From Xiphydria camelus (taxonomy: Eukaryota > Arthropoda > Insecta > Hymenoptera > Xiphydriidae): a stretch of DNA of 64,000 nt. Under the pieces are notes generated by a model that did not search any database, had not been told where the DNA came from, and saw only the letters and a program-made list of their open reading frames with translations. A program made the position numbers and the translations under genes. Positions 1 through 64,000 of this stretch are shown here, piece after piece. How positions within the stretch are numbered: the first letter of the stretch is position 1; every line of letters starts with the position of its first letter. The DNA lies in the NCBI GenBank assembly GCA_963678675.1, contig OY783197.1:14900460-14964459 (forward strand). The letters are read 5' to 3'.

Positions 1-193
1 TTTTGGGCGTGGGAGTGCAGTGGGTGGTGTGCCTTGTCCTGGTTGCTGGCCTCCTCTCGCGGTTCTTTCGGTGCTCGGTTAATTCCATCTTTTCGGTTCG
101 TGTGACGGTTTTCTTCGGCTTGTTGTTTGCCGGCATCGCCCTTGGCTCTGCTTACGCTCGGGCCGGCCTCTGTTGTGTTGTGTACGCCTGGCC

Positions 194-1540
194 ATGACGC
201 GCAAGTGTGGCTATTGTAGTAAATTTCTCGCGGATAAGAACGAGCTGCATTGTCAGGGCTCTTGCGGCAGTTATTTTCACACTGAATGTGCCGAGACTAG
301 GGCAGGTCGGCCCGTCGACCGAGCGACCTTCAGGTGCAGCAGGTGCATGATCGTGCGCACGCAAACCTCCGCTATGCCAGCTGCTGATAATCCGGCGCGT
401 AATGCCAGTGATTCTACTGCGCCCGCTGTTGATAATTCGATCAGTGTGGCGGCGACCTTGCCACCAGCGTCGCCTGCTCCTTTAGACTTTCCTGCGCTCT
501 CCTCGCCTGCTGCTCCGCCGTCGCCCCTTGCAGCCACGCTTGCCTCCCTCTGCGCTAAAATTGATGGGATTGAAGTGTTCATGGCCGAAATTAAGACCCT
601 TAGGGACTTGATGGTCGCCCTTCGGGAGCAGGTCTGCGCCATTAGAGAAGAACTGCGTGGTGTTATTGGCAGGGTATCTAGCCTAGAGTCTTCAATGGAG
701 GATCTCCGTGGGCGGAGTGCGGGGTTTGACGCACGTATTGCTGCCCCTGAGTCTGGGCCTGTCATCGCCGCCCCTTCTGGCCCTCCGGATGCTGACATTC
801 TTAGGCGGAGGATCGACACTCTGGAGCGTGATCGCTGCTCCCGTGAGATTTTTGTCTCAGGTTTATGCGAGCCTGATAACGTCGATGCGCGGGAGGCCCT
901 GAGCACGCTGGGGAGCGCCATTGGCGCTGCTGTTCCATTTGAAGGCGTCGTTGACGTCTTTCGAATCCCTGGAAGGCCTGGGGCTCCTCGTCCTCTCATC
1001 GTTAAGTTCTCCTCGAAGCATCTCCGGGATAGTTGGATTGTGCTCAAACGAGCGAAGAGGCGCCTTACTGGACGTGATCTCGGTCCAGCTTATGGCGACG
1101 GATCCATCTATGTCAACGAGCGCTTGCCTCCTGCAGCTCGGAGGATATTCTGGTAGGCGCCGAGGCTTGTGGCTGCGCGCCGGTTAAGGGATGCTTGGAC
1201 TGCGGGCGGAGCCGTTTATGTCAAGGCGAGTGCGTCTTCCTCGCCCAGGAGGATTTCTGCCTGCTCCGATCTTGTGGCGGTCTGTGGTGGGGATGGCTTG
1301 CCCCCTGCCTCTACTGCTACTACTGCTGCCACGCAAGTTGATGCCGGGTCCGCCATCGTCGCTGCCGTTGCTGCTGCGCCGTCCTCGACACCCACGACAA
1401 CCGCTGCACCTCCCCCTGGAGCAGCCGGTGGTGTTCCTGCCTGGGGACAGTTGCCTTCGACTTCATCGTCTTCCTCTGCTGTAGCCGGCCCTCTCTCTAG
1501 GGCCTCGTTATCTTCTTCAGCGGTGCCGTCTCGCTCCTGA
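194..1540 (+). pseudogene. LINE ORF1 protein with PHD-like zinc finger, one nonsense codon
   Basis: The product would be the nucleic-acid-binding protein of the LINE. From the ATG at 194 (an upstream in-frame ATG lies at 173) the protein opens with a Cys/His pattern, C-x2-C ... C-x3-C ... H-x2-C ... C-x2-C, over the first 50 residues; this resembles a PHD finger. A Pro/Ala-rich linker follows, then a predicted coiled-coil stretch near residues 115-180 and a C-terminal block (FRIPGR, YVNERLPP) typical of LINE ORF1 nucleic-acid-binding domains. A TAG at 1154-1156 interrupts the frame, but the same frame continues (AARRLRDAW) to the stop at 1540, so I read one nonsense mutation rather than two genes. 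Confidence 0.8.
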
Positions 1541-1594
1541 AGCTTATCGTCTCGGGCGAATTCAACCTGTCCTCCTACTAGCTCTCCTCCTAAC

Positions 1595-4313
1595 TTGCGC
1601 ATCTGTCATGTTAACGCACAATCCCTCCTTCCCCATATCGACGCCTTCCGGGATTATTTTTCTCTAAATTTCTTTCATGTCATCGCCATATCTGAAACCT
1701 GGCTTAAGCCTCACGTTGCGGACTTTACCGTAGCGCTTAATGGGTTTCATCTTCTTCGCCGTGATCGTATCGGAAGGGGGGGAGGTGGCGTGGGGCTTTA
1801 CGTGCATGGATCGTTGTCTTGTAGGTTCCTGGCCTCCTCTGATCCGCTTATTCCTGGGCGCTCTGAGATTCTCTTTTCTGAGATTACCTTCAGGGGTCAA
1901 CCAAGCTTGCTTTTGTGTGTCGTTTATAGGCCGCCAAAGATTGGCCACTACTCTGATTTCGAGAACGCGCTATCGGCGCTGCTAGCTAATTATACCAAAG
2001 TAGTCATTCTCTCGGGGATTTCAACGCCGACATTAATGGGAGTTCTTTCGACGCGGCTTACCTTAAAAACCTTATTTACGTCCATCATCTTACACTTGTT
2101 CCTTACCTACCCACGCACCACATCGCCTCCTCACATACTTGGTTGGACTTGTGCATTGTTGACCAGCACTCTGACATTGTTTCTTCTGGGCAGCGTCCCG
2201 TCAATTTTTTATCTATGCACGACCTCATATACGTGGTGCTCCCTATCAGATCTCCTGCCATCCCTCCCCGGACTCGCATTATCCGCGATTACAGTGCTTT
2301 CAACAAGGAAAGCTTCTCCGCTGACTTGGGTTCATGGGATTGGGAAGCATTTTCGGTCTCGCCTTGTATTGACGCTAAGGTCTGCTGCCTACTTGATGCT
2401 ATTACGGAGACCATCGGTAAGCATGCCCCGTATAAGGTTGTTACGTTCAAGCGTAAGCCTGCTCCTTGGATTTCGGCTGAGCTTCGTGCGCGGATGCGTG
2501 AGCGTAACAGGTTTCGGCGTGCCTTTGTGAGGGCCCGGCTGCCCCATCTTTATGTACAGTTTAGAGCTCTGCGAAATAGCATTCGCTCAGCGGTACGTGC
2601 GGCGAAGGTTAACTACTTCGATGTCATGCTTCGGGGTCGTCAGCAGCTGCGCGACATCTGGGGTGAGTTCAGGCGTCTCGGAGTGGCCAGTGAGAAAAGG
2701 GCCTCGTCTTCTCTTGTCGTGTCAGTTGATGTGAGCTAAATGACAATTTTCTCTCCTACTTTTCCCCCTCTGTCCCGCTTCCTACTTTCGATCTCGCCTC
2801 AGTACCCTTTGACCCTTCTCGTTTCTACCTTCTGCATATTACCCCTCGGGACCTTTCTTGTGGCCTTAAACGGTCAAAATCTAAAGCTGTTGGTGTAGAT
2901 GGGCTAGGCCTTACGTTGTTGGATTTGTCCTTGGATGTCTTATTTCCCCTCATTTTCAATCTCTTCAACTATTCCTTAGCTAATTCTGTCTTTCCTTCCT
3001 TGTGGAAGCAAGCGCTTATCAGGCCTATCCCGAAAGTTAAAACTCCCGTTTCTGCGGCTGACTATCGGCCCATTTCTATTTTGCCAACTCTTTCCAAGGT
3101 TCTTGAAAGAATTGTTCACGATCAGTTAGTCAATTTCATGACAGAAAATAGCCTCTTTGACCCTTGTCAGTCTGGGTTCCGTAAAAATTACAGTACCCAG
3201 ACTGCCCTGGTCAAGGTGGCTGATGATATTCGTTTCGGTATGGATCGGAGAATGTTAACTATCCTTGTCATGTTTGACTTCTCCAAGGCTTTCGACACCA
3301 TTTCTCACTGCAAGCTCCTGGCTGCTCTTGAGGGGCTGGGCTGCTCACTCTCGGTGCTCTCTTGGTTTCAGTCCTATCTTACCAATCGTTTCCAGGTAGT
3401 AGTTGATCCTCCCGGCTCGGCCTCTAACCTACCGCCGGTTCTCCAGTACTGTAAACACATGCTATATGCGGACAACCTGCAGATGTACTATCATTGCTCT
3501 CTGGCGGGGCTTAACGAGGCCATTAGGCTGGTAAATTTGGATGTCTCCTCGGTGGTGTCGTGGGTCGCTGATAACTCTTTAAAATTGAACGCATCCAAGA
3601 CTAAGTCCATTATTTTTGGAACCAGCAGGTTCATCAACTCGCTTAATTTTGACATTATTCCTAACATTGAGGCTGGCGATGTGTTAGTCCCTTATTCGCA
3701 AGTGGTGAGGAACCTTGGTGTATTGTTCTCCAGGACCTTGTCCTGGAACGACCACTTCTCCGAGGTTGTCAGGCGTATTCACGCTACGCTCTTTCAGCTT
3801 AAGAGAAATCTTGATTTCCTTCCTATCCATCTGCGGAAGAGGCTAGTTACTGCACTCATATTTCCACACTTTGACTATTGTGGGGCGTTGTTCGGGGACA
3901 TATCCGAGGAGCAGTGCGTCAGAGTACAGAGGGCCGTGAATATGTGTATCCGTTTCATCTTTGGTGTTCGGCGTGTCGAGCACATTACGCCTTATCGGCG
4001 TAATCTACATTGGCTTGATTATCGGAAGCGGTGCACATACCTCATTGGCTCCCTATTCTTCTCTGTCCGATCTACAGGTGAGCCGGCTTACCTTGCGGGC
4101 GTGTTTCGTGCCAAGGCTTCTTCTCTGGCGCACTGTACTCGGGAGCCTGTCTCCAACTTGCATGTCCCGGTGTGTCGGACTACCGTGTGCCAGAAATCTT
4201 TTGCTGTCGCCGCCTCCTCCCTGTGGAATTCGCTACCTCTTGTCATCAGGGAGTCAACCTCTGTCCCTATTTTTAAGAAGAGGCTTCGCTCTTGGCTGTT
4301 GTCCGATGACTAG
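1595..4313 (+). pseudogene. LINE ORF2: AP endonuclease and reverse transcriptase, broken
   Basis: This polyprotein nicks the target and reverse-transcribes the LINE RNA. Endonuclease motifs are visible in order: HVNAQSLLPH, ISETWLKP, GGGGVGLYV, VVYRPP and GDFNADING. The last is only readable after a frameshift near 2010, and the frame then runs to about 2735, where a second frameshift occurs. The RT begins with SKAVGVDG, then IRPIPK, YRPIS, QSGFR and motif A FDFSKAFDTI. Motif B (the usual PQGS block) is missing, so LPPV joins directly to LYADN. That is an internal deletion plus a change in the catalytic YADD box. The C-terminus (FKKRLRSWLL) is complete at 4313. It cannot be active. Confidence 0.9.
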
Positions 4314-4561
4314 CTTATTGTTCACTCTTCCTTGCGCTTTCTACTTTTGTCATTCTCGTTATCTTTGCTTCTGGTTTAGTTCCTATTAATTTTAAGTTAG
4401 ATTGATATCTTTCCCATTGTTTCCTGGTACTTTTAAGTTAGATTAATTTCTTTATCGTTGCTTCATTTATTAAGTTTATTTCTTCATTTTTGTTATTGCG
4501 GTATTTTATTTGTTTATTTTAATTTTATTGCTGTATCTATTCTGCTGTTTCTTTCTGTACA

Positions 4562-4588
4562 GGCACTTAGAGGGCCCGCCCTAGTGCC
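4562..4588 (+). other. Stem-loop at the 3' end of the LINE
   Basis: GGCACTTAG and CTAGTGCC pair across a GC-rich loop just upstream of AATAAAG and the TTC tail. A 3'-terminal hairpin before a microsatellite tail is a known recognition signature for reverse transcriptases of some LINE clades. Its role here is inference. Confidence 0.5.
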
Positions 4589-4598
4589 GAAATAAAGC

Positions 4599-4922
4599 TT
4601 CTTCTTCTTCTTCTTCCTTCTCCTCCTTTCTCTTCTTCTTCTTCTTCTTCTCCTTCTTCTACTTCTCCTTTCTCTTCTTCTCCTTTCTCTTCTTCTCCTT
4701 TCTCTTCTTCTCCTTTCTCTTCTTCTCCTTTCTCTTCTTCTTCTTCTCCTTTTTCTTCTTCTCCTGTCTCTTCTTCTTCTTCTCCTTTTTCTTCTTCTTC
4801 TTCTTCTTCTCCTTCTCCACCTTCTTCTACTTCTCCTAATTTTTCTTCTCCTTTCCCTTCTTCTTCTTCTCCTTTCTCTTCGCCTCTTTCTTCTACTTCT
4901 CCTCCTCCTCCTCCTCCTCCTC
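4599..4922 (+). repeat. (TTC)n / pyrimidine microsatellite, LINE tail
   Basis: About 320 bp of TTC, TTCTCC and CTCCTC repeats begins exactly where the LINE ends. It produces a spurious Glu/Lys-rich ORF on the minus strand. It probably grew from the LINE's microsatellite tail. Confidence 0.95.
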
Positions 4923-5068
4923 TAACAACCATCCAGTCCCAAAGTCGCCCGAGTTTTTAGCGACATGTTTTGTCCACGCATTTATTCGAAAACTATTTTA
5001 TACTATAGAGAGATAATAGAAATAACGCGTGATAATAGAAAGGTCGGTGACTGGACGAACAAAATATG

Positions 5069-5277
5069 TACAGTAGCTGACAAGTTTTCGATATTTTTTG
5101 TTTTGAGCATAACTTTATTCAAAATCCATCAAATCACAAGCGGCGAGGGGTAAAAATATGTGAAATCAACCAAGCAACATGAAAAAATAAAGAGAAACAG
5201 ATTCATCATCTCACGCAAAAAGTATGGCAAAGTTTCGCAACATTAAAAAATATCGAAAACTTTTGTCAGCTACTGTA
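5069..5277. mobile_element. Mariner-type MITE with TA target site
   Basis: TACAGTAGCTGACAA at the left end reappears inverted at the right end (TTGTCAGCTACTGTA). The similarity continues inward through TTTTCGATATTTTT. Both ends abut TA. Length is about 209 bp and there is no coding content, which fits a non-autonomous Tc1/mariner element. Confidence 0.8.
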
Positions 5278-5321
5278 TGTTTTATAAGCTATTCTAAGGG
5301 TAATGAAAATCAGTCGGCATC

Positions 5322-6572
5322 ATGCCACGCTGGCGTGCGGATCTGACGGAAAAAGAACGTTGCGAACGGCGGCGCATACTGCAGCGGCGCGCTGCTGCTC
5401 GGCGGCGTGCAAAAAAAAGAAAAAGAGCATCCTGCGAAAGAGAGTATAACGGAAGATGAGCGTTACGAACGGAGATGTGCGCAAAAGCGAGAGGACAATG
5501 TTCGGCGACGTGCAGAAAAGCGGAGAGCCAATAGTGCGGATGGACAGCGTGGAAGACCTAAGAAGCAAAAGAAGAGTCTGGTACAGTATGTTCCAGGGCA
5601 GATTGTTCAAGCGTTGGATATATCGGTGATCTTAATATTGAGTGCGGCCATTGTGGCGCACTTACATTTACAGGAGAAATGTCCCGGTCAAAAAATAACT
5701 GTTGCCATGAGGGAAAGATTCGATTGTGGCCGTTAGATTTGTATCCTGTTGAGATCACCAAGCTACTATTTAGTTCGGGCCCGTATTGTATGCGTATAGT
5801 GGGTGGGGCTAACCTGCAAGCTACGACTTCCTTAGCCCCCCGTGGCAATAACCCACAATTCGGCCAAATTTATATTTTCGATGATGGCGAGGCGTTGTTT
5901 GTGCGAGCCAGTCGGGTGAAACGAACGGATGTGCTAGAGATTCTAACGCCCATCATGAATCGCAATCCGTACGCCGAAAAATTTCGTAGCCTCCACCAAA
6001 TACAACAGGAAAACATTGACCAGGAATACCATCTTAGTTTCTACAATAAACCTACCGACCATCCCCGTATTTATAACCAACCATCCTGTCAAGAGTTAGC
6101 GGCGATAATATCGTCGAAGGATGGTGGCATCGAGTGGCCAGTCGACGTTAGAGTATACCCTAAACACGAATACGATTCCAATTTTATGTCGTTCAATTCG
6201 CCGCACGATGATCCGTTATTATTCGCACTGTTATTTCCGACTGGTCAAACGGGGTGGAATTATTGGCTCAAGCACTATGGCAATACCCAAAAACGAATAA
6301 CTCCGATTCAGTATTACGGGCACCGGTTAGCCTTTAGGTCGAAAGACATGAACCAATTACATTGGGCCCAACGTCTATCGCAACATTATATTATCACCGC
6401 CTATTTGAAGATTGAAAGCAACTACCTGTACTATTTGCGGAGCAACCAAAATAAATTATGGGCCGAGCATATGCAAGGCTTGATGGACTACGTCGTCTAT
6501 TGGGCGTTGAATATTGCCGATAAATTCAAGGTGGGGAAAGCCATCATCTTACCATCGTCCTTCCAAGGTAGT
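5322..6572 (+). pseudogene. Helitron Rep/helicase N-terminal fragment
   Basis: This is the N-terminal part of a Helitron replication protein. From the ATG at 5322 it has an Arg-rich leader (ADLTEKERCERRR). Frame changes follow near 5415 and 5635. Next comes the Helitron zinc motif C-x2-C (ECGHCGALTF) with a downstream NCCHEGKIRL, then the helicase-like N domain (GQIYIFDDGEA, MNRNPYAEKF, YNQPSCQELAAI, DDPLLFALLFP, GWNYWLKHYG, LHWAQRLSQHYI). The match stops at SSFQGSP near 6572, before the HUH and two-tyrosine Rep motifs and the helicase. The 3' part is absent and replaced by unrelated repeat. Family assignment is strong; function is lost. Confidence 0.85.
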
Positions 6573-6576
6573 CCTA

Positions 6577-6700
6577 ATGTTTTATTCCTCTATCTGGATA
6601 AAATTCTGTCCAGTTCATGAAATGGAAATATTCTGTATCCATTTAATGAAATCATCTTATATTACAGCATCTGGACAAAAACCGTCCAGTTCCTGTTCTG
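6577..6700 (+). repeat. Dispersed repeat, second copy inverted at about 38245-38371
   Basis: About 100 bp starting TTATTCCTCTATCTGGATAA is repeated with a few mismatches on the minus strand near 38.3 kb. The copies share GTCCAGTTCATGAAATGG and a following AATGAAATCATCTTATATTA-like run. I do not recognise the family. It begins exactly where the Helitron ORF ends, so it may be a later insertion that truncated it. From 6700 to 6983 I see nothing else. Confidence 0.7.
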
Positions 6701-6983
6701 TACAGATAGACCTTATTTGTCCACTTCATGTAATAAAGTTAGTCTGGTTTGCCGGTCTTTTGATGAGCATAACATTAGTGTGTTCAGCGCAGTTGTAAAG
6801 AAATGTTCGATAGTAAGAAAAATTTTTATACATTACTTGATAAACATTATACGGAACAACCCAACAAAAAGCCTTTCACACAAGAACAGTAACTGGATGT
6901 TATAAATGAAATTCAAGAAGCCAAAATCAAAACGTAAATAAGCAACATAACCTATAAAGTATTTAACTGTGTCTACAGTATCG

Positions 6984-9640
6984 TTAACCCTTTCGCGACC
7001 CGACGTTAAGGACGCGAGGCGGCTCCGAGTCGCCCAGCGTAGCGCTATTCTTTTCGCGCTTGTGTGTATGCCATTTGTTGGAGTATCGACACGGTTAAGG
7101 GCTCCATCTAACGGGAAAAAGACGTACTTCTTGATGGTGTATAGTTTGAGATGCTGGGGAACCGTGGCTTATAGCGACGAGCGGAGGAAGGAAGGGGAAG
7201 GGTGGTGCGACGAGTGTCAACAATACGTGTTGTGATAGGTTTACTCAAGCGTGTGTCGGCTGTTTTCTTTTGTTTTTTTTCGCTGTTTTTGCGGATTTAT
7301 AAGTGTTTTTGAGTGCGTGGGTTTTTATAAAGTGATAGACTGTTTATTCATGGCAAGTAGAGCCAGGTTGTCACAGGCAGAAATAGAAGCTCTGCTTGAT
7401 GTGAGTGACGATGATTTTGTTCCTGATGAAGAATCTGAAAGTGAACTAGATGCATCAGATGAAGATGACAATCTTGATGAAGAGGAGGAAGATGAAGAAG
7501 AGAATAATATACGTGCTGGTGCTGGATGGGATCGGGAAGTGTGGAGAATTATTACTGGGAAAAATGAGGAACCTCCCAAAATTCCGTTCAAGCCGGAACG
7601 CGCAGGTTTGAGTAACGCAGCAGCGAACTGCAAGACTGAGAGAGATTTTTTATCTGTTTTTCAACGATGCCCTTCTTAGTGAGATTGTGGAAGAAACAAA
7701 TCGTTTTACTCAGGAAAAAATTGAAGCTGCTTCGCCAATTACCCGAAAATCCCAGTGGTATGAATGGGAAGAGGTTAGTTTAGTTGAAATGCGTGTTTTT
7801 CTCGGATTTGTGTTGAATATAGCTCTGAATGAAAAGCCACGCATAGAGGACTACTTTTCTCAAGATATTTTGACTCGACAAGAATTCTTTACGTCCATTT
7901 TCACCCGTCGCCGTTTTTTTCAACTATTTCGAGGGCTTCATTTAGCGCCACCCGCCCCCCCAAATCGTGAAGGAGGAGATACACGCCAAACTAGGGGTCA
8001 GAAGGTTAGCAACGTAGTAGATCACATCGACCGAAAATGCCGAGAGGTATTTTCTCCTGGACAAGATATCGCCATCGACGAATCCACGATAGGCTTCAAA
8101 GGACGAGTGATATTCAAATGCTACAATCCGCAGAAGCCAACTAAATGGGGTATTCGGGCATACGTCGTCGCGGATTCAGCCACGGGATATATTTCTGGGT
8201 TCGTACCGTACTTTGGCAACCCTACGACGGCAAGCCTTATCCGCCCTGACCTGCCCTTCACATCGCGGATCGTTCTTCATTTGCTCGAGAAAGTGCATGT
8301 CGATTGTCCCGCGGAGGGGCGGCACGTCTTTATAGACCGATTCTATACGGGGGTCGATTTAGCTGAGGAGATATTGAAGAAAAATACGCATATGACTGGA
8401 ACAATCATGTCTAACCGCAAAGGTCTTCCAGCGGAGGTAAGTGTATTACCGACGAATTTTGCTAAACTAATTATAATATTTCCCGTACATAAAATATTTC
8501 ATTATTTTTACAGGTAAAAGGCAAACAGCTAGCCAAAAAGAAAAAGGGGTATGTCGTCGCGTTGCGGAAAAAGGATGTCGTCGTGGTAGGGGGGAAAGAC
8601 AAACGTCCTGTCCTTGTTTTGACCACCTATCACGGCGATCAAACGCAAATCATTACGCGCCGAAAAGTAGGAGGCGATGAAGAGGAAATCGTGAAACCGA
8701 CTGTCGTTTTGGACTATACGGCAAAGATGGGAGGTGTGGATCGTGCTGACCACTTATGCGCATCGTACAATTTTGCCCGGAAGTCCAGGAAATGGTGGCG
8801 AAAGCTGTTTTTTGGATTCTTGAGATCGCTATAATCAACTCCTTCATTCTGCTCAACTTGCTGCGTTCACAGAGAGGCCTAAATAAGGTAGATATAAGCA
8901 AATATTCCACAAAAAATACTAATAAATAAAAAATATAACTTAATGCATAAATGTTTGTGTATTCTTAGATCGACCATATTGAATTCCGGCGAAACCTGAT
9001 AAAACAATTAGTCGGAGACTGGCGCGTCCAACCAAAGCGTAAGCGTCCACGCTCAGCCGAAGGGGACATCGAGCGCATGAGTGGACTTTTCTACGAAATC
9101 GGGAAAGGAAAATCAAAAGACTGCGTTGTTTGCAGCGACCGAAGTAAACCGGGTGGTCGGAAGCAAAGTAATTTTTATTGTGTGGACTGTCCAACAAACC
9201 CGGCATTGCATGTTGAAAAATGTTTTTCAAGATACCACAAATGCAAAAAATTTCGACTGAACTAGTGCCATGTTAGATGCATTTTTATTAATTTTTTCTT
9301 CGATTTAACGATGTGCCATAGTTATTTTATCCGTACTTTTGTTCCTTCGAATGTGCCATACAAAGTCTCTTTTGTACCAAAAATATTCGAGACCAAAGAA
9401 TACTCCAGAACAATAGTGGACTGTGTTCTGAAATAAAGGGAAACTATGACGTCATGACCGAAGTTTTATTTATGACCTAGAAATCCTGACCTGAACCTCC
9501 GATAGCAATAATGCGTACACCGATGGAAAGCTTATGAAATTTCTAATAAAATGACGTATAGAAAACGTATTTTCCAAAAACTCTATAGCGACAAAAATTA
9601 GGAAACTTTTTTTTTCGAAAAAAAAAACTAAAAAAAAACT
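6984..9640 (+). mobile_element. piggyBac copy A, 3' end missing
   Basis: The left end is TTAA followed by CCCTTTCGCGACCC, close to the end of copy B at 60798. It encodes the same transposase subfamily. No matching right inverted repeat (..GGGTTAA) is visible downstream; the 3' flank fades into A/T-rich sequence and then a Ginger-like integrase begins near 9700. The end coordinate is therefore approximate. Confidence 0.8.
7350..9263 (+). pseudogene. piggyBac transposase (PGBD4-like), two frameshifts, two introns
   Basis: This enzyme would excise and integrate the element at TTAA. From ATG 7350: a short leader, an Asp/Glu-rich N-terminus, then a DDE-like core with catalytic Asp in IAIDESTIGFKGR, VFIDRFYTG and GGVDRADH, and the C-terminal cysteine-rich domain (CVVCSDRSKPGG...C-x2-C...H...C). 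Intron 1 is 8437-8513 (GTAAGT..TTTACAG) and falls on a codon boundary. Intron 2 is 8888-8968. A one-base insertion near 7655 ends the first frame at 7679. A one-base loss in a T run near 8810 breaks exon 2. Both introns sit at the same places as in copy B. Subfamily call is firm; it is inactive. Confidence 0.88.
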
Positions 9641-9705
9641 AAACAGGTTCTTGAACCGGTCTAAAAATATTTAAAATGGAAAAAAAGGCACTTCAAAAGG
9701 AATAG
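9264..9705. other. Non-coding 3' flank of piggyBac A
   Basis: AT-rich with A/T homopolymers (9600-9650). No ORF, inverted repeat or promoter I can support. Confidence 0.4.
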
Positions 9706-9708
9706 GCA

Positions 9709-10429
9709 TGTACCTAGGCCGAGAATTCGTCAATCATGTAATAATGGAATTAAAAGAAATGTGGCCAGAATGTAAGTTAATAAATGGTAGACCGCGACAT
9801 CCACAAAGTCAGGGTAGCGTCGAACGAAGCAACCAAGATGTTGAAAATATGCTTCGGTCATGGATGAGTGATAATAATGTAAAAATTGGTCTGTGGGCTT
9901 ACATTTTGTTCAATGGCAGAAGAATACTTCTTTCCATAGAATTATAGGCCGTTGTCCATATCGAGCTTTGTTCGGAGGTGACCCGAAAGTAGGTCTTTCA
10001 TCTTCAGATATCCCACACTCTATCCTCAAAAACATTTTAACCGAAGAAGATATGGAAACTCTTCATACTAGACAGGAAAATCAGGAAAGCGGAGAAAATA
10101 ATAATGAAATAAACTCACCTGATTTATTATTTGATGCCGATATAGAGATGGACAATGTAATTGAAGTTACAAATACTATTAGTGAAGACAGAGGAAGTGT
10201 AAATTCTTCTCGTCAGTATCAGGAAATGCCTATGATGGAAGATCAAGAAAGAACACAGGAAGAATTGGGCGACAATATTTATCTGGATGCCTGTGAAAAA
10301 ACTATTCAGAGTGAAAGAAATGAAGCAAGGAAAGGTCAAGCACAAGCTACAGAAAAAATGCTAACAACTGCCAGTAAGAAAAGAGCAACTTTACACAACA
10401 ATGATTGCGTCTTATTGTCAGTACCCAAA
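9709..10429 (+). pseudogene. Ginger/KRBA2-like integrase, 5' half of a split gene
   Basis: This is a retroviral-type DDE integrase core of the kind found in Ginger DNA transposons and in KRBA2-like proteins. Visible: GREFVNHVIMELKEMWPEC, then RPRHPQSQGSVERSNQDVE carrying the catalytic Glu, then a frameshift near 9900, then HFVQWQKNTSFHR, SPYRALFGG-like PYRALFGGDPKVGLSS and an acidic C-terminal linker. The reading frame reaches LLSVPK at 10429 and is cut by the 27-kb insertion. The frame resumes at 37579 as VDRGPADPANIVC. The N-terminal part of the gene, including the first catalytic residues, is missing upstream of about 9705. No piggyBac-type frames overlap it. Confidence 0.8.
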
Positions 10430-10720
10430 CCCAGATAACCAAGCGTGAGGAGCAAAGAATAGAAAACCTTTGTCAGCACAACAAGATTTCTCTTTGCTTG
10501 CAAGTTGTCCTCATATATTAGAGTGACGACAATGTGGGTAAAAATTTATGTCATTCGTGAACAGCAATTTGTGATCACGCGGTAACTTCCGTCCAGACAG
10601 CAAAGTGAGAGCATATTTACCTTTCGTTTTGTCCTCACGTCGTGAGGAAAAACAGCGGTATAGTTGACGGCAACAGGGTATCACTACGTGAGGAATGTAT
10701 AATTTTTATCTTTAACTGAT
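10430..10720. repeat. Left subterminal repeats of the outer element (CCTCACG/CGTGAGG)
   Basis: Repeated GTGAGGA/TCCTCAC motifs include a palindrome at about 10632-10648 (CCTCACGTCGTGAGG). The stretch around 10590-10700 (CCAGACAGCAAAGTGAGAG ... GACGGCAACAGGGTATCAC) is repeated in inverted orientation in the right end at 37340-37575. Arrays of short subterminal motifs are where the accessory protein binds in plant En/Spm. Confidence 0.65.
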
Positions 10721-11084
10721 CGTTCATAGAAATTATATTTACGTCACACCAGTGTAAACTACACTTTGCCGCCATTATTATATTTTTACCTCATCTGTGA
10801 AACCTTATACAAAAATAACGTCTTTCATTTAATACATAATAGCAGATATGCGAACAAAATTGCTCTAAAGTATTTAAATGTCGTCAGTTTATGGTACTTG
10901 CATTGATAATAACTATAAAAGAATATGTAGAAATGATGATGAGTACAGTAACAAATAACCAGAAATTTAGTTTATTGAGTTCCGCAATATAAAAGGACCG
11001 TTAACATGTACTCGATTTAAAATTGCTGCCACTGCACATATGGATCGATATTATCGATCAGGGTCCCCTTTCTCGAGTCACTCG

Positions 11085-11395
11085 CAAAGTTACATACGCG
11101 TATACGCTGTCGCGTATACCGTATGTCCGTCTCTGTACTGGCCAGTTTGAAAGTTACCTTCGGATAGGCTTGGTCGGTACTCGAGTCATTTAATACGGTA
11201 GAAGTCGAGTCGCCAGTTAGAGTTGATGTCAATTCGGAAGGTCGAAGCGTCTAATATCGAAATTGTGAATTTGTGAATAATGGAAATTATGAAAATAATT
11301 ATAATTACGGTATAAATGGCTCGATTACCGACCAAGCCTATCCGAAGGTAACTTTCAAACTGGCCAGTATAGAGACGGACATACGGTACAACTAG
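11085..11395. repeat. Inverted repeat (foldback remnant)
   Basis: ACTGGCCAGTTTGAAAGTTA followed by CCTTCGGATAGGCTTGGTCG at 11140-11180 recurs inverted at 11320-11380. The arms are about 75 bp with a roughly 120-bp loop. The outer part carries CGCGTATACG palindromes. No ORF. From 10720 to 11085 I see nothing I can name. Confidence 0.7.
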
Positions 11396-11449
11396 ACTCG
11401 ATAAAAAAAATGTGTTCTGCGAAAACATTTTTTTTCCCGATAAGAGGCC

Positions 11450-11560
11450 ATCCATATATTACGTAAGACGTTTGAGGGGGGGGGGGGGGTATGAATATTT
11501 CTTACAGTATCTTACAATGGGGCGGGGAGGGTCTAGACCTCATCTTACGTGAGAAATTCC
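11450..11560. repeat. TTACGTAAG / poly-G repeat, related to 63757-63880
   Basis: GGCCATCCATATATTACGTA followed by AGAC and a run of about 16 G, then CTTACAGTATCTTACAATGG. The same arrangement (TTACGTAAG, G run, ATCTTACGATATCTTACGG) occurs at 63775-63835. Likely terminal remnants of one unnamed MITE family. Confidence 0.5.
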
Positions 11561-11686
11561 TAGCCAAAAATGCTATGAAATCACTCAATACAGGAAGCGC
11601 TTTACTTTGCATCAAATAAAACAGTAACAATAGACAAAAGAACGTGCAAAACCCAGGATTAAGCAGAGAAGAGGCGACCTGCACGA

Positions 11687-11803
11687 ATGGCATTGCGTCG
11701 TGATCGGGAGCTTATGTGCATCTTCCGAGATAGTGAAACGGGAGTGGAGGACGTCGAGTGGGTTGAGGAGCAGGACGTCTCTACTGAAGATATATTTTAT
11801 TAA
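11687..11803 (+). CDS. Short unrecognised ORF, possible terminal exon
   Basis: A 38-residue acidic ORF starts MALRRDRELMCIF and ends VSTEDIFY before TAA at 11801. The composition (Glu, Asp and Val rich, few low-complexity runs) looks coding, but I cannot assign a family. It lies inside the outer element upstream of its transposase and could be the end of a spliced gene. It could also be chance. Confidence 0.25.
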   Translation: MALRRDRELMCIFRDSETGVEDVEWVEEQDVSTEDIFY

Positions 11804-12930
11804 ACGAAGTTTAAAAATGAAGTTACTTGAACTGAGTGAATATGTTTTCTAATGTTTTTCGTTGATACGAGGAGTTAGAACGAGGATGAAGTGCATAAAG
11901 AAATATACCGTAGTAGACTATAAACTTTACATCAATCGTGTTGGGCTTTCACTCGGATAAAAGACGCTGTTGATACATGATTAGAGAATAGCGAATAATG
12001 AAGAGTCTATTTAAACAGCTCCTATGTACAACATCCTCGTTCTGACTATGTATGATGCTATTGTTTAGCAGGACCGTCTCGAAATATAGTCAATCTTTCT
12101 TAAGTAGGTAGAAGGAGAGCGAAAGCTGCAACTTTCTAACGGCCGGAGAACAACGGGAGCGGACGCTGCGACGTTCTCATGGTCCGAGGACAACGAGAAG
12201 CCATAAACCCATCTTTTTAGTCCCTTCTCGGAAAACTCTCTCGCCAACGCAGGACCCATGCATCCGAAGAAAGACGCATCGACACATCTGGAAAACGTTA
12301 AGACAACTGACACCTTCGTCCTCGAGAAAACACCCCTTTTCACGAGAACTCATCCCGATTGGACACCATGCGAGATACTCCCACCAGAGGATCCCCTTCC
12401 CGGACGACGCACAGTGGCCGGTTTTGCAAATCTGGCTGGACAAAAATGGGGAAACCCATATTCTTAAAAATGCATTAAATGCTTAGAATCTCGTCAAGGA
12501 TATTTGTCGGCTTTACAATTCGTCAATATGTCTTTTTGCGCAGAACATTAAACGCGTGTTTTCCCGTTTAAAGTCGCTACAGAAGCACGTAGGGTAAATA
12601 TGCCTCATTTAGTTGCTGGCTTTCAATGCTTGAGTAGAGAGTATATAAGTTATAAGTTATTTGGTGAATCATGATGAAGTTAAACACAGGTATGTACTCT
12701 TACGTGTGTGGTCCCTATTTGTTTAAATGTATGTACTTTACTTTTCCTGGTCTATTAATCTTTATCACACAAATTGTGTAAAATATAATATTTAGTGAGG
12801 CCTATAATTTGAATGCTGTAGATTTCTGTAATATAATTATGTTCATGTAAAAGGGCTTACTTTGCTTTATCATGGCACTCTAAATTTAGTTGCGTAAAGT
12901 TGCGGCAGACTTTTTTATTTTATTTTTCAG
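11804..12930. other. Non-coding stretch with one dispersed motif
   Basis: Mostly AT-rich. A GC-richer block at 12110-12440 has no supported ORF. At 12417-12453 there is an inverted copy of the motif described at 13420-13805 (TTTTGTCCAGC..GATTTGCAAAA). Nothing else supported. Confidence 0.35.
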
Positions 12931-13320
12931 GTAGCTACATCGGGATTCCTAAGGCCGCTTTCAAATGATACGACTTCGCGCCGTGCGCCGTGCATGTCAA
13001 AGTACAATGCCGCATGCACTTTGAGCCGTATACGGCGTGATTCGTACCGTGTGAAACAACTCATAAACATCAATAGTTATTTCAAAGCGCCGTGAACGGC
13101 GCATGGCGCAAATTCGTATCGTCTGAAAGCGGCCTTAGTTACGTCTTACCGCAGAAAATTTAACAGATCGTTCAAATCGCTTTCACCTGAAGTGCTTTCT
13201 GTATTAAAAGAACCTACATATTCCCCGCATGATATTACATTCCGCAATGATAGTTCATCTGCAGTTTCATCTGATGCTAGTGATGATTCATCTGATCACT
13301 CCAGTGCTGGTGATATTTAG
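12931..13320 (+). CDS. 3'-terminal exon of an unrecognised gene, interrupted by a MITE
   Basis: A splice acceptor (TTTATTTTTCAG, ending 12930) precedes 20 coding bases (VATSGFL). A MITE follows at 12951-13137. The frame then resumes in register at 13138 as VTSYRRKFNRSFKSLSPEV and ends with a Ser/Asp-rich tail (SSSAVSSDASDDSSDHSS) at TAG 13318. Only a terminal exon is visible and its 5' partners were not found. The Ser/Asp-rich tail resembles those of many transposon-borne proteins. In-frame continuation across the MITE supports real coding origin. Function unknown. Confidence 0.45.
12951..13137. mobile_element. MITE with TIR AAGGCCGCTTTCA
   Basis: Terminal inverted repeats AAGGCCGCTTTCAAATGATA and its complement (GTCTGAAAGCGGCCTTA) bound about 187 bp with further internal symmetry (GCGCCGTGCGCC-like, GGCGCATGGCGC). 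No ORF. It splits the exon at 12931-13320. No clear target duplication, so the superfamily is open. Confidence 0.75.
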
Positions 13321-13419
13321 CGCGACACCAATAGAGTCCTGTATTGACTGTAATATATATTTTGTAACATATATGCTTTAAAACTGGATATACATACTAT
13401 AAAACATGAATTGTGTTCT

Positions 13420-13805
13420 ACTCAATTATTTTTGTCCAGCTAGATTTGCAAAACGGACCACTGTCGCGACAGTTCGAACTCTGTGTGTATGGGCACCTAT
13501 TCTAGCTGGACAAAATATATATCGACTGTTAATCTTAATGTGTGTTATTTTACATACATCGGATAGTACTTTTTTTATCATAGTGGTTGTTTGTGTTTAA
13601 TTTAGAGTGTCATAGGTGTAAATACAAAAATTAATAAAAAAAAAATTTTGTTAATAATTTTGTTTTATGTACACCTATGACACTCTAAATTAAACACAAA
13701 CAACCACTATGATAATAAAAAATACTATCCGATGTATGTAAAATAACATACATTAAAATTAACAGTCCATATATTTTTGTCCAGCTAGACTGGGCAAACC
13801 GGTCA
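13420..13805. repeat. Inverted repeat built on TTTTGTCCAGCTAGA
   Basis: Arms of about 125 bp (13500-13625 and 13665-13790) carry GTTTAATTTAGAGTGTCATA and its complement around an A/T-rich loop. Outer ends carry ATTTTTGTCCAGCTAGATTT at 13425 and again at 13765, and the motif recurs inverted at 12417-12453. This looks like a foldback element of unknown family. Confidence 0.65.
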
Positions 13806-14492
13806 CTGTGCGACGCCGAGAGGGACTTGAAACGTCGGAAGGAGGAAATAGGAATAGACGAGAATCGACTAGAGAACTAACACGACCTTTATTATTTTTC
13901 CTGAAAGAATAAAGCTTTGAATTCTGCCCTCAACCTCTGATTGAAATTCTGTCTTATTTTCTTTTGAGTTGTGTCCGAATTCGCGCTACCCGTACGATTG
14001 AACGATCCTCGCGCCTCGAATATGAGAACGACCGGAATTAGAATATTCGGGTCATAACAATATCCATATCAGTCTTATAGTGAGTGCAGTGTTCAGTTGA
14101 CTCGTTACTCGTTTCCGCACTTTTGAAGCAGAGTGCCTTAGCGCTCCACGGGCACGGACCCGCTATCTACAGACGACCTGGACCGGCTCGGAACGCAACA
14201 ACGCATCTTAGCGAATTCGCTGTTCGCGAATTGGTCTATTCGAATAGACCAATAGTTGCAAATAAGGTAATATTGCCATAAAAACCTGTTATAGCCTGTT
14301 ATTTTCACAACCAAATTTGCGTATTTCGCAAAATAACTAAGTTGCAAAATAATCTCGCTCGTCAAAAATTATTTTCAGGGTCACAACCGTCGACGATCGT
14401 CAGAACCGAACCTTGTTAACGAACCGGTAAAGTAGTCTTTTTCATTTTTATTACATTCCAGTAAGTTCTTGCATGCCCTTTTACGCTTAAAC
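13806..14492. other. Upstream region of transposase; possible LTR-like block
   Basis: 13806-14059 is GC-richer, contains AATAAAGC and ends ..GGGTCATAACA. This resembles the 3' part of a solo LTR, but I find no matching TSD and do not claim it. 14060-14492 probably holds the promoter and 5' UTR of the transposase gene. Nothing more specific is visible. Confidence 0.3.
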
Positions 14493-16752
14493 ATGCATCG
14501 TCGTAGTAAGGAAGTAGTAAAACGCATAGACAGTAGAAAACCATTGCATGAGTTATCTGTTAGACAAAAACAGCGAGTTATTGGAAAGGTGCGTTGTAGT
14601 GTAGAACATAAATTAGCAGTTGAATATGTCTCGTCAAATTCATCTGATAGCTCGTTAGAGAATGGCAATCTCGAAGAACCTGAGATAAACGCATCTTCAC
14701 TCGCGACGCCTCTGGTACCTGTTCGGAATTTATCGTGTTCTGCAATTGCTATCCATGAACGGAGGGAGCATCCAGTTAGTGACCAATCTTTAACTGTTAA
14801 TGAGAACTTATGCGATTCTCGTGCTACAAATCTTCTTGATTTAGAAACCTTAACAGCAGCCAGTGATCATTTGTCAGGGAGATCTGAAACTGAATCCTTT
14901 TCGAATGATTTCGATGAAATCAGTAATACGTACGCAGGTACAATCCAGAAAAAATTAGCGGACGTTTTCGTGAAACGTAAACTTCCTTACAAGCACGGAA
15001 ATGAAATATTGAAAGTAATTTCAAGTCATCCAAGCCTGTCATATCTTCCCAAAGATTGCAGAACACTTTTAAAAACTCCTCGCTCCACTGCTCATATAGT
15101 TATGATGGAACCTGGTGAGTACCTTCATTTAGGAGTCGAACGTGGAATCATTAACGTCCTTTCCGAAACACCTATTTCTGCGATTCCAACGACATTACAT
15201 ATCGATTTTAATGCCGATGGCCTCAAATTCGATAACAATGGCAAAGTGAAACTTTGGCCGATTCAAATAAGAGTAGCTACTATTTTTAGTAGTACACCAG
15301 AGCTCGTTGAGATTTACAGTGGACCGGGGAAGCCGTCCTTCAACGCAAACAAATTTGTTGAAAAATTTGTTGACGAGGTGAATCAGATATTGGAAAAAGG
15401 GGGTGTAGAATTCAAACATTTAAATATACCTATCGCTATCAGATGTTTCATCGCAGACGCACCTGCTCGTTCACATCTTTTAAATCACGCTGGTCATAAT
15501 TCCAAGGAAGCTTGCTCTAAATGCATGGTGAAGGGAAAATATGACGAAAGGCGCATGCTTTTTCTTGGTGTTGGCCATAATCTGAGAGATGGAACTGATT
15601 ATAAGAATGTTGCTTATAAGAATCATCAAAAAGAGAGTTCCCCACTTTTCAAAATTTTGCATAATCCGGTTTCACAAGTTCCGTTTGAATATATGCACCT
15701 TGTACGTTTAGGTGTTCTGAAGAGAATGATTTGTGCTTGGGTTGCTGGCAAATTCGCGCGACAGGTTTCGTTTTCATCCAAAATGCTTGAAGTATTATCA
15801 GCTAGACTCGAAATCATTAAGAAATACTGCCCCGAGAGTTTGCTCGGTCTCCACGGTCTCTTTCAGAGTACAAGCAATACAAGGCCACCGAATTTCGTCA
15901 ATTCCTACTATATACTGGTCCCGTAGTTCTGCGTCGTATTTTGGAAGAAAACGCCTATCTTTTCACTTCTTATTACTTCACGCTTCCATTCGTGTCCTTG
16001 TGTCTCAATCTCCTTCAGAACAAGCAATAAACTTTGCGAAATTGGCATTGGAAAGTTTTGTTAAAACATGCCCTTCTGTTTATGGGATCGCGTTTATATC
16101 TTATAACATACACGGTTTACTACATCTCATTGACGATGCATTAAACTTTGGTTCCCTCGATAACTTCTCCGCGTTTCCTTATGAAAACAATATGACCAAT
16201 ATAAGGAAAATATGCAAGAAACCGAATCAGATCCTACAGCAAATTGCTAACAGAATGGCAGAACGTGATAATGGAAACAATACAAATACCATTCGTGGTG
16301 AAAGAAAATCATTAATTTCGTTATACGACATTCATGAAAATGGTCCTGTACCTACGAACTTTTCTAGAACGTATCGACAATATCGGAAACTAAAAAATGC
16401 TCAACTATTTTTTAGCACAGGCTCGCATGATAATTGCTGTTTTTTGCACGACAAATCAATCTGTTTGATTCTAAACATTGCTGATTCACAAGATGAATGT
16501 TGTTTATTTGTCAAGAAATTTCTGCTGGTTGAAACTTTGTATGACGTTGGTATAAATTCGTCCGACGTGGGCATTTTCAAATGTTCCTCATTGTCTCGCC
16601 AGATTTGCGCTATTTCATTTTCCAATGTCAAACATAAGTGTTATATAATGCCGTATTGGAGTGCATATTTACACGAAAGAGATAGCAGCGATGATGGGAG
16701 TGAAACTGAACAATCAGAAAATTATTTTGTTGTTGCTACTTTAAATGATTAA
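14493..16752 (+). pseudogene. TNP2/CACTA-like transposase of the outer element, two frameshifts
   Basis: Likely the transposase of the 27-kb element. I start at MHRRSKEVVKR (14493); an in-frame ATG lies at 14469. A Ser/Glu-rich N-terminus is followed by KLPYKHGNEIL, LPKDCRTLLKTPR, YLHLGVERGI, LHIDFNADGLKF, CFIADAPARSHLLNH, a CSKCMVKG zinc-like pair, PFEYMHLVRLGVLKRM, then after a one-base loss near 15826 PREFARSPRSLSEYKQYKA and FRQFLLYTGPVVLRRIL. After a second shift near 15965 come HASIRVLV, YNIHGLLHLIDDAL and GSLDNFSAFPYEN. The same order of motifs occurs in the inner copy at 18023. Family name rests on recalled similarity to animal TNP2-type proteins; the two copies' homology is direct. 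Confidence 0.75.
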
Positions 16753-16925
16753 TTTAGTATATGTTGAATGTTTTTAAATTACCTTCCTTTTTTCGGTTAC
16801 ACTTTCATGAATACGATTGGTAGATAACATTCCAACTAGAGTATTTCAATTCCATTGTACACGACGCATGAACAAAATTTAATTACATAGTACAAAATTT
16901 GACGTATTGTATGCTCAATTCACAT

Positions 16926-17020
16926 ATTATCATATCGCTTCTGCAGAAGAACAATGACTCGGGTGCAAATTTTGAAATTTGCACTTGCGTCATTGTTCTT
17001 CTGGAGAAGCAATATAATGA
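16926..17020. repeat. Hairpin downstream of the transposase gene
   Basis: TCGCTTCTGCAGAAGAACAA pairs with TTGTTCTTCTGGAGAAGC across GCAAATTTTGAAATTTGC, giving arms of about 35 bp. It lies 175 bp after the stop codon. It could be a small foldback MITE or an RNA 3' structure. Confidence 0.6.
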
Positions 17021-17654
17021 AATTGGGTCCCCTCCATGCCTGCTTTCTAACGCTTTATTTTCAATTTATAACAGATGCTTCGCTTCTATTGACACTACGA
17101 ATTGACAATTATCACTTGGTATAATTGGTACTAGGTTAGGTTTGTACAACGTAGGGATGTGCGATTTAAATCGATTCTTCAAAAGATCGATCCTTCGATC
17201 GATCGATTCTTCTTTTTTTCGAAAAATTGCGATTTTTGGATCGATTCTTCAAAGTCGATTCTTTGTTCGGATCGATTCTTTACTAGCGAAATCGATCCAC
17301 ATTTTTGCCATTAAAAAAAGTTTTTTAAAATAATTACAAAAATAAAGAAAAGGAAAAATTTTTCTAATGATAAAATTACGAGTACGATATTTGAATACTT
17401 AAATGTGAAGTTAAGTTCAGACGAATTAAAAAGATTACGATCGATAAGGAGGGAAATCGCTAGGTCTTTCGAAATTCGAATAATAACGTAAACTTTCATC
17501 ATTGAAGGTTTTGGCGGGATTAGCCCTGTCCTAGTATTCTCTAACCGCTCTACGTGTGTAGTTATTAACATTCTTCCATTCAATAATTTTTTTTAAATCG
17601 ATTTTTTTGAAATCGATTCTTTTGTATCGATTCAATTCAAAATTGCTCCATGAA

Positions 17655-17895
17655 CCTATATAGCACGCAGGTCGTATAGACGTCCAGACGAAGTCTTTTT
17701 TAGGTCTGCCGGCATGAGACGTCCAATAAAGGTCCCACAACAGATGTCGCTGGATGTCTCACGAAAGACTTTGAAATATGATGTCCAGCAGACGTCGTTT
17801 TTATGTCAACCACAGACAGACGTATTTTTGACATCTTTAATAAGTCGTCTTGTATCCTGCAGCCTGTAAGACTTGGAAATTAGACGTATAAACTA
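17655..17895. repeat. Left subterminal AGACGTCT repeats of the inner element
   Basis: AGACGTCC, AGACGTCG, GATGTCC, ATGTCTC, AGACGTA and AAGTCGTCTTG recur at least eight times in 240 bp in both orientations. The right end (30725-30942) carries the same family, including ACAAGACGTCTTCC and TTAAAGACGTCTTGC. Confidence 0.7.
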
Positions 17896-18022
17896 GTAGC
17901 CATTTTGTACGTGATGTACATTTGTGCGCGTCTTTGGGTTTTGTTCTGTTATAAAGAAAATATAATCGTGCTCCGTTTCGAGAGATCTACTTATTTATTT
18001 ATTATTTTTAACAGATAACAAT

Positions 18023-20091
18023 ATGCCGAAAGAAAAATCATTTCTATTGCTCTCAAGACGTCAAAAGGACCGACGTTTCCTAAAAAGGATAGAAGAGAAT
18101 CATCGTGATGCCAATACTCCAACTTTTGCAGCTCCCAGTTCTGTGATCAACCCACCTGCGGACACATCAAATGGAGAAGAATGTGATGTAAGAAATCATT
18201 ACGAAGCATCAGAATTACCAAGTGAAGATGTACCTCTTCAATTCAGAGTGGAGGAGGGTGTCAGCGAAGAACCAGCTAATAGTTTAGCTGATGAGTGGTC
18301 AGACGAGACTGATATTGATTCTAGCGGTGAACAAGATACACCTAGTGAAGAAGATGTACCGAATGAGACAGAATTGAAGAAAAGTCTGAGATCTTGGGCA
18401 TTGGACAATAATATACACCAAAATGCCATGAACGATCTGTTGAAAATTCTTGTAACAGCAGGACAAACTGAATTGCCAAAAGATGCTCGAACCCTTCTTC
18501 ATACACCACGACAAAACAGTATAGAGCAACTTACATGGGGTCAATATCTTCATTACGGCATACAGAAGGCAATAACAGATCAACTGAAGAGAGTGGAAGT
18601 AAGTGCACGACCTCAGGATATTATCATGGACATTCACATTGATGGTGTAGCTTTATCTAAAAGTTCGAACTTGCAACTGTGGCCTATCATGGGGAAAATA
18701 CACGATCCACTCTTCAGAGATCCATTTTTTATTGGTGCACACATTTCTTATGGGAAACCAAAATCTGTATCGCAATATTTGCAGAAGTTCTGTGAGGAAT
18801 AGAAGATGCTAGCACGGGAAGGATTCTCATTTGGGAACCATCTATACAACGTCAAACTTCGAGCGGTAATCGCAGATTCTCCAGCCAGATCATTTATCAC
18901 TTGTACAAAAGCTTTTAATGCTTTTTATGGTTGTGGAAAATGTTGTACAAAGGGCACACGTTTAGGTTCTAGAACAGTTTTTCCTGAACTCGATGCAGAG
19001 TTGAGAAATGATGAAACTTTTAAAAACAGAACACAAATAGAGCATCACATAGATGAATCACCTTCTGAAGAGCTGTCAATTGGTATGGTCACACAGTTCC
19101 CTCTTGACTACATGCACCTAGTCTGCCTCGGAGTACAAAAAAATTGCTGAATCTCTGGATTGAACAGAATATTATCACAAAAAACAACTTGAAGACTTTA
19201 TCAAATAATTTAATTGCACTCAGAGATTATGTGCCTGCAGAATTTGAAAGAAAATGTAGAACTCTTGATGAATTAAATCACTGGAAAGCAACGGAATATC
19301 ATCTGTTCTTATTATATTTGGGAATTGTAATCCTACAGGATATTCTGCCAAAGGAATATTATGTTCATTTCTGTTCATTCAGTTGCGCTATCCATATACT
19401 TTCGGATCCAAAACAATGTATTTTTAATAACAATTATGCAAAGTCCTTGTTGATATATTTTGTTCAACAGATGAGCGTTTTGTACGGAGATGAGGCAATT
19501 ATCTACAATGTGCACAGCTTGATTCATATTGCTGATAACGTTAGAAGGCTCGGACCTTTGGATAATTTTAGTGCTTTTGCATACGAAAGTTCTTTCATTC
19601 CATTGAAGAAGCTGTTGAGAACAACCGACAACCCGCTTGCTCAACAGAACAATAGACTCATAGAAAAGGCTCAAGATATCTCTGTAGGAAGTGTAAAAGC
19701 TCCAACTTACCCACATTTGACAAAACCTACAAAAAAACAATTACCAAGTGGTTTTAAAAATGCACATAAGTCAATAGAATTCGCGGATTTCTGTATAAAT
19801 ATTAAGGAAAACAATAATTGTTGCCTCCTCTCCAATGGAACTGTTGCGATAGTCGAACATATTGGATTCAAGAACAATAAACCAGTGATAATCGGTCAAA
19901 AATTTAGAATTTTGGATCAGCTTAATGATTATCCCTGTGATTTGCGCATTCTCAATATTTATGTCGCTCGGGATCTATCAAGACAAAGTTATATCTGGCC
20001 AATTCACCTGATTAAAAGGAAAATGTTTCGCATACCACTTGACGACTCACAGACTTACATCTTGCCCCTTGTACATACCTGTGTTGATTAA
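18023..20091 (+). pseudogene. TNP2/CACTA-like transposase of the inner element, one stop and one frameshift
   Basis: Homologue of the outer transposase with the same motif order: SWALDNNIHQNAMNDLL, LPKDARTLLHTPR, YLHYGIQKAI, MDIHIDGVALSKSSNLQLW, AVIADSPARSFI, YGCGKC, PLDYMHLVCLGVQK, LLNLWIEQN, PAEFERKCRTLDELNHWKA, YHLFLLYLGIVIL, YNVHSLIHIAD and LGPLDNFSAFAYE. It starts at ATG 18023 after an AT-rich leader. A TAG at 18800-18802 interrupts the frame, which continues without shift. One A is missing from an A run at about 19141, so the frame changes after LGVQK. Otherwise it is complete to TAA near 20091. Only two lesions suggest a younger age than the outer copy's gene, though selection on the two is unknown. 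Confidence 0.78.
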
Positions 20092-20532
20092 TTTAAAGCT
20101 GTAAGTACTGATTCATTAATTATTTCAATCGAAATTTCAATGCTGAATTTGAAACTTTACGCTATATAGTATAGTATAACAGTAGTGATAACAGTATAAC
20201 TATATAGTATAAAGAAATTCATAACCGTTTTCGGCGTTGAATCTGCAGCCCAGTCTACTTTCTGCGCGCATCGTCTACAGTAGCAGTGTATTTGCTGTAT
20301 GAGACGTACGTATTTCACTTTGTTTATCATATTGTACATCATACTCTTATAGGTTAAATATATTTTATAGTGCCACATAAATAAATTCGCGTAATGCGGA
20401 TATAAATTTCCATGAAATTTCGTGATACGTTAGTAACCTATCCGACATAACCTAAAATTAACCGTACATTCAATTTGTTTACAGATTTACGTCGTATCTT
20501 AATTACTATCGGTATTTGCAAAAGTCTCGACG
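20092..20532. other. Spacer between transposase and DUF4806 gene
   Basis: AT-rich, with near-palindromic ATAGTATAG repeats at 20165-20215. Likely 3' UTR plus promoter. No ORF supported. Confidence 0.4.
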
Positions 20533-21254
20533 ATGGCATCGAGCAAGAAACCGCATAAAACAAATAGTAAGTTTTATTTCTGTATCACTGCAGTCATTAA
20601 AAAAAGATTAAAAATCTCCAACACAGTAATCAACATATTTGGCTTACTGTATTTTCAGTTCTTTGCGAGCAAACATACCTGCAAGGTAACGTAATGGCAC
20701 AGAAGAATAAAACCGTGGCAGTGAACGCCAAGATACAAGCAGGCTCAAAGACAGGTAGCAACAAAGGTAGTGTTATAAATTTGTTTTTAAATTTCTGTTC
20801 AAACTGGAATAATCAAAATATCAATAAACATTGAATGTTCTTTATATTAATAGTTATTAAGATCGTTCAGCAAACACGGAATGCTGGCGAAACTCCAAAA
20901 ACCACCCAACTAGTAGCGACAAGAGACAACCATTTATCCGAAAAATATCGTTATCAATAAAGGAAAATGTATGTATTTTCGTATGTGTAAATGTTCGATA
21001 CAGTTGTGCACTATTGTTGATTTTGAATTTACTTTTTTAGTTCCAAACATTGCCACACAATTTCGTACTGCATCGCCCGTCCAACAGCATTGCAGTTATA
21101 GTAATTCAAAAGGTCACTATCATCAAGACAGTGCTAATATTGGAATGTCACGGAAAATTCCTATACAACCACGCAGTGCGATTGATACGAGGAAAGGTAA
21201 ATAGATCATTGATCGGTTAATGGACATTCAGGCATCAAATAAATTCGAAGATTA

Positions 21255-21504
21255 TGTGGCGACCCATCGCGCTACGGCGCCCCGCCGCCAGGTGGCGCCA
21301 CCCGTCGACTCCACGGCTTTCGGCTTCTCGTTAGTGGTCCAACAACGGGCAAGTTTCTATATAAGACCGCAACTGCCCGTCTCTCACCGAGGACCACAGA
21401 GCGTCTAAGGCAGGAGTCGGCCTAGCCTTACTGACGAGTCCACAGGCCGACTCCGGGACGAAACGCTCCGCCGATAAGATGGCGACCACATCCTTTTCGC
21501 CACA
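21255..21504 (+). mobile_element. 250-bp solo LTR (Gypsy-like), copy 1
   Basis: Begins TGTGGCGACC, ends TTTTCGCCACA, flanked by ATTA on both sides. A TATATAAG box at about 21357 lies in GC-rich sequence. An inverted copy is at 28380-28629. It lies in an intron of the inner DUF4806 gene. Confidence 0.82.
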
Positions 21505-24500
21505 ATTAATACTTTTACTTTATCAATACTGTCAACTGGTGCTTTCTTTATATTACATGTTTAAATAACTCACTGGTCTCATGTCTGAAACGTAGATGGT
21601 TAATGTTCCAATTCCAATTGCCGTGAAAATTCCAATTGCCGTATGTACGGTAATATCCATATTTCTGATATTAAATATATAAGACGTATATTGTATTGAA
21701 AAACGATAGAGGAGATCTCAGAAAGTCAAATTTACGAAAAAAAAATCGATTTTTAAATCAATCTTCCGGAAAATTGGCGATATGGAAAGATCAGTATCGA
21801 AAAAAATGATCTTTAACAGTCTCATACGCTTAATTTGATACAGCAGAAGTACTGTTGTTGATTATTGTCGTTTCATGCCCGGTCAACAGTAAATCGAATA
21901 ACGAATAGTGTGTTCTATGAAATGAGTTAACCGTGACGATGAATTACAGTTCTCAAAGGAAAAGGCAATCCAATGGTTGTTACTCCACCCTCCAACATCG
22001 CGCTTCGAAAAGAACAGGAGAATAATAGTAAAATCAATTTGTACAAAAAATTATAATAGTTTACATAATTTAACCATGATATCTGAAGTCATTGTAGATT
22101 CATCGCTTACAGATATAATGACTGATGGATCGGTAGAAAGTGTGACTATCGACAATTTTGACGAGAGTGGTACGTATGCTGTGCAAGCAAATATAATACG
22201 TGAGCAATGTATAGACAAATATTTATATTATTCCTTTATAAATGTGTGTTATTTTCAGTCGTTGGCATGCTAGTTGCTGAGAACGAAATCGATATGTCTC
22301 TCGACTTAACTGACCGTGATATCCGAACATCTAGTGTGACCGACCTAGAGGATTGTCAAGAGCAAGATGAACTTGAAGAGTTGCAAGAGATGAGTTTCCA
22401 AAACACTGGAGAATACGTTGGCAAAGACGATACTTCATCGAACTGTAATACTTTCGAATTATCGGACAGCCCTCAAGCCGGACAAAAATAAGAAGACATT
22501 GTTTAAGCAAGAAAAAATGAATTTAAATGTTTAATAAATGTTGCACATCAACTATATAGCAACAGCGCTTCAGTTTCAAACAAGCAAGTTTGTGATATTC
22601 AAGATTCCGATGAAAAGTTAACCTGTTGCGGTAAATACGACTTTTATTTCGTTGCATATATGCAGACTAATGCTGCGAGCAAAAAACATATGACTAGATT
22701 ATATTCATTATTACTACAGGTCGTTGCCGTAAATTTGAGCACTTGGTTCTTCGTAAACTGGACGAGATCGTCCAAGTCGTGAATGCGATGAGCTTCGATA
22801 GAGTCAGCAACGACGTCGATTTTTCTGCTTTACCGAGTTTTCCGTTGACAGTGATGGCAGAAGTGGAAGCTTTCGAAAAAGAATTGAAAAGCAACGAATC
22901 ACTACGCAAATTATACGTGAGTTTTATGGAACGTAGATACTAAAGCAATTAAATCCTTACATATATAGATGATTAAACCGCTTCAATTATCTTTTCACGA
23001 ATAATTTTCAGAAAGCTAAGATTGGTACAATCGGAGGCGTAAATCCCGAAAGCGCAATAAGAAATGCTTTAAAAACTATTTTCATGGACGAAGTAGCAAT
23101 CAAATATTCTTGGACTGGACAAAAACGAACCATCAAAATTTCACACTACGTTCTCACTTCGATGGAATAATTGGTAATATATAAGATTAAAGTACCAGTT
23201 TCGGATCACTTACTGGCACAGTCCCACTTTCGGATTGTCTATTGAGAAATCTGTATTTCCGTCTCACTAGTACGCACGCTTTGATCCAAAACACGGGCCT
23301 ATTTCAAATTTGGGACCACTACCTTATCATCATTTTCTGGATGTGCTAAATTATCAGAGAAATTTTATATGAAATTTTTGAAAAAAAAAATTGTAAATAC
23401 TTGATATATTATTATAATATTTCAGAGACAGTCATGAATGCTGGTAAAACAACTGTCACCGATCTTCAGAATACCATAAATAGTCGGAGAGCCAGAGCCA
23501 AAAAAGGTCTCTGAATTTAATAAGCCCAGTTTTTTTTTATAGTTTATTACAGTGGTTGTGTAGACAAACATACTGCGGTCAGTCAAGCGAAAGCTGGGGC
23601 ATATGTCTCAGGGACGCTATCAAAGTTGTCGTTCCTGCCGGGGTAATAATTTGAATTTAATAAGGTTGAAAATCGGTATACAACTTGTATATTGCATATA
23701 AATAAAGATTACGAAGTCAGTCAGCTGAATGTGGGGGCGGAGCTGGTTAGTCAGCAAAAAAAGAAATGTAAATTTCGCGCGCGCTCGGCGTTGCAGGCGA
23801 TTTCAAATCAGAGTATAGGAAAGAGCGCAGGTATACTCGTAGGGGGGGTAAGAGACAATAGCTCGGGGTCTGTTCCGTCGCACCGAGCGTACATAGGTCG
23901 TAAATATCAAGGACAATTCGTTAACAGCCATCTCCCGCAGTGCCCGCTTTGACCGGTACCGTCATAAAAGTGATCCGAGCTGGCTAATGGTGCCCATCCA
24001 CGTACAGGCGGACTGCAGTCCGTGGACTGACAGTTCTGATCTGCAGTCCCGAACTGTCATTGACCACACACGCACAGTTCTGCGGACTGCAGGCCGTCGC
24101 CGGACAGTCCAGGGACTGCAGGCCGCCGGATGATTCGCCATACACGCACAGTTCATGAGTCAGTTCAGTTCGATCAATTGTGTTTGGAAGAAGAAATATA
24201 TGAGGGGTATAGATGCCAAACCCGCCAAGTCACATTTATAGCAATTCACAGGAAACGTCAAAAACTGGTGCAGACGGCCATTGCCTTACATTGGCAAGCA
24301 TATTTTCTACCTTATATTATTATTAACGGTTTAATGTGGAATTTGCACCTAAATTATGTTCGACCTTATGCACGTACTTATAAAGAACAAATTCCCGTAT
24401 CTACCTCAAATTTGACAAAAATGAACTTGGCGGGTTTTGCATCTATACCCCTTGTGTCTAATATTTAACATGGTTGTGAGAAAAGGGAAGCTTATTTTGT

Positions 24501-24649
24501 TCCTTATAATTATGTTGTTAAGTTATCGACATACGAGAAATCGGCAACGTTTTTAGGTAAAAGAATGCCAATGTACAGATGATCCTGATTATGAATTTAA
24601 TTTACATCGTGGAAATGAAGAGATTCAATCCGAACGTATCGAATTATTA

Positions 24650-25120
24650 ACTGTCATTTTCCTTTTAAAGCTCGAAAGCAAGCGTATATTAAACAAAGAG
24701 TATTTATTCCTATTGGAAATCGATGCTGCAAAAATCATTTGATCAAAGAAAAGTTCTACGAAGACGATCTGTTCCTTTTAAAAGTGATTTTTAATTCAAG
24801 TTTTGTAGAAACCTCTGATCTACAAAAATTGTTAGATAATCTTGCTGGAGGCCGCGATTCTTTACTTATAGGAATAATAAGTAATTTCTCTTATCCTGAA
24901 GATCAAGTGAAGTTACTGACTGGTTTCTCATATAAAAATATAAATGAAATACGAAATATGCTTCCTTCTATGCGCGATAATGATAATCGATCAGTGCTTC
25001 AAGCGGTTGTTGTATTTCTTATCAAATTAAGAAGTGGGAATTCAAATAGTACGATTTCTTCCTTTTTAATTCAAGCGAGAAATTCAAGCGGGGGTAGTTT
25101 TCATATGCTTATCCGGCTAT
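24650..25120 (+). pseudogene. ISL2EU/Harbinger-like transposase fragment, N-terminal part
   Basis: The frame reads CHFPFKARKQAYIKQRVFI, PIGNRCCKNHLI, KLLDNLAGG, DQVKLLTGFSYKNINEI, SMRDNDNRSVLQAVVVFLI and KLRSGNSNSTISSFL. In this family a Cys-pair and IPIGNRCC block precede a helical region of the form LTGL..I..L....RNSKNRS...LG.FLMKLR.GLSN, which these residues match well. The DDE catalytic domain downstream is not present; the match ends near 25080. Family call is from memory of motif order, moderate confidence. It is a fragment and not functional. Confidence 0.6.
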
Positions 25121-25368
25121 ACCCTTTAACATTTCGATAATCTAAATGCGGTATATGCTAACTGCTTAGGTAAAAAGCGATATGTGCACCGACGGTTATT
25201 GTAGATACCACTGTTTGACTGTGTATGATGCAATACCGCGTTTCTCACATTTCAACGGCTCAGAAATTGAAGGATGACGAAAACTTCGCGAAATGACATT
25301 TCGTTACCTCCCGCAATCGATGTCGTAATTGTTAATGGATTTTTTTTTTAATTCGTCGTATTAAAGAT

Positions 25369-25605
25369 GTGCCAAAGTCGTTCGGCAATATTTCAAAGAA
25401 AATTCTACAAATTCTATACAGTTCTGATGCTCCACGTGTACATATAGTTTTTCATGGGTATTCTCTGCCTTCAGTCAAAGATTACGAGCGTTCGTTGCGA
25501 GGAGGTTTCGAAACTGATTACGAGTACGTCATCTGTGGTCCAAAACAAGCTAGACCAACTGACTTTGCGAAAGAACTTCGAAATGATAAATTCAAAGAAG
25601 ATTAG
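25369..25605 (+). pseudogene. Fragment of an unclassified multicopy insect protein
   Basis: Residues VHIVFHGYSLPSVKDYERS and ICGPKQARPTDFAKELRNDKF resemble a block, also visible at 40059-40325 (VVFGGYDDESLGVKSYERF), from large uncharacterised proteins found near transposons in insects. No catalytic residues recognised. It is probably a capture or insertion inside the Harbinger-like element. Function unknown. Confidence 0.4.
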
Positions 25606-25665
25606 TCTTTTTCTGATTTCACCCTAGCAAACTCGAGAAGTAGGTACCTTTATTGGTAACAAAAA

Positions 25666-25927
25666 TCTCTTTATCTGTATATATAAAATAAAGTCGGGTT
25701 AGTTACACAATTTATAACTAAAGAACGGCTGGACAGATTTTTGACTTTTGACTCTTGGATTTGTCTCCGCGATGAATAGCAGAATATATAGATTCGTTTC
25801 AATAAAGCAAATGCCTTACTGTAAAGTGAATTAAATTAGTTTAAATATTATTAAAATACATTTCGTTTTTAAGTTAACACAACATTTATTGATTCTGAGG
25901 CGGTACGAAGTTCGCCGGGTCAGCTAG
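25666..25927 (+). mobile_element. Non-autonomous Helitron
   Basis: Starts TCTCTTTATCTGTATATATA directly after A. Ends with a hairpin-forming GGCGGTACGAAGTTCGCC and then GGGTCAGCTAG directly before T. That matches the TC...CTRR borders and A|T target site of Helitrons, and the 3' end is the form common in insect Helitrons. Internal text GAACGGCTGGACAGATTTTT is also typical. 262 bp, no ORF. Confidence 0.82.
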
Positions 25928-26091
25928 TTATTAAGTATATAAAATAGTTTTTCGGATCGACGATCGACTCAAAACTCCGTCCCCCACCAATCGTCTACCA
26001 GCCAGGGCGAAGCCGCCGCCGCCGCTCCCCTTCCCTTCCCTCTTTCCACCCCCTCCATCACCTTTCCACCCCCCTGAACTGACAGAAAATT

Positions 26092-26665
26092 TTTAACATC
26101 GATGAAAGTTCGGCACGACAGGCCCGGACTGCAGATCAACCGCCACACACGCACAGTTTTCCAACAGTTTCGACGGACTGCAGGCGAACTGTACGTGTAT
26201 GGTGAAATTTGGACTGAAGGCGGGATCGCTCGCAGTTCGGGACTGCAGCATCAATTTTCTCGTTTTTACTGTTCCTGCAGTTTCCGTTTTTTAATTGTAG
26301 ACGGTACTGTAGCAGCACCGCTAATCTTTTCGCACATCGGAAATAAAACATATCGAGTACCAAACCGCCCGAATGCCATAGAGGCGCCGCTCGAGTGGAA
26401 GGATCAACCGCCCGTGGAATGAGAGCATCGAACCGCCCGGGTACCGTACAGGTGCCCCTGGAGTGCAACTGATAGACAATTTTTTATATCAATGAAAGTT
26501 TAGCACGACAGGCCTGGACTGCAGATCAACCGCCACACACGTACAGTTTTCTAACAGTTTCGACGGACTGCAGGCGACGGAATGCAGGCGAACTGTACGT
26601 GTATGGCGAAATTTGGACTGCGCAGGCGGGATCGCTCACAGTCCGGGACTGCAGTCCACCTGTAC
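26092..26665. repeat. Direct repeat of the Harbinger-like right end
   Basis: The block ATGAAAGTTCGGCACGACAG ... GGACTGCAGATCAACCGCC ... TTTCGACGGACTGCAGGCG at 26100-26250 recurs at 26490-26660. GGACTGCAG occurs many times here and at 24010-24125. These may be subterminal binding-site arrays of the element. Confidence 0.7.
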
Positions 26666-26966
26666 GTGGATGGGCACCATAAAGGAGAGGAGTGTCCGAT
26701 GCCGCCGATGAACAATTGGGGAATTTTGATACTTAGTTTTTCCATTTCGCCAGCGTCATCGACATCCTTCCCCTGGCCGATCAGGGTGCGTCGCGTCGCG
26801 TCACGTTAGCCCACGCTATCCCTTCCATTGGTCTACGATGCGAATATATAAATCGGGGCTAAAAGCGTGTCCTTCAATATACTATCAACCATCAAGTGTC
26901 ACTCAATTCGTGTTGTATTGAACAATGGTTAAACCGTAGTGAGTGACGCATGTGTTTCGTTTCAAA

Positions 26967-27190
26967 ATGAACAAAATTTGTGTATTCTGCCTCAAGAAGC
27001 ATCAGCTATTAAAATCATTTACGGAGAAGACTTTAACAAATTGTAAAGCAATTTTACGAATTCGTGCAAAATATAATTTAACGTATGACAATATATCTTT
27101 GCCGTCGAATCCAGGACAAATTGAGTGCTACCATGTAGTTTGCTACAGAAAGTTTACGGCTTTAAGTAAAAAGTATAGACAAGAGTTAAG
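26967..27190 (+). CDS. First exon of a C-x2-C / YH-x3-C protein in the palindrome loop
   Basis: The exon starts MNKICVFCLKKHQLLKSF (an in-frame ATG lies at 26943) and runs through an NC, LPSNPGQIECYHVVCYRKF, to QEL, followed by GTAAGA at 27191. The Cys and His spacing suggests a small zinc-binding module like those opening several unclassified insect transposon proteins. A TATA-like ATATATAAAT lies about 110 bp upstream within the left arm. No downstream exon was identified in the 270 bp before the right arm. It could be a captured first exon or the remnant of the element's own gene. Confidence 0.45.
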
Positions 27191-28379
27191 GTAAGATACA
27201 ATTCAATATAAACATTTTGTGCATGCTCAAAATAGTTTATTTCGTACTTATTATCGATATGACTTGAACACCTATTGAAGTAAGAAGTTGCGTTGTTGAC
27301 GTTTAAGCGAAATCAACGAATTTGATGATTCGGAGGCAGAATTTGATAATGAATGAGTTATTAAAATATTATTTGTAATGTCTATTCTGTACATATATAA
27401 TACATTTTCAATATTATTATATTATAATTAATTAATAGCCTATTGAATCTAGTTCGTTAAATAATAATTTATATATTCGTATCGTAGCCCAATGGAGGGG
27501 ATAGCGTGGGCTAACGTGACGCGACGCGCCCTGATCGGCCAGAGGAGGGATGTCGATGACGCTGGCGAAATGGAAAAACTAAGTATCAAAATTCCCCAAT
27601 TGTTCATCGGCGGCATCGGACACTCCTCTTCTTTAGCCGGCTCGGATCACTTTTATGACGGTACCGGTCAAAGCGGGCACTGCGGGAGATGGCTGTTAAC
27701 GAATTGTCCGTGATATTTACGACCTATGTACGCTCGGTGCGACGGAACAGACCCCGAGCTATTGTCTCTTACCCCCCTTACGAGTATACCTGCGCTCTTT
27801 CCTATACTCTGATTTGAAATCGCCTCCAACGCCGAGCGCGCGCGAAATTTACATTTCTTTTTTTGCTGACTGACCAGCTCCGCCCCCACATTCAGCTGAC
27901 TGACTTCGTAACCTTTATTTATTTGTAATATACAAGTTGTATACCGATTTTCAACCTTATTAAATTCAAATTATTACCCCGGCAGGAACGACAACTTTGA
28001 TAGCGTCCCTGAGACATATGCCCCAGCTTTCGCTTGACTGACCGCAGTATGTTTGTCTACACAACCACTGTAATAAACTATAAAAAAACTGGGCTTATTA
28101 AATTCAGAGACCTTTTTTGGCTCTGGCTCTTGGACTAAAAGGAGTGGCTGCGACATACCGGAGATCGTGTTCGTTACCAGCACAAGAAAGAATTGCAAGC
28201 GATTAAAGGGTAATACTGTTTGTACAAATAAGAGTCATTAATACTGGATACAATACGGCCGTACATTTGTACCAAGTTTATCTAGTTCAACCACATCAAA
28301 AAGTTCCTTATTATGGCAATTTTTTTTGCTAATCACAACGTGATGCAGAACGTTAGTAAACGAATTACTGGATTTCTTT

Positions 28380-28629
28380 TGTGGCGAAAAGGATGTGGTC
28401 GCCATCTTATCGGCGGAGCGTTTCGTCCCGGAGTCGGCCTGTGGACTCGTCAGTAAGGCTAGGCCGACTCCTGCCTTAGACGCTCTGTGGTCCTCGGTGA
28501 GAGACGGGCAGTTGCGGTCTTATATAGAAACTTGCCCGTTGTTGGACCACTAACGAGAAGCCGAAAGCCGTGGAGTCGACGGGTGGCGCCACCTGGCGGC
28601 GGGGCGCCGTAGCGCGATGGGTCGCCACA
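28380..28629 (-). mobile_element. 250-bp solo LTR (Gypsy-like), copy 2
   Basis: Near-identical inverted copy of 21255-21504, flanked by CTTT on both sides (28376-28379 and 28630-28633). The separate target duplications show two independent insertions rather than one rearranged element. Confidence 0.82.
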
Positions 28630-28886
28630 CTTTTTTCCTTATAAGTAAAGTTTTTATTTTATTTTTAAAACAACACGCAAGTATTCATTTTTATTTTCAC
28701 CATAAAAGATACAAGTTATTTTCGTTATAAGTTACATTCAGTAATAGTTCGTTTATTTTCAAGTACAAATCTGCACTGTGATTCAGAGTCGAATTAAAAG
28801 ATCTCCAAAAGTAGGTGATAGATTTGTGATAAGAGTTAAGAAACAAAAGACTGCGTTGTATATTTTAAGATAACAAAGAAATAATA

Positions 28887-30405
28887 TACAGGGTGGACCA
28901 GGTTAAACGTCATTTTTTTTATATGTGATAGAACAACAACAAAAAAGTAGACTTTCATAAGAAAATTTTGTTCAAAAATTTTTCCTAACAAAGATACAGG
29001 GTGTCAAAGTTTCGAAAAAAATGGTTTTCTCATCATAACGTCTAAACTACTTGATCGATTTCCATGAAGTTTCGCTCACAGGCTAATGTAGAACAGCTCT
29101 AAGCAATAATTAAATAATTTTTAAAAATTCTCCAGTGGCGTAGATACTAGGGGCCGGTACCCCCCTCTCCTCCTCCCAATCTTCGGCGCCATTGGATATT
29201 TTGCCAAGAAAATTTAATTATTGGATTCCCCGTTTAATTTAGAGAAAAAAATCACCCTTGCAAATTTTTGATTTATGGCTTCGTTTTTGAGATATTTATT
29301 TTAATTTATAGGGTTGCGAGCAGGCCAAAGCTAGGTTGAACTCCATTAATTGTGATATTTGATAGAGCAACAAAAAAAAATAGATTCTCATGAGAAAATT
29401 TTTTTCAAAAATGGCCTAACAAAGATATAAGGTGTCAAAGTTTCAAAAAAAAATGGTTTTCTCATCATAACTTTTAAACTACTTGATCGATTTCCATGAA
29501 ATTTCGCACACAGGCTAATGTCGTACAGCTCTAAGTAATAATTAAATAATTTTAAAAAATTCTCCAGTGGCGTAGATACTGGGGGCCGGTACCCCCCTTT
29601 CCCCTTCCCCATCTTCGGCGCCACTGAATATTTTGCAAAGAAAATTTAATTATTGGATTCCCCGTTTAATTTAAAGAAAAAAATCACCCTTGCAAATTTT
29701 TGATTTGGTGGAACGTATTGAAGAGGCGTGCTGTCAACTGAAAAGAAACCATCCTCAAGTCTTAGCGGCAATTAATTCCGTGGCCAGAAGAGCTCAAAAA
29801 TGCATTGAGGTCGGTGGATTCCATTTTGAGAACTTATTGTAAAACATAATTTAATTGTTGATTAGCTTCTTTTGTATCTTTGATGTATGTCTAGTCAGTA
29901 ATAAAATGTTAAAAACAGTTTTGGCCTCTCATATTGTATTTTCTTGGCAGTTCAATCATAACGTTTAGCCTGCTCTCGAAACCCTATAAATTTAAATAAA
30001 TATCTCTCAAAAACGAAGTCACAAATCAAAAATTTGCAAGGATGATTTTTTCCTTTAAATTAAACGGGGAATCCAATAATTAAATTTTCTTTGCAAAATA
30101 TCCAGTGGCGCCGAAGATTGGGAGAGGGAAAGGGGGGTACCGGTTCCTAGTATCTACGCCACTGGAGAATTTTTAAAAATTATTTAATTATTGCTTAGAG
30201 CTGTTCTACATTAGCCTGTGTGCGAAACTTCATGGAAATCGATCCAGTAGTTTAGAAGTTATGATGAGAAAACCATTTTTTTTCGAAACTTTGACACCCT
30301 GTATCTTTGTTAGGACATTTTTGAAAAAAATTTTCTTATGAGTCTACTTTTTGTTGTTGTTCTATCACATATAAAAAAATGACGTTTAACCTGGTCCACC
30401 CTGTA
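28887..30405. mobile_element. Mariner-type foldback element, copy 1
   Basis: Ends CAGGGTGGACCAGGTTAAAC and inverted GTTTAACCTGGTCCACCCTG, both next to TA. Inside are two inward-facing copies of a roughly 430-bp unit containing GGTACCCCCCT, TCTTCGGCGCCA and GTTTAATTT, plus inverted counterparts at 29960-30300. A transposase tail is at 29702. A relative is at 56525-57531. Confidence 0.78.
29702..29842 (+). pseudogene. C-terminal tail of a Tc1/mariner-type transposase
   Basis: The 46-residue frame DLVERIEEACCQLKRN ... RAQKCIEVGGFHFENLL ends in TAA at 29840. It matches the usual end of Tc1/mariner-like transposases in insects, where a helix is followed by a C-I-x2-x-G-G-x-H-F-E-x-L motif. The catalytic domain is absent. 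It lies between the inverted halves of the foldback element, so it is probably the vestige of its parental transposase. Confidence 0.65.
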
Positions 30406-30571
30406 TAACACGTTAGCCTTTGTTAAAACAAAAGATGTACTTTAATAACAATAAAATTGTTAATTTAAATACTGTGTTTGCAAAAGATATTTTACAGTAT
30501 ACTCTTTGCAAGGGATGAAGTCATATGCAAAAGTACACAGAGAATATTTGTATCACGTATAACAATTACTT

Positions 30572-30682
30572 TCATGCTGCAATATCTAAGTCAATTTCAT
30601 TTTCATACAAATTAAATAATTCCGAGACTGTAACAAGCAAATCAGCAATTTGAGTAATATTACTTTTCTCTGCATACTCTTG
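30572..30682 (-). CDS. Short minus-strand coding fragment near the right end of the inner element
   Basis: Minus-strand frame QEYAEKSNITQIADLLVTVS followed by ELFNLYENEIDLDIAA and TGA at 30574-30572. The amphipathic, low-repeat composition looks like real protein. I do not recognise it. It lacks an obvious start and may be a terminal exon running opposite to the transposase. A similar situation exists at the right end of the outer element (36953-37138), though the two sequences are not visibly alike. Confidence 0.35.
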   Translation of the reverse strand, partial: QEYAEKSNITQIADLLVTVSELFNLYENEIDLDIAA

Positions 30683-30724
30683 TATATGACTTCATACCTT
30701 GTAAAGTATATTGATTTCAAATTT

Positions 30725-30942
30725 CCCGCTACTCTTCCTAAAGTCGCCTCGTGAGGTCATACACAAGACGTCTTCCTATTGTCCTACAGTAGTCCTTACA
30801 AGGCATCATCTAGACAATGAACATTGAGACATAAGAAGTCCTACAGACGTCTTCAAAACGTCTTCTAGATTTCTTTCAAGACGTCCTCGAAATTTAGAAG
30901 ATGTCTTAAAGACGTCTTGCAGACGACTCAATGCTGTATGGG
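30725..30942. repeat. Right subterminal AGACGTCT repeats of the inner element
   Basis: At least seven AGACGTCTT-like palindromes in 218 bp (ACAAGACGTCTTCC, ACAGACGTCTTCAAAACGTC, CAAGACGTCC, AAAGACGTCTTGCAGACG). Same motif as the left end at 17655-17895. Confidence 0.72.
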
Positions 30943-31621
30943 ATGAATGCATCATTCGATTCAATATCGAGAATCGATTCTTTTTGAAGAATCGCACATC
31001 CCTAGACTACATACAACGTTGAGATTACAACTGCCCGTCGCGGCGAGGCGAGAGAGCACACACACATATATGACCACACATTACGGTCGGCACACCGGGC
31101 TGCATGGCGACAGGCGCATACGCATGCAGACTATATACTAACCGCTATATGATAGGATTCAGTTCGGAACACCTTTACTTTTATAATATGTAGTTAACAA
31201 TGCTTTGTTGATTTATTTATATTTCTACCAATAATTGAAGCACTTCATATTTAAAATTTATATGACATACTTTTCTATGATTTTATATCAAACTGTCAAT
31301 AGGTACAACCCGACGATTTAACAATATACTGTCATGAAGCGCACGAAAAGAACAGTTACAAAACCTAGAAAATATTGCACTACGTCATCAAGCGAAAATC
31401 AACTACGGAATGTACGGAAACGTAAAAAAGATTTCGATACACAACAGTCTTCGTCAATAACTCAAGAAATATCAACTATAAAACGAGTTCTGCACTCTAA
31501 AGAGCCATACACCCCAATACCTTTAAATTCTCCTCAACTTCAAGACCAGTCTCAAACTTCACTTGAACACTGTTAATTTCCGCCTGCATTGGACGGAACT
31601 GTGAATAAAACGCAATACACT

Positions 31622-32097
31622 CCACCTCAGAACATTCCATCTTTGGAGTGCTCTACTGTAATTAATAGGTACTGTAGATGCTGCAGCAATTTCTAAAAAG
31701 CAACAGTTGTACACGCAACATGCTCCAATCGACATTCAATCTAGACCAACCGACCAAATACTGTCACGACAAGAGATGAACAATACTAATGCTACCTATA
31801 CCATGATGTCGACAAATTCTCGTTGCCCGCCAAGTTATAATCCTCAGCAAACGTTGCAGACACCACCTCAGAACATGCCATCTTTGGGGTGCTCTACTGT
31901 AATTAATACTGCAGATGCTGCAGCAATTTCTAAAGAGCAACAGTTGTACACGCAACATGCTCCAATCGACATTCTATCTAGACCAACCGACCAAATACTG
32001 TCACGACCAGAGATGAACAATACTAATGCTACCTATACCATGATGTCGACAAATTCTCGTTGCCTGCCAAGTTATAATCCTCAGCAAACGTTGCAGA
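31622..32097 (+). repeat. Two-unit tandem repeat within the DUF4806 gene
   Basis: Two coding copies of about 238 bp each encode PPQNIPSL / PPQNMPSL, CSTVIN, DAAAIS, QQLYTQHAPIDI, SRPTDQILSR and NATYTMMSTNSRC. They are nearly identical in DNA, so the duplication is recent. Confidence 0.85.
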
Positions 32098-32587
32098 CAT
32101 CATTTATGCAGACAGCTTTTAAGAATGCAATGCTACCTACTTTCGGACAACCGTTGGCACATCTGTCATCAGTAGATAACGCCGCAGCTATTACAAGCAA
32201 AAATAATTCTACTGCCAAAACAATTGCTTCTCTACACGAAGAAAGAAATACTCCTTCGCGAAGAATTTCTCCAGTCCCTGCAAATAGCAGAAACAGTAAC
32301 CGTGAAGCTGATGTCGTACAAGATGAGGATGATAATTGAGGAGTGTACGTACCAAAGGGGCTAAGTGCCAAAACCTAAATTTTTTATTTTTTGCGATATA
32401 AAGGTGCTTTATGCCATGCTACAGGTCCTCACAAAAGTGCAAAGTGCCAACGCTTTTAGAAAAGTTACAGATGCGTTACAGAGATGGCGTAACGTGTAAG
32501 TGTCAGTCCATTTTTCAGCAAAAGGTGCAATGTGCCAGAACCAGAACTGTCATTTGTAAAGTTGTGTTTTTACCGAGAATATAAATC

Positions 32588-34406
32588 ATGGATATAAATA
32601 AAACAAACGGGAAATTTAGAGACAAGGAAGCCAAGAAAAGAGTGGCTGGAAAAGCCTTTATAAATAGACAAAAAAACGAAATTATTGCGAGAAAGAAGCC
32701 TGAACAACGAGTGAGTTATTTTGTATTCTAACCTCAGCATTCATAAATAATAATTAAATCGCAGTGTATACAGGTTTTTCAGTTTCTTTGATGAGCTTCA
32801 TTTCAATTTTATTTCTATTTCAGCATATTTGCAAATGCTACTATGACTGCAAAGAACTAAATTTTGAACATAAGCTGAATCTTTTTGAAAAGTTCTATAA
32901 TGAAACCTCCAATGTACAGGGTACATATTTGATGGGCCTAATAAATATAACTAAAATAAAAAGACGAAGATACGGTCAATATGAAGATTCTCAAGATAGT
33001 CATAGACGGGCTACTGTTTGTTACACAGTACCAAACGGGAGAGGCGATTTTATTCGAGTTTGTAAGAAAACGTTTGCTGATATATTTTGTGTTGGTAAAA
33101 AGAGACTAGAGTTGATCATAAGGAAGAAAAAAATGGGAGAAATTACATTTAAAGATCGTCGTACGAGTCATAAATCTTCCAAATTTACTTTGTATGATCG
33201 TGAACAAGTTTGTCAACATATTCTGTCAATCCCAAGAGACGAATCTCATTACTCCAGAGCTAAGTCTCAGAAAGAATATATCAGTCCTGATCTAAATCAC
33301 CACAGATTGTATAAAGCTTTTAAATCGCGAAATCCAAATTCTCCAGTGTCCTACAGGTACTATGTCAATGTATTTAAAAAAGAATTTCCCAGATTAAGTT
33401 TTCGACGCCCAAGTGTTGACACATGCCACACATGCGATAAACTTAACTGCGAATCAAAAGTGGATCCAAAAAGCCCTGCAAAAAAGCAACTAGAGATTCA
33501 TCAAAGGAAAGTAGAGGAAAGTCTGAAATGCCTAAAAACACAGACGATTGAATCTCAACAACCTAATAGTAGAACATGTTGTTTAACGTTTGACATGCAA
33601 CAGGTCATGTTTGTCCCCACTTTAACTCACAGCGACATGTTTTACCTATCCCAGTTATCATGCTACAATTTAGGTATTCATGTAATTGATATTAATCATG
33701 GATATATGTGTATGTGGAATGAAGCTACTGCAGGACGAGGCGGTGATGAAGTTGCATCTTGCTTACTGAGAGCCCTAAACAGTGGAATTATTACTCAGAA
33801 AAGAAATCTGGCATTATGGAGCGATAACTGTGCGGGCCAAAACAAAAATCGTATGGTCATTTTTGTGTTGGCATTTTTGGTTGTGTATGGTGTCTTTGAT
33901 TCCATTGAGTATAATTTTCTAGTGAGTGGCCACAGCTACATGCATTGCGATAGGGATTTTGGTCTCGTAGAGAAGAGAAAAAGAGTAATGAAGTCAATGG
34001 TACCAAAAGACCTGCACGCGAAGTAGTAATGTCGGCCAAATACAACCCTCCATTCCAAGTCATCGATATGGAAACAACAGGCTTTTTTGATGTGAAAAAG
34101 TCTGCTGACTTATACCTAAACACAACAAAACTCAATATAAGTAAAGTTGTTAAAATGCAATTTGATAAAAGCAATCCAACATTGATAAAAACTAAAGAAA
34201 CTTTTAGTGAGTTAGAAGTTTGGAAGGAAACAAACATACTGAAAAGGGGCGTTACTTTATCAGAGCTAAAAAATGCTGAACTAAAAATAAAACCGGAAGA
34301 AAATAAAATATCAGAAAATAAACAAAAATCATTGATATCGATGTTAGATTACCTTGAAAAGGACGAACATAAGAAGTTCTACCGCAAAATTTTGGCACGA
34401 CACTAA
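32588..34406 (+). pseudogene. Sola-like transposase, nearly intact, one frameshift
   Basis: Exon 1 is 32588-32710 (MDINKTNGKFRDKEAKKR) with a GTGAGT donor. The acceptor TTTCAG ends at 32823 and exon 2 continues in phase. Motifs in order: RRATVCYTVPNGRGDFIRV, VCKKTFADIFCVGKKRLE, SHYSRAKSQKEYISPDLN, DTCHTCDKLNC, LTFDMQQVM, ATAGRGGDEV, LWSDNCAGQNKNRM and GHSYMHCDRDFGLVEKRK. A one-base loss near 34005 ends the frame at 34026; the other frame continues RPAREVVMSAKYNPPFQVID to 34406. The Asp residues in FDMQQ and SDNCAGQNKN are candidate catalytic acids by analogy with DDE enzymes. A homologue is at 41169-49797. Confidence 0.75.
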
Positions 34407-34504
34407 ATAAAGTGTTTGGTACTTGGCCCTTTTCTACAATTTTCTTCTTTTTTAATTTTATTATACCCTTAATAAAGTTATTTTCTTTTTGATGTGTTGT
34501 TAGG

Positions 34505-34860
34505 TTGATGTGTTATAGTGTTATTGCCAACTATAATTATTTAAACGCGGGCAAATACAAACGTCGCCTGCGTGACGATTCAAGACGGTCCCAGTGCCCG
34601 CCATTACCATCGCGGGCCTACGGGACTCTTTCGCGGCTCATGCCGCAACGACACTGTGGCGCCCTCCGTTCTTTATTCGGCTGTCCACGGAGACTAAGGC
34701 AGTTCGCTTGTGACCGCGCTCATGAAAAGGTCTACGGAGTGCGTGTATCCTTGCCAAGGTTTTCTACTTAAATAAACGTATTCATTTATATTCTAGATAA
34801 ATCGTGTTTGTTATTCTCACCCACGTAGCGCCATACCAACAATAATATTATATTAAACTG
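34505..34860. other. GC-rich block with poly(A) signal inside Sola-like copy 1
   Basis: Starts near TGTTATAGTG and ends ..GCCATACCAACA, with AATAAAC near 34773. This is LTR-like but with no target duplication, so it is not called. It lies after the transposase stop. Confidence 0.3.
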
Positions 34861-36369
34861 AAATAAAGTGTTCTGCAGATTTGAGAATGTTTTTCTTAAT
34901 TTCCTGCAAACTTTATTTTTGGCACTTAGCCCCTTTGGTACATACACTCCTCAATTCGTCATCGAACAATTCAGTAACTCTTGCGGAACAGCTTCAGTGA
35001 GTACAATTGTTTAAGCAAAAACTATTCAAAGTTGCCACACAAAATTGTAACGCATGTAGAAAGCATTAAATTGACGCGTAATCATATATTCATGCTTTCT
35101 TCATGTGTTGCAATCTTCTCTCAAGTATTGCATTTGAAACATAAAGTAATATCTGAAATCATAATGGCTTTTTGGTTGCTGATCAGTTTCTTTCTTTATC
35201 TATTGTTTATATCACATTTCAAGTTCATTTGTTAATTGTTTGGCGATTGAGAACAACTCACGTACTTCGTATGTATTGAAAAGTGAAATTTCTTCTGAAA
35301 TTTAATAGCCAATGCCTTTAAGCTGATGGTGCGCGTTATTGTCTTTCATTCTTTTTATGTTACTATGGAAATATATTTTCTTTTTACAGATCAATGCAAG
35401 ATCGTCAGGAAGAGATGTATACCAATATTATATGGATCATTTGAGGCAACTCTCGAATGATATAAAACGTCGTAAGAAGAACCTGCAAAAACCGAACACA
35501 TTGCCAATGCGTACTGTTAATGAAGTACTAAATTTCGAAAATGCTTCTGAACAGTTGTATAATGATATTGTAAGCCTCAATATTTTTACGAAGATAGATT
35601 TAAAATTGTTTAAAACTGCAGTACATGTACATTTATTTCTACTAGGTTTCTTATCTGCGATACTTGGGAGGATTTAATCGTCGACAAGTCTTAAATATAT
35701 GTATGAAGCAAATGATGACTGATGAAGTAAGCAGTTCCTTTACTTGGTTTGGAAAGGACGAACAAAATCCTGGCCCACCGTCCATTTCATTCAATGATAA
35801 AAAGTTGGCGGATGCTTTGTTTGGTGAGAATTATATTTCTATAAAATTTGAAGAAATACACTAAATCGTAATGTGCTTAAACAGAAGTATCGTTTTCCTT
35901 GATGTAGAAGTAAGCCGTGTAATTGCAATAAAAATTATTTCAGAAACATTATCGGGAAACCCCTATTTTGAACCTCCTACCGAGGAGGAATTCAAACTCG
36001 ATGTGCAGGAGGCACTACGTATAGCAAAGCAACGACATCGTAATGCAGAGAAAAGAAGAAACAATGGAAATCATAATCTACAAACTCGTAGAATTCATTT
36101 CAGAGGCAATCGTCGAGTCAACGATCAATAAAATGTTAATATCACGGCAAGGTCAATAAAATGTTAATATCACGTACACATGTGCAACTCTGGTATCGTT
36201 TTTATAATGATTTTGTCTAATTGATACTCTGTTCTTCTTCGTTACTTCTTACGTTAGTTTCGGAATCATATAATTCTTTATAAACATAATTTTTAACAGC
36301 ATTATTTCGTCTTTGATTGCTTAAATAAAACCGTCGGTTTTGCACGTCGTTCCAAAATTAAGACGAATA

Positions 36370-36480
36370 AAAACGACAGAGAAGAACGAGGTGTATGGGC
36401 TCAACCGACTTCGCTTATCTTTTTAACGCGTTTTTAACCGTTGGTTAAAAACGACAGAGAAGAACGAGGTGTATGGGGCC
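36370..36480 (+). repeat. 30-bp direct repeat
   Basis: AAAACGACAGAGAAGAACGA followed by GGTGTATGGG occurs at about 36370 and again at about 36447. No ORF from 36132 to 36950; nothing else supported there. Confidence 0.8.
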
Positions 36481-36952
36481 CTTTAAAAGATTACTTAGTC
36501 CGAAGTGCGTCCTTTTTTCAAACTGGTAAACGCAACGTGAAATGAGTCTGTTTACTTCTGTTTGTTTTGTTTTGAGAAATGGGCATTCGTGAGAAAAAAT
36601 CTTATGTCATTCGCGGCTGTGTCTGGATAATAATGTCAATTATTATATTCTTACTTCAACACTAATTTTATTAAATTGAATTTCCCTGCTTTAACTATCG
36701 AATACGAAATCGATATCGATTATTAACCAACCAATGGGGATAGGTGACCACGACTTTCAATTATATCGCGTTGGATTTGATTAGGTATATACTACAGAAA
36801 ATGCATGAGTAGGTATGCGCCCATGCCTTTTCCATAACATCTTTCCTCGAATATTTAGGTAGTTTATAATTATATGTATAAACACGAATATTTTTCAACA
36901 GCTTCAACAAGCTTCATACCGAATTCTTGCTCTCCGGTTTTGGGCATTTTTT

Positions 36953-37138
36953 CTAATAAATATTAACATAAAAATCCAAACATCTACGATGATAATCGCC
37001 AAGAAACTGAACACCGTAAACGCCAGACGATAGATATGTAGGACGAAGTCCTGTTGTAGCTGCCGGAACATCGAGGGGATTTTGCGAAATCTCGCAGAAA
37101 GCTCCTTCGAGGATCATATTATTTTCGATGTTTTCGTC
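36953..37138 (-). CDS. Unrecognised minus-strand exon-like ORF near the outer element's right end
   Basis: Minus-strand frame of 61 residues: DENIENNMILEGAFCEISQN, PLDVPAATTGLRPTYLSSG, VYGVQFLGDYHRRCLDFYV, NIY and TAG at 36955-36953. It is opened by an acceptor-like CTAG and has no ATG. Amino-acid composition and absence of repeats suggest coding origin. Not recognised. It could be the last exon of a third, opposite-strand gene of the outer element. Confidence 0.4.
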   Translation of the reverse strand, partial: DENIENNMILEGAFCEISQNPLDVPAATTGLRPTYLSSGVYGVQFLGDYHRRCLDFYVNIY

Positions 37139-37339
37139 TAGTTATGCTATATGTGTATAAGCTTAGTGAGCTTTCACTGTGGATACTATCTGTTGTACAA
37201 CTTTACAGTAATAATAAATATAAAAAATATTATTTTTACTGTAAGCATTTCGTAAAATAAGTCATTTTTAAGGCAATCGGACAGCATGACGTTCTACCTC
37301 ACATGTTGCTATCCCTTTGCCTTCAACCTACCACCAACA

Positions 37340-37575
37340 TCGAAATTATGCATTCCTCACGCCGTGATACCCTATTGCCGTCAACTACTACGTTACGGTT
37401 TTTCTCACGCCGTGATACCCTGTTGCCGTCAACTACTACGTTACGGTTTTCCTCACGGCGTGAGGACAAAAGCAGACGCCAATGACGACGCATCTTAGCC
37501 TTAAATTGCAGCGCACGCGTTACTGACGGTGTGAATTCAATTTGCACCCAATGTATTCTCATTTTGCTGTCTGGG
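37340..37575. repeat. Right subterminal repeats of the outer element
   Basis: CCTCACGCCGTGATACCCT, CTCACGCCGTGATACCCTG and CCTCACGGCGTGAGG follow each other with GTTGCCGTCAACTACTACGT between them, giving a 60-bp tandem unit. This is the inverted counterpart of 10590-10700. Confidence 0.75.
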
Positions 37576-37922
37576 AAAGTGGACAGAGGACCAGCGGATC
37601 CTGCCAATATTGTCTGCACAATAATTGATTGTAAGAATGGTGTATTTAAGTCGGTACAGTATATGGTATAATCAAAGGTTGGTTTGGAAATGAAACTCTT
37701 AAAAAAGCTACAACAACTTTTATTAGTATTAATGAAGTAGATCGAACTAAACTTTTAACTATTCGCGAAATAGTGGGGATTATTTCAAATGGCCAAGGAA
37801 TGGCCAAGTGCTTATGTAAACCGTCTAGAACTCAGTGTTCCTCAAAAAAATGTAATTGCTTTAAAAATAAGCACCTTTGTACAAGTAGATGCCATTCCAG
37901 TCTTTCTTGTAGCAACAAATAA
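37576..37922 (+). pseudogene. Ginger/KRBA2-like gene, 3' half
   Basis: Continues the gene broken at 10429: VDRGPADPANIVCTIIDC, KNGVFKVGTVYGIIKGWF, then NEVDRTKLLTIRE and a Cys-rich C-terminus MAKCLCKPSRTQC, KKCNCFKNKHLCTSRCHSS, LSCSNK, ending TAA 37920. Cys-rich tails of this kind are typical of KRBA2/Ginger-like and related integrase proteins. There is no visible frameshift in this half. Confidence 0.8.
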
Positions 37923-38812
37923 ATAGTTTTAGTTTAAGTTTGTGTTATCTGTATACATTTCTTTTTTTTGTCAGTGTCGGTGCAGGAACTGTATTCATAG
38001 AAACCGTTATTTATAAAACCTTTTTGCAAATAAAATAAAGAATAAGCTGAAATAAAAAAAATGGAAGATATCTGTCTATAAAATACTCATTTCATCAGAC
38101 CCATTATCACAATCGTTCATTGAAAAAGTCGTCGCTTCACTCTTCGTTTCTCACATTTAAACATGTCTCACCAGAAACGGTATGCATCAGTCTCGACTTC
38201 TCAATATATGTAAGTCGAACAATAAATTCAAAAACTGTACAGTTTTTGGACAATTTTTGTGTCCAGATGTTGTAATATAAGATGACTTCATTAAATGGAT
38301 AAAGAATATTTCCATTTCATGAACTGGACAGAATTTTATCCAGGTAGAGGAATAAAATATTATTCCTCTATCTGGATACAATTCGCGAAGTGGATATCCA
38401 TTTCATGAAACGGACAATTACGCCAAGTGGAGATGCGACATATACACATTTCCGATCATGGCCGACTATCGCCGAAGATTGCCGGAATTTTTGTGACATT
38501 TTGACATATAGATATCGGCCGAGAAATCGTAAAATTCTCGACTCTTAGACGCGAAGGGCGTGGCTTCGCGTTGTGTGTTAAGGATGATTCTCTGTTAATA
38601 TGTAACTTATAAAATTTATTCTGACCTCTATCGATAGAGAATAATCAATTTATATGGCGTAACTAAGCATAGTTGTGGTTATAACCATATATTTATTGAG
38701 AAAATTCGATGTAAAAATTGAGGGGTGAAGGGGGCAGACATTTTTCCTGTAAAGATACACGGGTGCCCGTGACGACATTGAACGAACATGCCGCGAGACA
38801 CTACCGTGTCTC
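37923..38812. other. Spacer with the second, inverted copy of the 6577 repeat
   Basis: 38245-38371 is the minus-strand copy of the repeat at 6577-6700. It joins a palindrome (AGAGGAATAAAATATTATTC) at about 38345. From 38400 to 38812 I see nothing I can name. Confidence 0.6.
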
Positions 38813-40480
38813 TTGATGGTGACCGGTAAAGCATATGCAAGAAGAGTATGTGCGGATATATTGACGTACTCCGCGTTGGGAATGCTAACTTGTAAGCGTA
38901 TTAATGAACGATTAAAAGTCGTATATTATAATTATATATTAAGGAATTCTTTAAAAATTGGGAGAACGAGCCTCCTGGAATTCACAACTGAAAAGCTGAA
39001 GCACCGCTCTCAACCATGACCGATGAATTGATTAATGAAATAAATTTGATTAAAGAAAACGGACCAACAGCCAAGTTATGGATGCAGTATTTTGAATGCG
39101 TAACCATTGAGCTTCAATTTATTGAAGCTACATGTGCAGGGTATTGGAAATTAATGTTACAAAGTGTTCATAAGATGTTGCCAATATTCCATGCATCTGG
39201 CCATTTTGCATACGCAAAATCAGCTCAAATATTGTTGCAGGATATGGTACACTTAGAGCTTCATATGAATGATAACGAATTCCGAAAGTTTACTGAGGAA
39301 GCATTTTTTACGATTCGAAGATCGAATAAAGGTCGGAAATATGGAGCGACATGACGATAGAACAAACCCGCAATCGTTTTTTCGGTACTGATCTTAAACA
39401 TGGACGAGGAGTGACACCAAGTGTAGTTGCCAAGTATTTGGCAATTATGCCTACATTTTTCAGTATTATGGAAGGATTGGAAGAATATTGTGGATTGAGC
39501 ACTTCCTCTAGTGAATAACATGTGGATCTCTCTGACAGCAGATTCAAACGGGATAATGACGTCGTTGCAAAATTCATGTTTAGGCTCACGGAACATGGTC
39601 CTTTCATCCAACGTGGTCATTTAATGTCACTTTAAACTGGCGTTGCTGCAACTGAGGAGATTAACTGTCATAAAACTTTTGAAAAGGGATGTGCAAGTAT
39701 GAAAACAATGATTGAAAAGACAGAAGGGGACGTGTCATTAACATTTAAATACAAAGTAAAAAAATGTAGCATCTGTCAAAGGTGGAATTCACATTATTAG
39801 CAAATACCAATCAATCAACTCAGGATTACTATTTCAAAGAATTTCCGTTGCGCTTCATGGTAACGAGGAGCTTACTCGTGATGTGTTGCACTATGAATTA
39901 TTACCATTCCCTTATCCTTATTCGACGAAAAAGGTTCCATGAGGAGAACTACGAAATCTGTGAATTAAGTATATAATGTTTTCCACAGTTCTCTTTGCTC
40001 ACAAGAGCTTCTGAATAGTTTCAGATTTGTTGTTAATGGAGGTTTTCTACTGCATCAGGTGGTATGGCCACATGGCAAAACATACAAGGAAGTTTGTCAC
40101 ATTTATTTGATGCATATTAAAAAGCATTATGGAGAACACGCCTCTGTAGTATTTGGTGGGTATGATGATGAATCATTGGGAGTTAAATCCTACGAAAGGT
40201 TTCGACGTCGAGAAAAGAACGTGGCGGCTGACATTAATTTCGATGGCAACATGCTCATTCAACTCACCCAAACACACAATTTCTATGCAATATATCCAAC
40301 AAGAAAAGATTCGTCAAATTATTAGCTTCCTACTTGCAAGAATCTAATATCAAAGTGCTCCAAGCAGATAAAGGTGCCGATACTCTGATAGTACAGACAG
40401 CATTGGAGTTAAATGAACAAGTAGTTGAGCCTGTAGCTGTCATCGGAAATGAGGAGCAATCGCGCAAAAACCGATAAATC
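38813..40480 (+). pseudogene. Degraded unclassified insect multicopy gene (TIRRS family)
   Basis: Scattered frames form one protein: GKAYARRVCADILTYSALG, AKLWMQYFECVTIELQFIE, YWKLMLQSVHKMLPIFHAS, GHFAYAKSAQILLQDM, EEAFFTIRRSNK, then after a frameshift near 39325 WSDMTIEQTRNRFFG and LKHGRGVTPSVV. A stop follows near 39518 and later frames carry VVWPHGKTYKEVCHIYL, VKSYERFRRREK and LLASYLQESNIKVLQADKG. I recall this as a large uncharacterised protein repeated in many arthropod genomes, probably transposon-borne. No enzymatic motif recognised. It is dead. Confidence 0.6.
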
Positions 40481-40884
40481 CACTTTTGAAGAAAAATGAG
40501 TTACACATCGTTTCCTATTAATTTCGGTCTCCTCTATCGATATGCAAAGTCAGATTTGAGCAAAAGCCAATATTTCCCATGTAAAATCCTATATAAACTT
40601 GAGCATTTCGAGCAAAACCCGATAAATGTAAACATTTCGACCAAAACCCGATAAATCCAATATTTTGTGCAAAAGCCGATAAATACCTGCTACTGTGTTA
40701 CAATCTGTTATAAAATAACAGAACTGTTAAAATAATGTTAAGCTAACCAAAAACAGGTACCTAATAAATTACAGATTCGACAATAATTTATTCTGTATTC
40801 TATTTTCTCTTTTGTTTGAGATTGTAACCTATAAACGCGCGTTAAGGTAAGTGGTTTGTGTTGTGAAAAATAAGTACAATCTAG
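40455..40884. repeat. Interspersed GCAAAAACCGATAAAT motif and AT-rich spacer
   Basis: CAAAARCCGATAAAT occurs about four times between 40465 and 40690 at irregular spacing (GCGCAAAAACCGATAAATCC, GAGCAAAACCCGATAAATG, GACCAAAACCCGATAAATCC, GTGCAAAAGCCGATAAATAC). No coding content. Confidence 0.7.
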
Positions 40885-41151
40885 TTAACCCTTTCACTAC
40901 GAAAGACGTAAATATACGTCTTCAGGAGTCCATCGATATGTACGAAAGGCGTATATACACGACATCTGTGTTTCTATACTAGAACACCTTCCCTGTTTTA
41001 CCGATTATTTCAAAATGAGTTTGATCGTCTTTTGAAACATAGGAATTATTAAGGTACTGGCAATTGTTTCGCAGCGCAGCGACCGACGTGCGAATAACGC
41101 GCCGTCCCTGTGATGGATTATTCCGAGGTCGCGCCGCAGTGAAAGGGTTAA
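40885..41151. mobile_element. piggyBac MITE (TIR CCCTTTCACT)
   Basis: TTAACCCTTTCACTACGAAA at the left, CAGTGAAAGGGTTAA at the right. 267 bp including both TTAA sites, no transposase. It sits just upstream of the first exon of Sola-like copy 2. Confidence 0.85.
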
Positions 41152-43065
41152 TAAAACTACATGAAAATATGGAAACTGACAGTGAAGCCAATATTTCAGT
41201 GAGAGAAGCCAACGATGGTAGTAGGAAAAGGCAAAAAAATGAAACAAAACGACAAAAACAAACACTGCAAAGGTAAAAATAATATTACTTTGTATCGCGC
41301 AATGGTTCAATGAAATATGGGCTAGTCCTCGTGTTGGCAAATATTTGAGAGGGAGTTGACTGATATATATGAAAATTCATTACTTTTGAAGCACTAAAAA
41401 GTATAAAATAAAGCGGGATGCTTGACAAGCCTAGCTAGTTCGCCGTCTATATCTTTTCAGATATCTCGATGATAACCCAAGACAAAAGAATTTGAGAAGC
41501 CCTTGTTTGCATAAAAACGGCCCAACCTTCTTTTGCAATAAAATTGCTACCCATGACATTAAACATATTCGGCAAAAGTTTTATAACAATAACAACAAAA
41601 TTGAGCAGGATGTTAAACTGTGCAACTTTATGTCTGTTATTCCTATAGCCCGAAAACGATCTGAAAAAGAGAATTCCAAGAAACGCAGCTTTTCTGTTAA
41701 TTATTTCCTTCCTACAAGAGTTCGAAAGACTAAACTTCAAGTTTGCCAACAGTTTTTTTTAAAAGCGTTAAATATTAAAAAAGATAGAGCGAATTCTGTG
41801 GCAAGATTTATTTTCGCTAGAGACGCTCCCAAAGAACGGCGTGGTGGTGATCACGTTTCTAAAAAGACTGCAAACAAAAAAGATAAAGTGAGAGAGTTTC
41901 TCAATAGTTTAGAAGGAAAGGAGAGCCACTACAGCCGGGAAAAGTCGAAAAGAATTTATTTAAGGGGGTCGTCCACCTTCGAGTCGAAAATGAAAGCCTA
42001 TTTTCAGGAATTAATTGAAAAGGAACTACTGAAGATAATTGAGTAAATTTTTTTTTCTCTTATTGATAGATACTTCGCCTTTTAAAATGTAGGGGAAGGT
42101 GGGGCACAATGGAACATGGGGTACAGTGAAACATTCATACTAGCGAGCGGACGGAAGATCCTAATTCAACGGGATTCCGACAGAAAGCGCGGCGAGCGAT
42201 CCCCAACAACTCCAGCTGATCCCTCATTTCCACTTAGTTGAGCAACTAGATGTGCGTAGTGTAGTGCTTTTTTTCGTCGTGAAACTAAAAAATTTACTCC
42301 TACGGATTTTCGTCTCCAGGTAAGAGTGATTTTTGTATTCAGTTGGTTCTTATGGCAATTCAACCTATATGTATCGCTAAACATTTTGCTCTACTTTCAT
42401 CTTTCTACTTCGTCGCGTTCGTGGTAGGAAATGTGGGGAACCAAAATATCTGGATCGGGGTTCCTTGAAACACAGGCCGTGGGGGCACATTGAAACGTTT
42501 CATGGAGCCCCGACGGTATAAATATAGAAACCCAAGCGTTTTTCTTCAACCGTATTGATATGTTATGCTGGCAATCATTCATTCCTAGAAAAATAATACT
42601 TGTAGGTCCGCTGACCAGGTGTCTCACGTTAAATTCGTTTGTGTGACCAACTTTTATTCAAGTAAAATTCTTCCTGGGGAAAAAAATAATCTAAATAAAT
42701 GAAATAAAGGAACATTTAAAAAAAGGCAAATACCTAACGATTCGCTAAGGTAGCAGATACCTTATTTTTCTTTTTCCTTTTTGTTTGAGAAATGGTGCGG
42801 AATCGAAAGCGCAAAAGTGGCAAGGGGCTGTTCTTCGAAGAAGACATGAAGGCGGCAGTGGAAATGGTCATGAATGGTCGAAGTGTAAGAAGTGCTGCTG
42901 AATTAAAAAACGTGAGCCATGTTACTTTATCAAGATATGTTAACCCTTCACTGCATGATTTTTTATTTTTTTGTAAAAAAAAATATAAAGCTTAATAAAG
43001 CCTACAATAGCCAGGAAAAATATTTAAAAAAAATCTATATTTATTTTTTTACATTTATTTGACAT

Positions 43066-43906
43066 TGTAACGCGTGGATCGCAGCCGAGTCGGCATGCGT
43101 TAGCCTGCCGACGATTCAAGGGTTGGAGACAGCCCCGAGCGCGTCATAAGGGACGCGCAGGTAGTTAGGACGCGTCATCCGAGGACCTAACGGTCATCGG
43201 TCATCAGCGGGCTTTCGGCAAGGTCCGCAAACGGGGTATATTAGACGGCCGGCGAGCCATCGCCGCCAGACCATCTCGAGTCACGGTAGTGGAAGTTTTC
43301 GCTCAGCGAACACCACTATCCCTCGGAAGTCTCAGTCGAACGCCCTAGGGAAGTTTTCGCTCAGCGAACACCCTAGTAGTCGAACGGCCTCCACACGAGC
43401 GGCGACAGTTTTCGCTCAGCGAACATCGCAGCTCTCGTGGTTCACCGATCGACTCTCGAGCAACCGAGAGGGAAGTCTTCGCTCAGCGAACACCCTCTCG
43501 CGCGCAGATCTCTGACGGCCCTACGCCGTCCCGGCTTGAGGTTCGCTAGCGGCAGTTTTCGCTCCACGAACACCCTAGCGTCCTCGCCGCTCCAGCCGAC
43601 GTTCTCACGTCGCCTCGCCTACCCGGCGACCCTCTACGCGGACGAGTTACCTTCGCCTCCGGCCTGACGACGATTCCCGGGACGCGAGCAGCCCCCGGCA
43701 CGCCAGGACCGACGCAGCCGTTCCTGAGGACGACCCGCACCGCCTACGAGCTGCCCGACCGGCAGCCCCCTCCGACGCTTCTCCGAGCTCGATCCCTCCT
43801 GGGATCTTCTCTTTCCACACGCTTACGCTACCATTTTGTATTCCAGATCACGAATAAACCTTAGTTCCTAGTTTATTCGCGCTCTGTACATATTACCCCT
43901 CCTACA
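43066..43906. mobile_element. 841-bp GC-rich solo LTR (Gypsy-type)
   Basis: Begins TGTAACGCGTGG, ends CTCCTACA, flanked by ACAT on both sides (43062-43065 and 43907-43910). A TATA-like GGTATATTAG lies near 43236 and AATAAACC near 43853, so transcription would run on the plus strand. It contains an array of five hairpins between the two. No internal region remains. Confidence 0.82.
43286..43580 (+). other. Array of five hairpins with one loop and covarying stems
   Basis: The core AGTTTTCGCTCAGCGAACA occurs five times (the fourth reads AGTCTTCGC and the fifth TTCGCTCCACGAAC). Each core contains a small TTCGC/GCGAA hairpin. Each is enclosed by a different complementary stem: GTAGTGG/CCACTAT (43286/43313), CTAGGG/CCCTAG (43345/43371), CCACACGAGCGGCGA/TCGCAGCTCTCGTGG (43391/43426), CGAGAGGG/CCCTCTCG (43465/43493) and CGCTAGCGG/CCCTAGCG (43544/43573). 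Stems differ in sequence but keep pairing, so the RNA or DNA fold appears to matter. Confidence 0.85.
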
Positions 43907-44022
43907 ACATAAAAAAATACTGTTGTAAATTTACAACACTGTGCAAAAACTAAAACTTTTTGTTGTAAAGCTACAACATTATACACTTATGTAAGAATAA
44001 CTTCATAAGAAACGTGTAAAAT

Positions 44023-45977
44023 CTAATTGTGAAAATCTTTGAAGCAATTTTTTTTCTTGGTAAAGCAAAGTGACGCTCCACATTTTTCACACATTATTTG
44101 GGAATAACCCTTACAGTCTGGAAATTTACATCTCATTTGTTTTTCTAACCAGATCGGCCAATGATTAGTACCATCAGTGCGAACTTCTTTTACTGGCATA
44201 ACAACCGCTGGTCCTCGTTTCTTTTTTAATTGAAGCCTTTGTTCTATATTTTCCATTGACGGTCTTCCACGCTTCGCTGCAATGTTTGTTTGTCCCATTG
44301 AACATAAAGTGGCGGCTAAAATACTTTTAAATTTGGCCTGTGTTAAGCATTTGTTAGTATTGCCTTTTTGCTGCTGCACTCTTTTATATAAAATCCAGCT
44401 ATTTGCTACAGTTAGGTCCAAAAGATGATAGAATACTCTAAAGTACCATTTCTTACTTCGTCTTAGAATTTTTACTCTACCCAAATTACTATCGAGTAGA
44501 TCCACACCCCCCATATGGCGATTATATTCCCTAATTACAAAGGGGCAGTTTACATTAACTTTTTCTTTTTGTTTTCTGTCATATCGCTCCACAGTTTCAA
44601 TAGGATTTTCTCCTGCGAAAGTTGATAGAAGGGTTACAGTTTTATTGTCCTTCCACACGACTCCAGAAATATCTACTCCATCACAGGAGGCTACCATTTC
44701 AAAACTCTTACCGCGATCTTCATTTTTCATTGATTTTTCATCGGGAAATTTACAGTTTGGTACTCGGTTTCGGCGAACTGTACCTAAACTATGAATTCCT
44801 TGTTTAGCTAAGAATACTAGTAGTGGTACTGAAGTATAATAATTATCGAAATAAATTCTGTGGTTTACATTATTTGGAACTGCTCTTGTCAGCCTTACCA
44901 CTACGTTTGCTGAAGCACCAAGATCTATTTCATTTGTAAGTCTGTCTTTCTCAGCATTTTCCTGACCAGAATACATTTCGAACCTATAGGCATAGCCTGA
45001 AACCCCACAAAGAACAAAAAATTTGAAGCCCCATTTATGTGGCTTATTAGGTAAGTACTGTTTCAAATGATGACGTGCTTTGGTAGAACATATCTGTTCA
45101 TCTACTGACAAAAATTGTTCAATTGGTATATCCCTACAAAAATTTGTGTTCAAACAATCAATGAGGGGTCTTAGTTTATGTAGCCGATCATATTCAGGAT
45201 TTTCACGTGGCAAATGTTCTTCATTGTTATTGAAATGTAAGTAACGTCTGATTTTTTCATATCTATTCACGGGCATTGCCTCTTTTATTTTTTCAAATCC
45301 CAAGTCTTCAGACCAATAAGCACGGCAGTTTGGCAAATGGACAAGAGACATATACAAAGTTACTCCAAGAAAACGTTTGATTTCGTTTTTAGTTATATTT
45401 AGTGGTTTACTAGGGTCCTTTTGGATAGCATAAAGATTTGATTGCTCTACGATTTTTTCAAAAATATCATCAGTAAACAAATAACTAAAAAATTCATAGG
45501 GACTTTCAAGATCCAAGACATTTTGACTAAATGATGAGTTGCCTTGAAACGCCAGTTGTTCATCGTTGAGAACCAAGTGTTTCTTCTTCCAAATAATATC
45601 TAAAAAAATGCATACAATAGATTTCATAAACAAATAGGTACTGAGTACTTTTTGAATATACCTTTATAGTTATTTTTTGTAATTTTACTGGAGGTTGTCG
45701 GAGCGGCTTCATCAGTAGTGGCACTAGACATTGGCGTCACCATATCCGGAAAAATTTCCTGATTTTCTCGATCTTCCTCAATATCATCCATCGTGGAAGA
45801 TATATTATTTGGCTCTAATTCGTCTGGAGAAAAGTCGGGGTCCGCAATACTGTCGTCGTCATCAAAATCATAATCATCCTCACTCTCTGACAAATTGTTA
45901 ACAATTTCCTCCAACTCCTTGTCGCTAAGAAAACGGTTGCCCCTATATCTCGTCTCCATCTGAAAATTATTTGACAT
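44023..45977 (-). CDS. piggyBac transposase (PGBD2/3-like), intact
   Basis: Two exons: 45977-45662 (MSNNFQMETRYRGNRFL, then a Ser/Glu/Asp-rich N-terminus) and 45599-44023. The intron 45661-45600 has GTATAT and TTTTTTTAG borders and joins in phase as GAT (Asp) before IIWKKKHL. Total about 630 residues, normal for the family. Catalytic Asp residues sit in FLSVDEQICSTKAR, IYFDNYYTSVPL and MGGVDLLDSNLG. The C-terminal Cys-rich domain is CKFPDCKGYSQIMCEKCG, C and CFKDFH. Paired ends are present, no stop or frameshift. It lies antisense to the pogo gene it interrupts. Whether it is expressed is unknown. Confidence 0.93.
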
Positions 45978-48900
45978 TTGCACGATGTTGTAGAAAAACC
46001 ACAAATAAATATTACTGGAAAACTCTACACTTTGTAACAATATCAAATGCATATAGGTAAAAACAAGTTCAACTTACCCTACAGAAACACAAATTGATTT
46101 TTATTTCGATTAAATACACAGATTTTTGACACTGTATTCACAGCAAATATCAATACGTCGCTGCTTGTCATCAGACAATGGCGCAATAAAATATTTTGAG
46201 ATAGATACCCTCAGCGACATCTATGAATGGGCTGCTGGACTATACACTTTAAAAGTATGCTGTAGGAACACAACAGCATGCAGATGGCAGCATAGTTTAA
46301 ATACAGTGTACGTTAAAGAGCCAAATATGATCTGTTGTAAATTTACAACAGTGTGCAGTGAAGGGTTAAGAAAAGAAGAGAATGTACTGAGGGTGAAGAG
46401 GAGAATATTAGATATAAGGCCAACTATTCTGTTAGGCTGGTATTTACACTAGAGCAGGAAGAGAAATTGAAAAATTACCTCATCATGTGCTCTAAAATGT
46501 ACTATGGTCTACCAGTTGAAGAATGCAGACGAGTTGCATACGAAATGGCAGTGATCAACAAAATAACTTACCCTAATTCATGGGAGGAGAGAAAAAGTGC
46601 AGGTATTGACTGGTTTTACGGTTTTATGAAAAGGCATCCAAAACTCAGCCAACGAACACCTGAAGCTTGCAGCTTGTCTCGCGCTACTTCGTTCACCAAA
46701 CCGAATGTAGATGTGTTCTTTGATAACTTGGAGAAGCTGTATAAACAACACCCAGAATTCGGAGACGGGACAAGAGTGTTCAATTTGGATGAAACGGCAA
46801 CATCAACTGTACAAAAACCACAACGAATAGTGGCTGAAAAAGGCGTCAAGCAAGTGTGCAAAGCTACAAGTGGAGAAAAAGGCAGTAACGGCACCACAGT
46901 GTCCATAATTTCTGCGTCTGGCAGCACTATTCCACCAGTCATGATTTTCCCGCGAGTCCATTTTAAGGAGCACATGACTGAAGGAGCTCCTCCAGGAACA
47001 CTTGGCTTAGCGGTTGGATGACATCTGAACTTTTTGTGGATGTTATTAAGCACTTTATTCGACACACCCACAGTTCTGAAGAGGACCCTACTCTATTAAT
47101 CTATGACAATGTAGAAAATCACTTGTCTCTGGAAGCACTCATCCTGTGCAAGGAAAACGGCGTCTCAGTTCTGACGTTACCGCCCCATTCATCCAATAAA
47201 ATGCAACCGTTGGATGTAGCGGTTTTCGCGCCATTTAAAACTTATTATAATGCAGCACTTGATAGTTGGATGATGCAAAACCCTGGTAAAACTGCTACAA
47301 TTTATAATACGGCATCCATCGTGAACAAAGCTCATCAGAAAAGCATGACACCTGCCAACATAATGGCAGGTTTCAAAAAAAATGGGATATATCCATTTGA
47401 TCGAAACGTTTTTACCGAAGAGGACTTCATATGCAATTATGTGACTGATCGATCGCCTCCTACTAACTTGGTAAATCAACCTCCTGTGAGTAGCACGATG
47501 GCGAATCCTGATGCCTTGCCAATTGATTCACCCAACGATTCGCTCCCTCAAGGAGAAGAAGCTTTAAACCGCACAGTTTTCAGTGACTTCGATCCAGGAG
47601 CTGGTCCAAGTCACGCTTTCCTAACTCCTGAAGAGTTTCGTGGCTATCCAAAAGCAGGAGAACGAAAATTGGATCGAAAACAGAGGAAAAAAGGCAAGAG
47701 CTTGATAGCAACAAGCTCTCCAGAAATGAAAACCATTGCGCAGAAGAGGAAGTCAATTTCAAAGACCAGAACAGATTCAGCCAAAAGAAGGTTGGATCTA
47801 ACAAAACCAAAACTGAAGAAAAAAAAGTCTGCTGAAAAACTTCCAGTTTTTTCATCAGATGATGAAGAAGAAGAAGAAGACGTCGTCAAATATGTTGACA
47901 CAGATGACGACATGGATACGGATGAGGACATGGAGGAGCTTTTATGTATTGAACCTGACCGTTTCGCAGAAATGCATCGACTTCCTGTATTGCGAGATTA
48001 TGTTTTGATCCAGTTTAAGACTAAAAACCAAGTCAAATTCTACGTTGGTCAAATCATCAAGATGAAAGATGCCGAGAGGGACTACGAGATCAAATTTCTA
48101 AGATACCGAAAAAACAACAAATTTATCGAGCCTCCAGTGGATGATATAGCCGCAGTGAACGAAAACGACATCAAAATGCTTTTGGAACATCCTACTTTTG
48201 CTCAAGGAACTAAAGGGCAGCAAGGTTTCATCTCGTTTGGCATGGATTTCGGAAATTTGAACATTGGATAAATGTAACGACGCTCTACCTATCGCTTGTG
48301 CCTTAATATCAGGAATTGAAACCTTTTTTGTATTTCCTACTACCTCTTTTGTATTTCATAATAACTATTCTTACATTTTGGCATTCAGTATTTCGAAAAA
48401 TTTAAATGTTCTAAGAGAAATGTGTTGTTATCTTGCCTGTTTCAAGGTACCCCTCGCCCTGTTTCATTGTACCCCAGGCATGGGGCACAATGAAACAAAA
48501 ATCTTTTTTCGGAAAATGGCCGTTCACATTTACAAACAACTTTCTAGAAATAATTGATACCTCACACTCCATAGCTTAGATCCATAGGTAGCAGAAAAAA
48601 ATGTTGTTGATTGAAAAAAAAAGTTCAGGTGAGAGCTAAGGGCAAAGACAATTTTTGTGTTCCATTGTGCCCCACCTTCCCCTATTTTTGAAAATTAATA
48701 ATAATTGCACTCGCGGCCTTAAACGTCCTTGAACTCGTCGCTGCAGAAATGTCATAGGCAACTTTTTGGTAAGTCTTCGGCCATCTGAGTTGTCTAAAAT
48801 CAAAAAACAAAATATGTCTTTAATTTGTGTTACGTTGGCTATGTTTTCCCGAGTACGATTTTCAAATTTTCTTTTTGTTCCATTTTTACAGCCTCTGATA

Positions 48901-49797
48901 GGTCAAAAGAATAGGTCGAAATTCGAATTTTTTACAAACAATTGCGTAATTTTAACAAATTTCAATATAAAAAAATTTCCCTTCGAGAAAACATAGCCAA
49001 CGTAACACAAATTAAAGACATATTTTGTTTTTTGATTTTAAACAACTCAGATGGCCGAAGACTTACCACAAAGTTGCCTATGACATTTCTGCAGCGACGA
49101 GTTCAAGGACGTTCCAAGGCCGCGAGTGCAATTATTATTAATTTTCAAAAATATATTTTAAAAGGCGAAGTATCTATCATTAAGAGAAAAAAAATTTACT
49201 CAATTATCTTCAGTAGTTCCTTTTCAATGAATTCCTGAAAATAGGCTTTCATTTTCGACTCGAAGGTGGACGACCCCCTTAAGTGCCAGCCTCAACATGA
49301 AAAAACTACACGAACTGTATCAGAATCAGTGTAATGAAGAGAACAAAGTGCACTTCCAGATGTTTCGTAAAATTTTTTGTAATGAATTCCATATTGGATT
49401 TTCCAGTCCAGCGTCAGATTACTGTGCAAAGTGTACTAATATGAAATACCAGATTAAAGCAGCCAAAGATGAGAATACAAAACAAAATCTCAAGCTGGAC
49501 CTAAAAGTTCATAAAAACCAAGCAACGATTTTCATGAGTTGTTGAAACAAAAACCACCAAATACTATAACTTTTTGTTTTGACCTGCAGCAGGTCCAGCC
49601 TCTTCCTCGAACCCCCATAAATGACGCATTTTATGCACATCAAGTCAGCTTTTACTCTTTTTGGTGTGTTGATGCCCAATCTAACTCTCCTACGTTTTTA
49701 ACTTGGTCGGAAAATCAGTCAGGAAGAGGAGCGACGGAAGAGGGTTCAGCTATTTTGAAATACCTGGGATCTTTGAATTTCGATGGTGTGATAAAGC

Positions 49798-50400
49798 TTA
49801 GGCCGGGTGTCCACCGGATCGGGCCGATCACTGATCGGCCCGATTCTGGTCGGAATCCGGGTATCCACCGGAGCGGGCCAACCACATCGTCCAGATGTCG
49901 ATCGCGCGACGAAGATCATTCACATACATTTGAACCGGTACGTATCCACCGACTTGATTTCAGTCGTGACCGATTGCAGTCGGGCGACATTAGTCGTACG
50001 AGACGCTGCGTGCACGATCTTCATCGGCAGTCGGCTCCCGATCAGTCCTGTTGATGCGTTCAAGTTGTGCAGTGAAAAAACATCAACTAAACATTGACTT
50101 GTGTTTGGAGGTGGAAAAGCATTCTTGGTTGTATGACGTCACTCTAGTTGATCACTCCAAATGGTCAGTGTTGGAGAAAGCATGGGCAAAAGTTGGAAGT
50201 GCAGTGAGATTATCAAATAAGGTATTGCATTTAAAAAGCATTAATAGACATGAAATAGAAAAGAACGGAAATGAACATGGCATACTCGTAATATGTACAG
50301 TAAACTGAAAGAGTTACGTTCTTTGTATGAAAAAACTTTCATCATTATTTTCATTATTTTACTCTATATCATCGCCCACACAATGTTTCCATGGGTAAGA
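49798..50400 (+). mobile_element. Harbinger-like insertion, left end only
   Basis: After TTA the sequence GGCCGGGTGTCCACCGGATC begins abruptly within the Sola-like ORF and is followed by partial repeats (CCGATCACTGATCGGCCCGA, GGGTATCCACCGGAGCGGGC). Such (G)GCCGGGTGTCCAC ends and a MADF ORF fit PIF/Harbinger elements. No matching right end was found, so the end coordinate is arbitrary. Confidence 0.5.
50054..50221 (+). CDS. MADF-domain first exon
   Basis: The exon MRSSCAVKKHQLNIDLCLE, VEKHSWLYDVTLVDHSKW, VLEKAWAKVGSAVRLS ends at a GTATTG donor. It matches the start of MADF domains (a Myb/SANT-like DNA-binding fold: I..V..HP.LYD.....Y......A W..I). MADF proteins are the accessory DNA-binding gene of many Harbinger elements. 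Later exons are not recognised. Confidence 0.6.
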
Positions 50401-50955
50401 AATGGCGCCTGCCTCGCTCAAAAAGTAATGTGCAAGATAATCACGATAGCTGGTCGGTGTCTTGCCAATTGAAAATTTCTTGCGTTCATATATGGGGCAA
50501 AATTCGTCAAGTGGTCCACCCAAAAATTTTCATCCTGCCGATTTTGATGAAACTTTGTGTACCTGTCGTACTAATGGACCACATTTGAAATGCCAAATAG
50601 TGGGAGGTTCCAACGACGTGTAGCCTAAATACAGGGGCTCCAACTTTTCACGTTTCTTTTGCACGTCTTTCTCCGTTAAATTATTAGTTGTAATATATTT
50701 GATTTAAAAATAGCTGCATTAAGTGTCACCTGTAACATTTTTTCCGTACTTGTTAATAAAAATATTTGCGAGATTCTGAAAAATTTTCTTGTCTCGGAAA
50801 ACTTGGAAAATTTCATACTTTTCCAGTTTTCTCGAAAATCATATTTTTAATGTTTTTTTACTTACACTAAAAAACGTTTATTCTAGGTAGTTTCTGTTGA
50901 TAAAAACGCATTTTGTTTGATGCGATGACTAGAACAAATTATTTTTATTCAAATA
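50222..50955. other. Non-coding, AT-rich
   Basis: No ORF, inverted repeat or known motif that I can support. Short ORFs here have no recognisable residues. Confidence 0.35.
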
Positions 50956-50959
50956 AACA

Positions 50960-51090
50960 ACAATATTGATGTTACAAAATTATAACAGAGTTACAATCGC
51001 ACATTGTCAGTATGTATACATGTTAGTGAAATTTCCAAACTGACAATGTACGATTGTAACTCCGTTATAATTTTTTAACATCAATGTTCT
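50960..51090. repeat. Palindromic MITE-like hairpin
   Basis: TTGATGTTACAAAATTATAA ... GAGTTACAATCGCACATTGT pairs with ACAATGTACGATTGTAACTC ... TTATAATTTTTTAACATCAA. Arms of about 48 bp with a 25-bp loop. Confidence 0.8.
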
Positions 51091-51189
51091 TGTTCGTTTG
51101 GCTGCTTTTATTGTGATTCTGAAAAAAAGAGCAAGAAAAAACGTTGGATCTGATGTAAACAATGGCTAATGAAATAGTTATTTTCGTTA

Positions 51190-51465
51190 TTAGGGCGTGA
51201 AGCGCTGTTTCTAACGAGTGTGAAGTTTGCCGCACGAGCGAAGCGAGTACGGCAATCACACTCGTTAAAGCGGCGCGAAACAACCGAATAACGAATTCTA
51301 TTTTTTGTCACAAGTGTCAAATACGAGGTTGACGATTTCACGCACTGCGCAGGTTATTTCACGCACTGCGCAACTTTTCACGAATTGGTGTGTGAAAGAT
51401 GACTTCACATGCGTCGAGGACGCCCATGAAACCGAGTATTTGACACTGAGTGACAAAAAAGTATT
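51190..51465. repeat. Two overlapping inverted repeats and a direct repeat
   Basis: AACGAGTGTGA and TCACACTCGTT flank a GC-rich loop at 51213-51266. TTTTTTGTCACAAGTGTCAA at 51301 pairs with TTGACACTGAGTGACAAAAA at 51440. ATTTCACGCACTGCGCA is directly repeated at 51336-51372. From 51470 to 52136 nothing is supported. Confidence 0.65.
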
Positions 51466-52136
51466 TGTTGCAGAAACATTTGTTCTTGAACTATTATTTT
51501 TTTTCACTACCATGTCACGATTTGTATAACGTTCTATTTATTTTAATTGTAGAATTAACTTTTCATATGCAGCTTTTTTCCAATTTATTGTGATCCTCTT
51601 TCAATTTAATGCGCCACAAACAAGTTTCTTCTTGATACATTTGAATAAACTGTTCTAAAATCTCCCGAGACCCTTTCTTGTTTGCTATATTTATATGAAT
51701 GACATAGAGAACTATGCTTTCGCTGCTCTACAAACTCAGGTTTGCACAATTTTATCGTGACCATACACACATTCATGTGCAGTTACGCTAGCCCAGCTTG
51801 TAGAAGTATACAGTGTAGACATTCAAACATTTTCATGTGTCTTATACAGGTAAAGATTTGTGTCAGTTTTTCCATACACACCTTCATGTATAATTGTATA
51901 AAAAGCTTTTACAAGCATACTTCTCAAGTATACAGTTACGTGTGTTACCGCTTTTATGGTGAATGTGCACTGTACAGCAAAATCGGGCTAGATCGTAGAA
52001 TCGTTAGCTTGATGAATCTACTGACTGTGTACACTAGGTACATTGACATAGAGTTGCTTGAGACTAATTTCGTATAGACTTCTCTATTTGCTGTGTACAC
52101 ACGGAACGTGTGGACGTAGAGTGGAACCTTTGTAAA

Positions 52137-52320
52137 ATGTCTCGGCAGACTGCAATCGCGGCAGCTATCATTATTGTCATTTTAAACAAGAAGAAAACTA
52201 CAGAAAAACGAACTAAAAGAAAACGAATTGTGTGGTTAAAAAATTGGGTTGTAGAAAGAGAGAAGAAAGGGCTCCTCATAAATTTATTACAAGAGTTACA
52301 AAACGAAGATAAGAAGTCCT
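52137..52320 (+). pseudogene. Harbinger transposase N-terminal fragment 1
   Basis: MSRQTAIAAAIIIVILNKKK then KRIVWLKNWVVEREKKGLL, INLLQELQNEDKKS. This is the usual N-terminus of HARBI1-like transposases (R..W...W...R...G....L..EL). The match is lost after about 52318, so only some 60 residues remain. Unrelated sequence follows, including a GC-rich stretch at 52370-52490 and a C17-type homopolymer near 52770. Confidence 0.55.
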
Positions 52321-52883
52321 CGGACAAATGCACGTGCGCTGCAATAGTTTAATTTATTGCGGGTCTGCACTTTGTCCGAGGCGATGAAAGGCAGAGGGTT
52401 TCCGTGCCCTCCCGCGAGGCTCCTGAAATGTGAACACGCGGTCGAGGGGCCTTTCGCTTTCGACTCGAGGAACCCGGTGCCTGTCACTCTCGATAGACTG
52501 GGTCACTATATAGTCGGTCAAATAGAATACAATCTCTGCGGCAGCAAATTTTTATCGTTTCTTCAGTACAATCTAGCTAGTAGACTGCTTTCAATGCTGT
52601 GTCCATTTGTGAGTTAAGTGTCGAACAGCTCTAGCGAGAGAAAATCTAGCGAAAAAGTCTACGGTGTACATCCACCATTACGCATTTTTTTTCTCTCCCA
52701 TCCCCTCTTTCCTCACCGACCCTTCTATCGCTCATCCCCCCAAACAGCGTCCCCCACCACGAGCGCTTACCCCCCCCCCCCCCCATTCCCTGTGAATACT
52801 TTCGTTTCATAGCAGTTTCATTTTCTACCGCGCCGTAAGAAGTTTTACTTCAATAAAATTTCTTGTAGTGTAGCCTCATAAAT

Positions 52884-53170
52884 ATGTCGTCAAGTGAAGA
52901 AGAAGCTATAGTTCTGGCATGCTTAAGAAGACGAAGACGACGTCGTCACCAGTGGTGGATGCACCCGTACATCGCGAGAAATAGGAATAGAGGTGCTTTC
53001 ATTTGCACCCAAGAACTGGCAGGCCACGAGGACAAGTTCAAATCTGTGTACCGCATGTCCAAAGACAGCTTTAACCTTTTGTCAAACTTGGTGTATCCTT
53101 ACATTTCTAAAAGAGATACTAACTACAGGAAATGTGTATCAGTTGAAGAGAGACTTCTCATAACATTGAG
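52884..53170 (+). pseudogene. Harbinger transposase N-terminal fragment 2 (HARBI1-like)
   Basis: An exon starts MSSSEEEAIVLACLRRRRR and reads QWWMHPYIARNRNRGAF, LAGHEDKFKSVYRMSKDSF, LSNLVYPYISKRDTNYR and VSVEERLLITLR, then a GTATGC donor. It matches the N-terminal helix-turn-helix region of HARBI1-type nucleases (WVHPIN..R...GAF; FRMS...F..LL; I.KRDT.YR; S..ERL.ITLR). The DDE domain is absent, perhaps displaced by the piggyBac-type insertion at 53305. A BESS-domain gene lies in opposite orientation beyond it, as in many Harbinger elements. Confidence 0.72.
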
Positions 53171-54309
53171 GTATGCGTATTTTATATTTTAAAACACAAC
53201 AAATAGAAAAATAATATTATTGCAACATGGACTCATATCATCTTCGCACTTATGTACTGACAATCGTAGCTTTGTTGCAATTGAGCGAGTATCTCCGTAC
53301 AATCTTAACCCCTCGTACTCACACTTATATTTTTTAACACGAAACACACACTGGGGTGTCTTAAACCCCAATATTTAATTACCAATTAAAGAATCCAAAA
53401 ACTGAAGGATTTAAAATCGTGATATTTATTTCAATTAATTAACCTTTATCACTTACAGAAATAACCTTATTGAAAGAAAATGCATGTTCAGATCGACAAA
53501 ATGACAAATATAACACATGTCATATATTGAAATAACCGTTTCTTCTTCAGAACTGAAGTACTGCTAAATTTGAGCTGAAACGAAATATTGTTATTTGTAG
53601 CTTAAAATACATATACGAATAAGTAAAAACCTATAAATACAAATCTATTATTATCTAAAACCAAGCTTAACCAAATAATGTAATACTGCATGACTTTCAC
53701 TGGGCACATTGAATATAAATCATGACTCCATGACGTGATGAAGAGGCCATTTCTATGTAAACAATGAGACATGTGTTATCACACAACTAAATGCAATATA
53801 TAAAAGTAAAACTCACCTATAATTGGATGCTGTTATGCTAAACAGTGTCAACCCACAAAAATTAATCAAATTCAGTTTTAACGGAATTGCCTTGTGCAGA
53901 GTTTGTTGAACATGTTTAAACAACATTGTAAGTAAATTCATTTTTTTAACATGGTAGAAATACAAGAAAATTATTAAAACGAATCTCTAAACGCTTCACG
54001 ATATTTGGCATTATGACTTGAGAGAAATGATGTTTTATACAACTCGTAGCGCCCTTTATTGTTTTGTAGAAATATGTCATGTAGGGTAAAGACGGGACAG
54101 ATGCCGAACTTTTTTTAATAAGCGCCTAACGGTACGAGTCAGATGCCGAATTAATGGAGACATTTGAGCCAAAAATGTTACAAGAAATGGAACATTCTGA
54201 ATTTTATGATTTGCAAAATATTTCAGTGACAGAAAAAAGCTTGTAATACCATATAAATGTTCAAGAATAAATAATTTCACCTATACCAAGCAACCACAAT
54301 AATTATTAT

Positions 54310-54677
54310 GCTATAGAGGGTGCTGGACACCGGTCGAAGGATACAGAGTTTAACAATTTGGAGAAGAGTAATAAAGATAATGCCAGTGAAACAATCCACA
54401 GTAACAGCCCCTTAAAAATCTAAATACTTTAGATGGAAAGCAAACATCAGACGAGGCAGGCACGAATAATGTAATAAATGCTGCGGAAAAAACTTTGGAT
54501 CGGGCAAGCTATACTAATAGCCCCTTGAGGGATATAGAAAACTTAGATTACTTAGAAAATCAAGAAGTAGAAGATCCTGATAGTATAGAAATAGACAGCC
54601 AGAGCGAATCTCCACAAAAACTACTAATGGTAGGAAGATCAAGAAATAGTAGAAGCACCTGGTTGTTTTTATTTTAA
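54310..54677 (+). pseudogene. Acidic, repetitive ORF fragment
   Basis: Frames (with a break near 54415) read GAGHRSKDTEFNNLEKSNK, ASETIHSNSPLKNLNTLDG, INAAEKTLDRASYTNSPL, RDIENLDYLENQEVEDPDS and end at TAA 54675. NSPLKNLNTLD and NSPLRDIENLDYLE look like two copies of one motif. Such acidic regions open piggyBac transposases, but no DDE domain follows. Function unknown. Confidence 0.35.
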
Positions 54678-54756
54678 TATAACACTACAATATTATATTT
54701 AGTTTCAGTTTAGTAGGTATATAGATATTAACTTCATTTTTTGTAATCTAGTAGTT

Positions 54757-54984
54757 TTAACACTAGAACTACCGCAGCCGGTCAATTTTACCGGTGTCTT
54801 ATTCAGAGTTCCATTCAACCTCGATTATTTCGTAACCCGTGAATTTTTTGTCGAAATTAGTAGAATACTTTTTTGTAGAGCATATTTCGCTCTACAAAAA
54901 ATTGCTATAGCAGTATAGACGGCAAATCCACGGATAACGAGATAATCACCCGCCAAAGCGACCATTCGGTAGTTCTAGTGTTAA
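54757..54984. mobile_element. piggyBac MITE (TIR CACTAGAACTACCG)
   Basis: TTAACACTAGAACTACCG and CGGTAGTTCTAGTGTTAA bound 228 bp. An internal hairpin TTTTGTAGAGC/GCTCTACAAAA lies near 54870. Confidence 0.9.
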
Positions 54985-55076
54985 GCTCATAAACTATAAC
55001 AAACACTACCTGTAACGTACCTATAGCATTATAATACAAAGAGACGCAATCGTTTTATTTTCTTTCTAACTCGAGG

Positions 55077-55237
55077 TACACTCAAAAAAATTTGGCCACA
55101 ACTAGAAAATTATAGTAATTGTAGTGATAATTTTCTTCGCAATAGCAAGAATTCTTGCTACGCTAGCAATATTTTTCTAGTTGTGTCTGTGGCAGCGAGA
55201 AATATAGCTGGATTAGCTAAATACTTTTTTCAGTGTA
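55077..55237. mobile_element. Mariner-type MITE (TIR TACACTGAAAAAA)
   Basis: TACACTCAAAAAAATTTGGC at the left, TTTTTTCAGTGTA at the right. 161 bp with inner symmetry (CACAACTAGAAAA / TTTTTCTAGTTGTG). Both ends are TA. Confidence 0.82.
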
Positions 55238-55336
55238 CCTGTTATAAGTACTTAATAATAAAGTTCATTTTTAGTTTAAATCTATTTTGCCGATTTTAGC
55301 AATAGTGTGTTACGCTGTTCGTGTAGGTACGAAGGG

Positions 55337-55860
55337 TTAAAATGACATTGATTCGGGCAAAACCGAGATGTCATCAATCCGCGAATCTGACTGAGATGAC
55401 GCAGTGCTTGATGTCGTGGATGTTGTGGGTGGGTGGAGCTAGCACCTGGAGGTCGTCGAGAAGTCCAAGAGAATACGCCTTTTAAAAATTCGGAATGTAG
55501 TTTCCGGTAAGTCGGATACTTCCGGTAACAAGCTAAGTAAAAATTGTTTCCGCGGGTTTTCTGATTCATTACTCATTTTTTGTTTTTTGGAGTGGAAGAA
55601 TTCTACAAAAGCCTGATCAACATCAGTAGTTGTGGGTCTAGGAGTTTTCTTGTACTTTTTCTGATAGTTTTGAGGGGTAGTTTCAATACTAATTTCAGGG
55701 CCGACAATATTATCATAACTCTGAGGTAGTTCTGCGACATTCTCGACGACCTCCTGTTCTCCATTGTCTTTCATTAGATCTGGATCTTCATCCCGTGAAC
55801 ATTCTTGTTGATTGTTTTCACGTGAAACGTCGAGGATTAAAATTGTTTTTTCATCGAGTA
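55337..55860 (-). pseudogene. BESS-domain (MADF-BESS type) C-terminal exon, one stop
   Basis: The minus-strand frame runs from about 55860 (ILILDVSRENNQQECSRDED) through a Glu/Pro-rich linker, KKYKKTPRPTTTDVDQAFV, to FLLSLLPEVSDLPETTFRI, FKRRILLDFS. That last block is a BESS motif, the protein-interaction module at the end of MADF proteins. A TAG at 55441-55439 interrupts it. The frame continues TTSSTASSQSDSRIDD to a TAA formed by the TTAA of element D. No MADF domain is visible upstream. It is probably the second gene of the Harbinger element whose transposase start lies at 52884. Confidence 0.6.
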
Positions 55861-56524
55861 TTTTTAACTATATGTAAGTATTTATAAGTGAGAGGCCAGA
55901 AGACTTACAGAAATGAAGCACCCCGTATCGTGAGATGCGAGCTCGTTCATAGTAAAGGATGCATTGAAATAATAATAGATAAATAAATAATTGCATTGAA
56001 AGACTGTTCCAAAAAATTAACAATTATCATGTGCCGAATTATCATATAAAAGTGGAAAAATTCCTTTGTAGGTAGGTGATGAGCCGTGTACATTTGTTAA
56101 TATTTTTCAGTGGGGTACACTTCCGATGAAATTGGAAAAATTATGTTATTAAGGACATTCCAAAGAAAAAAATAAGAAAAGAATTGGAGTGGTTCCGATT
56201 AATTATAACTTTTAAAAAATTGTTTAAAAACTTCATACATTTTTTTTCAGGCGAATTTTCAAAAAAAAAATTCAAGATATTTTTTTTGGAATTGACTCTT
56301 CAGGAGAAGAGTAACATATATTTTTTTCATGAAAATCGGTCGAGCCGTTCCGGAGAAAAAGCTGTTTTTCGATTTTACTTACCCCCCTCATAACTCCCCC
56401 TATAGCGATTAGGGGGCTAAAAATTTAGGAGATTTAGTTTCTCATAGATGCCTATCGATCATATAAATTTGGTGCTGATACACGTGGGGGCAGATTTCAC
56501 ATGCTTATTCCGCTAGGCCCTTTC
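55861..56524. other. Non-coding, low-complexity AT-rich
   Basis: Contains CATGAAAATCGGTCGAGCCG, a phrase common in insect repeat DNA, but no borders or ORF. A C-rich TACCCCCCTCATAACTCCCC lies near 56380. Confidence 0.35.
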
Positions 56525-57531
56525 GCACACAGACTTATGTCGCGTACAGCTCTAAGTAATGATTAAATAATTTTAAAAAGTTCTCCAGTGGCGTAGATAC
56601 TGGGGGCCGGTACCCCCCTTTCCCCCTTCCCAATCTTCGGCGCCACTGGATATTTTGCAAAGAAAATGTAATCACTGGATTCCCCGTTTAATTTAAAGAA
56701 AAAAATCAGCCTTGCAAATTTTTGATTTGTGACTTCGTTTTTGAGATTTTTTTCTTTAAATTAAACGGGGAATCCAATAATTAAATTTTCTTTACAAAAT
56801 ATCCAGTGGCGCCGAAGATTTGGAAGAGGAAAAGGGGGGTACCGGCCCCGAGTATCTACGCCACTGGAGAATTTTTTAAAATTATTTAATTATTACTTAG
56901 AGTTATACGACATTAGCCTGTGTGCGAAATTTCATGGAAATCGATCCAGTGGCTTAGATGTTATGATGAGAAAACCATTTTTTTCGAAACTTTGACACCC
57001 TATATCTTTGTTAGGAAACATTTTTGAAAAAAATTTCCTCATGAGAATCTATTTTCTTTTGTTGCTCTATCACATATCACAATTAATGGAGTTCAACCTA
57101 GCTTTGGCCTGCTCGAGCCCCTATAAATTAAAATAAATATCTCAAAAACGAAGCCATAAATCAAAAATATGCAAGGGTGATTTGTTTCTCTAAATTAAAC
57201 GGGGAATCCAATAATTAAATTTTATTTGCAAAATATCCAGTGACGCCGAAGATTGGGAGGGGGAAAGGGGGGTACCGGCCCCTAGTATCTACGCCACTGG
57301 AGAATTTTTAAAAATTATTTAATTATTGCTTAGAGCTGTTCTACATTAGCCTGTGTGCGAAATTTCATGGAAATCGTTAGAAGTTATGATGAGAAAACCA
57401 TTTTTTTCGAAACTTTGATACCCTGTATCTTTGTTAGGACATTTTTGAAAAAAATTTTCTTATGAGTCTACTTTTTTGTTGTTGTTCTATCACATATCCA
57501 AAAAATTACGTTTAACCTGGTCCACCCTGTA
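56525..57531. mobile_element. Mariner-type foldback element, copy 2, left end truncated
   Basis: Shares the units of 28887-30405: GGTACCCCCCTTTCCCCCTT, TCTTCGGCGCCACTGGATAT and their inverted forms at 56810 and 57245. The right end is GTTTAACCTGGTCCACCCTG with TA. The left terminus is missing. Confidence 0.78.
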
Positions 57532-57755
57532 TATTTGCGAATCGCCCTGTATATATTTTTAGTGATTATCCCAATAAATATAGCCTTAAGAATTTATATT
57601 CTCTAAGTACAGGAAATAGTTTCTATGGCTAAATATATAATCACACGTTTTTATTAATTTTGGCCAAGCAAATAGGTCCCAGAAACCATAATGCTCGTTC
57701 ATCCTCATGACGCAGTAGAGGCACAGACGGCTCCGCGCATGTGTAGAACGCGACT

Positions 57756-59640
57756 ATGAGTAAGAGAGTTAGGAAGATATGCGCGTTCTCTATCGATGAT
57801 TCAAAAGCGGGAATTAGTGCTAGTGCAAAAAAACTTGCTGCTGTGTCATATAAAGATGTGCGTGTCAATCCAGCTCATGCATATTGTTTTATTGAATTTT
57901 TTACGGTGTTTAGTGCTTTATCTGATTTTTTAATTTACCGTGACTGTGTGTAAAAAAGATATTAACCCTGCAACCCCCCGGACTCTGTTTTTCGACCTCC
58001 AGTAACCGGACTCACGGGTCATTGGTGTCCGCGATGATTTAAATAAACTTAAAGTTAACAAATAATTCTGCAAAAATTCATAGATGTTCCTTGACATCTT
58101 ATTTATCAATAAGAACAATAAAAATATAATAAAGATTATTTTGTCAATAAAAGTTCTGATTTTGAATAAAGGAAAAGTCTTCGCAGGGCTTCACATCTTC
58201 AAAACACCGAGGACACGAATGACCCATGAGTCCGGTTGCAGGGTTAAATTTGAAGAAACTGCCAACAGAGGACTTGGATTCAAGATTATTTTGTTATGTA
58301 GTTGTGGCGAGCGGAAAGTAAATTCAGGACCTCATATTCGCAATGATTTCGAAATAAACCGTAGAATAATATTCGTGTTTCGTTTGCTTTGTATCGGTAA
58401 AGATGGAATAAATTTATTCTGCAACCTCATGGACATTTGTTCTGGAATCAATTCTACTACGTATGATATGATTGTACGATATATTAGAACTTCCTGTAAA
58501 AAAAGTGTTTCAATGTAGCGCGAAGAATGCCGTTGAATATGAAAAAAAAAGAAAACGAAAAACTTGAAAGACCGCCTTTGAACCTGAAAGAATCAGGCGA
58601 TAGTTCATGGAAAAGAAAGAGGCTTCAAATCTTTATTTGGGGTAACGACGCTCATCAGATACTATTCAGGGAAAGTAATAGATTTTATCGTGAAGAGCAG
58701 CTATTGCCAGGCATGTGTAACTTGGAAAAAAAACTAGATACCGAAGAATTTGAAGAGTGGTTTGAAGAACACGAAGAAGATTGCAGCAAAAATCATGAAG
58801 GTAGTGCTGGTGCGATGGAAGTAGAATCTGTGAAAGAAATGTTTTTGCGGTCAGAGGAGAAATTTGGAGTTAAATATTCGGAATATGTTGGAGATGGTGA
58901 CTCAAAAACATTCAAAGCAATTCTTGATATACAGCCATATGGTGATGAATTTATTAACAGTGAAAAAAAGTGAATGTGTCGGTCACGTGCAAAAACGCAT
59001 GGACACGCGACTACGAAAGGCCGCAGAGGAGCACAAACTTGGTGGTAAAAGAAAAGAATCATTAACTGGCAATCTTATTACAAAACTTACTAAATATTAT
59101 GGTTTGGCGATTTTAAGAAACGTGAATAGTGTCGAAGACATGAAATAAGCAAAATTATGACTACATATAAACACATCATAGCTTTTAAGCGGCAAGCTAA
59201 AGCGGCTGATCCTAACATCAAAAAAATTTCCCATCCTAATCCAATTAATGAAAATGTAGCGAAACATCTGCCAATTAACGAGGACTTATCAAGAGATGAT
59301 TTATTAGAGAAATGTTTGGGTGGTCATACACAAAATGCCAATGAAAGTTTTAATTCAACTATCTGGCGGATGGCACCAAAACACCTACATTCTGGCTTAG
59401 TAGTAGAAAAACCACCACTATAGCTGCTGGATTATTCAACGATGGATATACATTCATTTTACAAGTTATTGATGGATTGGGAAGTGATAGTTGGCCCGCA
59501 AACGCGAAATTACGAACAGCAAGTCGATGGTCTTCGAGTACGACGGCAAAACAAACGAGCTTCATTAAACTAAAAAGAGGCTCGGAAAGCTCGCAAGGAG
59601 CTTTCAAAACAAGACAATATACTTCATGAGGAGGCTGAAG
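57756..59640 (+). pseudogene. Mutator-like transposase relic, several frame breaks
   Basis: MSKRVRKICAFSIDDSKAG, SASAKKL and FIEFFTVFSALSDFLIY lead into a TTAA MITE at 57962-58247. After it come KFEETANRGLGFKIILLCS, then in shifting frames YVGDGDSKTFKAILD, then a frame giving SECVGHVQKRMDTRLRKAA, and finally CLGGHTQNANESFNSTIWR, MAPKHLHSGL and a degraded C-terminus to about 59640. I recall GDGDSKTF and ECVGHVQKRM as hallmarks of a widespread arthropod transposase family usually grouped with Mutator-like elements. At least five lesions. Confidence 0.6.
57962..58247. mobile_element. piggyBac MITE (TIR CCCTGCAACC)
   Basis: TTAACCCTGCAACCCCCCGG at the left; inverted right end TTAACCCTGCAACCGGACTC. 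286 bp including TTAA. It splits the Mutator-like ORF. GGACTCACGGGTCATTGGTG and ACGAATGACCCATGAGTCC give further symmetry. Confidence 0.88.
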
Positions 59641-60005
59641 GGTTACTCTATGGAGCTGGAATTGCCGATTAATGAGTAAGTCACGATATCGATTGACTAC
59701 CATTCATCTTTTTCGCATCGAAACTTTAAACGTGTTTTCCTCGAAACAGGGTTTTCGAAATTTGTGCGAATGATATCTTGAGAACTATTGAAGATTTTTG
59801 GCTGAAATTTTAATCAGTTATACAAAATAGTTATAGATCGTAGTTAAACCAACTTGTCTGTGAAATAATTGTTATAAAAATTGTTTATAAATGTTTATAC
59901 CTCGAAATTTTAGCAAAAACATAGGACTTTTACATCAAACCTCGATCTAATTTTTTTCCATGTCTTTCCACATATTATTGGTTTACCGACGAATTATAAA
60001 TGTTA
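59641..60005. other. Non-coding flank of the Mutator-like relic
   Basis: AT-rich. No terminal inverted repeat could be matched. Nothing supported. Confidence 0.3.
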
Positions 60006-60095
60006 TTAACCCGGCATTGGACGCTATGAGCATTTTGCTCACGTTTATACGCGACCGCCAGTGTGAAACTATTTCTAGCGACCAATGCCGGGTTA
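60006..60095. mobile_element. 90-bp piggyBac micro-MITE (TIR CCCGGCATTGG)
   Basis: TTAACCCGGCATTGGACGCT and GCGACCAATGCCGGGTTAA enclose about 60 bp. The end plus core shows almost nothing but the terminal repeats and GCG-rich subterminal sequence. Confidence 0.88.
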
Positions 60096-60797
60096 ACGAG
60101 AAAATTTGTTTCCACATGTTGCAGGGGTTTACTATAAAGGACAGTAGAACTCGCACAAATTCGACACCGCCATTTGGAGACGTCCTGCATCAATGCTTAC
60201 AAATCCACCATTGTTTTTCTTTAAATCTAAAAAAAATATTTTTGAGTAGCTTAATACATGTACTTTCAGATCACCATAATTGATATGCGAAAAAAAAAAT
60301 AAAATATCTTTGAAAATAATACGAATGAAAAAAGCGTTATTTTTCGACCTTTCACACTGAGTCCCCCATTAAGAATGCATTTTTTTTTCTATATCTCTCA
60401 AAATCTAGGTCTACTCCTACAGATGCGATTTAAAAAAAAAATCATCGAAAAAGAGTAAGTTTTCGATTTTGTATGAATTATTAACGCGCAACATGTTCCC
60501 TTAGGGAGTGCGCACTTTTAACGCATTTTGCCGCTTCCCTACTGCATATAGATACAAATTTCACTAAGACTTTTTTATTATAAACTCGATTGTTTACAAC
60601 TCTTGTTTGACGTTTTTTTTGTTATTTTTGAAAGGTCAAGAGATATTCGCAAAAAATCGTTTTTTGGAGTTTTCATTTCTTTTTCAACCCCCAATATAGG
60701 GGATGATCCTTCAAAATATCAGGAAGTTGTTTTAGGGTGCAAACAGTACCTACTGTAAAAAAAATCAGCTTTGCGGTAATTATTTCCAATTCAAGAC
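60096..60797. other. Non-coding, AT-rich
   Basis: T-rich blocks and phrases common in insect intergenic repeats (ATTTTGCCGCTTCCCTACTG). No ORF or repeat borders supported. Confidence 0.35.
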
Positions 60798-63756
60798 TTA
60801 ACCCTTTCGGGACGCGAGGCCCGTATACGTGGCCCGACGCGGCAGTCGATTTGGGACGCGAGGCCCGTATACGTGGCCCGATTGTCGCGTCACACACCCA
60901 GCGCGCGCGCTGTATCTAGGGACTGGCTTGGAGTATCAACACGGGACGGGGCGCATTCTGTTGGGAAGAATGTGAACTACACGCGGAGCGCGGGTAATCG
61001 GCACGTGCTCAACCCCTCCCCCCAGTCTTTCCCTTAAAAGGTGTGGCTTAATTTGTCGCGCCACTTATGCTAATTGGTCGCGCTGTTGCTAGGGAGCTCG
61101 CGTGATACCTGCAGTCGTGTTTATGTTTGCGCTTCAGTGATTTATTGTCTTCCGAATGAAGTGGTGATTTTTGTGTTAGTGGCTACATAATTATGGCTCG
61201 TTTATCTAATAAGGAAATTGAGAGTTTGCTGAATGACAGTAATGAAGAGTGGAATGTAGACGAAGATGGTGGTGGGAGTGAGTGGTCAGGAAGTAGTGAT
61301 GATGACGAAGAAGATGATGAAGAGGAAAATGAAGAGGAAGATGAAGAGGGAAATGAAGAAGACAACGAGGAAGAAATTGAAGAAAATATCGTTGAAGAAA
61401 ATGAAGGGGATGGTGGTGATTTGAATGACGGCGGTGGCGCGAATAGTGGTGCTCCTCGGGGCGGTGGTGTATGGACAGATATTATAGGAAAAGGGGAGCT
61501 TCCTAATGACATCGATTTTGTGCCACAAAGGGAAAAATTATCTGAAGAAGTGACAAATTGTAGGAGTTTCCTAGATTTTTTCCAACTATATTTTTCTGAC
61601 GAACTTTTGAATGATATTGTGGCCGAGACAAACCGATACGCCCGCGATTATATTGAAAAAATGAGCCCCCTGAAACCCCGTTCGTAGTGGAAAGGTTGGC
61701 ATGACGTGACTTTGACGGAAATAAAAGCTTTTTTGGGTCCCATTCTCAACATGGCGATGAATGAAAAAATTGACATAAAAACCTATTTTTCTACTGATTG
61801 GACAACAAAGCAGGACTTTTTTCCAGAAGTATTTCGCCGTGACCGATTTTTGCAACTTTACCGGGCCTTTCATATTTGTCCTCTGGCTCCTCGGGGCTCA
61901 TCAAAATTAGCTACTCGAGCCCAAAAAGTGAAGAATGTCGCCGATTTCATTGACAGCAAGTGTCGAGAGCACTTTTCTCCAGGAGAAAAAATTGCAGTGG
62001 ATGAGTCTACTGTCGGTTTCAAGGGAAGAATTGCGTTTAAGTGCTATAATCCTCAGAAACCGACGAAGTGGGGCCTACGAGTCTACGTCCTGGCCGATTC
62101 CGAAACAGGATACATTTCGACGTTTGAGTCCTACTACGGGTCTCCTACGACGGAGTCCTTGGTGCGCCCTGAACTTCCCTTTACGTCCCGAATCATCCTT
62201 CATTTGTTTGTTCGACTACAGCAAGATTGCCCGGCTCAGGGGAGGCACATGTATACCGACAGATTTTATACAAGCTTACAGTTGGCGGAGGAATTGAAGA
62301 AAGAAAAAACTCATCTAACCGGGACAATAATGGCAAACCGAAAAGGTTTACCGGTCGGGGTAATTAGCTTATTTCACTAAATATTTTGCAAAATAGGACT
62401 GTACAAAAAATTTACCATATATTTTTTTTACTTGCAGGTAAAGGGAAAAAAGCTGTCAAAACTCAAAAAGGGCGACGTGAAGGCGTTCGAGAACCCAGTG
62501 GCAGTTATTCTAGCGTGGAAAGACAAAAGGCCGGTTATCATGGAATCTACTCATCACAAAGATGCTATGCAAGAAATCACCCGGAAAAAGCGGGGAGGCG
62601 GTGAAGAGGTGATCCAGAATCCATCAATGATTTGTGACTACACGGCAAATATGGGAGCCGTAGACAGAGCCGATCACTACTGCGCGTCGTACCATTTTGC
62701 CAGAAAATGCCTCAAATGGTGGAGGAAAATTTTCTTCTGGTTATTCGAGGTACGATATTCACTTTTCTAATAGGCCTTGGCCTACTTAGTAAATTTTTGT
62801 TTTGACAAAAGGGTAATTGTTCTGGCTAATTTCAGGTGGGGATCGTCAACGCTTACTTGCTATATGTCATGATAGTAAAGAGAGGAGGAGAGACACCAAA
62901 GAGTCATTTGCAGTTTCGGAAGAGTCTCGTCAAGGAGCTAGTGGGCGACGTCAGGGCTCAACCAACCCCATCGAGGAAGAAGCCACGCTCTGAGCATGGT
63001 GACCTACACAGGATGGACGGCCTGTACCATGCTATCGCAAGAATGGACACCGAAAAATAGGGTTACTCTGTGTTGTTTGCAGTGATCGCTCCAAGCCAGG
63101 AGGGCGAAAACGCTCCCCCTTTTTTTGCGAAACTTGTCCGTCCAACCCTTCTCTTCATGTGCCTGAGTGCTTCAACAGGTATCACAAAGTAGCAAAGTAT
63201 CGAAAGGATTTGTAAAATGTGGTTGCCTATCGAAAAATCGATATGCCAAAGTTGTATAGTTTGTTTTAAGCCAATTTTATAAAATTTTGTAGTTTATTGA
63301 CATAAATCAAATTTTTCATCGCTCAAAATGGACTTTTTATTTTTCTTCCCACGGACGTCCCATAAGAGATAAAATTATATTTTATGTGTCGTTTTAAAGC
63401 TAACACTTTAAAGAATAAGATACAACTAATTTTAATATGTCTAATACAATGATGTTGCTAACATCACCTCTCAACTAAAAAAAAAGTAAAACAAAAATCA
63501 AATTTTTCATTTTTTTTTTATTTTTACACCACCGCCAAGTCAAAAAGTGCGCGATATAGAATAATGAAAATAGTATGCCAGTAAAAAGCGTGTTTTAAGC
63601 TTCATTTACAAAAAAAAATTACACCGATAAGTCAAAAACTGTAGATTTTATAAGCGACGAAAGAAACCTAAGGGATATGCAACCCGCGCAGCGCTTAAAA
63701 CAGCCGCGCCGAATTGCTCTGCTTTGGGGAAACGCGCTCCGTCCCGAAAGGGTTAA
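60798..63756 (+). mobile_element. piggyBac copy B, complete ends
   Basis: Perfect 13-bp inverted repeats CCCTTTCGGGACG / CGTCCCGAAAGGG between TTAA sites (60798-60801 and 63753-63756). A 29-bp subterminal direct repeat starting GGGACGCGAGGCCCGTATAC lies at 60809 and 60852. Same family as copy A (CCCTTTCGCGACCC). Length 2.96 kb. Confidence 0.93.
61193..63214 (+). pseudogene. piggyBac transposase (PGBD4-like), one stop and one frameshift
   Basis: From ATG 61193: a short leader (MARLSNKEIESLLNDS), a long Asp/Glu-rich run, then the core with catalytic Asp in IAVDESTVGFKGR, MYTDRFYTSL and GAVDRADHYC, WW..IFFWLFE, and the Cys-rich C-terminus (CVVCSDRSKPGGRKR...C-x2-C...H...C). Intron 1 is 62360-62437 and intron 2 is 62750-62835, both GT-AG. 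A TAG at 61685 stops the frame, which continues unchanged (WKGWHDVTLTEIK). A frame slip near 63045 separates the Cys-rich tail. Exon structure equals that of copy A, so the two come from one ancestor with two introns. Confidence 0.88.
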
Positions 63757-63880
63757 GGGACCGTTCATTACTTACGTAAGGCAATTCAGGGGGGGAGGGG
63801 TCCAAGAAGATCTTACGATATCTTACGGTAAATAAAATGGGGTTATGTGAATAATTCTTACGTAAGATTTTTAACCTGTA
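63757..63880. repeat. TTACGTAAG / poly-G repeat, second copy
   Basis: GTTCATTACTTACGTAAGG, a run of G, then AGATCTTACGATATCTTACG and CTTACGTAAG. Compare 11450-11560. It directly abuts the right TTAA of piggyBac B. The last 120 bases of the window show nothing further. Confidence 0.5.
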
Positions 63881-64000
63881 AGTTTCCATATTCACATAGA
63901 AACACGCTCGAATCCTTCCCACCCTCAGACTATAGTCCGTAGTCGAAACTCATTTATATTTTCAAATGAAGCCGCGCGTCAAAATACTCTCGAGTTCGAT

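What the first reader, a model, noticed from the sequence alone, without database searches (positions are those of the whole stretch)
43286..43580. Five tandem LTR hairpins with a constant loop and compensating stems
Within one solo LTR the same roughly 20-nt core (with its own TTCGC/GCGAA mini-stem) occurs five times, each time enclosed by a different basal stem of 6 to 15 bp whose two sides complement each other (for example GTAGTGG/CCACTAT, CTAGGG/CCCTAG, CGAGAGGG/CCCTCTCG). Tandem duplication alone would copy the stems too. Changed stems that still pair are the signature of selection on structure, or of repeated inverted capture. The array lies between a TATA-like site and a poly(A) signal, so it would be in the R/U5 part of the RNA. 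I know of no named LTR motif like it. A role in packaging, RT priming, translation or silencing escape is speculation.
Basis: partly seen in the sequence, partly recalled or inferred. Interest (0 to 1): 0.88.

Follow-up and report, generated by a model that had tools for sequence, protein, structure and literature searches.

The report
Compensating RNA hairpin array in LTRs
A family of jumping genes in an insect-like genome carries, near the start of its RNA, a row of four to six small hairpins that share one core while their stems change in matched pairs, which points to a repeated docking site for a protein the element needs.

Summary
Window 43066-43906 is a solo LTR (841 bp, 4-bp target repeat ACAT) with five hairpins at 43285-43580. 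Each has its own basal stem, a nearly constant asymmetric internal loop (mostly AAGUU or CAGUU against CA) and a nearly constant inner stem (UUCGC/GCGAA). The LTR belongs to a young Ty3/Gypsy-type family: gag-protease-only copies, plus one copy with a 1471-aa gag-pol frame and a 98-99% identical LTR. Three other families in the same genome, with LTRs 71-85% alike, carry 4, 5-6 and 6 such hairpins. Over 31 chosen hairpins (29 distinct), 9 of 13 pairs show changes on both sides; double-change cells are 66 against 22.7 in shuffles, and 0 of 5000 flank permutations fold as well. Similar hairpins of different families differ by complete compensations, and inner-stem wobbles favour the transcribed strand. 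So this is a selected RNA structure. The 'constant loop' needs correcting: the apical triloop varies; the internal loop and inner stem are what is kept. Tandem duplication does occur (one LTR has a fresh sixth hairpin), followed by compensatory drift. Function is inferred only: a multivalent docking site, most likely for the element's own Gag (packaging/dimerisation); RNA export is the main rival. No Rfam match.

The parts
43062..43065 (.). target-site duplication ACAT, left copy
   Evidence: 20 of 21 insertions in L001-L022 show a perfect 4-bp repeat (L019 does not)
43066..43906 (+). solo LTR, TG...CA, 841 bp
   Evidence: a second length class of 901-902 bp carries a 61-bp tandem duplication
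43237..43243 (+). TATA-like site (TATATTA)
   Evidence: sequence; GGGTATA found by script in L009; promoter use not tested
43285..43320 (+). hairpin H1
43345..43376 (+). hairpin H2
43391..43440 (+). hairpin H3, longest basal stem (4+4+4 bp)
43465..43500 (+). hairpin H4
43544..43580 (+). hairpin H5, one bulged C in the 5' basal arm
43844..43886 (+). 16-nt inverted repeat enclosing the poly(A) signal AATAAA (43853-43858)
   Evidence: (I1)
43907..43910 (.). target-site duplication ACAT, right copy

Best explanation
The array is a cis-acting RNA element in the R region of a Ty3/Gypsy-type LTR retrotransposon clade, so it lies near both ends of the genomic RNA. Each hairpin presents the same small recognition module: the asymmetric internal loop (A/C)AGUU against CA plus the inner stem UUCGC/GCGAA. 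The basal stem only has to pair, so it drifts by compensation. Units multiply by tandem duplication and then diverge. Four to six units in a row make a multivalent docking site. The most likely reader is the element's own zinc-knuckle Gag, selecting and perhaps dimerising the RNA for packaging; this would also let gag-protease-only copies be carried by particles and enzymes of gag-pol copies with almost the same LTR. Shown: structure, compensation, spread over four families, partner elements.
For: Compensation among the five paralogous hairpins. Thirteen loci of diverged sublineages: 66 model hits (one on the opposite strand), 40 distinct rows, 8 of 13 pairs changed on both sides, 79 double-change cells against 25.0 in shuffles, 0 of 500. 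Four families, 31 chosen hairpins from 6 sources, 29 distinct: 9 of 13 pairs changed on both sides, 66 double-change cells against 22.7, 0 of 500; partners slid by 1-3 columns fall from 89.9% paired to 36-48%. Matched flanks fold at a mean of -14.16 (31) against -9.73 (900 swaps); 0 of 5000 permutations reach the true total. Compensations between similar hairpins: H4 A-U to U-A in L034, H3 C-G to U-A between the window and 13 of 13 other loci, and, assigning family B hairpins to H1, H4 and H5 by likeness, G-C to A-U, G-C to A-U, A-U to G-C; inner stem G-C to A-U in D_1. The asymmetric internal loop is never converted to a paired one, against mere quasi-palindrome repair. Inner-stem wobbles: 11 cells G-U on the + strand against 1 A-C cell that would be G-U on the other. 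Array positions vary less among young LTRs: 3 of 295 against 30 of 546 (p 0.0012); within the search query only, 3 of 295 against 9 of 206 (p 0.033). Gag with CCHC-like knuckle and protease in one frame, no RT in it; copy with RT, RNase H and integrase whose 5' LTR is 98-99% identical to the window's and has the five hairpins.
Against: Nothing here tests binding, packaging or transcription. In long context H1 and H2 are predicted to pair with each other. Energies are no lower than expected in family D on the + strand (z -1.09) and similar on both strands elsewhere. Outer-stem wobbles do not favour a strand: 4 G-U against 3 A-C (bulged class left out). The measure 'further pair types' does not exceed shuffles (182 of 500, 423 of 500). 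Hairpins within a locus and loci within a family are related, so cells are not independent events. Six of 13 diverged loci share a 1-nt deletion in the H4 core. Co-occurrence of array and Gag clade can be plain common descent.
Confidence: 0.45

Rival explanations
1. The array recruits a host export or stability factor (as a constitutive transport element recruits NXF1), so that unspliced RNA leaves the nucleus.
For: Conserved internal loops on freely varying stems is how CTE-type elements are recalled to work; passages of PMC7551171 describe the MPMV CTE as a long stem-loop with two internal loops that binds NXF1-NXT1. Several copies would raise avidity.
Against: No sign of a spliced RNA was looked for or seen; gag-protease and gag-pol lie in one open frame. 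No Rfam family matches. The array is an array of small hairpins, not one long stem.
Confidence: 0.25
2. The array governs translation of the long leader: hairpins near the cap either slow scanning or serve as internal entry, setting the balance between translated and packaged RNA.
For: The gag ATG is the first ATG in the leader of the window's family (0 in 803 nt), of the gag-pol copy (0 in 796) and of family B (0 in 735 and 687).
Against: Families C and D have 1-3 upstream ATGs. A dinucleotide shuffle also gives few ATGs (mean 1.46, P 0.21). Neither mode needs five identical recognition cores.
Confidence: 0.12
3. Selection acts on DNA: the core is a palindromic protein site, for example an insulator or promoter element in the LTR.
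For: The core is a quasi-palindrome, repeated, and close to the promoter; gypsy-type insulators are arrays of sites (recalled).
Against: A DNA site gives no reason for different basal stems that pair within each unit, nor for wobble changes favouring one strand in the inner stem.
Confidence: 0.06
4. No function: template switching during reverse transcription repairs imperfect palindromes and so makes compensating changes by mutation alone.
For: Quasi-palindrome correction is a known mutational route (recalled), and these elements pass through reverse transcription. L026 shows that the region rearranges.
Against: The same process should also pair up the asymmetric internal loop and the bulges, yet these persist over four families. 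It does not explain the constant core or the low variation of the array.
Confidence: 0.1

Closest known systems
Retroviral and Ty1/Ty3 packaging and dimerisation signals (psi; Ty1 TIPIRT)
   Same: structured hairpins near the 5' end of the genomic RNA, in elements whose Gag has RNA-binding knuckles (Ty1 work seen as listing and abstract start only, PMC5454406, PMC8396678)
   Different: here one module repeated 4-6 times with freely changing stems, inside R and so at both RNA ends; Gag binding untested
Constitutive transport elements (MPMV CTE, MLV gamma-CTE)
   Same: conserved internal loop on paired stems, in a retroelement RNA (passages of PMC7551171)
   Different: array of short hairpins; the AAGACA loop reported there for gamma-CTE is not the loop seen here; NXF1 binding untested
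HIV TAR and RRE
   Same: bulged hairpin in R (TAR, recalled); several protein molecules on one RNA (RRE)
   Different: no Tat or Rev-like gene seen in the 598-aa frame; units are near-copies in tandem
Dispersed hairpin packaging signals of small RNA viruses (STNV)
   Same: many hairpins sharing a small motif (abstract start of PMC6475782)
   Different: here tandem, with a strict core and conserved order over four families
gypsy insulator / Su(Hw) site array
   Same: repeated protein sites in an LTR-element leader (recalled)
   Different: DNA sites without pairing flanks

Membership tests
Ty3/Gypsy LTR retrotransposon | LTRs with TG...CA ends and a 4-bp target repeat | tested here: met
   20 of 21 insertions with a perfect 4-bp repeat
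Ty3/Gypsy LTR retrotransposon | primer binding site after the 5' LTR and polypurine tract before the 3' LTR | tested here: met
   TGGCGCC... 2 nt after the LTR; AGAGGGGGAGAT before the 3' LTR (the tRNA-Lys assignment is recalled)
Ty3/Gypsy LTR retrotransposon | gag, protease, RT, RNase H, integrase in that order | tested here: met
   met for the gag-pol copy (L057, L068); the short copies hold gag-protease only (gag hits below the curated cut-offs). No RT tree was built
TRIM (terminal-repeat retrotransposon in miniature) | very short element without coding sequence | tested here: not met
   LTRs 841-902 bp and a 598-aa open frame
Retroviral packaging signal (psi) | binds Gag and directs packaging | not testable with these tools
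   position in the leader fits; no assay
Constitutive transport element | binds NXF1 and exports unspliced RNA | not testable with these tools
   no assay; AAGACA loop absent from the shared core
Known RNA family (Rfam 15) | covariance-model match at the gathering score | tested here: not met
   0 matches for L009 540-1600; for window 42900-44000 four matches at E 0.36-2.9, all far below gathering scores and none in the array
Self-cleaving ribozyme / retrozyme | hammerhead or other ribozyme fold | tested here: not met
   no such Rfam match; unknown ribozymes are not excluded

The most novel reading that the evidence does not exclude
A new class of retroelement RNA signal: a self-multiplying array of identical protein-docking modules on freely drifting stems, shared by gag-pol elements and their gag-protease derivatives, where copy number of the module (4 to 6) is a trait under selection in competition for packaging, an RNA counterpart of a multivalent binding-site array.
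Probability: 0.3. Interest if true: 0.8.

Novelty: new variant of a known kind. Interest (0 to 1): 0.64.

Why it matters
How Ty3/Gypsy elements of animals choose their own RNA for packaging is poorly known as far as I recall. A 20-nt core, repeated and kept over four families while its stems vary, names the exact nucleotides to test against Gag or host factors, and gives natural series with 4, 5 and 6 units. It also offers a sequence tag to look for related elements, since LTRs usually diverge beyond recognition.

Tried and rejected
Rfam: no match. Viral and prokaryote collections: the exact 18-nt core occurs once in IMG/VR, L023, where the model matches the core only (positions 15-32) and no stem; a two-core pattern gave 0; the pattern in GTDB contigs gave 0; searches with the Gag protein or its alignment gave no confirmed relative. 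More distant Gypsy relatives in the genome: upstream stretches L070-L073 (gag 25-41% identical) gave no model hit at E up to 1, and L069 (50%) one weak hit, E 0.02, whose own fold is not the standard one; I did not check that these stretches contain LTRs, so this is weak evidence of absence. L060 (gag 88%) has no hairpins, but on reading the sequence its LTR pieces look interrupted right at the ends by unrelated DNA, recalled as mariner-like and copia-like coding, so it was set aside. Cell counts in the A3 and A5 alignments treat bulged (H5-type) hairpins in the unbulged register, which lowers the paired fraction.

Sampling limits: only 40 of 275 candidates were scored; only 100 of 783 places were listed, from C1, C6 and part of C10; only 73 of 254 candidates were scored. 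For A5 I chose 31 hairpins from the window, L034, L061, L063, L065 and L067; L057, L058, L059, L062, L064 and L066 were left out as near copies of families already included, and L067 contributes 5. Among the 30 LTR rows the L008 row is the same LTR as one of L011, so 29 are distinct. Copies were picked by likeness to a query that includes the array, hence the narrower test.

Papers: PMC7551171 seen as passages; all others as search listings with abstract starts (one search listed none). That no such LTR hairpin array is in print rests only on those searches of this library; with 'tandem hairpins' and like terms gave 3 papers, none on this.

Full report
What is there. The window lies in an unnamed 357-Mb genome of 38 contigs; its transposon-rich content and protein relatives point to an insect, but the species was not identified. 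Window 43066-43906 is a solo LTR, TG...CA, flanked by ACAT on both sides. The search for 43200-43700 had 275 candidates, of which 40 were scored and all 40 listed as 100% identical after rounding. In the 22 loci then examined (L001-L022) there are 21 separate insertions, 20 with a perfect 4-bp target repeat; LTRs come as 841 bp or 901-902 bp, the latter with a 61-bp tandem duplication. Eight copies have both LTRs, 2734-2796 bp apart; six pairs show no difference, one shows 1 and one 2, so insertions are recent. Between the LTRs lies one 598-aa open frame with weak Ty3-capsid and better aspartic-protease matches and no RT.

The five hairpins. All five cores fold alone into the same shape: basal stem, 5-nt against 2-nt internal loop, 5-bp inner stem (4 bp in H5), small apical loop. 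The basal stems differ, yet pair. Across the five, 6 of 8 basal pairs show changes on both sides and 0 of 5 inner pairs do; the covariation score is 0.454 against 0.183 in shuffles, 0 of 500. Swapping 3' flanks among the hairpins makes the fold worse in every other permutation (best of 120). Less clear: simple pair counts in ungapped arms (13 of 120 permutations as good), energies of single hairpins with shuffled flanks (z -0.84 to -2.11), and the long-range fold in which H1 and H2 pair with each other.

Beyond the window. The core with up to 2 mismatches occurs 783 times in the genome against 31 for the reversed control pattern. Thirteen loci with unusual spacing were fetched, 88-96% identical to the window LTR over most of the aligned length, with some pieces lower, down to 81%. 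The model finds 66 hits there, one on the opposite strand. Homologous positions show a full A-U to U-A swap in H4 of L034 and a C-G to U-A swap in H3 between the window and the 13 others; many single changes in these old solo LTRs break pairs, as expected for decay after insertion. L026 has a tandem second copy of H2. Six of 13 loci share a 1-nt deletion in the H4 core.

Partners and other families. The Gag protein search scored 73 of 254 candidates. It found 19 near-identical copies, two of them with one stop; a copy with a 1471-aa open frame (L057) whose pieces match RT and RNase H and integrase; and copies with 70-78% identical Gag. The 5' LTR of L057 is 97.7-98.8% identical to the window LTR in two pieces and has the five hairpins. 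L037, with a 698-aa frame, keeps remnants resembling the pol region (read by eye and by tblastn with P0003). Together with the C-terminal likeness to Spodoptera polyproteins, this suggests that the gag-protease copies arose by internal loss of RT, RNase H and integrase. Families B (L061, L062, L066), C (L059, L063, L067) and D (L065) have LTR pieces 71-85% identical to the window LTR, with 4, 5-6 and 6 hairpins. Their cores vary in the apical triloop, in one or two internal-loop bases and by wobble in the inner stem.

Test over families. With 31 chosen hairpins, 29 distinct, 89.9% of cells pair; 9 of 13 pairs show changes on both sides against 6.0 in shuffles; 66 cells against 22.7; covariation score 0.463 against 0.209; 0 of 500 in each. 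The number of further pair types does not stand out (182 of 500). Matched flanks fold at -14.16 on average against -9.73 for 900 swaps, and 0 of 5000 permutations reach the true total. These controls do not remove relatedness, so I rest the claim on the combination with the slid control (36-48% paired) and on complete swaps in similar hairpins of different families. Inner-stem wobbles are G-U on the + strand in 11 cells against 1 A-C; outer stems 4 against 3. Because related hairpins share changes, the 11 cells are perhaps four or five events.

Constraint. Among young LTRs the array has 3 variable sites in 295 against 30 in 546 elsewhere (p 0.0012), and 3 in 295 against 9 in 206 when only the part inside the search query is compared (p 0.033). 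CpG density is similar in the three parts. Of the two sites inside hairpins (43393, 43396), one changes A-U to G-U and the other lies in an unpaired internal loop (pairing read from the fold).

Interpretation. Shown: a conserved RNA structure with compensating stems in four LTR families, and an inherited core. Inferred: it is transcribed in R (TATA-like site at 43237, AATAAA at 43853, start site assumed near 43265), and it binds a protein. I favour Gag, because the array travels with this Gag clade, lies in the leader, and serves elements that must share particles with a gag-pol partner; but travel with the clade is also what descent alone gives. I put selected RNA structure on the transcribed strand at about 0.9, protein docking at about 0.75 and Gag packaging at about 0.45. 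Export, translation, DNA-level selection and mutational palindrome repair are treated as rivals.

Noticed in passing
window 43844-43886: The poly(A) signal sits in the loop side of a 16-nt inverted repeat (88% complementary), reminiscent of the poly(A) hairpin of lentiviruses (recalled).
   Followed up: no
LTR position 43694-43699 in other copies (L009 1182-1299): A 61-bp tandem duplication separates two LTR length classes; the window copy is the short one.
   Followed up: partly
L009 1556-3352: 598-aa gag-protease frame; nearest named relative is called Arc1 in the bee Anthophora (39% identity), itself 627 aa with no RT listed, so gag-protease-only relatives may exist elsewhere.
   Followed up: partly
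window 44023-45663 (- strand): Long open frame beside the LTR that looks like a piggyBac-type transposase (recalled, no search).
   Followed up: no
window 83-4313: Frames resembling a LINE with a PHD-like finger, endonuclease and RT (recalled, no search), in a stretch with 53% GC.
   Followed up: no
L060 1-952 and 2817-4314: A copy of this clade whose LTRs are interrupted at both ends by DNA that reads like mariner and copia coding.
   Followed up: partly
L069 279-321 (- strand): A weak single match to the hairpin model (E 0.02) upstream of a 50% identical Gag, possibly a decayed or recombined unit.
   Followed up: partly
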